A DNA stretch of 51,154 nt from Flavobacteriaceae bacterium (lineage in GTDB: Bacteria; Bacteroidota; Bacteroidia; Flavobacteriales; Flavobacteriaceae), in the NCBI GenBank assembly GCA_016649715.1, contig JAENXC010000022.1:1-51154 (forward strand). The letters are read 5' to 3'. This document shows, one piece after another, positions 1-51,154 of the stretch. The position numbers and the translations under genes were made by a program. Under the pieces are notes generated by a model. It worked only from the letters and a program-made list of their open reading frames with translations. It was not told the origin of the DNA and ran no database searches. Numbering within the stretch: position 1 is the stretch's first letter; each line of letters begins with the position of its first letter.

Positions 1-72
1 AAGCCGGTTCTCAAAAAATAGATTGTCCAAAAGTCCTGGCAACCAAACGCTGTTTTTATTAACTGTTTTCAT
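1..72 (-). CDS. Partial CDS, possible Hsp20-type small heat-shock protein
   Basis: Only the first 24 codons are inside the window, read leftwards from an ATG at 72 and open to the edge. The visible peptide has a short basic, Asn-rich start followed by WLPGLLDNLFFENRL. This resembles the N-terminus of Hsp20/alpha-crystallin chaperones of flavobacteria, but the diagnostic alpha-crystallin domain lies outside the window, so the name is an inference. It is divergent from the DUF2254 gene, with a 130-bp AT-rich spacer between the two starts. Confidence 0.4.
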   Translation of the reverse strand, partial: MKTVNKNSVWLPGLLDNLFFENRL

Positions 73-202
73 ATTGATATATTGTTTTATTTTTAACTAA
101 TTTCATTCATTAATAACCAATAACAATTCCATTGTTAAAAACAAGACATTTTGACGGCTTTTGAGTGATTATATATGCCTTTTTGTCTTATAAATCAATT
201 CC

Positions 203-1495
203 ATGAAACATTTCTTTATACGCTTTGCTACTTTTTTTAGAACAGTAAAGAGTAAGATTGCCTTTTATCCAACACTTATAGCCATCGCTGGATTCTTCCT
301 TGCTTTGGGAATGATAATTTTGGAGCAACAAGGTATCTCCAGAAAAATAATCGATGTTTTCCCGATGTTGATGGTGGAAGATGGAGATACGGCGCTCAAC
401 GTTCTAAGCACTTGCATTGGAGGGCTGATTTCAATGATGGTTTTTAGTTTTTCAATGGTGATGCTTTTGTTGAGTCAGGCGTCCAGCAACTTTTCACCGC
501 GTTTATTGCCAGGGTTAATTTCTAACAAAAAGCACCAAATAATTTTAGGTATTTTTTTGGCGACAATCGTTTATAACATATTTACACTCTTTTCCGTAAA
601 TACCAGCGAAGAGAAATACACGCTACCAGGTTTTTCAATTCTTCTCGGTGTTTTATTTACAATTGTTTGTCTTTCTGCCTTCATATTTTTTATACATAAT
701 ATTTCCCAGAGTATTCAGATCAATAATATAATGGATGGAATTTATGCCCAGGCTAAAAACCGTTTGAACGAAATTATTAATGCTGAAGAAAAGGCCTCTA
801 AAAACCTTGCCGTCCCTTTTCCGGATACTTCGGAATGGCACTGTTATAGTTCTTCTAAAAGCGGTTATTTCCAAAATATTTCTATCAAAAACATCACTGA
901 AATATGTAAAAAGAATGATGTCCGTATTTATATAACAATACCTAAAGGCTTATTTGTTTTGAAGAATAATTCGTTTTTAAAAACGAGCAGGTTGTTGGAT
1001 GAAAAGATTGTTGATGAAATATTTTCTAATATAAATTTTGCGCGCGGTGAATATATCCGAGACAATTATACGCTAGCTTTTAAGCAGATTACAGAAATTG
1101 CCGTAAAGGCTATGTCGCCAGGAATAAATGATCCTGGAACCGCTATTAACGCCATTGATTATTTAACGGAGCTCTTTGCACTACGGATGAAAAAAAATAA
1201 CTCAGGAGTTCTTGTCGCTGATAATGAGGCTTATATAAAGATTGCCATTATTCAATTTGAGGAATTGCTTTATAATGTTATGGCATCTTTGCGCACCTAT
1301 TGCAAGCACGACCCGTTAGTGATGCAAAAACTGATTTGGATGCTGAAGTATTTACAAGTGCAACCCGCTGCGGACGAAACATATACAACGACGATTAAAG
1401 AAGAATTAAAAGTACTTATAGATAATATGGATTTTGATTCTGAAAAAGACGAACGTATTTTGAGAACATTGGCCGAGATGAAAACAGATTCATAA
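203..1495 (+). CDS. DUF2254 family membrane protein
   Basis: 430 aa. The N-terminal half has about four hydrophobic segments (roughly residues 20-40, 65-90, 110-130 and 145-170). The long C-terminal half is soluble and contains the stretch ITEIAVKAMSPGINDPGTA, a hallmark of DUF2254 proteins. The family is of unknown function and sits in the inner membrane. The length is full for the family and the ATG at 203 precedes the first hydrophobic segment. The gene stands alone, divergent from the partial gene at the left edge, with a hairpin terminator at its stop codon. Family assignment is confident; no biochemical role can be stated. Confidence 0.85.
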   Translation: MKHFFIRFATFFRTVKSKIAFYPTLIAIAGFFLALGMIILEQQGISRKIIDVFPMLMVEDGDTALNVLSTCIGGLISMMVFSFSMVMLLLSQASSNFSPRLLPGLISNKKHQIILGIFLATIVYNIFTLFSVNTSEEKYTLPGFSILLGVLFTIVCLSAFIFFIHNISQSIQINNIMDGIYAQAKNRLNEIINAEEKASKNLAVPFPDTSEWHCYSSSKSGYFQNISIKNITEICKKNDVRIYITIPKGLFVLKNNSFLKTSRLLDEKIVDEIFSNINFARGEYIRDNYTLAFKQITEIAVKAMSPGINDPGTAINAIDYLTELFALRMKKNNSGVLVADNEAYIKIAIIQFEELLYNVMASLRTYCKHDPLVMQKLIWMLKYLQVQPAADETYTTTIKEELKVLIDNMDFDSEKDERILRTLAEMKTDS

Positions 1496-1530
1496 AAAAA
1501 GCCTTCCAGTTTTATTTGGAAAGCTTTTTA
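1494..1530 (+). terminator. Intrinsic terminator after the DUF2254 gene
   Basis: An A-run overlapping the stop codon is followed by an inverted repeat (AAGCCTTCCA, loop, TTGGAAAGCTT, one mismatch) and a T-run. It lies between convergent genes and may also serve sucC, since the A-run becomes a U-run on the minus strand. Confidence 0.7.
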
Positions 1531-1551
1531 AATAATTTTAATCGAGAATAA

Positions 1552-2742
1552 TTAAGAAAGTACCGCTTTAACCATATCTGCAGCTTCCTGAAATTCAATT
1601 GCGCTTTGAACGTCAAGTCCGCTGTTGTCAATCAATTTTTTTGCGATATCGGCATTGGTTCCCTGTAAACGCACAATGATTGGTACGTTGATGGTTCCCA
1701 TATTTTTATAGGCATCAATAATTCCTTGCGCCACACGGTCGCAACGAACAATTCCGCCAAAAATATTTATCAAGATTGCTTTTACATTTGGGTCTTTCAA
1801 AATTAATTTGAAAGCCGCTTCAACACGCTCGGCATCGGCAGTTCCGCCAACGTCAAGAAAGTTTGCAGGCTCCCCACCTGATTGTTTAATAAGGTCCATT
1901 GTTGCCATTGCAAGTCCAGCGCCGTTAACCATACAGCCCACGTTTCCGTCAAGGTCCACATAGTTAAGACCTTTTTCCTTCGCTTCAACTTCAACAGCGT
2001 TTTCCTCGCGGATATCGCGCATTTCCAAGTAATCTTTATGGCGAAATAAGGCATTATCGTCAATACTTACTTTCGCATCAACCGCGATAATTCTATCATC
2101 ACTTGTTTTTAAAACTGGGTTTATTTCGAAGAGAGAAGAATCAGATTCATTGTAAGCTTTATAAAGAGCAGTAACAAATTTCGTCATTTCCTTAAAAGCC
2201 TTTCCGCTCAACCCAAGATTGAAAGCAACTCTTCTAGATTGAAAACCTAAAAGACCAACAGCTGGATCAATTTCTTCAGTAAAAATTAAATGCGGAGTTT
2301 CCTCGGCAACGGTTTCAATATCCATTCCACCTTCGGTAGAATACATAATCATATTTCTTCCAGTGGAACGGTTTAAAAGAACGCTCATATAATATTCTTC
2401 TGGCTCATTATCGCCCGGATAATATACATCCTCGGCAACCAAAACTTGGTGTACCTTTTTTCCTTCCGCAGAAGTTTGCGGCGTAATAAGGTTCATTCCA
2501 ATGATTTTTCCAGCAATATCCTCAACTTCCTGTAAATTCTTTGCAAGTTTAACACCACCGCCTTTTCCACGACCACCCGCGTGAACTTGAGCCTTAATTA
2601 CGTGCCAGCCCGTTCCGGTTGTTTCGGTAAGTTTTTTTGCGGCTTCCACTGCCTCTTTTGGAGTGGTTGCCACGATACCGCGCTGAATCTCAACGCCAAA
2701 ACTGTTTAAAATTTCTTTTCCCTGATATTCGTGTAAATTCAT
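1552..2742 (-). CDS. sucC: Succinate-CoA ligase (ADP-forming) beta subunit
   Basis: 396 aa from the ATG at 2742, where the peptide begins MNLHEYQGKEILNSFGV, the standard SucC start. The frame is open further upstream, but those extra codons fall in the leader. SucC forms the ATP-grasp, nucleotide-binding half of succinyl-CoA synthetase in the TCA cycle, converting succinyl-CoA to succinate with ATP formation. The N-terminal ATP-grasp shows HAGGRGKGGGVK, and the C-terminal ligase domain shows NGAGLAMATMDLI and INIFGGIVRCDRVAQGII. Length is normal. The alpha subunit gene (sucD) is not adjacent in this window, which is common in Bacteroidota. Confidence 0.97.
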   Translation of the reverse strand: MNLHEYQGKEILNSFGVEIQRGIVATTPKEAVEAAKKLTETTGTGWHVIKAQVHAGGRGKGGGVKLAKNLQEVEDIAGKIIGMNLITPQTSAEGKKVHQVLVAEDVYYPGDNEPEEYYMSVLLNRSTGRNMIMYSTEGGMDIETVAEETPHLIFTEEIDPAVGLLGFQSRRVAFNLGLSGKAFKEMTKFVTALYKAYNESDSSLFEINPVLKTSDDRIIAVDAKVSIDDNALFRHKDYLEMRDIREENAVEVEAKEKGLNYVDLDGNVGCMVNGAGLAMATMDLIKQSGGEPANFLDVGGTADAERVEAAFKLILKDPNVKAILINIFGGIVRCDRVAQGIIDAYKNMGTINVPIIVRLQGTNADIAKKLIDNSGLDVQSAIEFQEAADMVKAVLS

Positions 2743-2793
2743 AGTAACGATTTTGTACCTTCCCGTTTGGCAGGCAGGCTTGTTTATGGATTG

Positions 2794-2801
2794 CAAAAAT
2801 A
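2794..2801 (-). promoter_or_regulatory. Candidate -7 box for sucC
   Basis: On the minus strand this reads TATTTTTG, matching the Bacteroidota TAnnTTTG box. A second match (TACATTTG) lies at 2803-2810. No clear -33 TTG is seen at the usual distance. The predicted leader would contain the GC-rich half-palindrome at 2765-2782 (GGCAGGCAGG), related to the repeats at 29593, 32933 and 41719. Confidence 0.4.
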
Positions 2802-2917
2802 ACAAATGTAACAGGAATGCACTAATGTTTTTTAAGGCATTACTCTCCGAACTTCTAATGTGTTATTGAAAATGGAATTTTAAGTATTTATTAATGAAGT
2901 AATTCGGGCTACATCAC

Positions 2918-2925
2918 TATTTTTG
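2918..2925 (+). promoter_or_regulatory. Candidate -7 box for lysA
   Basis: TATTTTTG matches the TAnnTTTG consensus, 33 bp before the lysA ATG. The -33 element is not obvious. Confidence 0.45.
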
Positions 2926-2958
2926 CGCCTTAATTTTTAAAAATTTATTCTTAAAACC

Positions 2959-4164
2959 ATGAAAAATCAAGACCTTTTGGCAATTGCCCAAGAATTTGGA
3001 AGCCCTGTTTATGTTTATGACGCTGCTAAAATTGAAAAGCAGTATAAACGCTTGACCAGTGCTTTTGAAAAGGTGGAGAAGTTGAGAATAAATTACGCAG
3101 TAAAAGCACTTTCAAATATTTCTGTGCTTAAATTGCTCATTAATATGGGAAGTGGTTTGGACACGGTTTCAATCCAAGAAGTGATGCTCGGCCTGGAAGC
3201 TGGCGCAAAACCTGAAAACATTATCTACACGCCCAACGGAATTTCTTTGGAAGAAATAGAGAAAGCTGCAAAACTTGGAGTTCAGATAAATATCGACAAT
3301 CTTTCTATTCTGGAGCAGTTTGGAACCAAGCATCCCAAAACACCTGTGTGTATCCGTATAAATCCTCATGTCATGGCGGGTGGAAATGCAAATATTTCCG
3401 TGGGACATATTGATAGTAAATTCGGGATTTCAATCCATCAAATGCCTTTGCTCAAAAGGATAGTTGAAAACACAGGAATGAACATCAACGGAATCCATAT
3501 GCACACCGGAAGTGATATTCTGGATATTGACGTATTCCTATATGCTTCGGAAATACTTTTCAACGCTGCCGAAAATTTCGACAATCTTGAATTTATTGAC
3601 TTCGGAAGCGGTTTTAAAGTTCCCTATAAAGACGGCGATATTGAAACAAATGTTGAAGAACTCGGCAAAAAACTGAGCAAACGTTTCAATGAATTCAATA
3701 AAAAATACGGAAAAAAACTAACATTGGCTTTTGAACCGGGTAAATTTTTGGTAAGTGAAGCAGGGCAATTTTTGGTGAAAGTGAATGTGATAAAACAGAC
3801 AACGTCCACAGTTTTTGCTCAGGTTGACAGCGGTTTTAACCATTTGATCCGCCCGATGTTTTACGGCTCACAGCACGAAATTTCAAATGTTTCCCGTCCA
3901 CACGGAAGAGATCGTTTTTACACAGTAACAGGTTACATTTGTGAAACCGACACCTTCGCAAACAACAGAAGAATTCCAGAGATTCACGAAGGCGATATTT
4001 TGTCGTTCCACAATGCGGGTGCTTATTGTTTCACAATGTCCAGCAACTATAACTCCCGTTATAGGCCCGCGGAAGTGCTTTGGTATAAAGGCAAATCACA
4101 TCTCATCCGTAAAAGAGAGACTTTTGACGATATTCTGAAAAATCAAATAGTAGTCGAGTTGTAA
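2959..4164 (+). CDS. lysA: Diaminopimelate decarboxylase
   Basis: 401 aa. PLP-dependent fold-III decarboxylase that converts meso-diaminopimelate to L-lysine plus CO2, the last step of lysine synthesis. The PLP lysine lies in NYAVKALSN (about residue 48). HMHTGSDI and the glycine-rich EFIDFGSGFKVPY follow, and the active-site Cys/Asp motif is GYICETDTFANN near residue 330. The length is that of the family. The ATG at 2959 gives a normal N-terminus. It is divergent from sucC and is followed after 91 bp by an FAD oxidoreductase on the same strand. Confidence 0.96.
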   Translation: MKNQDLLAIAQEFGSPVYVYDAAKIEKQYKRLTSAFEKVEKLRINYAVKALSNISVLKLLINMGSGLDTVSIQEVMLGLEAGAKPENIIYTPNGISLEEIEKAAKLGVQINIDNLSILEQFGTKHPKTPVCIRINPHVMAGGNANISVGHIDSKFGISIHQMPLLKRIVENTGMNINGIHMHTGSDILDIDVFLYASEILFNAAENFDNLEFIDFGSGFKVPYKDGDIETNVEELGKKLSKRFNEFNKKYGKKLTLAFEPGKFLVSEAGQFLVKVNVIKQTTSTVFAQVDSGFNHLIRPMFYGSQHEISNVSRPHGRDRFYTVTGYICETDTFANNRRIPEIHEGDILSFHNAGAYCFTMSSNYNSRYRPAEVLWYKGKSHLIRKRETFDDILKNQIVVEL

Positions 4165-4255
4165 ATTTTTAAATTTTAGGTTGTCGCATTTCTTTCTGAA
4201 GAAAAGTTATAGATTTGTTTGAGTTCAGTTATAGAATTTTAAACAAAATAGAAGC

Positions 4256-5938
4256 TTGAAAAGTACTTCTTCTAATTTCGCGGAAAGCCATTTTGACACA
4301 ATTATTATAGGCAGTGGCGTTGGCGGTCTTTCAGCGGCTATTTTTTTGTCGCGTGCCGGCCAAAAGGTTTTGGTTTTGGAACAACACGATGTTCCCGGCG
4401 GTTGGTGCCACAGCTTTTATCTAAACGGACATCGTTTTACGCCGGGGGTTCATTACGTCGGGCTTTTGGAAAAGGGGCAATCTACCGCAAAACTATACGA
4501 AGCTTTGGGAATTGCTAATGACCTTACCTTTTTCAGAATGAATCCCTCGGCTTATGAGCATGTGTATATTGGTGACGAGCGTTTCAACTTTCCTGGAAAT
4601 TTTGAAGATTTGGTTGTGGCGCTTGTTGAAAGATTTCCAAAGGAAGAAAAAAACATAAAAAAGTACTTAAATCTAGTCAGAAATGTTAGCGCGGAATTGC
4701 AGTTGCTTCCGCATGTAGAAGGTTTTTGGCAACATTTGACTATTCCTTATCGCACAAAACATATGGGTAAATATGCTCTTTTCAGTTTAAAAAGAGTTAT
4801 AGATTGGCACATTAAAGATCCGCTTCTTAAAAAAATCCTCAACATTCAGTTTGGCGATCATGGGCTAGCCCCAGCAAAAGCAAGTTTCCCGTTGCATTGC
4901 GCGGTTATGGATCATTATTTTAACGGAGGTTTTTATCCCTGCGGCGGTGGTGCTGCCATTGTAAAGGCAATGACCACGGCTATAAAAATGAATGGTGGAG
5001 AAGTAAGAACACAACAAAAGGTAAAAAGAATTTTACTCGAAGGGAAAAAGAAAAAAACGTCTATTGGTGTTGAATTGGAGAGCGGGGAGAGGATATTTGC
5101 AAAACGGATCATATCAAATGCAGACCCTAATATTACGTATCAAAAATTTATTGGTGAAGAAAATTTAAGTAAAAGATTAAGGGAAAAGCTAAGTAAAACC
5201 AGATATTCCTGTACTTCCTTAATGCTTTTCCTAACGGTGGATATGGACCTTAGGGCTTCGGGAATCGATTCAGGAAATATTTGGTTGATGCCAAACGAAG
5301 ATATGGACACGGTTTATGAACGAATGATGCAACCAGATATAACCAATGAAGAGGCAATTGAAGGAATGTTCATTAGCTGTACAACCCTTAAAGACCCTTC
5401 CAGCTTTGACGGAAAACACCATAGCATCGAGGCCATCACGTATCTGGATTACAAGATTTTTGAGAAATTTAAAAATGAAAAGGAACCTCGTTCTGAAGAA
5501 TACCTTCAATTTAAAGAGTTACTGACGGAAAAGATGATAAAAACATTGGAGAAAGTACTGCCCAATATTCGTGAACATATTGTTCACAAAGAATTGGGCA
5601 CGCCTATAACCAACGAGTACTATATAAATACAACAAAAGGAAGTGTTTATGGAACAGAGAAAAAACTTACGCAAATAGGTCCATTTGCCTATAAAGCGAA
5701 AAGCGAAATAAAAAATCTCTATTTATGTGGTGCCAGTATTGTGAGCCACGGTGTTGCCGGAGCTGGTTATTCAGGACTTCAGACTGCTGGTGAAATATTA
5801 AATCTGAAACAAAAAGACCTTTTAAAAACGGGCGACGATCAATCAATAACTATTCTGGAAGCAGAGGAAAATACTAATTATCCAAAATGGTTGAACAACA
5901 AAATAGAAAACAAAAAAAGAAAAATTTTAAGCAGTTAA
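4256..5938 (+). CDS. CrtISO/RetSat-like FAD-dependent oxidoreductase (phytoene desaturase superfamily)
   Basis: 560 aa. The N-terminal Rossmann motif is DTIIIGSGVGGLSAAIFLSR, followed by VLVLEQHDVPGG. The C-terminal FAD-contact motif is YLCGASIVSHGVAGAGYSG. This layout is shared by carotenoid isomerases, retinol saturases and phytoene desaturases; the substrate cannot be read from sequence and no carotenoid genes are nearby. The start is a TTG at 4256: the frame has a TAG at 4232 and no ATG before the Rossmann motif, so TTG is the only credible start. An acidic and basic tail follows the FAD motif. Confidence 0.85.
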   Translation: MKSTSSNFAESHFDTIIIGSGVGGLSAAIFLSRAGQKVLVLEQHDVPGGWCHSFYLNGHRFTPGVHYVGLLEKGQSTAKLYEALGIANDLTFFRMNPSAYEHVYIGDERFNFPGNFEDLVVALVERFPKEEKNIKKYLNLVRNVSAELQLLPHVEGFWQHLTIPYRTKHMGKYALFSLKRVIDWHIKDPLLKKILNIQFGDHGLAPAKASFPLHCAVMDHYFNGGFYPCGGGAAIVKAMTTAIKMNGGEVRTQQKVKRILLEGKKKKTSIGVELESGERIFAKRIISNADPNITYQKFIGEENLSKRLREKLSKTRYSCTSLMLFLTVDMDLRASGIDSGNIWLMPNEDMDTVYERMMQPDITNEEAIEGMFISCTTLKDPSSFDGKHHSIEAITYLDYKIFEKFKNEKEPRSEEYLQFKELLTEKMIKTLEKVLPNIREHIVHKELGTPITNEYYINTTKGSVYGTEKKLTQIGPFAYKAKSEIKNLYLCGASIVSHGVAGAGYSGLQTAGEILNLKQKDLLKTGDDQSITILEAEENTNYPKWLNNKIENKKRKILSS

Positions 5939-6059
5939 TCGATGGGCTTAATAGAAAATTATAAAATTAATAATTGTATTGTTAAAATGTAAATGAAGTT
6001 TCTGATATTTAGTTTTTAAAATAAATATTATTAAAAACTGTATTTGTCAATAATAATGC

Positions 6060-6067
6060 TATCTTTG
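6060..6067 (+). promoter_or_regulatory. Candidate -7 box of the cold-shock gene
   Basis: TATCTTTG fits TAnnTTTG, 29 bp before the ATG at 6097. A TTTG at 6043-6046 is nearer than the usual -33 spacing, so only the -7 box is proposed. Confidence 0.45.
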
Positions 6068-6096
6068 CCGCTTATATTAATTTTTATTTAAATACA

Positions 6097-6288
6097 ATGA
6101 ACAAAGGAACAGTAAAATTCTTCAACGACACCAAAGGTTTTGGTTTTATCACTGAAGAAGGAACAAACAAAGAACATTTTGTACACGTTACAGGCCTAAT
6201 CGACGAAGTTCGTGAAGGTGACGAAGTAGAATTTGATCTTCAAGAAGGCAAAAAAGGATTGAACGCGGTTAACGTAAAAGTACTTTAA
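6097..6288 (+). CDS. Cold-shock protein, CspA family
   Basis: 63 aa single cold-shock domain. It binds single-stranded nucleic acid and acts as an RNA chaperone. RNP-1 is KGFGFI and RNP-2 is the variant EHFVHVTGL. It opens with MNKGTVKFFNDTKGFGFI, the standard start. The gene is monocistronic with its own -7 box and a downstream hairpin. Confidence 0.95.
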   Translation: MNKGTVKFFNDTKGFGFITEEGTNKEHFVHVTGLIDEVREGDEVEFDLQEGKKGLNAVNVKVL

Positions 6289-6307
6289 TATACGCAACAC
6301 TTTTTTA

Positions 6308-6349
6308 AGAAAAGAGGTCGTCTAAAAACTATTTAGGCGACCTTTTATT
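6308..6349 (+). terminator. Terminator hairpin after the cold-shock gene, overlapping the IS left end
   Basis: AGGTCGTCT, a 14-nt loop, then AGGCGACCT form a stem with one mismatch, followed by TTTTATTTTA. The same bases form the left inverted repeat of the IS1182-like element, so either the element supplies the terminator or it landed in it. Confidence 0.6.
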
Positions 6350-6430
6350 TTATGCGCTACTTTTTAAAACCCTGCCCAAATTGAGTTATTGAGTTAATTG
6401 TTACTGGTTAAAAGTAAAACAAAGCGACTC

Positions 6431-7975
6431 TTAAATGGCTAAAGTCACTTTTTTAAGGTTGTGAGCCATCGCAATAAGTCCGATTTCGGTTTCTACCTTT
6501 TCAATTCCCCGCAGCATGAAGCGTTTGAAGTTCATGTTGTGCTTTATGTTCCCAAAAACCGCTTCCACATCCCAGTATCTTTGTTTGCGATGCGCCACTC
6601 CTTGCGGGCTCAATAGTCTCTCTTTGGCTTTTGCCTTAAGCCTGATGAGCTTATGGTTACGCTCAACAATACGGTTGCCCTTTGCTTTGTGGCATAGAGC
6701 TCTCAGCTGACAACCTTGATAGTTTTTTGCCTGATACCTGTCAATGATCTGTTTATATCCTGTGGCGGTAGTATTGTGATAACTTCCTATCTTTTCCATC
6801 GGCTGCACCATCGGGCAGTAGTAAGTGTCTGTTTCACTGTTATAATATAATTTGTTGCTCGCAAAAGGTTTTTTGTTCTTTCCTCGTTTTTCGTCTAATT
6901 GCTCTTTATGGAAGTAGTTATACTTTACAAAGGCTTCTATTTCTTTGTCCTCCAGATAGGTGTAGTTCTCATCGCTGCCATAACCTGCATCCGCAGTGAG
7001 TGATTGTGGTGTTTGGTTATATCCTTCGATAAAATCCTCGGTATGGTCAATAAGCGTTGTGGTATCTGCTGTAGTCTGCGCAAGGGTATCGTTGGCAATA
7101 AACTGATTGTTGGTTGAGGCTTGTAGATTATAACCCGGTTTAAGTTGGCTGTTCAACATATGGTCTTCTTTCATCCTCATAAAAGTAGCATCGGAGTCGG
7201 TCTTGCTCATAGAATTACGATCGCCTATCTGTGATTCTTGCTTGTTGTATTTTTCAATATTCTTGGGCTAGTTTTTCTTGGCATAATTGAGCTTTTGCTT
7301 TACTTTCTTGTCGATGTCCTTTCCTTGCAGGGCCCTGTTGATAGCTGCTATGGTTCTGGATACTTTATCTGGATCGATGGCTTCAAAACCGTCGGGCTCA
7401 TTGGGCTTCTGTTCTTCTTGCGCAAAAACCGTTTCAACGAAGCGCCAGAGTTCTTTGAGTTGGTTTTCAATTCGGGCACGGGAAGTTTTGATGCTTTTGG
7501 CCCATACAAAGGTGTAGCGATTTGCATTGGCTTCTATTTTTGTGCCGTCCACATAAATCTCTTTTAGACTTAGATAGCCCTGCTCGCTCAATAGGATAAC
7601 CACTTGATTAAAAATCTTCTTAAACTTGCCTTTTAACCTGCCCGAACGGAAGTTACTGATGGTATTATGGTCTGGCCTTATGCAGCCACTAAGCCATATA
7701 AAGTGTATGTTCTCACTAAGAGCCTGCTCTATCTTGCGCAAGGAATATAAATTACGCAGATAGGCATAGATTAAAATCTTGAGAAGATCTTTGGGATGAT
7801 AACTGGAAGTGCCGCCAGCTTTATAGGTTTGCTCAAGAGTGCTTAAATCTATTTGGTCCAAAATGGAATTGACGATGCGAACTGGATGATTTGTGGGAAC
7901 AAGATCATCATAACTGGGAGGAAGAAGACTCAGCTGATTCTGGCTGTTGGTCTTCCATGTGACTTTGCGTTTCAT
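6431..7975 (-). pseudogene. IS1182 family transposase, split by one in-frame TAG
   Basis: The N-terminal part (7975 to 7271) starts MKRKVTWKTNSQNQLSLLPP and has the IS1182 N-terminal domain and the first catalytic stretch IYVDGTKIEANANRYTFVW. It stops at a TAG (7268-7270) after LNYAKKN. The same frame continues without a shift through PKNIEKYNKQE and SKTDSDATFMRMKEDHM to the C-terminal DDE part (LTADAGYGSDENY, RYWDVEAVFGNIKHNMNFKR), ending at 6431. Relatives have a Trp at the stop position, as I recall them, so a TGG to TAG change explains the break. Without the stop the protein would be about 514 aa, normal for the family. An internal ATG at 7210 could allow expression of the C-terminal half only. 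Confidence 0.85.
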
Positions 7976-8152
7976 TCCATGAAATTAAACAAATTCACGC
8001 TTATTTCAAAATCAAAAAACAAAAAAAAAGAGACTGCCTTTTTAGACAGCCTTTTTTCTATTTTTAAAAAGTCTTTGAACAAATCGGGGTTTGATTAAAT
8101 ATTTTTATTACTTTAGACTTATTGATTCATTAACCTTAAACTCTTAAAAATT

Positions 8153-9124
8153 ATGAAAAAATTTACTTTACCAATCGTATTGTGTGGCCTTCTGACCTTT
8201 TCGGTTTCTGGACAGCAAATTAACAATGATGTTCCGGTATTAACCTCGGGCGTATCAACTACTTCAATAATTACGAACACCCAGAATCGCGTGGTTTGTG
8301 ATGGAGTTTTGGCGAATTACACCAATAGCATTCCTGATGGTGCGGGAGGTGTTACTTCCCAAGATTTTGAAGCAGCAAATGATGCTTATGACAGCTTTGC
8401 CGCCGATGATTTTGTAGCTCCAGCGGGCGGAGTTTCCTACATTTGTGAAGTTGCTATTACCGGTATCATAACAGGTGGTGGGTTATTAGCAGACCCTAAT
8501 AGTGCAATTGTACTCCGTGTATTTGATGATACGGGTGCCGGCACTCCAGGTACGCAATTGTTTACTGAAACATTTCCAGGAACTACAGATGCGAATAACG
8601 ACGGAAGTTTTATACTTGAACCTACTGTTCTCTTCCCCTTAACAGGAAGCACACACTATTGGTTAAGTGTTCAGGTTTCAATGGATTTCGGATTGGGAGG
8701 ACAATGGTTCTGGGATACCGCTGGCGATGCTAATGACGATATTTTTGCTTGGCAGAACCCAGGTGGTGGATTTGGAATGGGCTGTGCTGTCTGGTCTCCC
8801 CATACTGTTTGTGGTCTTGCAGGAACTGCAGATTTATTGATGGATATAAGTTTCAATTCAGTTCTTGGTACAAACTCCAATTCATTGGAAGCTGCCGTTA
8901 ATATTTTCCCCAACCCAGCACAAAGTCAATTTACCTTGCGTTCTGATGTATCGTTGAAAAAACTGACAATCTTTGATGTTCGCGGAAGAGTAGTAAACAA
9001 TGTTGATTTATCAGAAATGTCCCATGAAAAAACTATCGATATTTCTTCCTTGGTTCCCGGCATCTATTTGGTTCAAATAGCGAGCGATAAAGGAACTGTG
9101 GTAAAACATTTATCAAAGAGATAA
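8153..9124 (+). CDS. Secreted protein with T9SS type A sorting domain
   Basis: 323 aa. Signal peptide at residues 1-20 (MKKFTLPIVLCGLLTFSVSG). The middle of the protein is Gly/Asp-rich, predicted beta-sandwich, with no enzymatic motif that I recognise. The last 75 residues or so are a Por-secretion sorting domain: VNIFPNPAQSQFTL, then LTIFDVRGRVV, then DISSLVPGIYLVQI and a basic end. It is therefore exported by Sec, crosses the outer membrane through the T9SS and is processed at the surface. Monocistronic, with a terminator downstream. The role of the mature part is unknown. Confidence 0.85.
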   Translation: MKKFTLPIVLCGLLTFSVSGQQINNDVPVLTSGVSTTSIITNTQNRVVCDGVLANYTNSIPDGAGGVTSQDFEAANDAYDSFAADDFVAPAGGVSYICEVAITGIITGGGLLADPNSAIVLRVFDDTGAGTPGTQLFTETFPGTTDANNDGSFILEPTVLFPLTGSTHYWLSVQVSMDFGLGGQWFWDTAGDANDDIFAWQNPGGGFGMGCAVWSPHTVCGLAGTADLLMDISFNSVLGTNSNSLEAAVNIFPNPAQSQFTLRSDVSLKKLTIFDVRGRVVNNVDLSEMSHEKTIDISSLVPGIYLVQIASDKGTVVKHLSKR

Positions 9125-9147
9125 ATTAGTTCTTAATAATTGAAGAG

Positions 9148-9186
9148 AATCTTCTGTCGCACATAGTGGCAGAAGGTTTTTTTTAT
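9148..9186 (+). terminator. Intrinsic terminator after the T9SS-sorted protein gene
   Basis: ATCTTCTGTC, a 9-nt loop, then GGCAGAAGGT, followed by a run of eight T. It sits between convergent genes and ends at the stop codon of the minus-strand flavoprotein gene. Confidence 0.75.
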
Positions 9187-10127
9187 TATAAATCCGTCAT
9201 TTCTTTTTGCGCAACTTTGAATTCTTCAATCATATCTTTTAGAATCTGGGCCGCAGGTTTTATATCGTGAATAAGTCCGGCAATCTGCCCAATTTCTAAT
9301 TCTCCCTCTTCCAAATCGCCTTCAAACATACCGCGTTTGGCTCTAGCGCGACCCAAATGTTTTATAAGGTCTTCCTTTGTGGGATTGGTATTGTAAAGCT
9401 GCATTACACTTTCAAAAAACTTATTTTTAAGCATCCGAACGGGCGCCAATTCTTTCAAGGTGAGTTGCGTATCGCCTTCTTTTGCATCCACAACCATCTG
9501 CTTAAATGCAGGATGCGATGAAGCTTCTTCCGAAGCAACAAAACGGCTACCCACTTGCACGCCGTCAGCACCCAAAACCATGGCGGCCAACATTCCGCGG
9601 CCTGTGGCAATTCCGCCAGCGGCTATCAAAGGGATGTCCAGTTGTTCTTTTACCATCGGGATTAATGTGAAGGTGGTAGTTTCTTCGCGACCGTTGTGGC
9701 CTCCTGCTTCAAAGCCTTCGGCAACCACGGCATCTATTCCAGCTTCCTGTGCTTTTAAAGCGAACTTTACACTGCTCACTACGTGAACAACTGTAATTCC
9801 GTGTTCCTTAAGTTTTGAAGTAAATGTTTTTGGATTTCCGGCGGAAGTGAAAACTATTTTCACGCCTTCTTCAATAATAATATCGATGATTTTGTCAATA
9901 TCCGGATAGAGCATCGGCACGTTTACGCCGAAGGGTTTGGCGGTTGCATTTTTGCATTTCAAGATATGTTCCCGAAGCACTTCGGGATACATAGAGCCTG
10001 CGCCCAAAAGCCCCAAACCTCCGGAATTGGAAACAGCGGTGGCAAGACGCCAACCGCTGTTCCAAATCATTCCAGCTTGGATTATTGGGTATTGAATATT
10101 AAAAAGTTCGGTAACCCGGTTTTGCAC
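9186..10127 (-). CDS. Nitronate monooxygenase / enoyl-reductase-like FMN protein
   Basis: 313 aa TIM-barrel flavoprotein of the NMO/FabK/2-nitropropane dioxygenase group. It starts QNRVTELFNIQYPIIQAGM, the canonical N-terminus, with EGFEAGGHNG, IPLIAAGGIATGRGM and GVQVGSRFVA as FMN and phosphate contacts. The start codon is a GTG at 10127 whose G is the last base of the upstream peptidase's TAG, so the two genes overlap by 1 nt and are probably translationally coupled. No ATG gives a better start. It is the last gene of the mnmA - S8 peptidase - NMO minus-strand run. The substrate (nitronate or an enoyl thioester) is not predictable. Confidence 0.9.
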   Translation of the reverse strand: MQNRVTELFNIQYPIIQAGMIWNSGWRLATAVSNSGGLGLLGAGSMYPEVLREHILKCKNATAKPFGVNVPMLYPDIDKIIDIIIEEGVKIVFTSAGNPKTFTSKLKEHGITVVHVVSSVKFALKAQEAGIDAVVAEGFEAGGHNGREETTTFTLIPMVKEQLDIPLIAAGGIATGRGMLAAMVLGADGVQVGSRFVASEEASSHPAFKQMVVDAKEGDTQLTLKELAPVRMLKNKFFESVMQLYNTNPTKEDLIKHLGRARAKRGMFEGDLEEGELEIGQIAGLIHDIKPAAQILKDMIEEFKVAQKEMTDL

Positions 10128-11755
10128 TACTCTTTAATAATTTTATAGCTCGTTGTTTTGTTGTTTGAAGTGATGGAAGCAATATACATTCCCGAAGAAA
10201 GACCGGAAACGTCTATGCTGTTTTTCATTGAAGTGATTCTTGTTTGAAGAATCTTTTCGCCTAAAACATTATAGAGCGCAAATTTCGCATTTTCCACAGA
10301 TTTTGGAAAAGATATATTTATTTGTGTGCTAACTGGGTTTGGATACAGTGCAAAATTAGTGTCCAGCATTTGTTGCTCTGTGCCTAAGGTCAAAAGGTAA
10401 TCCAAGGCCGCACCAAAATCTGGAATGCCATAACCATATTGGTTTGTGGGGTTGTTGTACCTGTCAGCAGATTCGCGAATAGCCTGCATAACAACGTTGT
10501 TTTTCAAAGTGGGAACGGCTCCCCACAAAGAAGCAACGGCACCAGCTGTGATTGGTGAGCTAAATGAAGTTCCACTTGCGGTTGTAACATTGCCGTTTTG
10601 GCTAACGATTGCAGCATCCAGCCCTTTTGCCATTACGTCTGGTTTTATTACACCGGCAGAATTCGGTCCGCGTGAACTGAAAGAAACATAATTTCCATTG
10701 GCATCTACTGCACCAATGGTAAGTGAACCAGGAGCATCGGATGGTGTAGCAACATATCCAAAATCATTTCCAGCATTTCCGGCAGATACTACATTTATCA
10801 ATCCTTTATCAAAAGCGGCATTAGAGCCTCGAGCGGCAATGGTAGTTTGTCCGTCAAGGTCAACATATTCGTGGTCAAAGCTAGTGTTGTCAAATGTTTG
10901 GTAACTTAATGAAGTATTTGTAACATAAACCCCTAAGCTATCGGCGCGTTCTAATGCTTCAACCCAATAGGCTTCTTCTGCTGGAGATTCGCTGTTATCG
11001 TCTTCCGTGATGAACAAATAATAGGATGCGCCTGGGGCAGTACCCACAAATTGACCGTTCAAGAATCCGGCGGCGTCGCTAAACGTGCCAGCTCCGTGGC
11101 TTCCGGTTCCAATGTAGTTTTCCTCTCGGGCCACAAAATCATAATAGCCTTTTAGTCTTCCTTCATTCCGCAATGTTGCATAAGCTGGATTGGTCAATAC
11201 GCCTGGATAGCCATTGTCCATATAGGCCACGAGGATATCTTGTCCGGTATAATTGTTTTCGTGAAGATAATCCACATTGATCATCTCTGTTTGGTTGGTG
11301 GCACTTCCGTAGTTATAAACAGGTCTGGATTGGTTTTCAATTTCAAATTTGTCTTTTGTGAATTGTTTTCCTCCGGTTGGTCTGTTTAAGCTTTTGTCGG
11401 CAAACTCCACATCGGTAACGAAAGTAAGGTTCAATAAGTTGTTGATGTTGTTTTGGGTGCCGCGCACATAAACAGCATTCAGCCATTTTGATTTTGCAAG
11501 AACTGAAATTCCTGCTGCAGCCTCAATTGTGGCTTTTTGGGTTTCATTCAACGGCACGTCGCGATCATCAATAACAATTCCTTGGGCATTTTTTCTGTCT
11601 ATGGCCGCTTGTGTCAAAATTGTTACAGGGTCTGCCAAACCTGTAGCAACCACTGTTGGGTCCTTGGCTTCCAAATAAACGAGTGCGTCTTCGGTTTGTG
11701 CGAAACTAAATGTAGAAATAAAAATAAGCACTAGTAGGGATAATTTTTTCATCAT
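10127..11755 (-). CDS. Subtilisin-like (S8) serine peptidase with T9SS sorting domain
   Basis: 542 aa. Signal peptide MKKLSLLVLIFISTFSFAQ, a propeptide region of about 100-150 residues, then the S8 catalytic domain. Asp is in ILVAYMDNGYPG, His in GSHGAGTFSDAAG and Ser in SGTSFSSPITAGAVASLWG. The C-terminus is a T9SS type A domain (NFALYPNPVSTQINI to SGLSSGMYIASI), so the enzyme is secreted or surface-bound. It lies 8 nt downstream of mnmA and overlaps the NMO gene by 1 nt, an odd operon partnership for a secreted protease. Confidence 0.93.
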   Translation of the reverse strand: MMKKLSLLVLIFISTFSFAQTEDALVYLEAKDPTVVATGLADPVTILTQAAIDRKNAQGIVIDDRDVPLNETQKATIEAAAGISVLAKSKWLNAVYVRGTQNNINNLLNLTFVTDVEFADKSLNRPTGGKQFTKDKFEIENQSRPVYNYGSATNQTEMINVDYLHENNYTGQDILVAYMDNGYPGVLTNPAYATLRNEGRLKGYYDFVAREENYIGTGSHGAGTFSDAAGFLNGQFVGTAPGASYYLFITEDDNSESPAEEAYWVEALERADSLGVYVTNTSLSYQTFDNTSFDHEYVDLDGQTTIAARGSNAAFDKGLINVVSAGNAGNDFGYVATPSDAPGSLTIGAVDANGNYVSFSSRGPNSAGVIKPDVMAKGLDAAIVSQNGNVTTASGTSFSSPITAGAVASLWGAVPTLKNNVVMQAIRESADRYNNPTNQYGYGIPDFGAALDYLLTLGTEQQMLDTNFALYPNPVSTQINISFPKSVENAKFALYNVLGEKILQTRITSMKNSIDVSGLSSGMYIASITSNNKTTSYKIIKE

Positions 11756-11763
11756 ATATTTTT

Positions 11764-12954
11764 TTAAGAGATTACACCACTTCCAAGCAATTCAGAGCCG
11801 TTGTACCAGGCAACAAATTGACCTTCCGTAATGGCGGATTGTGGGGTTTCAAAGATAACATAAAGTCCTGAAACTGTACAATGCAAAGTTGCTTTTTCTA
11901 AAGGTTGTCTGTAACGGATGCGTGCCATCACCTCCATTTTTTCGTCTTCAGCCAGTTTTAGGTCTTCGCGGATCCAATGTATTTCTTCGTCTTTAACAAA
12001 AAGCCCACGTCGGTACAGACCGGGATGGTCTTTGCCTTGACCAGTGTAGATTACGTTTTCATCCACGTCTGTGTCAATTACAAAGAGCGGCTCTTTTGTT
12101 CCGCCCACAGCCAAACCTTTGCGCTGGCCTTTTGTAAAATAGTGTGCCCCGTGATGAACACCCACTTGTTTGCCGTCCACGATTGTATATTTTCTTTTGG
12201 CTGATAGATATTTTAATTTTTCTACTTCGGAAGAAAAATCCGGTTGGCTTCTTTTGTATTCTGAAAAACTTGCTGGTACTTCAATGATAACTCCGTCTTT
12301 TGGAGCCAATTTCTGCTGAAGAAACTCAGGCAGCCTCACTTTTCCGATGAAGCACAAACCTTGCGAATCGCGTTTTTCGGCTGTAATCAAACCTTGTTGT
12401 GAAGCGATCTTCCGAACTTCCGGTTTCAATAATTCGCCAATGGGGAAAAGGGTTTTCGCAAGCTGTTCCTGCGAGAGTTGGCACAGAAAGTAGGATTGAT
12501 CTTTGTTCGGGTCTTTTCCGGCTAATAATTGATAAATTTCTTTCCCGTCCTTTTGGATGGTGTCTTTTCTACAATAATGCCCCGTTGCCACAAAATCAGC
12601 ACCCAAACCGAGGGCTATTTTCATAAAAACGTCAAACTTTATTTCTCTGTTGCAGAGCACATCTGGATTTGGCGTTCGCCCCATTTGATATTCGCGGAAC
12701 ATATAATCAACGATGCGTTCTTTGTATTGTTCACTTAAATCTACCGTTTGAAAGGGAATTCCGAGTTTTTCGGCTACGAGCATAGCGTCGTTGCTGTCTT
12801 CCAGCCACGGACATTCGTCAGAAATTGTAACGGAATCATCGTGCCAATTTTTCATAAAAAGGCCAATAACGTCATAGCCCTGTTCTTTTAAAAGATAGGC
12901 TGCTACGCTGGAATCTACACCTCCGCTAAGTCCGACAACTACTCGTTTTTTCAT
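11764..12954 (-). CDS. mnmA: tRNA-specific 2-thiouridylase
   Basis: 396 aa. It adds the 2-thio group to U34 of tRNA-Lys, -Glu and -Gln, using ATP and relayed sulfur. The PP-loop is [15 protein letters not shown] at residues 8-22. The two catalytic cysteines lie in [13 protein letters not shown] (about 101) and GLCFIGK (about 198). The C-terminal beta-barrel carries [13 protein letters not shown]. The length is slightly above E. coli MnmA and usual for Bacteroidota. First gene of the minus-strand mnmA-S8-NMO run. Confidence 0.97.
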
Positions 12955-12971
12955 AATAATCTAAGAATGTG

Positions 12972-13003
12972 CAAAGATACGATTGGAAAGCACCAAATTC
13001 CAA
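12972..13003 (-). promoter_or_regulatory. Promoter of mnmA
   Basis: On the minus strand TTG (13003-13001), a 21-nt spacer and TATCTTTG (12979-12972) match TTG-N17-23-TAnnTTTG, the flavobacterial promoter form. The -7 box is 17 bp before the ATG, so the leader is very short. Confidence 0.55.
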
Positions 13004-13133
13004 GCTTCAAATTCCAAAGAAATCACAAAATGTCATTAATCAAAGAACAATCAGTATTCAATTATTGGTTCTCCAGAGAAAGTTTGTGGTTGTACCTTTG
13101 GAATTTGGTCCTTTTATGTTGGAGATTATTTGG

Positions 13134-13150
13134 TCCCGATAGCTATCGGA
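13134..13150. repeat. Short palindrome TCCCGATAGCTATCGGA
   Basis: A perfect 14-bp palindrome (CCGATAGCTATCGG) inside the 226-bp spacer between mnmA and the MORN-repeat gene. Short GC-rich palindromes of this kind are scattered through this window. The rest of the spacer shows no gene. Confidence 0.6.
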
Positions 13151-13180
13151 ATGGGATTTGCTTTCTGGAATTTTTGAAAG

Positions 13181-13873
13181 TTATTTTTCGTTTTTCTTCG
13201 GAAACGTTTCCTCCAAAACCACTTTCCCGTCTTTGTAGTATTTCCAAAGTCCGTGTTTTTTTCCATCCTTGTAAAAACCTTCAATTACCACATTGCCATT
13301 GGCATCGTAATATATTCCGGGGCCTTGAAGTTGGTCGTCTTTATAAAGTAGTTTTTTTAGAAGTACGCCATCGGGTGAGTAGTAGTTGTCTTCCCCTTCT
13401 TTGATGCCGTTTTTATAATTTGTCTCTTCGGTAATTTTTCCGTCGGGGTAGTAGGTGGTTACTTTTCCGTTAAGTTTTCCGTTGGTGTAATTCTCGCGCG
13501 TCATCACATTTTTGGACTTTTCGTGATAGTAAACCCATTCGCCAAGGCGGTCTTTGTCCTTCATTTTCCCTTCGCTGACCAACTTACCTTTAATGGTGAA
13601 ATATTTCACTTCGGCAATATTGTCTTTGCTATTAAAGTTTTTGGTTACCGTGGGTTTGTCTTTGCACTCTGCACAATAAAACTTGAATTCGCCCACTTCC
13701 TTTCCGTGCTCAAAAGTGCCTTCGTAGCGAAGTTGTTTTGTGCCATCATATTTTTTTTTCCAAACTCCATGACGCTTGCCTTGGGCGTCCATTTGGTTTA
13801 TTTCACTTTGTGAAAAAACGTGGACGGAACCGAAAATTATTCCGAAGAAAAAGATTAGAGCGATTTTTTTCAT
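13181..13873 (-). CDS. Secreted MORN-repeat-variant protein (YwqK-like)
   Basis: 230 aa. Signal peptide MKKIALIFFFGIIFGSVHVFSQ, then about seven repeats of roughly 22 residues with the pattern G(x)W(x)YY(x)DGK: HGVWKKKYDGT, LGEWVYYHEKSK, LNGKVTTYYPDGK, KEGEDNYYSPDG, LQGPGIYYDANGN, HGLWKYYKDGK. These are MORN-variant repeats, annotated in many genomes as YwqK antitoxin-like, although no toxin is present here. It lies 206 bp from yidC on the same strand. Function unknown; extracytoplasmic by its signal peptide. Confidence 0.8.
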   Translation of the reverse strand: MKKIALIFFFGIIFGSVHVFSQSEINQMDAQGKRHGVWKKKYDGTKQLRYEGTFEHGKEVGEFKFYCAECKDKPTVTKNFNSKDNIAEVKYFTIKGKLVSEGKMKDKDRLGEWVYYHEKSKNVMTRENYTNGKLNGKVTTYYPDGKITEETNYKNGIKEGEDNYYSPDGVLLKKLLYKDDQLQGPGIYYDANGNVVIEGFYKDGKKHGLWKYYKDGKVVLEETFPKKNEK

Positions 13874-13932
13874 AATTGTATTTCATTTACTAAGAGAGTA
13901 AACGGTGTAATTTGTATTCTATTTTAAAAATA

Positions 13933-14068
13933 AATCTGGAAGGATTTTCCCCCTTCGCTGAAATAGCTTGTGCCTCCGCTAAAGCTTCTGCGACACAGTC
14001 GGTGGACAAGGGAAACCCTTCCAGATTAAGAATTTTATTTACAAACGTGAGAGTCCCCACCTTCGGGG
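13933..14068. repeat. Intergenic inverted-repeat element between yidC and the MORN-repeat gene
   Basis: AATCTGGAAGG at 13933-13943 and CCTTCCAGATT at 14017-14027 form a perfect 11-bp inverted repeat around 73 bp of GC-richer DNA, with further imperfect pairing of the C-run and G-run inside. A second hairpin (CCCC, loop, GGGG at 14055-14068) follows, close to the yidC stop. This fills most of the 206-bp gap; I see no coding potential. Confidence 0.5.
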
Positions 14069-14079
14069 GCTAGGGGGCT

Positions 14080-15960
14080 CTATTTTTTCTTTTTCTGCTC
14101 TTCAGCTTGCTCCATCATTTCTGACATTTTGCGCTGAAACTTGTTCTGTTTTTTCGGTGTGGCCTTTTTTACTTGAATTTTAGCGTGGATTTTGTTCTCA
14201 TCAATGATGAAGTTTTTTATCACGAGCATAATCCCGATGGTAATCAGGTTTGAAATGAAATAATACAACGAAAGCCCACTCGCGTAGTTGTTGAAGAACA
14301 CCAACATAAACAGCGGCGAAAGGTACATCAGAAATTTCATGTTCGGCATTCCCGGTTGTTGCTGTGCCTGCATGTTCTGGCCCATGGTCATCATCATATA
14401 AACGAAGATGGCGATGGAAGCGAGAATTGGGAACAGACTAACGTGGTCTCCATAAAAGGGAATGTGGAACGGCAATTCCGCCACGGTGTCATAACTGGAT
14501 AGGTCTTCCGCCCAAAGGAAACTTTTCTGCCGCAAATCAAAAGCGGAAGGGAAGAACGTAAAGAGCGCATAAAACACGGGAATCTGCAATAATGCTGGCA
14601 AACACCCTTTCAGCGGACTGGCGCCAGCGGAGTTTTGCAGCTTCATGGTTTCTTGCTGTATTTTCAGTTTGTTGTCTTTGTATTTCACTTTAATTTCGTC
14701 CATTTCAGGCTTTAAAACCTTCATTTTTGCCTGTGCCAAATACTGTTTGTATTGTACCGGAGATAGCAGCAGTTTTATGAGAATGGTCAAAACGATAATA
14801 GCGATTCCCGCAGGTAGAAAATCGGTTAAGAAAGCGAATAGCGGGATGATAATGTATTTGTTTATTATCCCAAAAATTCCCCAGCCAAGCGGCATAGCCT
14901 CGTCAAGATTACGACCGTATTTTTTGAAAATTTGGTAGTCGGACGGGCCGTAATACATATTCATATTATATGCCAAAGCTCCATCTTTTGGTTCTAAAAG
15001 TATTTTTGCTCCGTATTGTTTCGTGAAAGTTGTATCCACTTCTTCATCGTGAACAAGGTTTTCAGAGGTAAGGGTTACTTCTTTAAAAGGCGTGTCCGTA
15101 AGCAGCATGGAGCTGAAGAAATGCTGGCGGAAATTCATCCAAGTTACATCTTTTTCAACTTCGGTATCATCGCCGGAAGGGGAGAGTTTAGAATGTTTTT
15201 CGCCGTCGTATTCATACGTCAACCGCGAATAACGGTTTTCATACGAAATACTTTTCGCGTGGCGATATCCTTTCAGCTTCCAATCCAGATACATCGGCTG
15301 TGAAGTATTGATGATGCCGTCCAACCCTTGACTGTTGATGCTGAAATCCATCATATACTCGCCTGGGTGCAGTGTATAGCGGTATTCAATAAACCCGTTT
15401 TCAGAAGTTTTGAGCTTCATGGACAGCACATGGTCTTCGCCATTTTTGCTCAACGTAGGCTCAAAGTATAAATCCTGGGAATTTAAAGTTCTATTTTCTG
15501 CGGAAAACTGAAGATTTAACGAGGCGTTTCCGTCTTTAATTAAATAAATAGGAACCGAATCATATTGATGGAAATTCTTTAAAAGTGCTTCGGTAATGTA
15601 ACCGCCTTTATTGCTTATTTTCAAATAAAGCACATCGTTTTCAAGTACAGTCGTAGCGTCATTTGCCGAGGGAAGTGTTCCCGAATACGCGAAGGAACCC
15701 AACTTGTTTTTCAACTGTTCCAAAGCCAGGGAATCACCTGGTTTCACTGTATCCATAGTATCGGAAGTCGCTTCCGCCAGTGTAATGTCCTGTTTGGTTT
15801 TTTCAGTGGCAACTTTCTCTTTTGCCGCGGCTTCGGTTTTTGCCTTTTCAGCCTGAAGTTCAGCTTCGGTGGGTTTGTTGAGGTACAGCATCCAGATTAG
15901 GATTCCGCCAATCAATAAAAAGCCTATGAGTGAGTTAAGGTCGAATTTCTTTTTTTCCAT
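14080..15960 (-). CDS. yidC: Membrane protein insertase YidC
   Basis: 626 aa. It inserts and folds inner-membrane proteins, alone or with SecYEG. N-terminal anchor NSLIGFLLIGGILIWMLYL at residues 9-27, a large periplasmic beta-rich domain to about residue 340, then the conserved five-TM core: FAFLTDFLPAGIAIIVLTIL, LKGCLPALLQIPVFYALFTF, FPILASIAIFVYMMMTMGQN and FNNYASGLSLYYFISNLITI. The tail is Lys- and Gln-rich (EEQKKKK), as is typical for this phylum. It follows pyrG on the same strand with a 100-bp spacer that holds an 18-bp perfect palindrome (15974-15991). Confidence 0.97.
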   Translation of the reverse strand: MEKKKFDLNSLIGFLLIGGILIWMLYLNKPTEAELQAEKAKTEAAAKEKVATEKTKQDITLAEATSDTMDTVKPGDSLALEQLKNKLGSFAYSGTLPSANDATTVLENDVLYLKISNKGGYITEALLKNFHQYDSVPIYLIKDGNASLNLQFSAENRTLNSQDLYFEPTLSKNGEDHVLSMKLKTSENGFIEYRYTLHPGEYMMDFSINSQGLDGIINTSQPMYLDWKLKGYRHAKSISYENRYSRLTYEYDGEKHSKLSPSGDDTEVEKDVTWMNFRQHFFSSMLLTDTPFKEVTLTSENLVHDEEVDTTFTKQYGAKILLEPKDGALAYNMNMYYGPSDYQIFKKYGRNLDEAMPLGWGIFGIINKYIIIPLFAFLTDFLPAGIAIIVLTILIKLLLSPVQYKQYLAQAKMKVLKPEMDEIKVKYKDNKLKIQQETMKLQNSAGASPLKGCLPALLQIPVFYALFTFFPSAFDLRQKSFLWAEDLSSYDTVAELPFHIPFYGDHVSLFPILASIAIFVYMMMTMGQNMQAQQQPGMPNMKFLMYLSPLFMLVFFNNYASGLSLYYFISNLITIGIMLVIKNFIIDENKIHAKIQVKKATPKKQNKFQRKMSEMMEQAEEQKKKK

Positions 15961-16060
15961 CTTTTATTTCTTCTTTTGAAATATTTCAAAAGTGGGTTAT
16001 CGTTAATTTTGAATGGCAAGGCAACAATCCCGCCTATTTTTTTTAATACGTCAAATTGTC

Positions 16061-17725
<1,665 letters not shown>

Positions 17726-17862
17726 TTATCTTGTATGGTTTGTGGTTTATTGTTATTAAATGTTGCGGGTTAAATGTTACAAGTTGCAGGTTCGGGTTTA
17801 AAAATTTAAAATCCGAATTCCAAAGGGTATTGCGATAGAGGAAAAGATGGCGTGTACCGGTT

Positions 17863-18201
17863 TTAAAACATGAACTGCATTTTTGCATTGTTTTGCCAGC
17901 CGGCTTGATTTTGGTATTCCACAAAATAGATATTAATATCGGCTTGATTGGCATACTCTACAAAGAAGATTTTTTTTTCGGCTTGGTTTTCATAATCCAC
18001 GAAAAACCATAAACCGTCATTTTTACCTACTTGATTTTGATACGCTACTTTATAAACTTTTAGGTCGGCTTGGTTTGGATAATCAACCACAAAGACTTTT
18101 ACATCGGCTTGGTTTTCATAATCTACAGAATATATTTTTTGGGCGTGCGCAAATGATGATGTAAGAATAATGGCGATTATGGAAAGAATTAACTGTTTCA
18201 T
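17863..18201 (-). CDS. DUF6150-like secreted repeat protein
   Basis: 112 aa. Signal peptide MKQLILSIIAIILTSSFAHAQ, then six tandem units of about 13 residues with the pattern [IVW][YF]xV[DEA]YxNQA: IYSVDYENQADVK, VFVVDYPNQADLK, VYKVAYQNQVGKN, WFFVDYENQAEKK, IFFVEYANQADIN and IYFVEYQNQAGWQ. Almost nothing lies outside the repeats apart from a short tail. This pattern matches DUF6150 of Bacteroidota, of unknown function. Alternating hydrophobic residues suggest short beta strands. The 182-bp spacer towards pyrG holds no gene. Confidence 0.75.
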   Translation of the reverse strand: MKQLILSIIAIILTSSFAHAQKIYSVDYENQADVKVFVVDYPNQADLKVYKVAYQNQVGKNDGLWFFVDYENQAEKKIFFVEYANQADINIYFVEYQNQAGWQNNAKMQFMF

Positions 18202-18232
18202 TTTTTTTCTTATCTTATCTCAAACTTAAGGG

Positions 18233-18982
18233 TTATTTTTTTATTCCTCTTATTGCAAATCCATATGATAAAGGTAATGATTCATAGGGTAATCCAATAT
18301 CTTGCGAACAGTAACCAATTGGAATTACTGCTTGTAAACTATCATCTTCTTTTGTATTTGTCCACCAAAAGTTACAAGCACCATGATTGTCCAAACCACC
18401 ATGGTCATATACAAAACCTCCCGGCACAGCTCCGAAACCTGAACTATTATTGCCTTTTATCACTTTATCCATTAATGATTCGAGTTCGTCATCCCAATAT
18501 TCCACATACCACTCATAAGTAGTTAATGCCTGTGTTGCTTTTCCTGAATTATTATCACCTCCTCCTAAATAGTTTATAAGTATTTGAAAGTCCGTTTTTT
18601 CTGGTATTGATAATCCCTCTCGAAGAAGACCTCTTGAATCGTTTAAGGCATATCCATTGTAAACGAAAGTTCCATTACCTAAACGCCTGTAACACGCAAT
18701 TTTATTAATACCTGCATCTTTCCATTGATTTTCTGTTTTAGCTTCAAATATTATATCTCCATTATTGAATGTAGTAACATTCAAATCTTCTTTGGCCCAA
18801 ATTTGATCTCCAATAGAAATTGTGGACGGATCAACTTGAATTGATTGTGTTCTGTATAAATTTTTTTCGTTTAAATTAGATGTTAAGCTAGAATTGCTTA
18901 AGTCATATTTATTATCCAAAGTGTCCTTACAGCTAACTGTTACTATACTTAGGGCTAGTATCATTATTAATTTTGTTTTCAT
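18233..18982 (-). CDS. Lipoprotein with FISUMP-type domain
   Basis: 249 aa. The lipoprotein signal ends at LSIVTVSC (Cys 18). The mature part shows the Fibrobacter succinogenes major paralogous (FISUMP) pattern: QIWAKEDLNVTTFNNGDIIF, then YNGYALNDSRGLL, a SIPEKTDFQILINYLGG stretch, WWTNT and a C-terminal YGFAIRGIKK. The function of the domain is unknown; such proteins are usually surface lipoproteins present in several copies. It is related to the gene at 19547-20224, and the two flank a glycosylase-fold gene. Confidence 0.75.
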   Translation of the reverse strand: MKTKLIMILALSIVTVSCKDTLDNKYDLSNSSLTSNLNEKNLYRTQSIQVDPSTISIGDQIWAKEDLNVTTFNNGDIIFEAKTENQWKDAGINKIACYRRLGNGTFVYNGYALNDSRGLLREGLSIPEKTDFQILINYLGGGDNNSGKATQALTTYEWYVEYWDDELESLMDKVIKGNNSSGFGAVPGGFVYDHGGLDNHGACNFWWTNTKEDDSLQAVIPIGYCSQDIGLPYESLPLSYGFAIRGIKK

Positions 18983-19002
18983 TTTTTTTTGATTTTAATT
19001 TC

Positions 19003-19542
19003 TTAATAACATTTTGTCTTATCGATTATAACTGCTTTCCAACTATTAATTTTATCATCATTTGAATATCTTGCGGGAGTAATCAATAAGGAAAATCTTA
19101 TATTATTTTCAACACAATAATTTCGTATTTCAGCCATTCGATTGGCAATTTTGGGTATCCCATCAAAAGTCATTCTTGTAAAATAAACCGCTTTCAAATT
19201 TTCAAGGGATTTTAGTAGAGTAATTGTGTCGTGAAATTTTAAAGCATATTTATCAATGATTTTATCATTGATTAGATTCTCGTTATTCTTTGGATTTTGA
19301 ATACTTTTTATAATATCATGAAAATCAACTGAATTTTCACACATAAGTTTTTTTTTCTCCGTTAGGTCGGATTTCTTTAGATCCTTACGATTAAAACATA
19401 TTGGAAGAATTCTCCATAAAAAATTATGTGGTCTTGTATAGAAAAAATCGCCATTTTTCATATTTTCAGGATGGAAAGTGCCTAAAATTAAAATGGAAGT
19501 ATCTGAAGAAACTACGTGGTTTTTAAACTTATGATTTATCAT
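19003..19542 (-). CDS. Uracil-DNA glycosylase-fold protein (DNA-deoxyinosine glycosylase-like)
   Basis: 179 aa. The N-terminal motif ILILGTFHPENMKNGDFFYT followed by RPHNFLWRILP matches the UDG superfamily motif A of hypoxanthine/deoxyinosine-type glycosylases (GSxP, spacer, YYxxPxNxFW). The C-terminal LLITPARYSNDDKINSWKAV occupies the position of the family's second active-site loop (PSTSPAN in many homologues) but has diverged. A base-excision repair role is inferred; the altered loop leaves activity uncertain. It sits 4 nt downstream of one FISUMP lipoprotein gene and 20 nt upstream of another, so all three are probably co-transcribed. Confidence 0.65.
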   Translation of the reverse strand: MINHKFKNHVVSSDTSILILGTFHPENMKNGDFFYTRPHNFLWRILPICFNRKDLKKSDLTEKKKLMCENSVDFHDIIKSIQNPKNNENLINDKIIDKYALKFHDTITLLKSLENLKAVYFTRMTFDGIPKIANRMAEIRNYCVENNIRFSLLITPARYSNDDKINSWKAVIIDKTKCY

Positions 19543-19546
19543 ATCT

Positions 19547-20224
19547 TCAATAGTCTTTAATTAATCTTACTGAAAAATAATAAGTAGGATATGCATAATC
19601 ATCATAATAATAAGCAGGACGTGGATGTGCATAATCATCATAAAAATAATCCAAATTACTATCGAAAACCATCAACGCATTCAATCTTTGTCCACCAGCA
19701 TAACTTGGGGGTTCTTTAAAAGTTGATGTCCAAAAATATGCATTAATATTTTCATATATTTTATTATGTCCTTCATCATCGGCTCTCGCAAACCCAATTG
19801 GGTAAATATTCATTCCGTAATTATCCGTACCATTTCCTCCTGTTTCGGATTCTTTCCATCCCTGTTTGGATTTTAGTTTTTTGACAGCTCCATCCCCAAG
19901 TTTCTCTTTTAATAAATCCCACTCTCTTTCTTCAGGAATATGAAAACCATGCATTGCAAGTCCTCTAACATCATCTATCGCATAAAAATTATAAAATACC
20001 TCTAAAATTTCTAAAGTATTGGGATCCCTAAGTATATAAATATCAGAATCAGAAATAGAATCCCCATTTCGATATGTAAGAGTTTTAAGGTTTGTAATAG
20101 ACCATTCCATGTTTTTTATGTTAGTGGTTTCAATAGTGTCCATATTTTTATTTTGATTTTCACATCCTAATAAAGAATATAGAAGAATACTAAATATCCA
20201 AAAAGCTGCTTTAGAATATTTCAT
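19547..20224 (-). CDS. Lipoprotein with FISUMP-type domain
   Basis: 225 aa. Lipoprotein signal with lipobox LLGC (about residue 21). FISUMP features: MEWSITNLKTLTYRNGDSI, YNFYAIDDVRGLAMHGFHIP, EEREWDLLKEKLGDGAVKKL, GMNIYPIGFA, AYFWTST and SVRLIKD. Near the C-terminus a 12-residue Tyr/Asp-rich unit (YFYDDYAHPRPA then YYYDDYAYPTYY) is duplicated. The DNA shows the identical 15-mer at 19593-19607 and 19629-19643, so a 36-bp tandem duplication expanded this loop. First gene of a three-gene minus-strand group. Confidence 0.75.
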   Translation of the reverse strand: MKYSKAAFWIFSILLYSLLGCENQNKNMDTIETTNIKNMEWSITNLKTLTYRNGDSISDSDIYILRDPNTLEILEVFYNFYAIDDVRGLAMHGFHIPEEREWDLLKEKLGDGAVKKLKSKQGWKESETGGNGTDNYGMNIYPIGFARADDEGHNKIYENINAYFWTSTFKEPPSYAGGQRLNALMVFDSNLDYFYDDYAHPRPAYYYDDYAYPTYYFSVRLIKDY

Positions 20225-20413
20225 GTTAATTTTGCATTTAGAAGGTTAAAACTATAAAAGAACACTACTCCATTAAAAAAAAAACATCCGAAACCATACT
20301 TTCGGGTATTTTGAAAACGGGACTGATTTTCCTAATCCCAGCAATGGCATCCACTTCTAAATCAAATAATTTCATTACTTTCGGCTACCAACCATTTTAA
20401 TTTTCATTGACCT

Positions 20414-21787
20414 GTGCCAAGACTTTTACCCTGTTTTTTCTTTTATGCATTCATCCATTGCTCCTTGTTTGGACAAAGTAGTCTTGAATTCGGCAAAGAT
20501 CATTTCCTGTTTTTCGACGCTCGGAACAATGAACCGGTTTTGGTGGTGAACGATTCCATTTTATACAGCGGATACGGTTTTGAAAAACAGCAAATAGCAA
20601 ATAATCCGGGTTTTAAAATTTTGGATTTTCAACATCCGTATTCCTTTCAAATCCAAAAACAAACCTATTTGGTGGCCGATGGATGTGGGCCTGTTTTGGA
20701 ATTTCGGAACAACGGTTTTTACCGTATCGACAATTCTTTTCCGCAACGAAATCAATATTTTGCTTCTCCGTTCACCTTCAATGGTGAAATCCATCTTTTT
20801 GGCGGCTATGGCCTTTTTACCCATAAAAATTTAGTGACCAAATACAATTTTAAAACGGCGGAATGGACCCAATCGCAAATACCCCCAGGCGAAAAACCTA
20901 CGGAAAGGTTCCGTGCGTTTAGCTTTACTTGGGGCGATAATCTGTACGTTTTTGGCGGCTTTACCAAAAATCCAGAAAAGGTACAGGAGCATATTAAAGT
21001 GGGTGATGGAACGGTTTGGAAATTACATTTACCAACAATGAAATGGGAAAAATATGGCAAATATGATGCTTCCCATTTTGGGATCGAACCCTATAAATCC
21101 TTTCAAACCGAAAATAAATTGTATTTGATCTATGAGAAAATATATGAAGTGGACTTTGAAGAAAATACGATAAAAACCTTTGCCTTTAAAGAATGGAAAG
21201 GTATAAACGATATTGTTTATGACACTGTCCAAAAGAAAGTGGTATATACTTATTTGATGACCAACAAAGGTTCTTACACGATAATGGCCGAACCTTTAAA
21301 AGATTTTTTGGGAAAGCTTGAAACCGAAGAAAGTTTTGTGAAATCAAATTATTCCTGGGCGATCTATTTGGTTGGAGCGTTGATGATTGTGTTGCTTATG
21401 ATGGTAATGGGGAAATATATTCAGTCGCTGAACAAAAAGAAAAAAGAACTCATTTTTGACAGCAAAAGGAACACCTTCCATTTCAATAAAAAACCAATAG
21501 TGAATCTTAATGAAAACACCCACGACCTATTGGTTTTCCTATCGTTGAACAAAGAACGTTGGGTTTCGCTCAACGAAATTAACGACCTTTTTGGGGCTAA
21601 TGAAAAAAACAATAATCATATCGCCATCAACAAACGAAGGGAAACTGCCCAATCGGATCTACTGTTCAAACTTGGCAATTTATTGAACAAACCCAATGAT
21701 GAAATTTTGTTGGAAAGAAAAAACCCAAAGGACATGAGGCTGAAAGAATTAAAGCTTGCGCCAAATGTTGTGAGGATCACATTATAG
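20414..21787 (+). CDS. Kelch-repeat sensor-like protein with one TM and a cytoplasmic winged-helix-like domain
   Basis: 457 aa. Signal peptide at residues 1-20 (ends HCSLFGQ). An extracytoplasmic beta-propeller has Kelch-type GGY/GGF blades: GEIHLFGGYGLFTHKN, TERFRAFSFTWGDNLYVFGG and LPTMKWEKYGKY. One TM segment lies around residues 316-337 (IYLVGALMIVLLMMVMGKYI), followed by a basic stretch. The cytoplasmic domain of about 110 residues (LNENTHDLLVFLSLNKERWV, LNEINDLFGANEKNNNHI and a basic helix INKRRETAQSDLLFKL) looks like a winged-helix DNA-binding unit. I infer a one-component transmembrane regulator, ToxR-like in concept with reversed order. No partner gene identifies the signal. Confidence 0.6.
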   Translation: MPRLLPCFFFYAFIHCSLFGQSSLEFGKDHFLFFDARNNEPVLVVNDSILYSGYGFEKQQIANNPGFKILDFQHPYSFQIQKQTYLVADGCGPVLEFRNNGFYRIDNSFPQRNQYFASPFTFNGEIHLFGGYGLFTHKNLVTKYNFKTAEWTQSQIPPGEKPTERFRAFSFTWGDNLYVFGGFTKNPEKVQEHIKVGDGTVWKLHLPTMKWEKYGKYDASHFGIEPYKSFQTENKLYLIYEKIYEVDFEENTIKTFAFKEWKGINDIVYDTVQKKVVYTYLMTNKGSYTIMAEPLKDFLGKLETEESFVKSNYSWAIYLVGALMIVLLMMVMGKYIQSLNKKKKELIFDSKRNTFHFNKKPIVNLNENTHDLLVFLSLNKERWVSLNEINDLFGANEKNNNHIAINKRRETAQSDLLFKLGNLLNKPNDEILLERKNPKDMRLKELKLAPNVVRITL

Positions 21788-21865
21788 GTTCCAAAAGACA
21801 AGAGGCATTTATAAAAATCTTTTGAAGTACAAATAGAAAAACTACCAACTTACCACTTTAATACT

Positions 21866-22510
21866 TCAACCTTTTCGGCATAGCAGTAATGTATTGGTGT
21901 GGTTGACCTTTTCAAATTTTCTAAAATTATAGTTTTTCCCAAAATGTATCGTGATTTCCTGAACGGCACTATTGTCTTTTTCAAAATTAAAGCCAACATT
22001 AAAAATAATATCCCCACCAGATTGGGTTATCTGATCTATATTTCTGCTGAACTCCTTTCCATAAAAAATAGGAGGTACCTTGGTGTCGATAAAAAGGTCA
22101 ATTATTATAAGTTGAAACTTTTGGTTTGAATTCTTCACAAATTGAAACGCATCTTCTTCAATAATTTGAAGCTTTTTTGAAGGTGTAATTCCGAATTCTT
22201 TGTTTGCAAGGTTTATTACTGCGGGATCAATTTCAACTGCAACGATGTTTTCTGCATATTCAAAAGTATTTCGAAGGGAATGAATAATACTTCCGCCGCC
22301 CATTCCCAAAAGAAGTAGGTTTTCAACATTTTTTAAATCAACTTTTGTAAGCCCAAACTCCAATATTTTTTGAAGTGACCCATAGGAATAATTGGCATTT
22401 TCAGTATCCAAAACCTTTTTGCCATTAATATAGGTTACTTCCAATGTCCCGTTAATTTCTGAAGAAAAGCGTTTCGTAAAGGGCCAAAAATAACTAAGAA
22501 TTTTCTTCAT
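21866..22510 (-). CDS. Spermidine synthase-like methyltransferase-fold protein
   Basis: 214 aa. Polyamine-synthase-type Rossmann fold: NANYSYGSLQKILEFGL, motif I ENLLLLGMGGGSIIHSLR, acidic loop NIVAVEIDPAVINLA, IIEEDAFQFV and FQLIIIDLFIDTKVPPIFYG. The catalytic D-D arrangement of true spermidine synthases is only partly kept (DLFID), and the protein is shorter than SpeE, so the substrate is uncertain. It is last in the guaA-LysM-OsmC-DUF922-DUF3820 minus-strand run, 46 bp after DUF3820. Confidence 0.7.
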   Translation of the reverse strand: MKKILSYFWPFTKRFSSEINGTLEVTYINGKKVLDTENANYSYGSLQKILEFGLTKVDLKNVENLLLLGMGGGSIIHSLRNTFEYAENIVAVEIDPAVINLANKEFGITPSKKLQIIEEDAFQFVKNSNQKFQLIIIDLFIDTKVPPIFYGKEFSRNIDQITQSGGDIIFNVGFNFEKDNSAVQEITIHFGKNYNFRKFEKVNHTNTLLLCRKG

Positions 22511-22556
22511 TCCACAAAGTGTGTTTCATTTTACTGCCAACCGCAACTGCCAACTG

Positions 22557-22787
22557 CTACTTTTTTATAAGTTTCTGAAGCAAACCTTCAAGCCCATTTA
22601 ATTTCAATTCATACATTTCCGCCATCATCCTTCCCAATTTTCCTTCTGGGAAGCCTTTTTGTTTGAACCACACAAAATAGTATTCGGGAATGTTTGCCAA
22701 ATAATAGCCTTCGTATTTTCCGAAAGGCATTTTGTAGTTTGCCAATTCAATTAAGTGGTTTGGGTCGGGTTTACTTCCAAGATTCAT
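22557..22787 (-). CDS. DUF3820 family protein
   Basis: 76 aa. The core MPFGKYEGYYLANIPEYYFVW followed by KGFPEGKLGRMMAEMYELKL is the DUF3820 signature (MPFGKYKG, then LP, then YLxWF). Function unknown. Its start overlaps the end of the DUF922 gene by 17 nt, so coupling is likely. No export signal. Confidence 0.8.
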   Translation of the reverse strand: MNLGSKPDPNHLIELANYKMPFGKYEGYYLANIPEYYFVWFKQKGFPEGKLGRMMAEMYELKLNGLEGLLQKLIKK

Positions 22788-23301
22788 ATTCGGCTAATTG
22801 GTTGGCAATATTTTTTTGCCAGAAAATTTCTTTCTCCTCGTTTCGGGAATGGTCGGTTTCTGCATCAAATTTTGTTTGCATCGCCCTTCTTTTTTGCTCT
22901 ATTTGCTGATAGATTGTCTCTATTTCAGATTTTATTTTTTTCGAGAATTTTCTTCCCGATAAATTTTTTCGAAGCATCCGAGCGTGAAGTTCCGAAATGT
23001 CAAAATGGGCTTGTTCGTGCTTTAAAATATAGGGATTGACTTTTTCAGGAATAAACCAAGACCCCTCGGGGTTGAAAAAACTTTCCACGGAATATTCCAC
23101 ACTTATTTCGTCATTTTTTATGGAATAGGAATAGGTGAAACTGATCCCCGTATTGGTGCTGGCCACGAAACTGGCACTTGGCACAGGGTTTCCGCGAAAA
23201 TCGTCCCAAGTTAATTTCTGGTTTTCATTCCACGGAATCTTTTCAAAAGTGTGCTGAGGAAAGAGGAGGAAAGTAAATATAAGTGTGAAAAGTAGTTTCA
23301 T
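22771..23301 (-). CDS. DUF922 putative secreted metalloprotease
   Basis: 176 aa. Signal peptide MKLLFTLIFTFLLFPQHTF. The motif NPYILKHEQAHFDISELHAR contains HEQAH, a HExxH zinc-protease signature, with His/Glu residues downstream. WNENQKLTWDDFRGNP near the mature N-terminus is typical of DUF922. The C-terminal 60 residues are charged and helical. Proteolytic activity is inferred from the motif only. Confidence 0.75.
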   Translation of the reverse strand: MKLLFTLIFTFLLFPQHTFEKIPWNENQKLTWDDFRGNPVPSASFVASTNTGISFTYSYSIKNDEISVEYSVESFFNPEGSWFIPEKVNPYILKHEQAHFDISELHARMLRKNLSGRKFSKKIKSEIETIYQQIEQKRRAMQTKFDAETDHSRNEEKEIFWQKNIANQLAEYESWK

Positions 23302-23332
23302 ATTTAAGGAACATCAAAAACAATACCTTATT

Positions 23333-23364
23333 AAAGCCCCTCCTTTGGCGGGGTTTGGGGAGGC
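23333..23364. repeat. GC-rich hairpin repeat between osmC-like and DUF922 genes
   Basis: GCCCCTCCTTTGGCGGGGTT and a following TGGGGAGGCC form a self-complementary block directly after the OsmC stop. C/G-run hairpins of this form are common intergenic repeats in flavobacteria; a similar one is at 14055-14068. It may act as a mRNA stabiliser or weak terminator. Confidence 0.45.
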
Positions 23365-23766
23365 CTACCAATTAAACTCAATCACCTTTTCAATATCGGG
23401 ATGAAGGCTCTGCATAACGGGACAAGTTCTTCCTGTATTTTCAAGGATTTTTCGGGATTTGGCATCTATTCCTGAGGGAAACTTCAAAATTACTTCAATT
23501 TTTGAAATTCGGCGCGGGTCTGCAGCCATAGTCTTGGTTACCAATGCCGTTGTGCCGTCCATATTCACTTGCATGTCTCGCGCCTTAATGCCCATCACGG
23601 TAATCATACAGTTGGCGAGCCCAGTGGCCACGGTATCTGTAGGGGAGAAAGCCTCGCCCTTTCCATTGTTGTCCGTCGGGGCATCTGTGATGAATTTGTT
23701 CCCCGATTTTAGGTGTTCGTTCTCGGTGCGGAGGTTTCCGAGATAGGTTACTTTTGAGGTGCTCAT
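23365..23766 (-). CDS. OsmC family peroxiredoxin-like protein
   Basis: 133 aa. Organic-hydroperoxide or osmotically induced thiol peroxidase fold. First conserved Cys in TGLANCMITVMGIKARDM (about residue 52), second in LENTGRTCPVMQSLHPD (about residue 115), both present. Normal length. The ATG overlaps the LysM protein's TGA by 4 nt (ATGA), showing translational coupling. This is the intact OsmC of the window; a decayed relative lies at 35456-35909. Confidence 0.9.
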   Translation of the reverse strand: MSTSKVTYLGNLRTENEHLKSGNKFITDAPTDNNGKGEAFSPTDTVATGLANCMITVMGIKARDMQVNMDGTTALVTKTMAADPRRISKIEVILKFPSGIDAKSRKILENTGRTCPVMQSLHPDIEKVIEFNW

Positions 23767-25697
23767 TCTACTACTTCAAATTTAAGTTCGTTATTGTATT
23801 TTAAAATATAGGCGGCTTCGTTGCAATATCCTTCCGTTGGCGATTTTTCATAGCGGAATTTGTTTTCAATATAAACCGTTTCGCTTTCGGGCATTACGGC
23901 ATCGTAAATATCTTTTTCCGAGGCTAACCGCAGCAGCACGTCATAAGTTACATCAAAGCCGCGGATGACGTATCTATTGGGAAACACCCCATATTTGTTT
24001 TTATAACTGATTATAAAAGGGTTGTGGTCGTCTTCATAAATATTTCTATTTACCGATGGAAATGTGAAGTTCAGTTTTGCCAAACGCGTGCTTGAAACTT
24101 CATGCCACTCATAAGCTTCATTCCTGTTCAAAGTGAACAAGCGCACTTTGTAATTGTTGGGCATGGCAGCCAGTACATTTACCGCACTGCTCACCAAAAC
24201 AGGATTTTCCGATTCAAGAACCACCCAGTTTTCCATACCTTCGGAAACTACGGCCGTAATATCGCTAGCCTGAATATACCCACCACCGCGAGGCGAAACG
24301 GTTCTGGACGTGGGAATGGCAGTTTGGATCATTTCTTTTTGCTTTAACCTTTTGGAATCTGAAATAATAATGATGTTTTTCCCAGAACTGTGTTCTTTTA
24401 AATAGCGAATCATTGTTTTTTGAAGCACGGCGTCTGTGGGAAGAGTTTGGAAAAGATTGTTGTTCATTGCCATTTCCCTATTGCTCAATGGCGAAAAGAC
24501 TGGTATTTTTTCGTCTTTCAGCATATCGGAAGCCTTTTCAACATTTTTTTGAAGCAGTGGCCCAATCACGGCATCCACGTTTTTGAACTCGCTTTTTGAA
24601 ATGATCGAGGCCACTTTGCTATCGCTCATTTCGGTATCGTAAACATTTAGTGTTACTGAAATTCCTTTGTCCTTTGCGAATTCCGCAGCCATCAGCGCCC
24701 CGCTGTAAAAATCAAGTGCCACACGTAGGGTTGGATCTTTTTTGAGCCAATCTTGGTCGTTGCGGATAGTGTCATTCTGAGTGCGCATCAATCGAAAAGG
24801 GAGCATCAGCACGATGGTTTTCATCTTTTTATTGTCGATTCTTTTTTCGAGATTGACTGTTGAAATATCTTCCTGTGAAATTGTTTTTTCTTCTTTTGGA
24901 ATCTTTAAAATCATTCCTTCTTTCAAGCCTTCTTTTGCATACGGATTGAGAGCGATGATTTCTTCTTCGGAAAGCCCGAATTTTGCTTTCAACCTGTAAA
25001 AACCTTCTTTTGGTTTCACTTCGTAATACTGAAAATTCTCGTTGTCTATTTCGGCATTTTCCAGCACCGTTTTATCGGGAACGATAAGTGTTTCGCCTAT
25101 TTTTAACTCTTTGCCCAAATCAGGGTTTAAATCTTCCAGTTCAGCAATGGAAACACCAAATTTTCTGGCGATGCCAAACTTGGTTTCCTTTGCTTTTACA
25201 GTGTATTTCTGCGTGCCGGGTAATGTGGCTTCAGAATTTGGACCATTTATTTCCGCATTTTTGGAAGCTGCGGGAATCAACAATAGTTCGCCTTTTATAA
25301 GTCCACGGGAATATAATTCCTTGTTCAGTTTTTTAATTTCTTCAACGCTAACATTGTACTCTTGTGCAATTCCGTATAAAGTTTCCTTTCTCTTTACTTT
25401 GTGGTCGCGATAGTTGTTATTGTTCGTTCCTGAACTAATCACGCTATTTGAAGGGATAATGAGTATGCTATTCACTTTCAATCCGGCCTTTGCATCAGGG
25501 TTGAGGCTGTAAATAGTTTCTTCCGAAATGCCGTATTCCTTAGCAATGCTATAAACCGTTTCGCCTTTTTGCACGGCGTGACTTTTATACTGTTGCTGGG
25601 CTACAGAGCCACAACTAACCATAAAAAGAAGGGTGACCGAAACGTATATTAAACACTTCAACATAGGGATAATCAATTTTTTAAGTTTGTCAAACAT
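23763..25697 (-). CDS. LysM-repeat lipoprotein with PBP1/LivJ-like domain
   Basis: 644 aa. The signal ends in lipobox FMVSCG; the frame starts at 25697, but an ATG at 25664 would also give a good lipoprotein signal. Four LysM repeats follow (YKSHAVQKGETVYSIAKEYG, DHKVKRKETLYGIAQEYNVS, YTVKAKETKFGIARKFGVS and YYEVKPKEGFYRLKAKFGLS). From about residue 290 a periplasmic-binding fold of the amino-acid ABC receptor type begins (IVLMLPFRLM, LALDFYSGALMAAEFAKDK-like, DAVIGPLL, IPVFSPLSN). LysM implies peptidoglycan binding. By analogy to LpoA-type proteins, a role in cell-wall synthesis control is possible, but this is inference. Confidence 0.85.
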   Translation of the reverse strand: MFDKLKKLIIPMLKCLIYVSVTLLFMVSCGSVAQQQYKSHAVQKGETVYSIAKEYGISEETIYSLNPDAKAGLKVNSILIIPSNSVISSGTNNNNYRDHKVKRKETLYGIAQEYNVSVEEIKKLNKELYSRGLIKGELLLIPAASKNAEINGPNSEATLPGTQKYTVKAKETKFGIARKFGVSIAELEDLNPDLGKELKIGETLIVPDKTVLENAEIDNENFQYYEVKPKEGFYRLKAKFGLSEEEIIALNPYAKEGLKEGMILKIPKEEKTISQEDISTVNLEKRIDNKKMKTIVLMLPFRLMRTQNDTIRNDQDWLKKDPTLRVALDFYSGALMAAEFAKDKGISVTLNVYDTEMSDSKVASIISKSEFKNVDAVIGPLLQKNVEKASDMLKDEKIPVFSPLSNREMAMNNNLFQTLPTDAVLQKTMIRYLKEHSSGKNIIIISDSKRLKQKEMIQTAIPTSRTVSPRGGGYIQASDITAVVSEGMENWVVLESENPVLVSSAVNVLAAMPNNYKVRLFTLNRNEAYEWHEVSSTRLAKLNFTFPSVNRNIYEDDHNPFIISYKNKYGVFPNRYVIRGFDVTYDVLLRLASEKDIYDAVMPESETVYIENKFRYEKSPTEGYCNEAAYILKYNNELKFEVVE

Positions 25698-25715
25698 AGT
25701 CTCGATTTCGTTTTT

Positions 25716-27245
25716 TTATTCCCACTCTATTGTGGCTGGCGGTTTAGAGCTGATGTCATAGACTACTCTATTAACGCCTTTCACGCGGTTTATTATATGG
25801 TTGCTCACTTCCTGCAGAAATTCGTAGGGAAGGTTTACCCAGTCTGCGGTCATTCCGTCTGTGGATTCTACGGCGCGCAAGGCAATAACTTTTTCATAGG
25901 TTCTTTCGTCGCCCATTACGCCCACACTATTTACTGGCAAAAGGATTGCTCCAGCTTGCCATACTTTGTCATAAAGATCCCACTTTTTCAAGCCATTAAT
26001 GAAGATTGCATCAACTTCTTGTAATATTCTAACTTTTTCGGCTGTAATATCGCCCAGAATCCTAATCGCTAAACCAGGTCCGGGGAAGGGATGCCTGCCC
26101 AAAAGTTCAGGGTCTATGCCCATTTCTTTTCCGACGCGTCGCACTTCATCCTTAAAAAGCATACGCAAAGGTTCCACAATTTTCAGCTTCATAAAATCGG
26201 GCAAACCACCAACGTTATGATGGCTTTTAATGGTTACCGAAGGCCCGTTAACAGAAACGCTTTCAATAACGTCTGGGTAAATAGTGCCCTGTGCCAACCA
26301 GTCCACGCCCGTTACTTGATGTGCTTCATCGTCAAAAACTTCTATAAACGCGTTGCCGATGGCTTTGCGTTTTCGTTCGGGATCGCTTTCGTTTTTTAAA
26401 GCTTTCAGAAAGCGTTCGGAAGCATCCACGCCTTTCACGTTCAGCCCCATATCTTTATACTGGTGAAGAACGCTTTCAAATTCGTTTTTACGAAGCAAAC
26501 CGTTGTTCACGAAAATGCAGTACAGGTTTTTGCCGATGGCCTTATTCAGAAGAATTGCAGCAACCGTAGAATCTACACCGCCACTCAAACCGAGAACAAC
26601 TTTTCCATCGCCAATCTGTTCTTTTAAACTTTGAACTGTCGTTTCCACAAAAGCAGCAGGAGTCCAAGTTTGTGGGACTTTGGCAATATTTACCAAAAAG
26701 TTTTCTAGCAATTGTTTGCCGTGGGTTGTGTGATAAACTTCGGGGTGAAACTGGATGGCGTAGGTTTCCTCGCCATCAATTCTATAAGCTGCGTTCAAAA
26801 CATCAACGGTACTCGCCAAACGCACTCCGTTTTCGGGAAGTTGTGCAATGGTATCGCTATGACTCATCCACACATTTGTGTTTTCGGGAATGTCCTTAAA
26901 GAAATCTTCCCCAGATTTAATCATTGAAAGTTTCGCCCTGCCGTATTCACGAATGTTGGATGGTTCCACGCTTCCGCCACTGAAATGTGCCAAATACTGC
27001 GCGCCATAACAAACCGCCAAAAGAGGTTTGTGGCCGCGAATCTGTGACAGTTCGGGGTGCGGCGCATCTTCCGCGCGAACGGAAAACGGACTGCCGGAAA
27101 GTATTACGGCCTTAAAAGGCTCCAAGTTTTCTGGAATGTGATGATAAGGGTGAATTTCGCAGTAAATGTTCAGTTCCCGTACGCGCCGTGCAATCAATTG
27201 GGTGTACTGCGAACCAAAATCTAAAATGAGGACGTTGTTTTGCAT
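25716..27245 (-). CDS. guaA: GMP synthase (glutamine-hydrolysing)
   Basis: 509 aa from the ATG at 27245 ([20 protein letters not shown]). It aminates XMP to GMP. Glutamine amidotransferase: Cys in [13 protein letters not shown], His/Glu in [13 protein letters not shown]-pyrophosphatase P-loop: [15 protein letters not shown]. The dimerisation domain ends in PPATIEWE, the expected C-terminus. Head of a minus-strand run with the LysM lipoprotein 18 nt downstream. A -7 box lies only 4 bp before the ATG. Confidence 0.98.
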
Positions 27246-27248
27246 AGG

Positions 27249-27256
27249 CAAAAATA
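27249..27256 (-). promoter_or_regulatory. Candidate -7 box of guaA, implying a leaderless mRNA
   Basis: On the minus strand TATTTTTG ends 3 nt before the guaA ATG. If used, transcription would start at or next to the A of the start codon. A TTTG lies 25 nt upstream, longer than the usual spacing. Confidence 0.4.
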
Positions 27257-27412
27257 CTTTTTTAATTATGAATTAGGAATTCAAAGTTTAGAATTTTAAA
27301 TAAGGGATTTTTGCCACGAATTCACGAATTAAAACAGTAAACCTAATAGGTTTATAAAAACTCTCAGGTTTGGTTTATTTTTGTATATTTATTCTTGACA
27401 AAAATTTTAATT

Positions 27413-27628
27413 ATGAAGACAATCATTGTTCATGCCAAAGTCGATAAAATGAAAAAAATCACAGCATTTTTGAAAGAACTAAAGGTTGCTTTTGAAATTA
27501 GAGACGAAGATAATCCATACGATCCTGATTTTGTTGAAAAGATTAAAAAGAGTCAACACCAATATAAAGAAGGAGATTATACTACCGTAGCGAATGAAGA
27601 TTTGGAAAAGTATTTAAAGTCTAAATGA
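27413..27628 (+). CDS. DUF2683-type antitoxin
   Basis: 71 aa from the ATG at 27413 (MKTIIVHAKVDKMKKITAFL). The frame is open back to a TTG at 27395, but the ATG start matches the family. Small, charged, with a helical C-terminus (ANEDLEKYLKSK). DUF2683 proteins are the usual partners of YoeB-like toxins in Bacteroidota and autorepress the operon with the toxin bound. Its stop overlaps the toxin start (ATGA). Confidence 0.85.
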   Translation: MKTIIVHAKVDKMKKITAFLKELKVAFEIRDEDNPYDPDFVEKIKKSQHQYKEGDYTTVANEDLEKYLKSK

Positions 27629-27891
27629 TGAAATACGTTCTCGATTTTACGGAACAGGCCAATGAAGATATTGCCTTTCATAAAAAATCGGGCAATTTAA
27701 AAATACTTCACAAGATTTTTCAACTTTTAAAAGATACAATAGATCACCCTTTTGAAGGTATTGGAAAACCGGAGCCTTTAAAGCATAATCTTACTGGTTG
27801 CTGGAGCCGAAGAATTAATAAGGAACATAGACTAGTTTATCAAGTAAAGGAAGATAGAGTAATTATACTTTCCCTAAAAGGGCATTATTAA
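27625..27891 (+). CDS. YoeB/Txe family mRNA interferase toxin
   Basis: 88 aa RelE-superfamily endoribonuclease, expected to cleave mRNA at the ribosome. Family pattern: EQANEDIAFHKKSGNLKILH, HPFEGIGKPEPLKHNLTGCW, SRRINKEHRLVYQV and a C-terminal ILSLKGHY. YoeB catalytic residues Glu, Arg and the terminal His-Tyr are present. Overlaps the antitoxin by 4 nt. It converges on bshC, whose stop is 10 nt away. Confidence 0.92.
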   Translation: MMKYVLDFTEQANEDIAFHKKSGNLKILHKIFQLLKDTIDHPFEGIGKPEPLKHNLTGCWSRRINKEHRLVYQVKEDRVIILSLKGHY

Positions 27892-27900
27892 AGAAATTCA

Positions 27901-29496
27901 TCAAAGTTCCAAAACCGTAAAATTCAAATCCAAAGGATTTAAATTTTCTTTCAAAACATCCAGCAACCCTTCTCCATATTCCAAATAAAACTCCGAAAAA
28001 TTAAGCTGCCGTTCCTGCAAACTCTGGTTGGGGAATAATTGGTTTTGGATATTCTTCAATCGGTCCAGTTCTTCGGAAAGGTTGCGCTTTTGGGTTTTTA
28101 GCAGTCGTTTTTCAAGCTTGTCCAAGCCGTTTAATTGTTTTTTTTCCTGTGCGCCTACGGCTCCCAAAAATGAGGCGTCGGTTTGTTTTGCCAATTCGTA
28201 TAAATCTTTAAATTGCTGTTTTAGATACTCCTTCTGCTTTGAAAAGTCTATGTCTATTTTTGAAATTTTATAAGTGTGTTTTGTAATCAATTCGTGCTGC
28301 GGAAGGAATAAATCTTCCTCTTTCACATTCAGTTTTTGCAGTTTTTCCGATAGTGTTTTCGGTACCAAAAGTGCAGAATTCCGAAGCAACAAAATAGGGA
28401 AGGGCACTTCCACTTTGTTGAAATAATCCTTCAACTGAAACCAATAAGCCAGCTCGCCGCCGCCGCCAATATAACACAGATTGGGCAAAACAACTTCTTG
28501 GTACAACGGACGGAGCAGGGCATTGGGCGAGAACCGCATTGGATTTTCACGCAGCTCTTTCAATATTTCTTTTTTTGAAAAAGAGATGTCGGTTTCATTC
28601 ACATAAAACCGTCCTTCCTTTTCAATGATGCGTTCGCGAAGGTTTTCCTTTAAATAGAAAAGGTTTATTTCCCGCGGATGCACTTGTTCCGCAAAACCCA
28701 AATCGGTCAGTTTCTCCGTGGTTTCGGAAACCATTTTATAGCTGAGGTTTTCGGTCAGTTCCTTTTCGGCGTAGGGAATAAAGCACTTTTTGAGTTCGTC
28801 ATCATTTCCGTCAATAATTATCAACCCGTGATGATAAAACAGGGTGTTTGCCAAAAACCGAGTGGCATCGGCAAGGTTGTCGTGTTTGGTGTAGGCATCG
28901 GAAAAATAGGAAATCAACTTTTTGGCGTTTTCACTTTCGCCAAACGCTTTTTTCAACTGTTGTTTCACCTCCTTTAAACCTTCCGTGGAAAGTTCGCCCA
29001 CAGCGCCAGAGGCATTTCTTTCCCACTTCATTTTCTTGCCAAAAAGATTGAAATAATTTATTTCCTCAAAATCGTGGTCTTCCGTCGCCATCCAATAAAC
29101 GGGTACAAAATGATTTTCGTGGTACGTTTGGTTCAGTTGTTCACAAAGGTTTATCGCAGAAAATATTTTGTATAAAAAATACAGCGGCCCCGTAAAAAGA
29201 TTGAGCTGATGCCCCGTGGTTACAGTAAAGGTATTGTGCTCGCGAAGCAAATCAATATTGCTTAGAGTGGATTGCGAAAGCGAATTGTCGGCGTATTGGA
29301 ACATAATCCGTTTTGCCAACAAATGTCTTTTTTCGACTGTAAAATCCTTTTGCTTTTCTGCTGCTTGCTGCTTGAAATTTTCCAAGTTGGGGAAGCGATT
29401 GTAGAACGGTTTTAAAGCAACGTCAACAGCGAGATAATCGCATATCAATTTGGAAAAATAACCTGTGTATTTATACGGAATGGAATGGGTTGGCAT
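27901..29496 (-). CDS. bshC: Bacillithiol biosynthesis cysteine-adding enzyme
   Basis: 531 aa, the full BshC length. It adds cysteine to glucosaminyl-malate to make bacillithiol, the low-molecular-weight thiol of Firmicutes and many Bacteroidota. Signature stretches: FTVTTGHQLNLFTGPLYFLY, FVPVYWMATEDHDFEEINYF, RPLYQEVVLPNLCYIGGGGE and LAYWFQLKDYF. A coiled coil lies near the C-terminus (GLDKLEKRLLKTQKRN). Its presence means the many thiol proteins of this window work in a bacillithiol background. Confidence 0.96.
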   Translation of the reverse strand: MPTHSIPYKYTGYFSKLICDYLAVDVALKPFYNRFPNLENFKQQAAEKQKDFTVEKRHLLAKRIMFQYADNSLSQSTLSNIDLLREHNTFTVTTGHQLNLFTGPLYFLYKIFSAINLCEQLNQTYHENHFVPVYWMATEDHDFEEINYFNLFGKKMKWERNASGAVGELSTEGLKEVKQQLKKAFGESENAKKLISYFSDAYTKHDNLADATRFLANTLFYHHGLIIIDGNDDELKKCFIPYAEKELTENLSYKMVSETTEKLTDLGFAEQVHPREINLFYLKENLRERIIEKEGRFYVNETDISFSKKEILKELRENPMRFSPNALLRPLYQEVVLPNLCYIGGGGELAYWFQLKDYFNKVEVPFPILLLRNSALLVPKTLSEKLQKLNVKEEDLFLPQHELITKHTYKISKIDIDFSKQKEYLKQQFKDLYELAKQTDASFLGAVGAQEKKQLNGLDKLEKRLLKTQKRNLSEELDRLKNIQNQLFPNQSLQERQLNFSEFYLEYGEGLLDVLKENLNPLDLNFTVLEL

Positions 29497-29518
29497 AGGT
29501 TCTTCGGAAAAATTGAAA

Positions 29519-29526
29519 CAAAAATA
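29519..29526 (-). promoter_or_regulatory. Candidate -7 box of bshC
   Basis: On the minus strand TATTTTTG fits TAnnTTTG, 23 bp before the ATG at 29496. No -33 box is clear. Confidence 0.4.
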
Positions 29527-29592
29527 ACCGTTTTAAGTGGGCGGCAGGTTTAAAGATACGTTAATCTTGAAATTAGGGAAGGGTTTACCACG

Positions 29593-29617
29593 AACCCGCC
29601 TGCCGGACGGGCAGGTT
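29593..29617. repeat. GC-rich palindromic repeat CCTGCCGGACGGGCAGG
   Basis: Imperfect palindrome in the bshC/M14 spacer. 23 nt of it (29595-29617) are identical, in reverse complement, to 41719-41741 inside the MITE. It lies within a 'ttaccacgaac - ttcacgaat' context similar to 27314-27329. The remainder of the 218-bp spacer shows no gene. Confidence 0.7.
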
Positions 29618-29714
29618 CACGAATAAATAAACATTCGTGCAATCGTGGCAGAAAATCGCCAACAATATTTGAAAATCTTTACTTAGTTTTATCCCGCATT
29701 TTAAATTTCTTCAA

Positions 29715-32189
29715 ATGAAGCTGTATCTTACTTTTTTATTACTGGTTTTTCCGCTGTTTATTTTCGCCCAACTAAAATCCCCATCCGAATTTTTGGGGTA
29801 TGAAATCGGTACCCAATTCTCCCGAAACGCTGATGTTGTTTCCTATTTTGAACACGTGGCGGCAAATAGCGCAATGGTGAAATATTTCGATTACGGAAAA
29901 ACAAACGAGCGCAGAAGATTGACGTACGCCGTAATTTCTTCCGAAGAAAATCTGGCAAACCTTGAAAAAATACGAACCGATAATTTGAAGAATACCGGAA
30001 TTTTGAACGGTTCCGCAACTCCCGAGAAAGCAATCGTTTGGCTCAGTTACAACGTGCACGGCAACGAGGCCAGCAGCAGCGAAGCAGCGATGAATACCAT
30101 TTATAAACTTATTACCGAACATTCCGATTGGTTGAAAAATACAGTTGTAATTATGGATCCTGGCGTGAACCCCGACGGCCGTGATCGCTACGTAAACTGG
30201 TATAACCAAGTGAAAGCTTCACCTTATAATTCTTCACGTGATGCCACGGAACACCACGAACCGTGGCCCGGCGGCCGACCAAACCATTATCTTTTTGATC
30301 TAAATCGCGACTGGATGTGGGCAAGCCAAGTGGAAACCCAACAACGCCTTAAAATATACAACCAGTGGATGCCGCAGATACATGTAGATTTTCACGAGCA
30401 GTCTATCAACTATCCGTATTATTTTGCGCCTGCGGCGGAACCTTTTCACGAAATTATCACAGATTGGCAGTGGGAATTCCAAAATAAAGTAGGGAAGAAC
30501 AACGCCAAATATTTTGATAAAAACGGCTGGCTTTTCTTTACCCGCGAGAGTTTTGATTTGCTGTACCCCAGTTATGGCGATACCTATCCGCTCTTTATGG
30601 GAGCCATCGGGATGACCTATGAACAGGCGGGCGGTAGTAGGGCCGGTCTGGGCATACTTAATGGCGAAGATGTAAAACTTACACTTGTGGATCGCATGGC
30701 ACACCACACCGCCACGGGACTTTCCACAATTGAAGTCGCGTCGCAAAATGCAGCTTCTCTAAATTCTGAGTTTAAGAAATTCTTCAAAAACGATAATTTG
30801 AAGTACAAAAGCTTTGTGCTAAAAGGCAATCCCGATAACCTAAAAACGCTGACAAATATGTTGGACCGGCACGAAATAAAGTACGGATATGCAACTGGCG
30901 GAAGTGTGAGTGGATTTAATTATACCGACAATAAGAAGGGCACTATGGACGCCAAAGGCGCTTTGGTGGTGAGCACCAACCAACCGAAAGGCAAAATGGT
31001 GCAGGTGCTTTTTGAACCAAATGCCGCACTGTCAACGCCCGTAACATATGACATTACTTCGTGGAGCCTGCCGTATGCTTTCGGACTGGAAGCTGTGGCG
31101 TGCACCACTTTGGTTGTTTCAAATGGCACTGCACCTGTCAATACTGTTTCCAATGTTCCAACGGCAACCGCTGCGGGCTATATTGCCAAATGGAACAGTT
31201 TGCGGGATGCTGAATTCCTTTCGGCTTTGTTGCAGGCAGGCATAAAAGTGCGTTATTCTGAAAAGGAACTTGGCTTTGGCGGCAACACCTTTGGCCGCGG
31301 TAGTTTGATAATCACCCGAAGCGACAACAAAACCAATCCGGATTTTGACAAAACCCTTATCCAAATTGCAAACGAAATGGGGCGCCAACTGTACGCTTCC
31401 CCAACCAGTTTGGCCGATAGTTTGACCGATTTTGGATCGCAATATGTGCATTTAATTAAAAAGAAAAGAATTGCGATGTTGCAGGGCGAAGGCACTTATT
31501 CATTGAATTACGGCGCACTTTGGCACTTTTTTGAAACCCAGTTGAAATACCCCATTACCTCCATAAATACAGACGATGTAGGCGATATTCAGTGGTCGGA
31601 TTATGATGTACTGGTGCTTCCCGATGGCAATTACAAATCAATTTTAAAGGATGAGGTTTTTAAAAATATCGAAGAGTGGATAAGCCAGGGAGGAAGAGTG
31701 ATTGCCATCAGCAATGCCATGGGTATTTTTGAAGGCAAGGATGGGTTTGATTTAAAGAAGAACATTTCCGAAGAAGAAGAAAAAAAGAAGGATTCCCTTT
31801 CTGAAGGCAACCTTATTCCTTATGCCCAACGCGAACTGGAAAGCACTAAAGATTTTATTACGGGCAGTATCTATAAAGTTACTTTGGACAATACCCACCC
31901 TCTGGCCTTTGGTTATGGCAATACCTATTACAGTTTAAAACTGGGCAGCGATTCCTATAAATTTTTAAAAGATGGGTATAACGTGGGCTATATAAAAGAA
32001 CCCGAAAGCGTTTCAGGTTTTTCTGGGGAAACCGCCAAAGCATCTTTAAAAAACTCCATCGTTTTTGCCGAAGCGAAAAAGGGCAGGGGCAGTGTGATTT
32101 ATATGGTTGATGACGTTTCCTTCCGCTCCTTTTGGCAAAACGGGAAACTGTTTTTGGCTAATGCGATGTTTTTTGTTGGGGCGGAATAA
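29715..32189 (+). CDS. Secreted M14 family zinc carboxypeptidase
   Basis: 824 aa. Signal peptide MKLYLTFLLLVFPLFIFAQ. M14 catalytic part: zinc ligands in NVHGNEASSSEA, substrate-binding NPDGRDRYVN and DLNRDWMW, third zinc ligand in HVDFHEQS, and catalytic Glu in GMTYEQAGGSRAG. The second half (from about residue 580) is a class-I amidotransferase-like fold (RIAMLQGEGTYSLNYGALWH, VLVLPDGNY) common to this subfamily. No T9SS sorting domain. Its last 132 bp (32043-32174) recur almost unchanged at 33075-33206, and a diverged copy of the C-terminus is at 39883-39957. Confidence 0.92.
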   Translation: MKLYLTFLLLVFPLFIFAQLKSPSEFLGYEIGTQFSRNADVVSYFEHVAANSAMVKYFDYGKTNERRRLTYAVISSEENLANLEKIRTDNLKNTGILNGSATPEKAIVWLSYNVHGNEASSSEAAMNTIYKLITEHSDWLKNTVVIMDPGVNPDGRDRYVNWYNQVKASPYNSSRDATEHHEPWPGGRPNHYLFDLNRDWMWASQVETQQRLKIYNQWMPQIHVDFHEQSINYPYYFAPAAEPFHEIITDWQWEFQNKVGKNNAKYFDKNGWLFFTRESFDLLYPSYGDTYPLFMGAIGMTYEQAGGSRAGLGILNGEDVKLTLVDRMAHHTATGLSTIEVASQNAASLNSEFKKFFKNDNLKYKSFVLKGNPDNLKTLTNMLDRHEIKYGYATGGSVSGFNYTDNKKGTMDAKGALVVSTNQPKGKMVQVLFEPNAALSTPVTYDITSWSLPYAFGLEAVACTTLVVSNGTAPVNTVSNVPTATAAGYIAKWNSLRDAEFLSALLQAGIKVRYSEKELGFGGNTFGRGSLIITRSDNKTNPDFDKTLIQIANEMGRQLYASPTSLADSLTDFGSQYVHLIKKKRIAMLQGEGTYSLNYGALWHFFETQLKYPITSINTDDVGDIQWSDYDVLVLPDGNYKSILKDEVFKNIEEWISQGGRVIAISNAMGIFEGKDGFDLKKNISEEEEKKKDSLSEGNLIPYAQRELESTKDFITGSIYKVTLDNTHPLAFGYGNTYYSLKLGSDSYKFLKDGYNVGYIKEPESVSGFSGETAKASLKNSIVFAEAKKGRGSVIYMVDDVSFRSFWQNGKLFLANAMFFVGAE

Positions 32190-32195
32190 AAAGAA

Positions 32196-32217
32196 GTGCG
32201 ACCTGAAATGTTCGCAC
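32196..32217 (+). terminator. Possible hairpin after the M14 gene
   Basis: GTGCGA, a 10-nt loop, then TCGCAC, 7 bp after the stop codon. The following U-tract is poor, so termination is uncertain. Confidence 0.35.
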
Positions 32218-32239
32218 GGGCTATTGTTTAGGTAAGTTA

Positions 32240-32740
32240 TTATTCCTTACCTTTTATTTTTTTCAATTCTTCAATATCCTTTATATCTTTCATTCGTGCT
32301 GTTGCCTTCTTATCTTCGATTAAGTCAAGATAGTTCATAAAATGAATTTGAGTTTCCTCAAATTCAACTGTATTTTTTCTTTGATAGGCTTCAGGAAATT
32401 TGATTGGTGCTTTGATTTCCGGTAAAATGTCAAAGGAAAAATCGTCAAAGTCTAATTTGAAAAATGACTTACGTGGATTTGGACTTTGCTCGTTTTTAAA
32501 GTCGGTGATGTCATGCCCCAGCTCTTCCATTATTTTCAAAATATTGAAGTAATTTTCATAAGTCGGTTTGTACCAAATATCGATGTCTGGCTTGTCGGTT
32601 AATTCTCCTTCAGTGTTTGTGGAATGCCGATAATAACCATTGAGCGCAACAGCAGTACCTCCGATAAGCATATATTCCACCTTATATTTTTCAAACAAAC
32701 TGCAAACCGACAACAAACTATTTTTGAAGTTCTGCTCCAT
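32240..32740 (-). CDS. Nucleotidyltransferase-fold protein (AbiEii/MNT-like)
   Basis: 166 aa. The stretch YMLIGGTAVALNGYYRHS followed by KPDIDIWYKPTYENYFNIL gives the GG and DxD motifs of the minimal nucleotidyltransferase fold. LDFDDFSFDILPEI supplies the third acidic position and MNYLDLIEDKKATARMKDIKD is a conserved helical end. Such proteins are toxins or toxin neutralisers in two-gene modules. Its ATG overlaps the stop of the preceding 53-codon gene (TAATG), supporting a bicistronic module. The pair sits between two copies of the M14 gene's 3' end. Confidence 0.75.
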   Translation of the reverse strand: MEQNFKNSLLSVCSLFEKYKVEYMLIGGTAVALNGYYRHSTNTEGELTDKPDIDIWYKPTYENYFNILKIMEELGHDITDFKNEQSPNPRKSFFKLDFDDFSFDILPEIKAPIKFPEAYQRKNTVEFEETQIHFMNYLDLIEDKKATARMKDIKDIEELKKIKGKE

Positions 32741-32901
32741 TATGGGATGGGATGACTTTGAGGACTTTTAGAAAGTGATTGTAAATTTTTAATAACCTTT
32801 TCAAAGGCAGTATGTTTTTTCAACCTTAAAGCAAGTTTCATAGGCTTGTTTTCATAAGATTTCAAATCTTCGAAGGATGTAAATTTTCTAACAGTTTTCA
32901 T
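32740..32901 (-). CDS. Small partner of the nucleotidyltransferase (putative antitoxin-like)
   Basis: 53 aa from the ATG at 32901 (MKTVRKFTSFEDLKSYENKP). The frame is open upstream, but only through the palindromic repeat. Basic and probably helical (ALRLKKHTAFEKVIKNLQSL), with a Ser/Pro tail. It shares one base with the downstream nucleotidyltransferase start. Similar small genes precede this nucleotidyltransferase type in Bacteroidota, as far as I recall. Role not established. Confidence 0.65.
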   Translation of the reverse strand: MKTVRKFTSFEDLKSYENKPMKLALRLKKHTAFEKVIKNLQSLSKSPQSHPIP

Positions 32902-32932
32902 CTGTCTATAATATTTGTTTTTTAAAGGACAT

Positions 32933-32950
32933 ACCTGCCTGCAGGCAGGT
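32933..32950. repeat. Perfect 18-bp palindrome ACCTGCCTGCAGGCAGGT
   Basis: Lies 32 bp upstream of the 53-aa gene. Same CCTGCC family as 2765-2782, 29593-29617 and 41719-41742. It could form a strong hairpin in the leader of the cassette. Confidence 0.8.
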
Positions 32951-33074
32951 GGAACATCCAATTAGTCATTTAGCTGTGTTTTTAAAAATTAATCATGGAT
33001 GTTTCATTATAAATATCGTTATCAATGCCTTACAAATGTAATAATAAATGCAGAAGTATGGAACATCAAAGATT

Positions 33075-33209
33075 TCTTTAAAAAACTCCATCGTTTTTGC
33101 CGAAGCGGAAAAGGGCAGGGGCAGTGTGATTTATATGGTTGATGACGTTTCCTTCCGCTCCTTTTGGCAAAACGGGAAACTGTTTTTGGCTAATGCGGTG
33201 TTTTTTTAA
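33075..33209 (+). pseudogene. Duplicated 3' end of the M14 carboxypeptidase gene
   Basis: 33075-33206 matches 32043-32174 at 130 of 132 positions (differences at 33108 and 33198). It keeps the frame (KNSIVFAEAEKGRGSVIYMV, then FRSFWQNGKLFLANAVFF) and ends in TAA at 33207. No start codon or N-terminal part is present, so it is a gene fragment. It makes the nucleotidyltransferase cassette a segment flanked by 132-bp direct repeats 1032 bp apart. The rest of 32962-33332 contains nothing that I recognise. Confidence 0.9.
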
Positions 33210-33332
33210 AATTGGTGGAGATTTTGAGTAATACAAAATGACAGATCATTAATAAGGACTTCTAATATTTCATTGATGAAAAGATGGGGAGAAATCTTTA
33301 TTGAAATTGAACTGAAAAGATTGATTTATACT

Positions 33333-34037
33333 TCACAAATTAGCTCCAAATAAATATCCCACTAAAGCGGTCAATCCCATTGCAACGGTTCCCCAAAATG
33401 TAATTCTTAAAATGGCCTTTGCGATACTTGAACCACCAGTTTTTGCAGCTACTCCCCCTAAAATAATCAGGAAAATAATTGCAAAACCATATAAATAGTA
33501 TTCCAGATTTTGAATTGGTAGAAATAGTGCGACAAATAGCGGTAGTATTCCTCCAAGCGTAAATGATGAGCCAGATACAAGAGCAGCTTGTATGGGTTTT
33601 GCTTGACTTATTTCATTAATCCCCAACTCATCTCTCACATGGGCCGCTAACACATCGTGCTCCGTTAATTCTTCAGCAACAATTAAAGCGGTTTCTTTTT
33701 TAAGGCCTCTTTTTTCATAAATTTCAGCCAAACGTTGTAATTCAATTTCTGGCATTTCCATTAATTCTATTTTCTCTCTTTCAATATCTGCCTTTTCCAC
33801 ATCTGTTTGGGAACTTACTGAAACGTATTCTCCCGCGGCCATTGATAATGCACCGGCGACTAATCCTGCTAAAGTTGCTAAAATAATAGGTTCTCTTAAA
33901 TCACTTGCAGCTGCAACACCAATGGCAAGACTTGCGGTTGATAAAATACCGTCATTTGCGCCAAGTACTGCCGCTCTTAACCAATTACTTTTGTGTATGT
34001 AATGGTTGTCTAAATAATCATCTGGCAACTCGCTCAT
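33333..34037 (-). CDS. VIT1/CCC1 family iron/manganese transporter
   Basis: 234 aa. The first membrane stretch WLRAAVLGANDGILSTASLA and GLVAGALSMAAGEYVSVSSQ are the CCC1/VIT signature. The central cytoplasmic helical part (DIEREKIELMEMPEIELQRL) is the metal-binding domain, and three further TM segments follow (SGSSFTLGGILPLFVALFLP and others). It exports or sequesters Fe2+/Mn2+, fitting an oxidative-stress neighbourhood. Full length. Confidence 0.92.
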   Translation of the reverse strand: MSELPDDYLDNHYIHKSNWLRAAVLGANDGILSTASLAIGVAAASDLREPIILATLAGLVAGALSMAAGEYVSVSSQTDVEKADIEREKIELMEMPEIELQRLAEIYEKRGLKKETALIVAEELTEHDVLAAHVRDELGINEISQAKPIQAALVSGSSFTLGGILPLFVALFLPIQNLEYYLYGFAIIFLIILGGVAAKTGGSSIAKAILRITFWGTVAMGLTALVGYLFGANL

Positions 34038-34436
34038 ATTTGCTTTTTAAGGAGAATGTTAAGTTACTTGTTTATGCCCATAATGGGCACTCGGATTTTA
34101 TTTGAAGATATGAAATTTATCCCAATTTCTATAAACCAATCATTCCTACCGAAAAGTTAAATCATGCCCAAGTGCAGGGTGCAGGGAGTAAACTAAAATG
34201 AGATGTAGTTCTGTCAAATTAAAAGTTAAGGGATATTTCGCATAGCTACTCATTTTCCATTTTCATCCAAATCATGTGATGCGTGTTTTGATGCCTGATT
34301 ATCTGAAATTTCTGAGTAAAATTGCGCCTAATATTAACCTTCAATCAAGTAATCTTAATTGAATTATTTTTTTGAATTTACAAAACATTCGGACCTGTTT
34401 TATCCTAGGGTCTTTATTAAACTTTTTAAGGATTGT
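34038..34436. other. 399-bp intergenic region without a recognisable gene
   Basis: AT-rich. One small hairpin (GCCC, loop, GGGC near 34077). No credible reading frame, tRNA or repeat seen. It separates the stop of the YceI lipoprotein gene (34437) from the VIT start and may hold the VIT promoter. Confidence 0.5.
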
Positions 34437-35369
34437 TTAATTATTGGTTTTGTAAAGCACAAAGTTAAAGCTCACCGTTATTTCGTCACCAACTTTTATA
34501 GTTCCAAGAAACATGACAGGTGGCTCCATGTTAAAGTCTGTCATCTTTAATTTTTTGGAAACCGTTAGTTGCAAATCGCCATTAGGTAATGCTTTTCCGT
34601 GTGCCGAAATAGGAACTGACTTACTCACACCGGCCATGCTAAGCTTACCAATAGTTTCCATACTAACGACATTGGATTCATTTATTTTTACCACTGCATT
34701 ACTGAAGGTATATATTATATATGGGTACTCATCAGACTTAAAGGTTTCGTAGGTTTTATTGTCCATTTTTTTCCCTTCGTCACTTTTAATGCCCTTTACA
34801 GGAATTTTAATTTCTGCATCCTTTATTGAGGCAAGCATATTGTCTTTTATTTGAAATGAGCCCTTGCCCTCGATTTTAGTAATATTTGATTCCCAACCAT
34901 GCAATGTGGAAGTACCTACGATTGTGGCCTTCACCGATTTCATGGAAAAGTCAGCATACACCAATTCTGCTGGCTTTTCAACAGTTGTTGTTTTGGTTTT
35001 CTCAATAACTGATGGCTCAGTGTTATCAACAGTTGTTGTTTTGGTCTTCTCAATGACTACTGGCTTAGTGTTATCAGTTGTTGTTTTGGTCTTCTCAATG
35101 ACTACTGGCTTAGTGTTATCAGTTGTTGTTTTGGTCTTCTCAATAACAGCTGGTTTAGTGTTATCAGTTGTTATTGTTTCGGGCTCATCAATAACTGTTC
35201 CTTCAGAACTATCTATATACTTTGTGGTTTCAGAAGTAATCCCTGAAATTGAATCAGCTATTTGTGTCTCTTCCTGCGCTTTGTCAGTTTTAGGATTTTT
35301 GCATTGCACAAATACAATAGATATTAAAATACCTAATGCAACGAGTAATCTAGAATATTTAGTCATCAT
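34437..35369 (-). CDS. YceI-domain lipoprotein with Thr/Lys-rich tandem repeats
   Basis: 310 aa. Lipoprotein signal ending FVQCKN (Cys about 23). A linker of about 90 residues carries four or more copies of a 15-residue unit (KPVVIEKTKTTTDNT), encoded by 45-48-bp repeats. The C-terminal YceI lipocalin-like domain starts near residue 145: YADFSMKSVKATIVGTSTLH, GWESNITKIEGKGSF and LQLTVSKKLKMTDFNMEPP. YceI domains bind isoprenoid-type lipids. The repeats act as a stalk between membrane anchor and domain. Repeat number is likely to vary between strains. Confidence 0.85.
   Translation of the reverse strand: MMTKYSRLLVALGILISIVFVQCKNPKTDKAQEETQIADSISGITSETTKYIDSSEGTVIDEPETITTDNTKPAVIEKTKTTTDNTKPVVIEKTKTTTDNTKPVVIEKTKTTTVDNTEPSVIEKTKTTTVEKPAELVYADFSMKSVKATIVGTSTLHGWESNITKIEGKGSFQIKDNMLASIKDAEIKIPVKGIKSDEGKKMDNKTYETFKSDEYPYIIYTFSNAVVKINESNVVSMETIGKLSMAGVSKSVPISAHGKALPNGDLQLTVSKKLKMTDFNMEPPVMFLGTIKVGDEITVSFNFVLYKTNN
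34984..35166. repeat. 45-bp tandem repeat inside the YceI lipoprotein gene
   Basis: Four units begin at 34984, 35032, 35077 and 35122 (one of 48 bp, three of 45 bp), each starting GTTGTTGTTTTGGT on the plus strand, with a partial fifth at 35167. The two middle units are almost identical, pointing to recent expansion. In frame: 15 or 16 residues per unit. Confidence 0.9.
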
Positions 35370-35455
35370 TTTTTATTTAGCTTGTTAGGCACCAGCCATT
35401 TCATTTCCCATTAATCTTGAAAGGGGTTATTGAGTTCGCTAATGTGGATAAGTTT

Positions 35456-35909
35456 TCATTTGACTTCTATTAAAATAGGTTTTACTTCTATTTCCATAGT
35501 GATTTTTGACTTTACAATTGGTGATTAAACAAGCATTTTCAGCTTTTTTTAAAATACGCACCTTATCTCTATAAGTCTCATTTTGGATTACAACAGTAGG
35601 TTTAAGGAGAACTTCGCTCATCATTAATTTACCATCAATCTTTTCCAACTTTTCCTTTGCTTGACTGCTAAAACTTGTAAATTCAAGTGTTTAGTTTTCG
35701 GCTACGGCTAAAGTAGTCATTAAACAACTACTAACCGCGGCAACGAACAAGTGTTCTGGAGACCAAATCCCTTCAATTCCTTTGGGAAATTCCAGAGGGG
35801 TGGCTACTTCAATACAGACACCGTTTTTTTTGTTCAATTCAGGAGAACACATTATGCCTTTGCGGCTGTTTTCCCAATTTATTTCTACATTATAATTGTG
35901 TGCTTCCAC
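35456..35909 (-). pseudogene. Decayed OsmC-family gene
   Basis: The reading frame begins at a GTG (35909): EAHNYNVEINWENSRKG, then EFPKGIEGIWSPEHLFVAAV and SSCLMTTLAVAEN, where a TAA at 35691-35693 stops it. The same frame continues with TLEFTSFSSQAKEKLEKIDG and LKPTVVIQNE, and the second Cys is in AENACLITN. Near 35518 the frame shifts: the correct end, VKSKITMEIEVKPILIEVK, is read in the next frame and stops at 35456. Both catalytic Cys codons survive, but the gene carries a nonsense mutation and a frameshift. It differs from the intact OsmC at 23365-23766. Confidence 0.85.
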
Positions 35910-35947
35910 GGGTATAATATCTAAAAGTTGTTTTAAACTTTATACCA

Positions 35948-36401
35948 TTATTTAATTTTTGAAGGATTATTAACTTGCTCCAAAGAGAGTTTTTTGGTGC
36001 AGAAAAACCTATCAGAACAAGTTAATCCTTCTTTCTTTGTTTCCATTCATTCTTTAGCAACCCCGCAGGATCCTGCTGTTGGTACAACAACATTCATCTC
36101 CTGGCTGCCAATCTGCAGGCGTAGCAATATTATAGACGTCTGCTGTTTGCACGGCATTAGACAAACCGACCAGTTAACAATTTAAGGCCGAAAATTCAGG
36201 CGCTCTTTTGGCAAAAGTAATAAACATAGAGGTACACACAGGTGTAAAATCTGCCGGTTGACTGAAAAGAATTATCCATTTGCCTTTATAGTCTGCGGGA
36301 AAATTGATTTCACCCTGTGTGGTCACTGTTTTAAATGATGGGGCTACATCACCAATTCGAGGCATACTGATTATTTCCTGTTCTTGATTTAGTGCCATCA
36401 T
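35948..36401 (-). pseudogene. Decayed 1-Cys-type peroxiredoxin gene
   Basis: The N-terminus is normal (MPRIGDVAPSFKTVTTQGEI, then FSQPADFTPVCTSMFITFAK with the peroxidatic Cys). After SALNC a TAA (36174-36176) replaces a sense codon. The frame resumes with LVGLS, joins directly to NAVQTADVYNIATPADWQPG at about 36156-36161, so roughly 90 central residues are deleted. It then shifts frame near 36092 (VVVPTAGSCGVAKE), hits a TGA at 36047-36049, and ends with EGLTCSDRFFCTKKLSLEQV. Four separate lesions make this an old pseudogene. It is 38 bp from the decayed OsmC. Confidence 0.85.
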
Positions 36402-36485
36402 TTTATTATTTATTGATTTGTCTTTTGATAAATCTTTTTTATTAGGGATAAATTTTATTTAAGTCAGCGAATGTATTATAGCTGG

Positions 36486-37770
36486 CTAGAAACTAATCGC
36501 TGCTTCCAAATTAAAGCCGTCAAATTTTGCTCCTGCAAATCTTGCATTGCTTGGGCCTGTCCAAGCACTGCCTATGTATTCTTGATTGACATATTCTGCT
36601 TTCACTAAAATATTTTTTGAAATAAACCAGCCACCGCCTATATTTAAACGATTTATTTTTAAATCAACTGGATCACTATCTTTAGGTTTTCCCTCTACGG
36701 TATTATACCTTCCGCCCACATAGAATTTTTCATCTGTTCCAAAACGATAAATCAATTCTGCAGCCAGTTGGGTAAAAGCACCTTCTTTATAAGCAGGGGT
36801 TTCATTACTTCCAGAAGCCAATTCATAAATACCAAAGAACTCAAGTCCTTTGAATTTTACAAAAGGGTTAATTTGTACAGCAGTAAGTTTTGTGAAGCGC
36901 GCGTTGTATCTGCCTTCAAATTCACCACCTTGACTAACTCCTAAAGTGTCAGGCAGAGTGTGCATTACATTGTAATATCTGCCACCTGCACGATCGCCTC
37001 CGTATAGCCAAGTGCCAGTGGTTGTACCATGGTTGGTATAGATTGAGCCAGTTAACCGTACTCTTAAATCAGTGCTTATTTGTTTGTCAACGCCCAACTT
37101 GCCATAAAAAGAGGGCTTGTTGTCAGTTTTGTCGTTCTTCACTACATTTTGATTAAGTTTACCATTGGTAACACCTACCACTGCCAGTAATCCACTTTTC
37201 TGAACGGTTACCTCTCCAAAAGCTTCGGTAGAAAAGGAATCCATTATGTAATTTCCCACGAAAGGGTTGAAAATCGCTCTAGCATTGTCTGTTCTGCGAA
37301 AATGGGTATCCCCATAATTGAATTCGTCCAAACCAATTCTAATTGTAGTATAATTCATGACCCCCTCTAAGAATCCAGGGCTAACGAAATCCAGTTTGTC
37401 AATTTGAATATGTCCTCCCTTTACCCAGGTTTCTTCATGGTGTTGTGAAGAAAGATAGGCTGTCAAGTGCATCCTAACCCCATCGATCAATTGTACATCT
37501 ACATTTAGGTTAGCTGTTTGGGAGATTAAAGTCGGTACCGAGATCAACCAAATTGTTGGCATCATTACTTTGGGTTAAGCTTTGAAATTGCATGGCAAAA
37601 TCGCCGCCTACACGAACCCTCACACCCTCAAATGCTACAGAGTCCGTTTTGGAAGTTTCAAAAACATTTAAACCGCTCTGATCATTTGATCTAAAATATT
37701 GCAGTTTTTTTTGTTGTGCGTTTAAGCTAATTGCGAAAAGGCAAATCGATAATAATAGGATTTTTTTCAT
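36486..37770 (-). pseudogene. Porin-like outer-membrane protein gene with a 1-nt frameshift
   Basis: The N-terminal part (37770 down) has signal peptide MKKILLLSICLFAISLNAQ and FEGVRVRVGGDFAMQFQSLT, and runs into a stop at 37510 after DFNLPNS. Removing one T from the TTT at 37517-37519 restores DFNLPTANLNVDVQLIDGVR and joins it to the long downstream frame (beta-barrel with AYLSSQHHEETWVKGGHIQI, RIGLDEFNYGDTHFRRTDNA, and FNLEAAISF at the end). The terminal Phe and alternating aromatic strands fit an outer-membrane barrel of about 428 aa. A homopolymer indel may be a sequencing error; otherwise it is a recent pseudogene. Confidence 0.8.
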
Positions 37771-37799
37771 CTTTTTTTGTTTTTATTGATTAGTGAAGG

Positions 37800-38408
37800 T
37801 TACCCTTCATTTTGTTTTATATATGTTACTTCAAAATTTATTTTAATAATATCACCGGTTGTCATCATACCCATCATAAACGAAGGTGGTTCAACCTTGT
37901 AATCTGACATCTTTAACTGGTAGGAACCTTTAAGGGTGACCGTTTTATTTTTATTCACTACAAGGTGAATATCCATAGCTATATCATTGGTAACACCTGC
38001 TATGGTGAGTTTGCCTTTGGTTTTGACTAAATACCCTCCTTTTTCTGCCGACTCCGTAGCAGAAGTTAGTTTGTAGGATATGTATTTATTCTTGTCGGCC
38101 CTTAATGCTTTGTAGGCATTATTGTCAAGTCCTTTGCTTTCACCTTTTAAAGCATAAACTTCTAAAGTGAACGTAAGCGATTTCATTGAAGTGAGTTCAC
38201 TTTCATTTAGCTCGTTAAAGATAAATTGCGCTTCTCCCTCCTTGGCGCGATGGGCATTCATTTCCCAATCGTGCAAAGAGGAGGTTCCTTTTAGTTTCAT
38301 AGCGACACCATTGTTGTCCTGAATTTTGTATGTAGCTTGTGCATATCCAATGCTGCTAATACCTATCATCATCAAGATGAGAGTTATACCTTCTAAATAT
38401 TTTTTCAT
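37800..38408 (-). CDS. YceI family periplasmic protein
   Basis: 202 aa. Signal peptide MKKYLEGITLILMMIGISSI, then one YceI domain: KLKGTSSLHDWEMNAHRAKE, KSLTFTLEVYALKGESKGLD, GKLTIAGVTNDIAMDIHLVV and QLKMSDYKVEPPSFMMGMMT. Same domain as in 34437-35369 but without the stalk. It lies 29 bp upstream of the porin-like gene and 37 bp downstream of the alcohol dehydrogenase, so ADH-YceI-porin are probably one unit. Confidence 0.88.
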   Translation of the reverse strand: MKKYLEGITLILMMIGISSIGYAQATYKIQDNNGVAMKLKGTSSLHDWEMNAHRAKEGEAQFIFNELNESELTSMKSLTFTLEVYALKGESKGLDNNAYKALRADKNKYISYKLTSATESAEKGGYLVKTKGKLTIAGVTNDIAMDIHLVVNKNKTVTLKGSYQLKMSDYKVEPPSFMMGMMTTGDIIKINFEVTYIKQNEG

Positions 38409-38445
38409 TTTTTCATTTTTTAGATTTGAACTGTTTATATTAATT

Positions 38446-39549
38446 TTAGTTTGTCAAGATTATTTTAAGCGCCTTTTCTTTGGCCGCATTGCCAAACACT
38501 TCATAGGCCTGTATTATCTCGCTCAACTTAAAGTGGTGGGTAATTAACTTTTCTGGTTGTATTTTTCCAGAGGCCACTGTTTTAAGTAGCATAGGAGTGG
38601 TGTTGGTGTTTACAAGTCCCATAGTAATGGTGATATTTTGAATCCATAGATCCTGAATTTTCAGATCTACACTTTTTCCATGCACCCCAATGTTTGCGAT
38701 ATGCCCCCCAGGACGTACAATATGCTGACAGATATCGAAAGTAGCAGGAGCACCTACGGCTTCTATAGCTACATCTACACCATCTGCAGTTTCGGCCATT
38801 ATTTTTTTAACGGCATCCTCTGAGCCTGAATTGATAGTGTCTGTAGCACCCCATTTTTTTGCCAGTTTCAGACGGTTTTCGTCTAAATCAATCATATAGA
38901 TCTTGGCTGGGGAATAGAATTGAGCGGTAAGCAAAGCAGACATACCGATGGGGCCGGCACCTACAATAGCGATGGTATCGCCTGGTTTTACACAACCATT
39001 TATTACCCCTATCTCATGGCCTGTTGGCAGGATGTCGCTAAGCATTACCAATGCTTCGTCATCAATATCTTTTGGAGCAGCATAAAGACTGTTGTCGGCA
39101 TGCGGAATGCGCACATATTCTGCTTGCGTTCCATTAATAAGGTTGCCTAATATCCAGCCTCCATCTTTACAATGGCTGTACATTTGTTTTTTGCAATATT
39201 CACAAGTACCACAAGCTGTGATGCAGGAAATGACTACGCGATCTCCTTTCTTAAAATGACTTACCCCAGTGCCCACTTCTTCTATCACCCCAATACCCTC
39301 ATGGCCCAAGGTGGTTCCCGGTTTTACACTGGGTGTTTTGCCGTGCAGGATGCCCAAATCTGTTCCGCAAATCGTGGTCTTAACCATTTTAACAACTGCA
39401 TCGGTTGGCTTTTCAATTTTAGGTCTTGGCACTTCCTTATAAGATATCTTACCTGGCCCACCATACACAAGGCCTTTCATGGTTGTTTTGTTTTCAGTAG
39501 AAGTACCTTTTGAATGGACTTTTTTAAGGGGAGGGATTTTGTTTGACAT
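38446..39549 (-). CDS. Zinc-dependent medium-chain alcohol dehydrogenase
   Basis: 367 aa from the ATG at 39549; the ATG at 39480 (MKGLVYGGPGKISYKEVPRP) matches the usual family start. Catalytic zinc: Cys in KTTICGTDLGI and His-Glu in GHEGIGVIEEVG. Structural zinc: CGTCEYCKKQMYSHC. NAD(P) motif: IAIVGAGPIGMSALL. It oxidises a primary or secondary alcohol or reduces the aldehyde. Upstream gene of the ADH-YceI-porin run. Confidence 0.92.
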   Translation of the reverse strand: MSNKIPPLKKVHSKGTSTENKTTMKGLVYGGPGKISYKEVPRPKIEKPTDAVVKMVKTTICGTDLGILHGKTPSVKPGTTLGHEGIGVIEEVGTGVSHFKKGDRVVISCITACGTCEYCKKQMYSHCKDGGWILGNLINGTQAEYVRIPHADNSLYAAPKDIDDEALVMLSDILPTGHEIGVINGCVKPGDTIAIVGAGPIGMSALLTAQFYSPAKIYMIDLDENRLKLAKKWGATDTINSGSEDAVKKIMAETADGVDVAIEAVGAPATFDICQHIVRPGGHIANIGVHGKSVDLKIQDLWIQNITITMGLVNTNTTPMLLKTVASGKIQPEKLITHHFKLSEIIQAYEVFGNAAKEKALKIILTN

Positions 39550-39882
39550 CTTTTTAGGGTTTAGAATAACTGATCATTAAGATTTTAACATATACAAAGG
39601 TAGAATACGGTATAGGATCAAAAGATGATATTTATCACATTAGCTCATTATTTCCAAAATGAATTGTTGTATTAGTTTTAACAGTTATTCTAAAAAGCAA
39701 TCTATCAAGGATGTGGAGAGTGGTTTGCGTGTGGCCCATCAAGCATAAAAAAAAACAAACTGAAGAGCACATCCTAATGGGAAGAGTGAAAATTGAAGTA
39801 ATCTGGAGGTTATTGTACGAAAGTGTGGCAGATATGAAGCCATCATTATATAAGCAACTAAATATTAAAGAAGAGAGGCATC

Positions 39883-39957
39883 CTCCGCTCCTTTTGGCGG
39901 AATGAAAAGTTGTTTTTGGGGAATGCAATCTTCTTCATGAATACAGGAAATTTCTAA
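39883..39957 (+). pseudogene. Degenerate C-terminal remnant of an M14 carboxypeptidase
   Basis: Reads LRSFWRNEKLFLGNAIFFMN and TGNF then TAA. This aligns without gaps to the M14 protein's end (FRSFWQNGKLFLANAMFFV). The 15-mer TCCGCTCCTTTTGGC at 39884-39898 also occurs at 32122 and 33154. The frame is closed by a TAA shortly upstream (about 39860), so only the gene tail survives. It differs from the other two copies, pointing to a different paralogue or older decay. It sits in the 477-bp gap between the ADH and SigZ genes, which otherwise shows no gene. Confidence 0.75.
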
Positions 39958-40026
39958 TGATTTTTGTTTAGGTGAATTTCTCCCGATAATATTGCTGAAC
40001 TAAGTGGAAATCATAAAGGAAAATAT

Positions 40027-40554
40027 TTAGGCTTCCTTACATTTAGAACAATTGGGCTCCCCAATCAAACTCCCATTTTTATCGAAATCAAATTTGCAGC
40101 ATTCGTTGAAGTTTTTCTTTAAAATATCTTTTGCCCGCCGTATTCTTGCTTTTACATTGGGAAGACTTATGGCTAATATTTCCGCAACTTGCTGTTGCTT
40201 TTTTCCTTTTATATAAACCAATTCAATGGGTTCTCTGTAGATATCGGGCAAATCATTTATAAATTTATCAAAGCAACAGATGTTTTGATATTTTTCGGAA
40301 AGGGATTCGCTCTCGTCATTAACGGAAGCAATATAAACGGACTCTTGTTTAAAGTAATTGGCAATTTCATTCCGCGCAATCTGAAAGACCCAAGCTTTTA
40401 CCTTTTCTTCCTCCTTAAGCTGGTTCAGGTTTTTGTGGATTTTAAGGAAGGTATTTTGAAAAATATCGCTGGTGGCGGATTCGTTTTTTACTTTTTTTAG
40501 AATAAAAAAATACAGTTCCTCATTAAACTGTTTCCATAACTTCACTGTTTCCAT
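40027..40554 (-). CDS. sigZ: RNA polymerase sigma factor, SigZ type (ECF)
   Basis: 175 aa. Region 2: LWKQFNEELYFFILKKVKNE, SDIFQNTFLKIHKNLNQLKE and KVKAWVFQIARNEIANYFKQ. Region 4: DLPDIYREPIELVYIKGKKQ, QQVAEILAISLPNVKARIRR. The C-terminal tail is Cys-rich (CCKFDFDKNGSLIGEPNCSK, CKEA), a CC and CxxC arrangement that can hold zinc, as expected for SigZ. No anti-sigma gene is adjacent. Instead a metallothionein-like gene and a DoxX gene lie upstream on the same strand. Confidence 0.88.
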   Translation of the reverse strand: METVKLWKQFNEELYFFILKKVKNESATSDIFQNTFLKIHKNLNQLKEEEKVKAWVFQIARNEIANYFKQESVYIASVNDESESLSEKYQNICCFDKFINDLPDIYREPIELVYIKGKKQQQVAEILAISLPNVKARIRRAKDILKKNFNECCKFDFDKNGSLIGEPNCSKCKEA

Positions 40555-40714
40555 AATTAGAACTTATCTAGACTTTTTCTTTTACCTACAAATTTCACAT
40601 TTTGCACTCTAATTTTGTCTTTTTTGAGTTCCGTAGCTACGGCTATGCAATTAAAAAAAGCCTTCATTACGGCACAAAAGCCGAAATTTTCGGTTCAAAA
40701 CAAAAAGTCGAGAT

Positions 40715-40760
40715 GAGTTCTCAAAAATAAAACAAAGGTCAGCTTTTAAACCAACCTTTA
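40715..40760 (-). terminator. Terminator downstream of the metallothionein-like gene
   Basis: On the minus strand AAAGGT (40759-40754) and ACCTTT (40739-40734) form a stem followed by GTTTTATTTTTG. It lies 7 bp after the stop codon. A second hairpin (CCGAAA, CGG at 40681-40693) follows. So the sigZ gene may have its own promoter in 40555-40680. Confidence 0.6.
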
Positions 40761-40766
40761 TTTAAA

Positions 40767-40880
40767 TTAACAACAACTGCATTTGTCGCATTCACATTTA
40801 TCGCAAGAACAGTTGTTTTGCGAGCAGTCTTTGCAATTACACTTGGTGCAATCGCAGTCGGTACATTTACAAGTATTCAT
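40767..40880 (-). CDS. Metallothionein-like 37-aa protein with 14 cysteines
   Basis: ATG at 40880, TAA at 40767. The product begins MNTCKCTDCDCTKCNCKDCS and ends in CSCC, with Cys at 4, 6, 9, 11, 14, 16, 19, 24, 26, 29, 31, 34, 36 and 37. The spacing alternates CxC and CxxC with Lys/Asp between, as in metallothioneins that bind Zn, Cu or Cd as thiolate clusters. No aromatic residue or signal is present. It is too short for most gene finders. It is located between DoxX (upstream) and SigZ (downstream) on the same strand and has its own terminator. Family assignment is by composition, not by domain match. Confidence 0.8.
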   Translation of the reverse strand: MNTCKCTDCDCTKCNCKDCSQNNCSCDKCECDKCSCC

Positions 40881-40988
40881 AATTACGGTTTTTAATATTT
40901 GTAGAGTAGACTTATAAATGGGGAAAAGGATACATTTTAATTGGTTTGTATTTCTGATTGCTTTGGAAGCAAGTTCGGCATGTATTCT

Positions 40989-41438
40989 TTAGGTTTTTTC
41001 CAATTCATTTTTCCGGTGGAACAACAGATAGTCCAACGACAACTTTCCTGGGCCGGTGAGCGTTAAGGCTATAAAGGAAAACAGGTAAAGGAAGCGCAAT
41101 TCCAAAACAGCAAAACCATCGCCAATCAAAAAGGCGTGAAAGATGAAAATGACTATAAAATTTATGGACAAAACTAAAGTGGCTATTCTGGAAAACAATC
41201 CCAAAATCAACAGTATGGCACAAACCCCTTCCGCAAATGCAGCCAGGTAAAAGGATGTGCCCGCACCAATACCTATGGGGTCCATAAATTGGATTTCCTG
41301 TCCGCTGAGAATAACAGACATTTTTTCAAAGCCGTGGCCATAGATCAAAACAAGGCCAAAGACTAACCTGAGAATCAACAGACCGGTATCATGGCATATA
41401 TTCCCATCCCCGGTTAAAAAATTTAAGGTTCTTTTCAT
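40989..41438 (-). CDS. DoxX family membrane protein
   Basis: 149 aa with four TM segments: LILRLVFGLVLIYGHGFEKM, SFYLAAFAEGVCAILLILGL, TLVLSINFIVIFIFHAF and FLYLFSFIALTLTGPGKLSL. GHGFEKM and the GPGKLSLDY end are DoxX signatures. DoxX-type proteins are linked to oxidative and sulfur stress, and some act with superoxide dismutase or thiol-oxidoreductase partners. Upstream member of the DoxX / metallothionein-like / SigZ cluster, 108 bp from the metallothionein-like gene. Confidence 0.9.
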   Translation of the reverse strand: MKRTLNFLTGDGNICHDTGLLILRLVFGLVLIYGHGFEKMSVILSGQEIQFMDPIGIGAGTSFYLAAFAEGVCAILLILGLFSRIATLVLSINFIVIFIFHAFLIGDGFAVLELRFLYLFSFIALTLTGPGKLSLDYLLFHRKNELEKT

Positions 41439-41578
41439 TTCTAATTGTTTTAAATTACTATCAAATTATTGGATTAAAAAAATATAAATGTACCCTTTTT
41501 TCTCCAAATGTATTTGCAATTTATCTTCTACATCAATCAGTAGCGCATGGAAATCTTTTACCTTTTTTTAATTATTTA

Positions 41579-41876
41579 GGCTCTAGTTTAATTGAGCGTT
41601 GATATTTAATTTCAAATCCATATTTCGGAGGTTTCAAGTTGATTCGAACGTAGAAAATTCAATTATTCCCTTTGCTCCTCGGCCGACGCCATAGGCTTTA
41701 GCCGACGGCTGTCCGCTAAACCTGCCCGTCCGGCAGGCGGGGCTATGACGGCACGCGGAAGGGTTAGGGTAAAAATAATTGAATTTTCGGCCCTTTGCTC
41801 TTTCCCCATCCCTAAAGGGTGACAAAGTGCCGAAAATTAGATATTTCAATCATAATAGATAGTTTAAACTAGAGCC
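41579..41876. mobile_element. MITE: 298 bp, 13-bp inverted repeats, 8-bp target duplication
   Basis: The ends are GGCTCTAGTTTAA (41579-41591) and its exact reverse complement (41864-41876). Both flanks are ATTATTTA (41571-41578 and 41877-41884), a perfect 8-bp target duplication. Inside is a nested perfect 15-bp inverted repeat (GAAAATTCAATTATT at 41653-41667, complement at 41774-41788) and the CCTGCC palindrome (41719-41742). There is no transposase. A 71-codon frame inside is composed of these repeats and is not called. The 8-bp duplication and GGCTCT ends would suit an ISL3-like or IS1595-like parent; that is inference. Confidence 0.88.
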
Positions 41877-41925
41877 ATTATTTATAAATTAATAATTTTA
41901 TATCTTCTACCTGCTTTTCAGATTT

Positions 41926-42909
41926 TTAAGTTGACACATAACTTCTCAATAAATGTATTTCAGTTATTGTGTATTTAGCGGGCGGTATTCTTCCTTGTCC
42001 AAATAGAACCATTTTGGTAGTAAGCTTTTCTAAATTCCCTTTTACGACTAGCTCATTTAATTGTTTTTCACTTTCGTTTCTTGGGGTTCCTGAAAGTTCA
42101 GAAAATTCTTTTGCTGTAAGTGTAGGATAAATTTCGAAGAGGGTTTCCCAATTTTTACTGTATTCACTTTTCGCAACATTAGGATTGAGTTTTAGAATTG
42201 CCATTTCGTAAAAAGCATAGGGTCTTGCCCCATAAACTATTTCTTTATTGCCCGATTCATCTAAAAAGAATATGGTTGGAAATCCTCTAACACCATACTC
42301 TCTGGCGGTTTTTAAGTCGTCTTGAAAGAGGGCTTGGGCCTTTCCTTCAAAATCAGTTTTTAATTGCGCTACATCAAGTCCGACAATTTTAGCCGCAGTT
42401 GCTAAATGTTCCCATTTGGCGATGTTTTTCTTTTTCAAAAAAACCATTTCACGAATTTCTCGCATAAATAAGTTGGCTTTTTCTTCATCTTGCATTTGTG
42501 CGGCTTTAAAGGCGATGGATGGGGGATAGGAAGAGTCTAAAGGATCTTCCAGCCACAGATCCCCGTCAATGGGCATATCGTAATGAACACTCACTTCGTC
42601 CCAATGTGAAGCTACGTCTGATGGTTTTCCGATGCCACCGCTATTGTAACTCCAATCTGGCAAAAGACCTCCCATTCTGTATTCAATTTCAATATGTTCT
42701 CCATATTCTAATTTCAGTTTTCGCAACTGCGGTTCAATACCCCAACAAGAGGAACAAATTGGGTCTGTGAAGTAAACTAACTTTACTGATTTCTCTGAGG
42801 ATTGAGCGATTTTTACACCTGTATCTTTCGTCCCTTCGCCTGGCATTTCGCACATTCCCGTTTCAGGATCGCAAAGAAGTGGATTGTTTATTGATGTTTT
42901 GGTATTCAT
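41926..42909 (-). CDS. DsbA-family/SpxH-like thiol protein
   Basis: 327 aa. Thioredoxin-fold DsbA/FrnE type. The redox or adaptor motif is FTDPICSSCWGIEPQLRKLK (CxxCW near residue 55-58), with RMGGLLPDW and the cis-Pro region YGVRGFPTIFFLDESG. CxxCW plus the C-terminal helical extension resemble YjbH/SpxH adaptors that deliver Spx to ClpXP, but Bacteroidota homologues are not characterised to my knowledge. The N-terminus also has a CDPETGMCEMPG pair of cysteines. No signal peptide, so it is cytoplasmic. Divergent from the HxlR gene across a 228-bp spacer. Confidence 0.8.
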   Translation of the reverse strand: MNTKTSINNPLLCDPETGMCEMPGEGTKDTGVKIAQSSEKSVKLVYFTDPICSSCWGIEPQLRKLKLEYGEHIEIEYRMGGLLPDWSYNSGGIGKPSDVASHWDEVSVHYDMPIDGDLWLEDPLDSSYPPSIAFKAAQMQDEEKANLFMREIREMVFLKKKNIAKWEHLATAAKIVGLDVAQLKTDFEGKAQALFQDDLKTAREYGVRGFPTIFFLDESGNKEIVYGARPYAFYEMAILKLNPNVAKSEYSKNWETLFEIYPTLTAKEFSELSGTPRNESEKQLNELVVKGNLEKLTTKMVLFGQGRIPPAKYTITEIHLLRSYVST

Positions 42910-43052
42910 ATTTTTTGTTTAAAATAATTATTTAATGATTCACTTTCTTTAATTCCAGTCGACATTTTTTTATACTTCCTTCATTTCTAAATTCTTATCT
43001 ACTGAAATATTAATACAAATATAATCAATACTTAGTGTATATCTGGCACGCA

Positions 43053-43084
43053 TTTCCTTTTGGGAAGTACTTTCCAATAGGAAA
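43053..43084. promoter_or_regulatory. Tandem operator-like inverted repeats before the HxlR gene
   Basis: Two units of TTTCC-N4-GGRAA: TTTCCTTTTGGGAA (43053-43066) and TTTCCAATAGGAAA (43071-43084), with centres 18 bp apart. They lie 54 bp before the HxlR ATG, in the divergent promoter region shared with the DsbA/SpxH-like gene. This is a good candidate site for HxlR autoregulation. Confidence 0.5.
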
Positions 43085-43137
43085 CTACCCTTGGGGACTT
43101 TGCATTTAGTTTAGTATTTTTATATAAATTGAAAGTA

Positions 43138-43500
43138 ATGAAAAAGCAAGCTGTAATAAACGATACGCCCGTTTGTTAGGTTAGGATGCAAGCCATAAGC
43201 GATACGATGAGCATTTTATCTGGGAAATGGAAATTCCATATTTTAGGAACGCTTATAGAAGGCAACAAATTGGGGTTTATGGATTTGTTGAGAGAAGTAG
43301 GCGGAATTGGGACTAAAATGCTCTCTAAGGAACTTCAAGACTTGGAATTGAACCATTTGGTTAGCCGAACAGTTATGGATACAAAACCGATAACTGTTGA
43401 ATATGCCATTACTGAATACGGGGCAACGCTTTCGCCACTTATTAATGAATTGGCCAAGTGGGGAATTGAATATAGACAGTCAGTTCACGGCTTGAAGTGA
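43138..43500 (+). pseudogene. HxlR family regulator with an early in-frame TAG
   Basis: From the ATG at 43138 the frame reads MKKQAVINDTPVC, then a TAG (43177-43179), then VRMQAISDTMSILSGKWKFH and the rest of a normal HxlR winged helix (MLSKELQDLELNHLVSRTVM, EYAITEYGATLSPLINELAK). HxlR proteins usually have CP(V)R at the interrupted place, and this N-terminal Cys is the redox sensor in several members. Translation could restart at the ATG at 43186, giving a 104-aa protein that lacks the Cys. So the gene is either broken or encodes a Cys-less, constitutive form. Confidence 0.75.
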
Positions 43501-43561
43501 AGTTGATTTAAATATAACAATACTCCTAATAGTTGGTATTCAGCGAGTGTCCATAAATAAA

Positions 43562-43600
43562 AAACAGCACGGAAAATTACCCGTGCTGTTTAGGAGAGTT
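43562..43600 (-). terminator. Strong intrinsic terminator of the catalase gene
   Basis: AAACAGCACGG (43562-43572) and CCGTGCTGTTT (43581-43591) pair perfectly over 11 bp. On the minus strand the stem runs into TTTTTTATTTA. It lies between the convergent HxlR and catalase genes; the plus-strand side has only a weak U-tract. Confidence 0.85.
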
Positions 43601-43619
43601 GTTATTTTATATAGTAAAC

Positions 43620-45134
43620 CTATCCCTTGCTAGGTCTCGGCGCCCATTTATCATAGGGCTTCATATCGAAGTTGTTTACTTCGGCCATAGTTAAGCCAAG
43701 GGCTTTGGCCACTCCTTTTCCATATTCCGGGTCTGCTTTAAAACAGTTTCTGATATGGCGGATCTGGATAAATTTATCGGCACCACCCACTTGAGCGGCT
43801 GTATTTTTAAATAGTAACCCTGCTTTGCCATCGGCTTTGATGATGCGGAACAAATTGCCCGGTTGAGTGAAGTAATCTTCATCATCATCCCTGAAATTGT
43901 GGGCGTATGCACTACCATCCATTGCTAAAGGCGGTTCTTGTGCTTCGGGCTGTTCCTGCCATTCGCCATAACTGTTTGGCTCGTAATGTTTAGCATCGCC
44001 ATAGTTGCCATCTACACGCATGGCTCCATCCCGATGATAGGCGTGATATGGGCAAGTGGGTTTGTTTACTGGAATTTGATAATGGTTTACACCCAGTCTG
44101 TACCGCTGTGCATCTCCGTAGGAAAACAGTCTTCCCTGGAGCATTTTATCAGGAGAGAATCCAATTCCGGGAACGATATTCGTCGGGTTGAAGGCGGCTT
44201 GTTCTACATCCTGAAAATAGTTTTCCGAATTTCTGTTCAACTCAAATTCACCGACAGGGATAAGTGGGAAATCTTTTTTAGACCACACTTTAGTCAAGTC
44301 GAAAGGGTGGAAGCGGTAGGTCTTCGCCTGCTCTTCCGTCATAATCTGAACAAACATTTTCCATTTCGGAAAATCCTTTCTTTCAATAGCGTCAAAAAGG
44401 TCTCTTTGGGAGGATTCCCTGTCCATACCCACCACTTTCATAGCCTCTTCATCAGAGAGGTTTTCGATTCCCTGTTGTGTGACAAAATGGAACTTTACCC
44501 AGTGTCTAACATTGTCTTTGTTGATAAAACTATAAGTGTGACTTCCAAATCCGTGCATATTTCTAAAACCTTTCGGAATGCCACGATCGCTCATCGTTAT
44601 TGTAACCTGGTGCAAGGATTCAGGGAGAAGCGTCCAGAAATCCCAGTTGTTATTGGCACTCCTCAAGTTGGTCTTGGGATCGCGTTTTACCGCGTGGTTC
44701 AAGTCGGGGAACTTCAACGGATCGCGAAAGAAAAATACCGGCGTATTATTTCCAACCAAATCCCATATCCCTTCCTCGGTATAGTACTTCATCGCAAAAC
44801 CTCTGATATCCCTTTCCGCATCCGCAGCGCCTCTTTCTCCGGCAACGGTAGAAAACCGTGCAAACATTTCTGTCTTTTTCCCCACTTTGCTGAAAATCTT
44901 AGCCTTGGTGTATTTCGAAATATCGTGCGTAACCTTAAAAGTGCCGAAAGCACCTGAGCCCTTTGCGTGCATTCTTCTTTCCGGGATTACCTCTCGGTCA
45001 AAGTTTGCCATTTTTTCAAGAAACCAGGCATCCTGCATCAACATAGGTCCGCGTGGGCCCGCTGTTTGCACGTTTTGATTGTCAGGAACAGGAGCTCCGG
45101 TCTGTCTGGTGAGTTTTGAATTTTTCTTTTCCAT
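43620..45134 (-). CDS. katA: Monofunctional haem catalase
   Basis: 504 aa small-subunit clade-3-type catalase. Distal His in [24 protein letters not shown] region ([18 protein letters not shown]), distal Asn in [20 protein letters not shown], and proximal Tyr in [20 protein letters not shown]. It starts [20 protein letters not shown], as expected. It dismutates H2O2 to water and oxygen in the cytoplasm. Convergent with the HxlR gene; no partner on its strand. Confidence 0.97.
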
Positions 45135-45350
45135 TTCTTCTCGTTTTTAAAATGATTTTTTCAGTGAATGAAGTTACAATATTTCCTATAAATATGAAAT
45201 AACTTATATCATATTAAACAATCCATTATTAAACAGTAGTGAAGTTGCCATCAAGTTATAGGCTTGTTTCTGTAGTGAAGTAAGCAAATAAAAAATACAT
45301 TGTTTAAAACACGGGCGGCACCGCCCACTCAAGCCGGGGAATATGAAAGA
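45135..45350. other. 216-bp spacer between catalase and hutD-like genes
   Basis: AT-rich, likely to contain the catalase promoter. A GC-rich hairpin GGGCGGCACCGCCC is at 45313-45326, just downstream of the HutD gene on the minus strand, and may be its terminator. Nothing else recognised. Confidence 0.4.
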
Positions 45351-45929
45351 CTAATAAATTTCCAAGACTACAAGCCCAAAACCGTTAGCGCAGTTGATAG
45401 CAATGGAAGAAACTTTGCCATTTTCTATGACCATTAAGTTTCCGGTTTCCAGAACATAATTTTCATCCATAAGCTGCAAATGGATAGTGCCGGAAGTGGC
45501 GTATAGGAAAAAATTCTTGCAAGCCGCTTTAGGTTTTAGAGTATAATTGCTAATTGCTTCCATGGCTATATGATATAACTCGCTTTGCTGTTTGCCCGTT
45601 GTCATCACATTAAAATCTGTGCAAGTGCCTACAGCGGTGGTTTTCCAATCTCCACTAAATTCATCTACCTCAAAAGGTTTTAGGTGCCTGCTGTATTGGC
45701 CTTCGTGGGTAATGCTGATTGCTCCCTCCAAAATCATAAGTTTACGATCTACACCCGGCAATGCCGTGAAGGTAGATTCGGCAACTTCTACTTTTGCTGT
45801 GCTTATCCGTAACTCAAAATTTCGTTCTGCATAGGTGGCGGTGGCAGGGAATATATAGAGTTGGGTAGTGCTGCCGCCGGACCATTGGCTGGTTAGGAAA
45901 TGCTTTGGGGTGAGGATTGCTATTTTCAA
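45351..45929 (-). CDS. HutD family cupin protein
   Basis: 192 aa. HutD signature: SQWSGGSTTQLYIFPATATY near the N-terminus, FELRISTAKVEVAESTFTAL, FTALPGVDRKLMILEGAISI and HLKPFEVDEFSGDWKT. Double-cupin fold without obvious metal ligands. In other bacteria hutD sits with histidine-utilisation genes and may bind formyl-glutamate or urocanate; no hut genes are present here, so its role is open. Confidence 0.85.
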   Translation of the reverse strand: MKIAILTPKHFLTSQWSGGSTTQLYIFPATATYAERNFELRISTAKVEVAESTFTALPGVDRKLMILEGAISITHEGQYSRHLKPFEVDEFSGDWKTTAVGTCTDFNVMTTGKQQSELYHIAMEAISNYTLKPKAACKNFFLYATSGTIHLQLMDENYVLETGNLMVIENGKVSSIAINCANGFGLVVLEIY

Positions 45930-45973
45930 AAAAAGTGGAGGTTATTTGGTGGGTAAAGTTAGTTTATTAGCGG

Positions 45974-46037
45974 ATTGTTTGATTTTTGGATTGTTCGATT
46001 GTTCGATTGTTGAATTGTTGAATCGGTGAATTGATGA
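45974..46037. repeat. 8-bp tandem repeat, eight units
   Basis: ATTGTTTG, ATTTTTGG, ATTGTTCG, ATTGTTCG, ATTGTTGA, ATTGTTGA, ATCGGTGA and ATTGATGA follow one another without gaps. Units change in pairs, which suggests stepwise duplication. It lies in the spacer between the DedA and HutD genes. Confidence 0.85.
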
Positions 46038-46067
46038 GTTTGTGAAAGTGGAGTAGCTCCTTATTCG

Positions 46068-46760
46068 TTATGTTTTAATATTGTTAACAGTAGTCTTTTT
46101 AAATTTATCCCGAATAATTTCAATTAGCATGGGTACTAATGACAAAATTATAATTCCGAAGATTACAGTTTCAAAGTTATTTTTTACAATGGGAAGGTTG
46201 CCGAAAAAGTAACCAAGAAATATTAGACTAAAAACCCATACAAACGCTCCCACCACATTATAGCGAATAAACTTTGCATAAGGCATTTCTGCAATTCCTG
46301 CTACAAAGGGCGCAAAGGTTCTTATGATAGGTAGGAAACGGGCAATAATGATAGTCTTTGGACCATGAAGTTTATAGAATTCATTAGTCTTCAGGATATA
46401 TCTTGGATTTACGATTGGCTTATTTTTTATTTTCCAATTGAGTATTTTAAGTCCGATGTTCTTACCGAGATAATAATTCACCCCGTCTCCAAGGACTGCG
46501 GCTATAAATAATAGAAGCAGGATAATAACGAGGTTTAATTCAGCTGTTTGTCCAATATCGTTTTGAACTCCTGCACAAAAAGTACCTGCGCTGAACAGCA
46601 GTATGTCTCCAGGTAGAAAAGCCATAACCACAAGTCCGGTTTCCATAAATATTATTAGAAATAGGATTATATAAATCCAATTTTCATAATCAAACACCAA
46701 GGCAAAAAGATGTTGGTCTAGGTTTATTATGAAGTCTAATAAATTATTAATAATTTCCAT
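46068..46760 (-). CDS. DedA family membrane protein
   Basis: 230 aa. DedA/SNARE-associated domain: IFMETGLVVMAFLPGDILLF, AAVLGDGVNYYLGKNIG, KTIIIARFLPIIRTFAPFVA and GIAEMPYAKFIRYNVVGAFV (with WVFSLIFLGYFFG). FxPGD and the RFxPxxR motif are conserved. DedA proteins include undecaprenyl-phosphate and phospholipid translocases; members are needed for envelope homeostasis. Confidence 0.95.
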   Translation of the reverse strand: MEIINNLLDFIINLDQHLFALVFDYENWIYIILFLIIFMETGLVVMAFLPGDILLFSAGTFCAGVQNDIGQTAELNLVIILLLLFIAAVLGDGVNYYLGKNIGLKILNWKIKNKPIVNPRYILKTNEFYKLHGPKTIIIARFLPIIRTFAPFVAGIAEMPYAKFIRYNVVGAFVWVFSLIFLGYFFGNLPIVKNNFETVIFGIIILSLVPMLIEIIRDKFKKTTVNNIKT

Positions 46761-46846
46761 GGGGGCTTGTGTCTGTAAAGTTCATTCCTTAAGGGTATCT
46801 TCAATTTTTGATAATTGTTTTTTTCTTTCGCTTATTAGCCATTTCC

Positions 46847-46910
46847 AAGCCAAAATCTGATGCAATACTAATGTCTTTTAGGATTTTGGCTTGGCTGACT
46901 TTTTTTAATT
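46847..46910 (+). terminator. Orphan plus-strand terminator-like hairpin
   Basis: AAGCCAAAATC (46847-46857) and GATTTTGGCTT (46882-46892) pair perfectly over 11 bp. The structure is followed by GGCTGACTTTTTTT. No plus-strand gene ends upstream for kilobases, since DedA is on the minus strand. It could terminate a small plus-strand RNA or be a repeat. Confidence 0.5.
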
Positions 46911-46918
46911 GAATTGAA

Positions 46919-47422
46919 TTATGCGGATTTTTTAATTGAATATGTATTAATTTTTTGTTGAATTAAGGCCTGCCATTTTTCTATCCTTTTCATTTCATAA
47001 TATTCTGTAAAATCATCGTTCATATCATAAAAGTTAAGAATAATAGCTTCTTTTTCTGAAAAAAATGTCAATTCTAAATCCAATGCTTGTAATTCAGTTT
47101 CCCATTTCTTCTCCTTTTTAAAATCTCTTGATTTTATATTGATTCGGCAGCTTTTGAGTTCGCTAAAATCTATTCTCACAAAAGGTGTTTCTTGAGAATT
47201 CATTTTTACAAACAATAGTAAATTTTTGGTTTCATCAATTCCAATTAAATTGTTATGCCATTGTTCTTTTGTATTAAATGACACGTTTTCTTTTTTAATA
47301 GCATCCTTAACTAATTTTTTTATTTTTTGGGCCTCATTTTTTGCAATGAATACGAACCATATATATGGTAAAACACAGCATAAGGTAGTAAGTATAATGA
47401 CTACTGACATTGATATTTTCAT
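46919..47422 (-). CDS. Hypothetical single-pass membrane protein
   Basis: 167 aa. One N-terminal TM segment (about residues 5-27, VVIILTTLCCVLPYIWFVFI), then a charged cytoplasmic or periplasmic domain with alternating strands (NLLLFVKMNSQETPFVRIDF, LDLELTFFSEKEAIILNFYD) and a C-terminal helix. I do not recognise a family. The beta-rich part vaguely resembles PH-like folds. Monocistronic on the minus strand. Confidence 0.6.
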   Translation of the reverse strand: MKISMSVVIILTTLCCVLPYIWFVFIAKNEAQKIKKLVKDAIKKENVSFNTKEQWHNNLIGIDETKNLLLFVKMNSQETPFVRIDFSELKSCRINIKSRDFKKEKKWETELQALDLELTFFSEKEAIILNFYDMNDDFTEYYEMKRIEKWQALIQQKINTYSIKKSA

Positions 47423-47519
47423 GGTAATAATATTTTAAGATTTAGACTGAAATAGTTGTAATAGGTCTGTAAACCCAGAAATTGAGAACAGATTTAAAAG
47501 AAAATAAGGAAAGGGTTTT

Positions 47520-47867
47520 TTAAGTAAAAAAGTGAAAGGGAAAGATGATTGTCCTAGACGTTAGTTTCAAGGGAATGGTATTCCCAATCTCTAAATATAT
47601 GAGTTTATAATCATAGGTTTTGGCAATGGAATGCTTGAACTTTTCATTCGAATGGGGGTACGGTATTTTAAATGTTTTTAAAACCCAATTAGCCCGATTT
47701 GTTTCTAAATGATTATTAACAATTAAGGCATTATCATTAGTGTCGTGAGACGAAATAGTGATTTCTGTTTGGCTATCAAAATTAGAAGATACTCCAATGA
47801 AATCTTTTGGAGAGGCAAAGGATAGCCATAAAAAAAGGCTGAAAATAAAAATCTTAAAGCCAGGCAT
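47520..47867 (-). CDS. Hypothetical secreted protein
   Basis: 115 aa. N-terminal hydrophobic stretch with signal character (MPGFKIFIFSLFLWLSFASP). The mature part is Asn/Thr/Lys-rich with no known motif. It could be a small periplasmic protein or a remnant. It is divergent from the PiT-like gene across 137 bp. Coding potential is moderate, with codon use similar to neighbours. Confidence 0.4.
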   Translation of the reverse strand: MPGFKIFIFSLFLWLSFASPKDFIGVSSNFDSQTEITISSHDTNDNALIVNNHLETNRANWVLKTFKIPYPHSNEKFKHSIAKTYDYKLIYLEIGNTIPLKLTSRTIIFPFHFFT

Positions 47868-47956
47868 TTGTGAATAATTATGTGATAAATGTAAGACAAT
47901 TATAAGTTAATAAATTCATAAATTAAATTTATAAAAATCTTTATTTAATTGCATTT

Positions 47957-47983
47957 TTTGACATTCAATTCCTCCTACATTTG
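47957..47983 (+). promoter_or_regulatory. Candidate promoter of the PiT-like gene
   Basis: TTTG (47957-47960) and TACATTTG (47976-47983) are the two Bacteroidota boxes, but the 15-nt spacer is shorter than usual. The ATG follows 21 bp later at 48005. Confidence 0.4.
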
Positions 47984-48004
47984 TGGTAAGTTTATTTATA
48001 AATT

Positions 48005-48955
48005 ATGGAATTAATCATTGGATATATTGGCTTTATTATTTCTGCTTATTCTGTTATAGCTAACGATGTTATTCAAACCCTGGGCACTTTTATTTCATCG
48101 AATTTTAAAGTGAAATGGTGGTGGCTCTGGCTTTTTGCCATTAGTATTTTATCAATAACTTTATTTTATGGATGGTTTACAAATGATGGGGATGTGTCTT
48201 ACGGCAGATTGAGCAATATTCCGTTTCCAGAAACATTGAAATGGTGGTTCCTTTTAGCGCCCATTGGCCTATTGGTTATAACACGTTTCGGAATTCCGGT
48301 AAGTACAACTTTTATGATTTTAAGTGTATTTTCTTCTGGGCAGATGGTAGAAAAAATGATTTTGAAATCAGTTTATGGGTATGCTCTTGCCTTTGTTTTT
48401 GCCATTTTAGTATATGTTGTTATTTCAAAACAAATAGAAACCAAGCATTCATTGGATAAGTTAGATAAACAGAAAAAGAAGCATTATTGGTTGGTAGCGC
48501 AATGGTTTTCAACAGGGTTTTTGTGGTCACAATGGCTAATTCAGGATTTTGCAAATATTTTCGTTTTTCTTCCAAGAAAACTTTCCATAGAGCAGCTCAT
48601 TATCTCATTAACCTGTATTCTTCTAATTATGGCATATATTTTTAGGAGAAGAGGTGGTAAAATTCAAGAAATAGTCAATCAAAAATCAAATACCAAGAAT
48701 ATTCGTTCTGCCACAATTATTGATTTAATTTATGGGGTCTTTTTATTTGTTTTTGGTAATCTCAACTCAATTCCAATGAGTACTACATGGGTTTTTATTG
48801 GTATTCTGGCTGGTAGAGAATTGGCGATCACTTATTTATTGCATAAGCCAAAAATGAAATCCACTTACATCATTATTGCCAAAGATTTCGGTAAAGTGAA
48901 TATAGGTCTTGCAGTGAGCATCGTTATTGCTTTTTTGATTCAGTATTTAAAATAA
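48005..48955 (+). CDS. Divergent PiT-type (inorganic phosphate transporter superfamily) permease
   Basis: 316 aa, 8-10 predicted TM segments. Two inverted-repeat signatures of the PiT fold are visible in degenerate form: VIANDVIQTLGTFISSNF near residue 20 with GIPVSTTFMILSVFSSGQ near 100, and QDFANIFVFLPRKLS near 180 with IPMSTTWVFIGILAGRELA near 260. In PiT transporters these read GANDVANAxGT and VSTTHxxxG. The exact ligand residues differ, so the substrate is uncertain. No regulator (PhoU-like) is adjacent. A truncated DUF6266 gene abuts its 3' end. Confidence 0.65.
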   Translation: MELIIGYIGFIISAYSVIANDVIQTLGTFISSNFKVKWWWLWLFAISILSITLFYGWFTNDGDVSYGRLSNIPFPETLKWWFLLAPIGLLVITRFGIPVSTTFMILSVFSSGQMVEKMILKSVYGYALAFVFAILVYVVISKQIETKHSLDKLDKQKKKHYWLVAQWFSTGFLWSQWLIQDFANIFVFLPRKLSIEQLIISLTCILLIMAYIFRRRGGKIQEIVNQKSNTKNIRSATIIDLIYGVFLFVFGNLNSIPMSTTWVFIGILAGRELAITYLLHKPKMKSTYIIIAKDFGKVNIGLAVSIVIAFLIQYLK

Positions 48956-49190
48956 GCATACTGTCTAATTGACTACTGAAATACGCGCCCGCCACCTCTT
49001 TGATGGGGTTCAGAAATTCCACTACCATTGCGAACTTAGCTCGTTGTTCAAGCTGTCCAGCGGTACCGGTTCTGTTAGGTTTCTTTCTTGGGCGTTTGCG
49101 AAGTACATCGATTCCGCGCCAATTGGCACCTACTACGTTTCCCACTCGTCCCGAGAAGGAACCGAAAATTCCGTCATTGAATTTTCCCAT
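48924..49190 (-). pseudogene. Truncated DUF6266 family gene
   Basis: From the ATG at 49190: MGKFNDGIFGSFSGRVGNVV, then GANWRGIDVLRKRPRKKPNR and LEQRAKFAMVVEFLNPIKEV. This is the start of DUF6266, a multicopy Bacteroidota family usually about 200 aa. After YFSSQ (about 48965) the frame runs into the complement of the PiT gene's end and stops at 48924, giving 88 codons. So the C-terminal half is missing, with a junction around 48956-48965. Function of the family is unknown. Confidence 0.8.
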
Positions 49191-49260
49191 TTTGTTTAAA
49201 TTTAAGTTTAACATTCAGTTATTAATTCAGAGCCAAAGTATTGCGCAGTTCGCTGTGCTC

Positions 49261-49450
49261 CAAAAACATGCGCCATCTTGCCTTAAAATGCATCAAATTG
49301 GTTTAAACTGCTATTTTTTAACCACATATAGCGTTAAATGAATAATACTGACAGCTTTTACATCCTTACTGCATCTTTTGCATACGGATGGAACGATTTG
49401 CATAAAATTGCAGTGATTTGCTATCATTTGCACATTTTTGCACACAATTG
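49261..49450. repeat. 190-bp tract of TG steps at exact 10-bp intervals
   Basis: Of the 19 decamers from 49261 to 49450, 15 end in TG (mostly TTG or ATG), always in the same phase, and most of the following decamers begin with C or CA. From 49371 to 49450 eight in a row do so. Each TG is preceded by a short A/T run. Period 10 is not a multiple of 3, so coding cannot explain it. The tract lies 70-260 bp upstream of the DUF6266 start codon on that gene's promoter side. Confidence 0.75.
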
Positions 49451-49492
49451 GCAGCAGCTTTGAACCCGACATTTGCGTTTTTTTTGTTGCAT

Positions 49493-49556
49493 TTGTTCGA
49501 GTGTTGTTCGAGTGTTGTTCGCGAATTGTTCGCGAAATGGTACTTTTTGCGAACAA
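49493..49556. repeat. Four 11-bp iteron-like direct repeats plus one inverted copy
   Basis: TTGTTCGAGTG (49493-49503), TTGTTCGAGTG (49504-49514), TTGTTCGCGAA (49515-49525) and TTGTTCGCGAA (49526-49536) are contiguous. GCGAACAA (49549-49556) is the inverted core. The last two units also create two TTCGCGAA palindromes 11 bp apart. Confidence 0.85.
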
Positions 49557-49671
49557 TGGGCGAATTAGAGTAAAAGAAGGGTTGAGGAACTGTGCGAATG
49601 ACACGGGCGGGACGCCTGCGACAGCGTTTATAATTACCTCAGGATTAAACCCATATTGGATTTTAATGGAC

Positions 49672-49771
49672 TACCTTTGCAAAAATCTTATTTAACTTTA
49701 GCTATTAAGTATCCCTTCGCACTACTTCCGCGAATTGCTGAGGCTTTCTTTTTTAAGCCTTTATTTTTCTT
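49672..49771 (+). promoter_or_regulatory. -7 box, short leader and terminator-like hairpin before the methyltransferase
   Basis: TACCTTTG at 49672-49679 fits TAnnTTTG. About 62 bp later AGGCTT (49741-49746) and AAGCCT (49755-49760) form a stem followed by TTATTTTTCTT. A transcript from this box would stop after about 85-90 nt unless it reads through to the methyltransferase ATG at 49844. Either a small RNA or an attenuator. Confidence 0.4.
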
Positions 49772-49843
49772 ATCAAGCCCCCCAAGGCATAGCGGAATCA
49801 GTAAAAAATGCTTCTTCTTTTTATGCAAAAGCAAAACCAGACC

Positions 49844-50926
49844 ATGAGTACAGATATACAAATAAACAAGCCAGAACCAATTACTTCAATTAAAGAAGTA
49901 GCGTTGTTTGATAGCGCTGCAGCTATTGAGTTTACCATTAAAACATTGGAAGCTGATAAACCTGTGTTGATAACAGAATTTTACGGCGACGGCTTGTTAC
50001 TGCTCAAGGAGTTGAAAACGCATCTCAAAAGAAAGCTGCCCAACAAGACTTTTCAGGAGCAACGCGAGTATCGGGCGGAATACCACAGGCTGTCCAATCT
50101 TGTTTTAATAGAAATTGTAGCGCATATATTGATAGTAAAAAAAGCCCCTGCAATTGGTTGGTTGGAAAAACTATACCCGGAAACTGAAGATTTCTTTTTG
50201 TCCTTCCCCCAAATACAAGGCCTGAACAGTGCTTGGCAGTGGTACAAAAACGGGATTTCCATTCCTGTATTGCGAAATAAAATACACCCCTATTACGGCA
50301 CCTATTTCCCTACACGTTTTGATCATTTGGAACTATTTGACCAATGGTTAAAACGCTATACGGGGCCTAAAAAAACAGCGATAGACGTTGGGGTGGGCAG
50401 TGGCATACTAGCCTTTCAAATGGTTAAACACGGGTTTCAAAAGGTTTTTGGTACAGATACAAACCCCAATGCCATTGTGGGCTTAACCGAGTTTATGGGC
50501 AACACAAAGTTGTCGCGAAAGATAGAATTGGACCTAGGGCATCTTTTTGGGAAGTTTGAAAAGCAGACCGAGCTCATTGTTTTTAATCCGCCGTGGTTAC
50601 CCGAGTCGCATACCTCAGAGAACATGGACCAAGCCATTTATTACGACAAAAACCTATTCCCGGATTTTTTTGCGGCAGCAAAGTCACGCCTTTTGCCAGA
50701 GGGAAAACTAGTGGTTCTCTTTTCCAATTTGGCACAAATAACAAAGGTGGCCAAAGAGCACCCCATAGAAAAGGAACTGGCCGAAGGCGGAAGGTTCCAG
50801 TTGGAAAAATGTTATAAGAAAACAGTAAAAGCGGCTTCTGATAAAACAAAGCGCGATGCGCATTGGCGGGCTTTGGAAGAAGTAGAGCTTTGGGAGCTGA
50901 CACACAACCCGTGCGCAAGGGGATGA
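49844..50926 (+). CDS. Class I SAM-dependent methyltransferase with NPPW motif
   Basis: 360 aa from the ATG at 49844 (MSTDIQINKPEPITSIKEVA); an ATG at 49808 in the same frame adds 12 unlikely residues. The N-terminal helical domain of about 170 residues is followed by the methyltransferase core: AIDVGVGSGILAFQMVKHG (motif I), KVFGTDTNPNAIVG, and IVFNPPWLPESHTSENM (motif IV, NPPW). NPPY/W is typical of N-methylation of amide or amino groups (PrmB/PrmC-like or small-molecule). The last residues (NPCARG) are encoded by a dispersed repeat. Substrate unknown. Confidence 0.8.
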   Translation: MSTDIQINKPEPITSIKEVALFDSAAAIEFTIKTLEADKPVLITEFYGDGLLLLKELKTHLKRKLPNKTFQEQREYRAEYHRLSNLVLIEIVAHILIVKKAPAIGWLEKLYPETEDFFLSFPQIQGLNSAWQWYKNGISIPVLRNKIHPYYGTYFPTRFDHLELFDQWLKRYTGPKKTAIDVGVGSGILAFQMVKHGFQKVFGTDTNPNAIVGLTEFMGNTKLSRKIELDLGHLFGKFEKQTELIVFNPPWLPESHTSENMDQAIYYDKNLFPDFFAAAKSRLLPEGKLVVLFSNLAQITKVAKEHPIEKELAEGGRFQLEKCYKKTVKAASDKTKRDAHWRALEEVELWELTHNPCARG

Positions 50927-51154
50927 GATTAACTACGTTGAATCTTCGATTTCCTCCTTCGTCGGAATGACAAAATCGTATTCAGGTCTACTTGTCATTT
51001 CGACCAGAGGGAGAAATCCCATCAGAGTGAGTTTTCGAGTTTTGAATAGAGGCTGGAGACTCAGGTGGATGGGATTAACTACGTTGAATCTTCGATTTCC
51101 TCCTTCGTCGGAATGACAAATAGCCCGTGCGCAAGTGTGTGAGATTCCTCCTTC
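50907..51154. repeat. Dispersed repeat block, direct copies at 50927 and 51073
   Basis: A 48-bp sequence (50927-50974) recurs exactly at 51073-51120, starting GATTAACTACGTTGAATCTT and ending CGGAATGACAAA. Between them a related GTCATTTCGACCAGAGGGAG unit appears inverted. CCCGTGCGCAAG occurs at 50908 and again near 51123. These GTCATTCCGAC-type repeats are common in flavobacterial genomes. They overlap the methyltransferase stop and run off the edge. Confidence 0.85.

What the first reader, a model, noticed from the sequence alone, without database searches (positions are those of the whole stretch)
49261..49450. Helically phased TG-step tract upstream of a DUF6266 gene
In 15 of 19 successive decamers the dinucleotide TG occupies the same two positions, usually as (A/T)TG followed by C, with short A/T tracts between. 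Random sequence would place TG there about once in 16. A period of exactly 10 bp matches one helical turn, and alternating A/T tracts with flexible TG/CA steps are the recipe for intrinsic curvature or for a protein array binding one face of the helix. It is not coding (10 is not a multiple of 3) and is not a simple repeat, since the intervening bases vary. I know of no described element of this form next to DUF6266.
Basis: partly seen in the sequence, partly recalled or inferred. Interest (0 to 1): 0.72.

Follow-up and report, generated by a model that had tools for sequence, protein, structure and literature searches.

The report
Ten-base docking array for chain-forming regulator
A stretch of bacterial DNA with a short signal repeated exactly every ten bases looks like a docking strip on which a small DNA-binding protein lines up in a chain beside one gene's switch; related bacteria keep such strips next to the same gene and usually next to a gene for such a protein, while the copy in this window looks like a broken leftover.

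Summary
In detail: TG holds one phase in 15 of 19 decamers (49261-49450); the best elsewhere in 656 kb of this genome is 8 of 19. It is a family trait. Of 80 related DUF6266 loci, 54 pass a strict test for a 10-bp array. The shared signal is CA on the gene strand, mostly GTCA, sometimes GACA or TGCA. Steps from one G(T/A)CA to the next are 10 bp in 216 of 254 cases and 11 bp in one: a protein lattice rather than intrinsic curvature.

71 of the 80 loci hold a small HTH_17 gene. Its profile matches BldC first among solved structures. BldC binds direct repeats head-to-tail and its Arg30 reads a TG-type step. The residue matching BldC Lys26 covaries with the base before CA: K/R goes with GACA in 5 of 6 loci, other residues in 0 of 44, though only 2-3 changes are independent.

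Best reading: an operator on which a BldC/Xis-type protein assembles beside the DUF6266 promoter. The window copy is probably a relic: its DUF6266 breaks off after about 70 residues and no HTH_17 partner is left. Binding and filament formation are inferred.

The parts
49261..49450 (-). 10-bp array, 19 decamers; CA on the gene (minus) strand in phase in 15 of 19 (TG on the plus strand); -260 to -70 relative to the ATG
49233..49240 (-). TACTTTGG, resembling the Bacteroidota -7 element (TAnnTTTG), 20 nt after TTTG
   Evidence: sequence; a TTG-N18..22-TAnnTT pair in 58 of 80 related loci against 9.4% of mononucleotide shuffles; consensus from passages. Not an experimentally mapped promoter
49261..49264 (-). 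TTTG, resembling the -33 element; it directly follows the last unit of the array in gene orientation
48924..49190 (-). DUF6266 remnant; homologous start at ATG 49190; 73% identical to residues 1-70 of the L155 protein (49190-48978), then an unrelated tail and stop
49496..49564 (-). second array in 11-bp steps: on the gene strand four CGAA (49529, 49518, 49507, 49496 as lowest bases), beyond two TTCG (49550-49553, 49561-49564)
   Evidence: (TRF 49493-49532 period 11)

Best explanation
The tract is (or was) the operator of a small winged-helix HTH_17 protein of the BldC/Xis type. One protomer sits on each 10-bp unit; the conserved CA/TG step is the YpG step read by the conserved arginine (BldC Arg30), with an AT-rich stretch beside it. 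Protomers line up head-to-tail, with one direction, towards the DUF6266 promoter, forming a nucleoprotein filament of about 5 to 18 units that regulates DUF6266; silencing is a little more likely than activation because the array often ends at the -33-like element. Shown by computation: exact 10-bp lattice, recurrence at DUF6266 loci, linkage to an HTH_17 gene, covariation of a base-contacting residue with the unit. Inferred: binding, filament, sign of regulation. The window copy is probably a non-functional relic: DUF6266 is cut and no HTH_17 gene of this type remains in the window.
For: 54 of 80 named loci have a 10-bp array by a strict test, 0 of 40 class-A DUF6266 loci. G(T/A)CA to next: 10 bp in 216 of 254. 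HTH_17 gene in 71 of 80 loci, 46 convergent just downstream, although this genome has only 4 HTH_17 genes over the cut-off. HTH profile: best PDB hits 6AMA and 6AMK (BldC on DNA), then RacA. Passages of PMC5859096: BldC binds direct repeats head-to-tail, one helical turn apart on smeA, Arg30 reads YpG, Lys26 is the other base contact, optimised site CAATTCGGACAATTCGGACA. Lys26-position K/R with GACA in 5 of 6, others 0 of 44; GACA loci are not one clade (AU p 0.00056). Ten-bp pairs upstream of the HTH genes themselves: 0 and 1 against 207 upstream of DUF6266.
Against: 7 of the 9 loci with no HTH_17 gene found have a 10-bp array, and 10 of 46 loci with a convergent one fail the strict array test. 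Independent changes in the covariation number only 2 (3 on all branches; sign test cannot be significant), and the Lys26 position was picked after seeing the units. K/R loci L107, L273 and L274 do not show GACA arrays. BldC repeats are 9 bp in the whiI site, here 10. BldC's minor-groove wing residues His46, Arg47, Arg48 are not kept in the profile consensus. The array 3' end is at -46 or -55 to -59 in only 27 of 54 loci; the rest lie between -37 and -183. In 6 loci TG scores above CA on the gene strand. HTH_17-like genes also lie near 12 class-A loci without arrays. For the window itself no cognate protein is known.
Confidence: 0.75

Rival explanations
1. The array is bound by another protein (DUF6266 itself, or a chromosomal factor), and the HTH_17 gene is merely linked.
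For: 7 of 9 loci without a detected HTH_17 gene still have a 10-bp array; a second, 11-bp array at these loci has no known binder.
Against: The recognition-helix residue of the linked HTH_17 protein covaries with the unit, and the same residue contacts bases in BldC.
Confidence: 0.13
2. The tract is selected for intrinsic DNA curvature, without a sequence-specific binder.
For: Phased AT-rich stretches and TG/CA steps in the window.
Against: Exact 10-bp steps, 216 of 254, with 1 of 11 bp; locus-specific but internally uniform units such as GTCATAAGC or GGTCAATCTC; covariation with a protein. No curvature model was run.
Confidence: 0.05
3. A neutral tandem repeat: slippage made the units, mutation blurs them, no function.
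For: Several loci have near-identical units, as after recent expansion (L055, L106, L140); the window copy is decayed.
Against: Recurs before class-B DUF6266 genes and not before class-A ones (54 of 80 and 13 of 35 against 0 of 40); the CA step persists where other positions vary; the unit covaries with a neighbouring protein.
Confidence: 0.05
4. An RNA element of the DUF6266 leader with a 10-nt period.
For: The tract lies on the 5' side of the gene.
Against: The promoter-like pair lies between array and gene in many loci (pair found in 58 of 80 within 110 bases of the start), so the array would not be transcribed from it; no Rfam match in 48000-51154.
Confidence: 0.02

Closest known systems
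BldC of Streptomyces (MerR-like wHTH; PDB 6AMA, 6AMK; PMC5859096, passages only)
   Same: Small wHTH protein without a dimerisation domain; direct repeats about one helical turn apart; directional; conserved arginine for a YpG step; GGACAATT-type unit shared with the K/R loci L122, L144, L150
   Different: BldC regulates many scattered promoters (passages) with 2-4 repeats in the two sites described there; here 5-18 units at exactly 10 bp beside one gene, with the regulator usually encoded nearby; wing residues differ
Xis/Cox/RdfS excisionases (HTH_17 and related wHTH filaments; PMC11963761, passages only)
   Different: Those act at attachment sites of integrases; no integrase was among the neighbour families recurrent in class-B loci (flanks of 1.5-2 kb). 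RdfS showed no consensus motif, while these arrays have clear ones
DUF6266 (PF19781)
   Same: The gene beside the array belongs to it
   Different: The window copy is truncated; only the lower-scoring group (class B here) carries the 10-bp arrays, 0 of 40 high-scoring class-A loci do

Membership tests
BldC family (HTH_17 wHTH on direct repeats) | Small protein that is a HTH_17 wHTH with no MerR-type effector part | tested here: met
   Pfam HTH_17 over cut-off in 7 of 8 proteins scanned, the eighth being of another neighbour family; the 59 partner proteins listed are 49-106 aa; tested in relatives, the window has none
BldC family (HTH_17 wHTH on direct repeats) | Sequence kinship to BldC among solved structures | tested here: met
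   Profile of 28 partners: 6AMA E 1.7e-5, 6AMK 2e-4, RacA 0.0047, no others at E 0.01
BldC family (HTH_17 wHTH on direct repeats) | Arginine equivalent to Arg30 for the YpG contact | tested here: met
   90% or more of 28 aligned partners (column R37 of the first row)
BldC family (HTH_17 wHTH on direct repeats) | Direct repeats about one helical turn apart | tested here: met
   216 of 254 steps are 10 bp; BldC whiI repeats are 9 bp
BldC family (HTH_17 wHTH on direct repeats) | Wing residues His46, Arg47, Arg48 in the minor groove | tested here: not met
   Not kept in the profile consensus aligned to 6AMA; so I say it works like BldC, not that it is BldC
BldC family (HTH_17 wHTH on direct repeats) | Head-to-tail oligomer on DNA | not testable with these tools
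   Needs binding and structure experiments
Xis-type excisionase | wHTH fold of the Xis/Cox class | tested here: inconclusive
Xis-type excisionase | Action with an integrase at an attachment site | not tested
   No integrase seen among recurrent class-B neighbours in 1.5-2 kb flanks; attachment sites not sought
DUF6266 (PF19781) | Match over the curated cut-off, full length | tested here: inconclusive
   48.4 bits against 23.4, but only profile 3-55 of 198: a truncated member
Bacteroidota housekeeping promoter | TTTG (-33) and TAnnTTTG (-7) | tested here: inconclusive
   Window: TTTG-N20-TACTTTGG, one mismatch in the -7; relatives 58 of 80 with a looser TTG-N18..22-TAnnTT, 22 without, among them L155

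The most novel reading that the evidence does not exclude
These promoters carry two adjoining lattices of different pitch: an exact 10-bp one for a BldC-like wHTH filament and an exact 11-bp, partly symmetric CGAA/TTCG one for a second, unknown and perhaps also filament-forming factor. Together they would package roughly 250 bp into a defined chromatin-like structure that switches one gene, and the 10-bp lattice follows a one-residue specificity code (Lys26 position) shared with Streptomyces BldC.
Probability: 0.3. Interest if true: 0.8.

Novelty: new variant of a known kind. Interest (0 to 1): 0.62.

Why it matters
The known sites of BldC/Xis-type proteins are short or degenerate (RdfS: no consensus found, passages of PMC11963761), which makes their DNA choice hard to study. 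Here are dozens of long, clean, directional arrays, most of them near a gene for such a protein. Filament length, pitch and a residue-to-base rule become directly testable, and DUF6266, for which the full-text search found no paper, becomes approachable through its likely regulator.

Tried and rejected
Rfam: nothing in 48000-51154. Literature, open PMC library only: 'DUF6266' 0 papers; HTH_17 + direct repeats + Bacteroidetes 1 unrelated plasmid paper; nucleoprotein filament + excisionase + direct repeats + winged helix + promoter 1 paper, the RdfS one; Flavobacteriaceae + 10-bp + tandem repeats + upstream + helix-turn-helix 0. Defence system: DUF6266 has no PADLOC or NCBIfam match at E 0.01; two HTH proteins hit the MADS1 HTH model (PADLOC E 1e-7 to 3e-8; NCBIfam far below its cut-off), taken as shared HTH fold. 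Mobile element: one class-B DUF6266 query gave no match in the plasmid and phage collections and the alignment gave 1 locus in viral contigs; empty sites were not tested. Arrays upstream of the HTH genes: 0 and 1 ten-bp pairs. A curvature model was not run. An A-form-RNA reading of the 11-bp array was considered and not tested.

Rows dropped or not seen: L029 was left out of the per-locus scores; L050, L084 and L085 were fetched but never scored; many places listed without a locus were not fetched (all or most of the class-A ones, some class-C ones). Of 263 relatives the tool kept the best 80. The 80 named loci partly repeat genomes of the genus/family set, so the two sets are not independent. 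In one search, 21 of the 71 loci with an HTH gene were skipped (no scoring array of 5 or more units, or no helix match). One search scanned observed sequence in steps of 10 and shuffles in steps of 20, which favours the observed slightly; the same held for class A. One search used mononucleotide shuffles, four per locus. One search failed part-way; one search was an empty test script. The regular expression misread some recognition helices and was replaced.

Full report
WHAT IS THERE. In window 49261-49450 TG occupies the same two positions in 15 of 19 decamers. A scan of 655,659 bases of the same genome (40 stretches plus the window) found no other 19-decamer stretch with more than 8. The window is a whole contig of 51,154 bp. 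On the minus strand, the strand of the adjoining DUF6266 gene, the units look like nnTGCAAAnn, the shared signal is CA, and the array runs from -260 to -70 relative to the ATG at 49190. Directly after it come TTTG and, 20 nt later, TACTTTGG, resembling the Bacteroidota -33/-7 elements (consensus from passages of PMC6847099 and PMC2483708). Beyond the 10-bp array lies a second one in exact 11-bp steps: four CGAA and two TTCG on the gene strand, 49496-49564.

THE WINDOW COPY IS BROKEN. Its DUF6266 protein matches only Pfam positions 3-55 of 198. It is 73% identical to the L155 protein over residues 1-70 (49190-48978), then runs into an unrelated tail. A search with 71 partner HTH proteins found only one marginal match in the window, E 0.01, 44 kb away. 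The genome has two further DUF6266 genes, on C5 and C31, and four HTH_17 genes over the cut-off, three on C36 and one beside the C31 DUF6266. The genus is probably Aequorivita: the HTH proteins of same-genus loci L015 and L022 recur letter for letter in named Aequorivita loci L146 and L155. That is inference.

A FAMILY TRAIT. DUF6266 hits fall into a high-scoring group (class A, over 260 bits) and lower groups (class B in genus and family; C further out). Upstream spectra in the 9-11.5 bp range exceed all 40 shuffles in 24 of 35 class-B loci and 1 of 35 class-A loci (L009). A unit finder with a strict threshold gives 10-bp arrays in 54 of 80 named loci, 13 of 35 class-B loci, 1 of 21 class-C loci and 0 of 40 class-A loci; 11-bp arrays come out on top in 10, 4, 6 and 0 of them. 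Letters differ by locus: TGTGTCAATA, GTCATAAGC, GGTCAAACGC, GGACAATTnT, TGCAATnG. From one G(T/A)CA to the next is 10 bp in 216 of 254 cases, 20 in 25, 11 in 1, 9 in 2, others in 10. Where a CA array scores (54 loci) it has 5 to 18 units and ends at -46 in 7 loci and at -55 to -59 in 20; the other 27 end between -37 and -183. In 6 loci TG on the gene strand scores higher, in at least four of them because the unit is TGCA; 20 loci have neither (the TGCA remark for L142, L145 and L167 rests, L154 on its likeness to L145). A TTG-N18..22-TAnnTT pair lies within 110 bases of the start in 58 of 80 loci, spacer 20 being the commonest, against 9.4% of 1600 shuffles.

WHY BldC MATTERS. From passages of PMC5859096 (not the whole paper): BldC binds direct repeats head-to-tail with a direction, fills longer sites with one helical turn between protomers, bends the DNA, and makes base contacts with Arg30 and Lys26; Arg30 reads a 5'-YpG-3' step. 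The optimised BldC site contains GGACAATT; the arrays of L122, L144 and L150 are GGGACAaTta and tgGACAATTa.

COVARIATION. For each locus I took the residue that aligns with Lys26 and the base before CA. In the 50 loci where both could be read, K/R occurs in 6: 5 have GACA and one no clear base (L107). The other 44 (41 S, 3 others) never have GACA: 40 have T and 4 have G before CA (Fisher 2.8e-6, which ignores kinship). On the DUF6266 tree GACA changes 3 times, 2 forced by well-supported branches; one clade for the GACA loci is rejected (AU p 0.00056); independent pairs number 2 (3 on all branches), all in the expected direction, too few for significance. I picked the position after seeing the units and then found in the paper that it is a contact residue. 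Outside the scored table, K/R loci L060, L125, L256 and L263 have GGACA units (steps of 11 bp in L263); L269 has scattered GACA; L273 and L274 have none. Non-K/R loci L253, L265, L266 and L267 have no GACA array. L060 and L256 are from one genus.

CONTROLS AND CONTRARY RESULTS. Ten-bp G(T/A)CA pairs: 207 upstream of DUF6266 in 71 loci (43 loci with two or more), against 0 (same strand) and 1 (other strand) upstream of the HTH genes. Against the model: 7 of 9 loci without a detected HTH_17 gene have 10-bp arrays; 10 of 46 with a convergent one fail the strict test; BldC's wing residues are not kept; the general array score of the window tract is only just first in its genome sample.

MECHANISM. 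Most likely (0.75): HTH_17 protomers fill the lattice head-to-tail towards the promoter. Because the lattice often ends at the -33-like element, silencing seems more likely than activation; that is inference. The role of DUF6266 is unknown; its model (pLDDT 88.6) gives mainly fibronectin-III matches, presumably for the C-terminal strands (best Foldseek E 7.6e-4, the only one under 0.001), with a low-confidence glycine-rich N-terminus.

THE 11-BP ARRAY. Three or more CGAA in 11-bp phase occur in 55 of 80 named loci and in 0 of 80 at 10 bp; two or more TTCG at 11 bp in 37; class A 0 of 40 with three or more CGAA. It is also seen in loci with no HTH_17 gene in their 2-kb flanks, such as L063 and L064. 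Its binder is unknown.

VERDICT. A real, recurrent feature: a new variant of a known kind (BldC/Xis-type operator), notable for length, exact pitch, linkage and a readable specificity rule. The window copy itself is probably a relic. Corrections made on checking: the fixed 3' end holds for 27 of 54 loci only, and confidence was lowered from 0.78 to 0.75 for that reason.

Noticed in passing
49496-49564: A second array in exact 11-bp steps (CGAA, then TTCG on the gene strand) beside the 10-bp one; three or more CGAA in 11-bp phase in 55 of 80 related loci. Its binder is unknown.
   Followed up: partly
34981-35197: Tandem repeat of a 45-bp unit, 4.7 copies, inside the window.
   Followed up: no
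45973-46037: 8-bp repeat GATTGTTC/ATTGTTGA, up to 8 copies, between ORFs.
   Followed up: no
50928-51154: A stretch with GATTAACTACGTTGAATCTTCGATTTCCTCCTTCGTCGGAATGACAA occurs twice at the contig end, as if the assembly stopped in a dispersed repeat.
   Followed up: no
L089, L100, L101, L083: More distant DUF6266 loci carry other upstream arrays: 11-bp GCTAACTATAT (L089), CAATGGATATA (L100), CCATATCAANG as a palindrome (L101), and a 9-bp GGCA array (L083).
   Followed up: partly
L142, L145, L155, L167, window 49261-49450: Arrays of TGCA type go with recognition helices holding a cysteine (SKCS in L155, TPSC in L145; none found for L142 and L167); too few to test.
   Followed up: no
L155 DUF6266 model: Predicted DUF6266 fold is fibronectin-III-like in its strand-rich part, with an uncertain glycine-rich N-terminus that is the most conserved part of the alignment.
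   Followed up: partly
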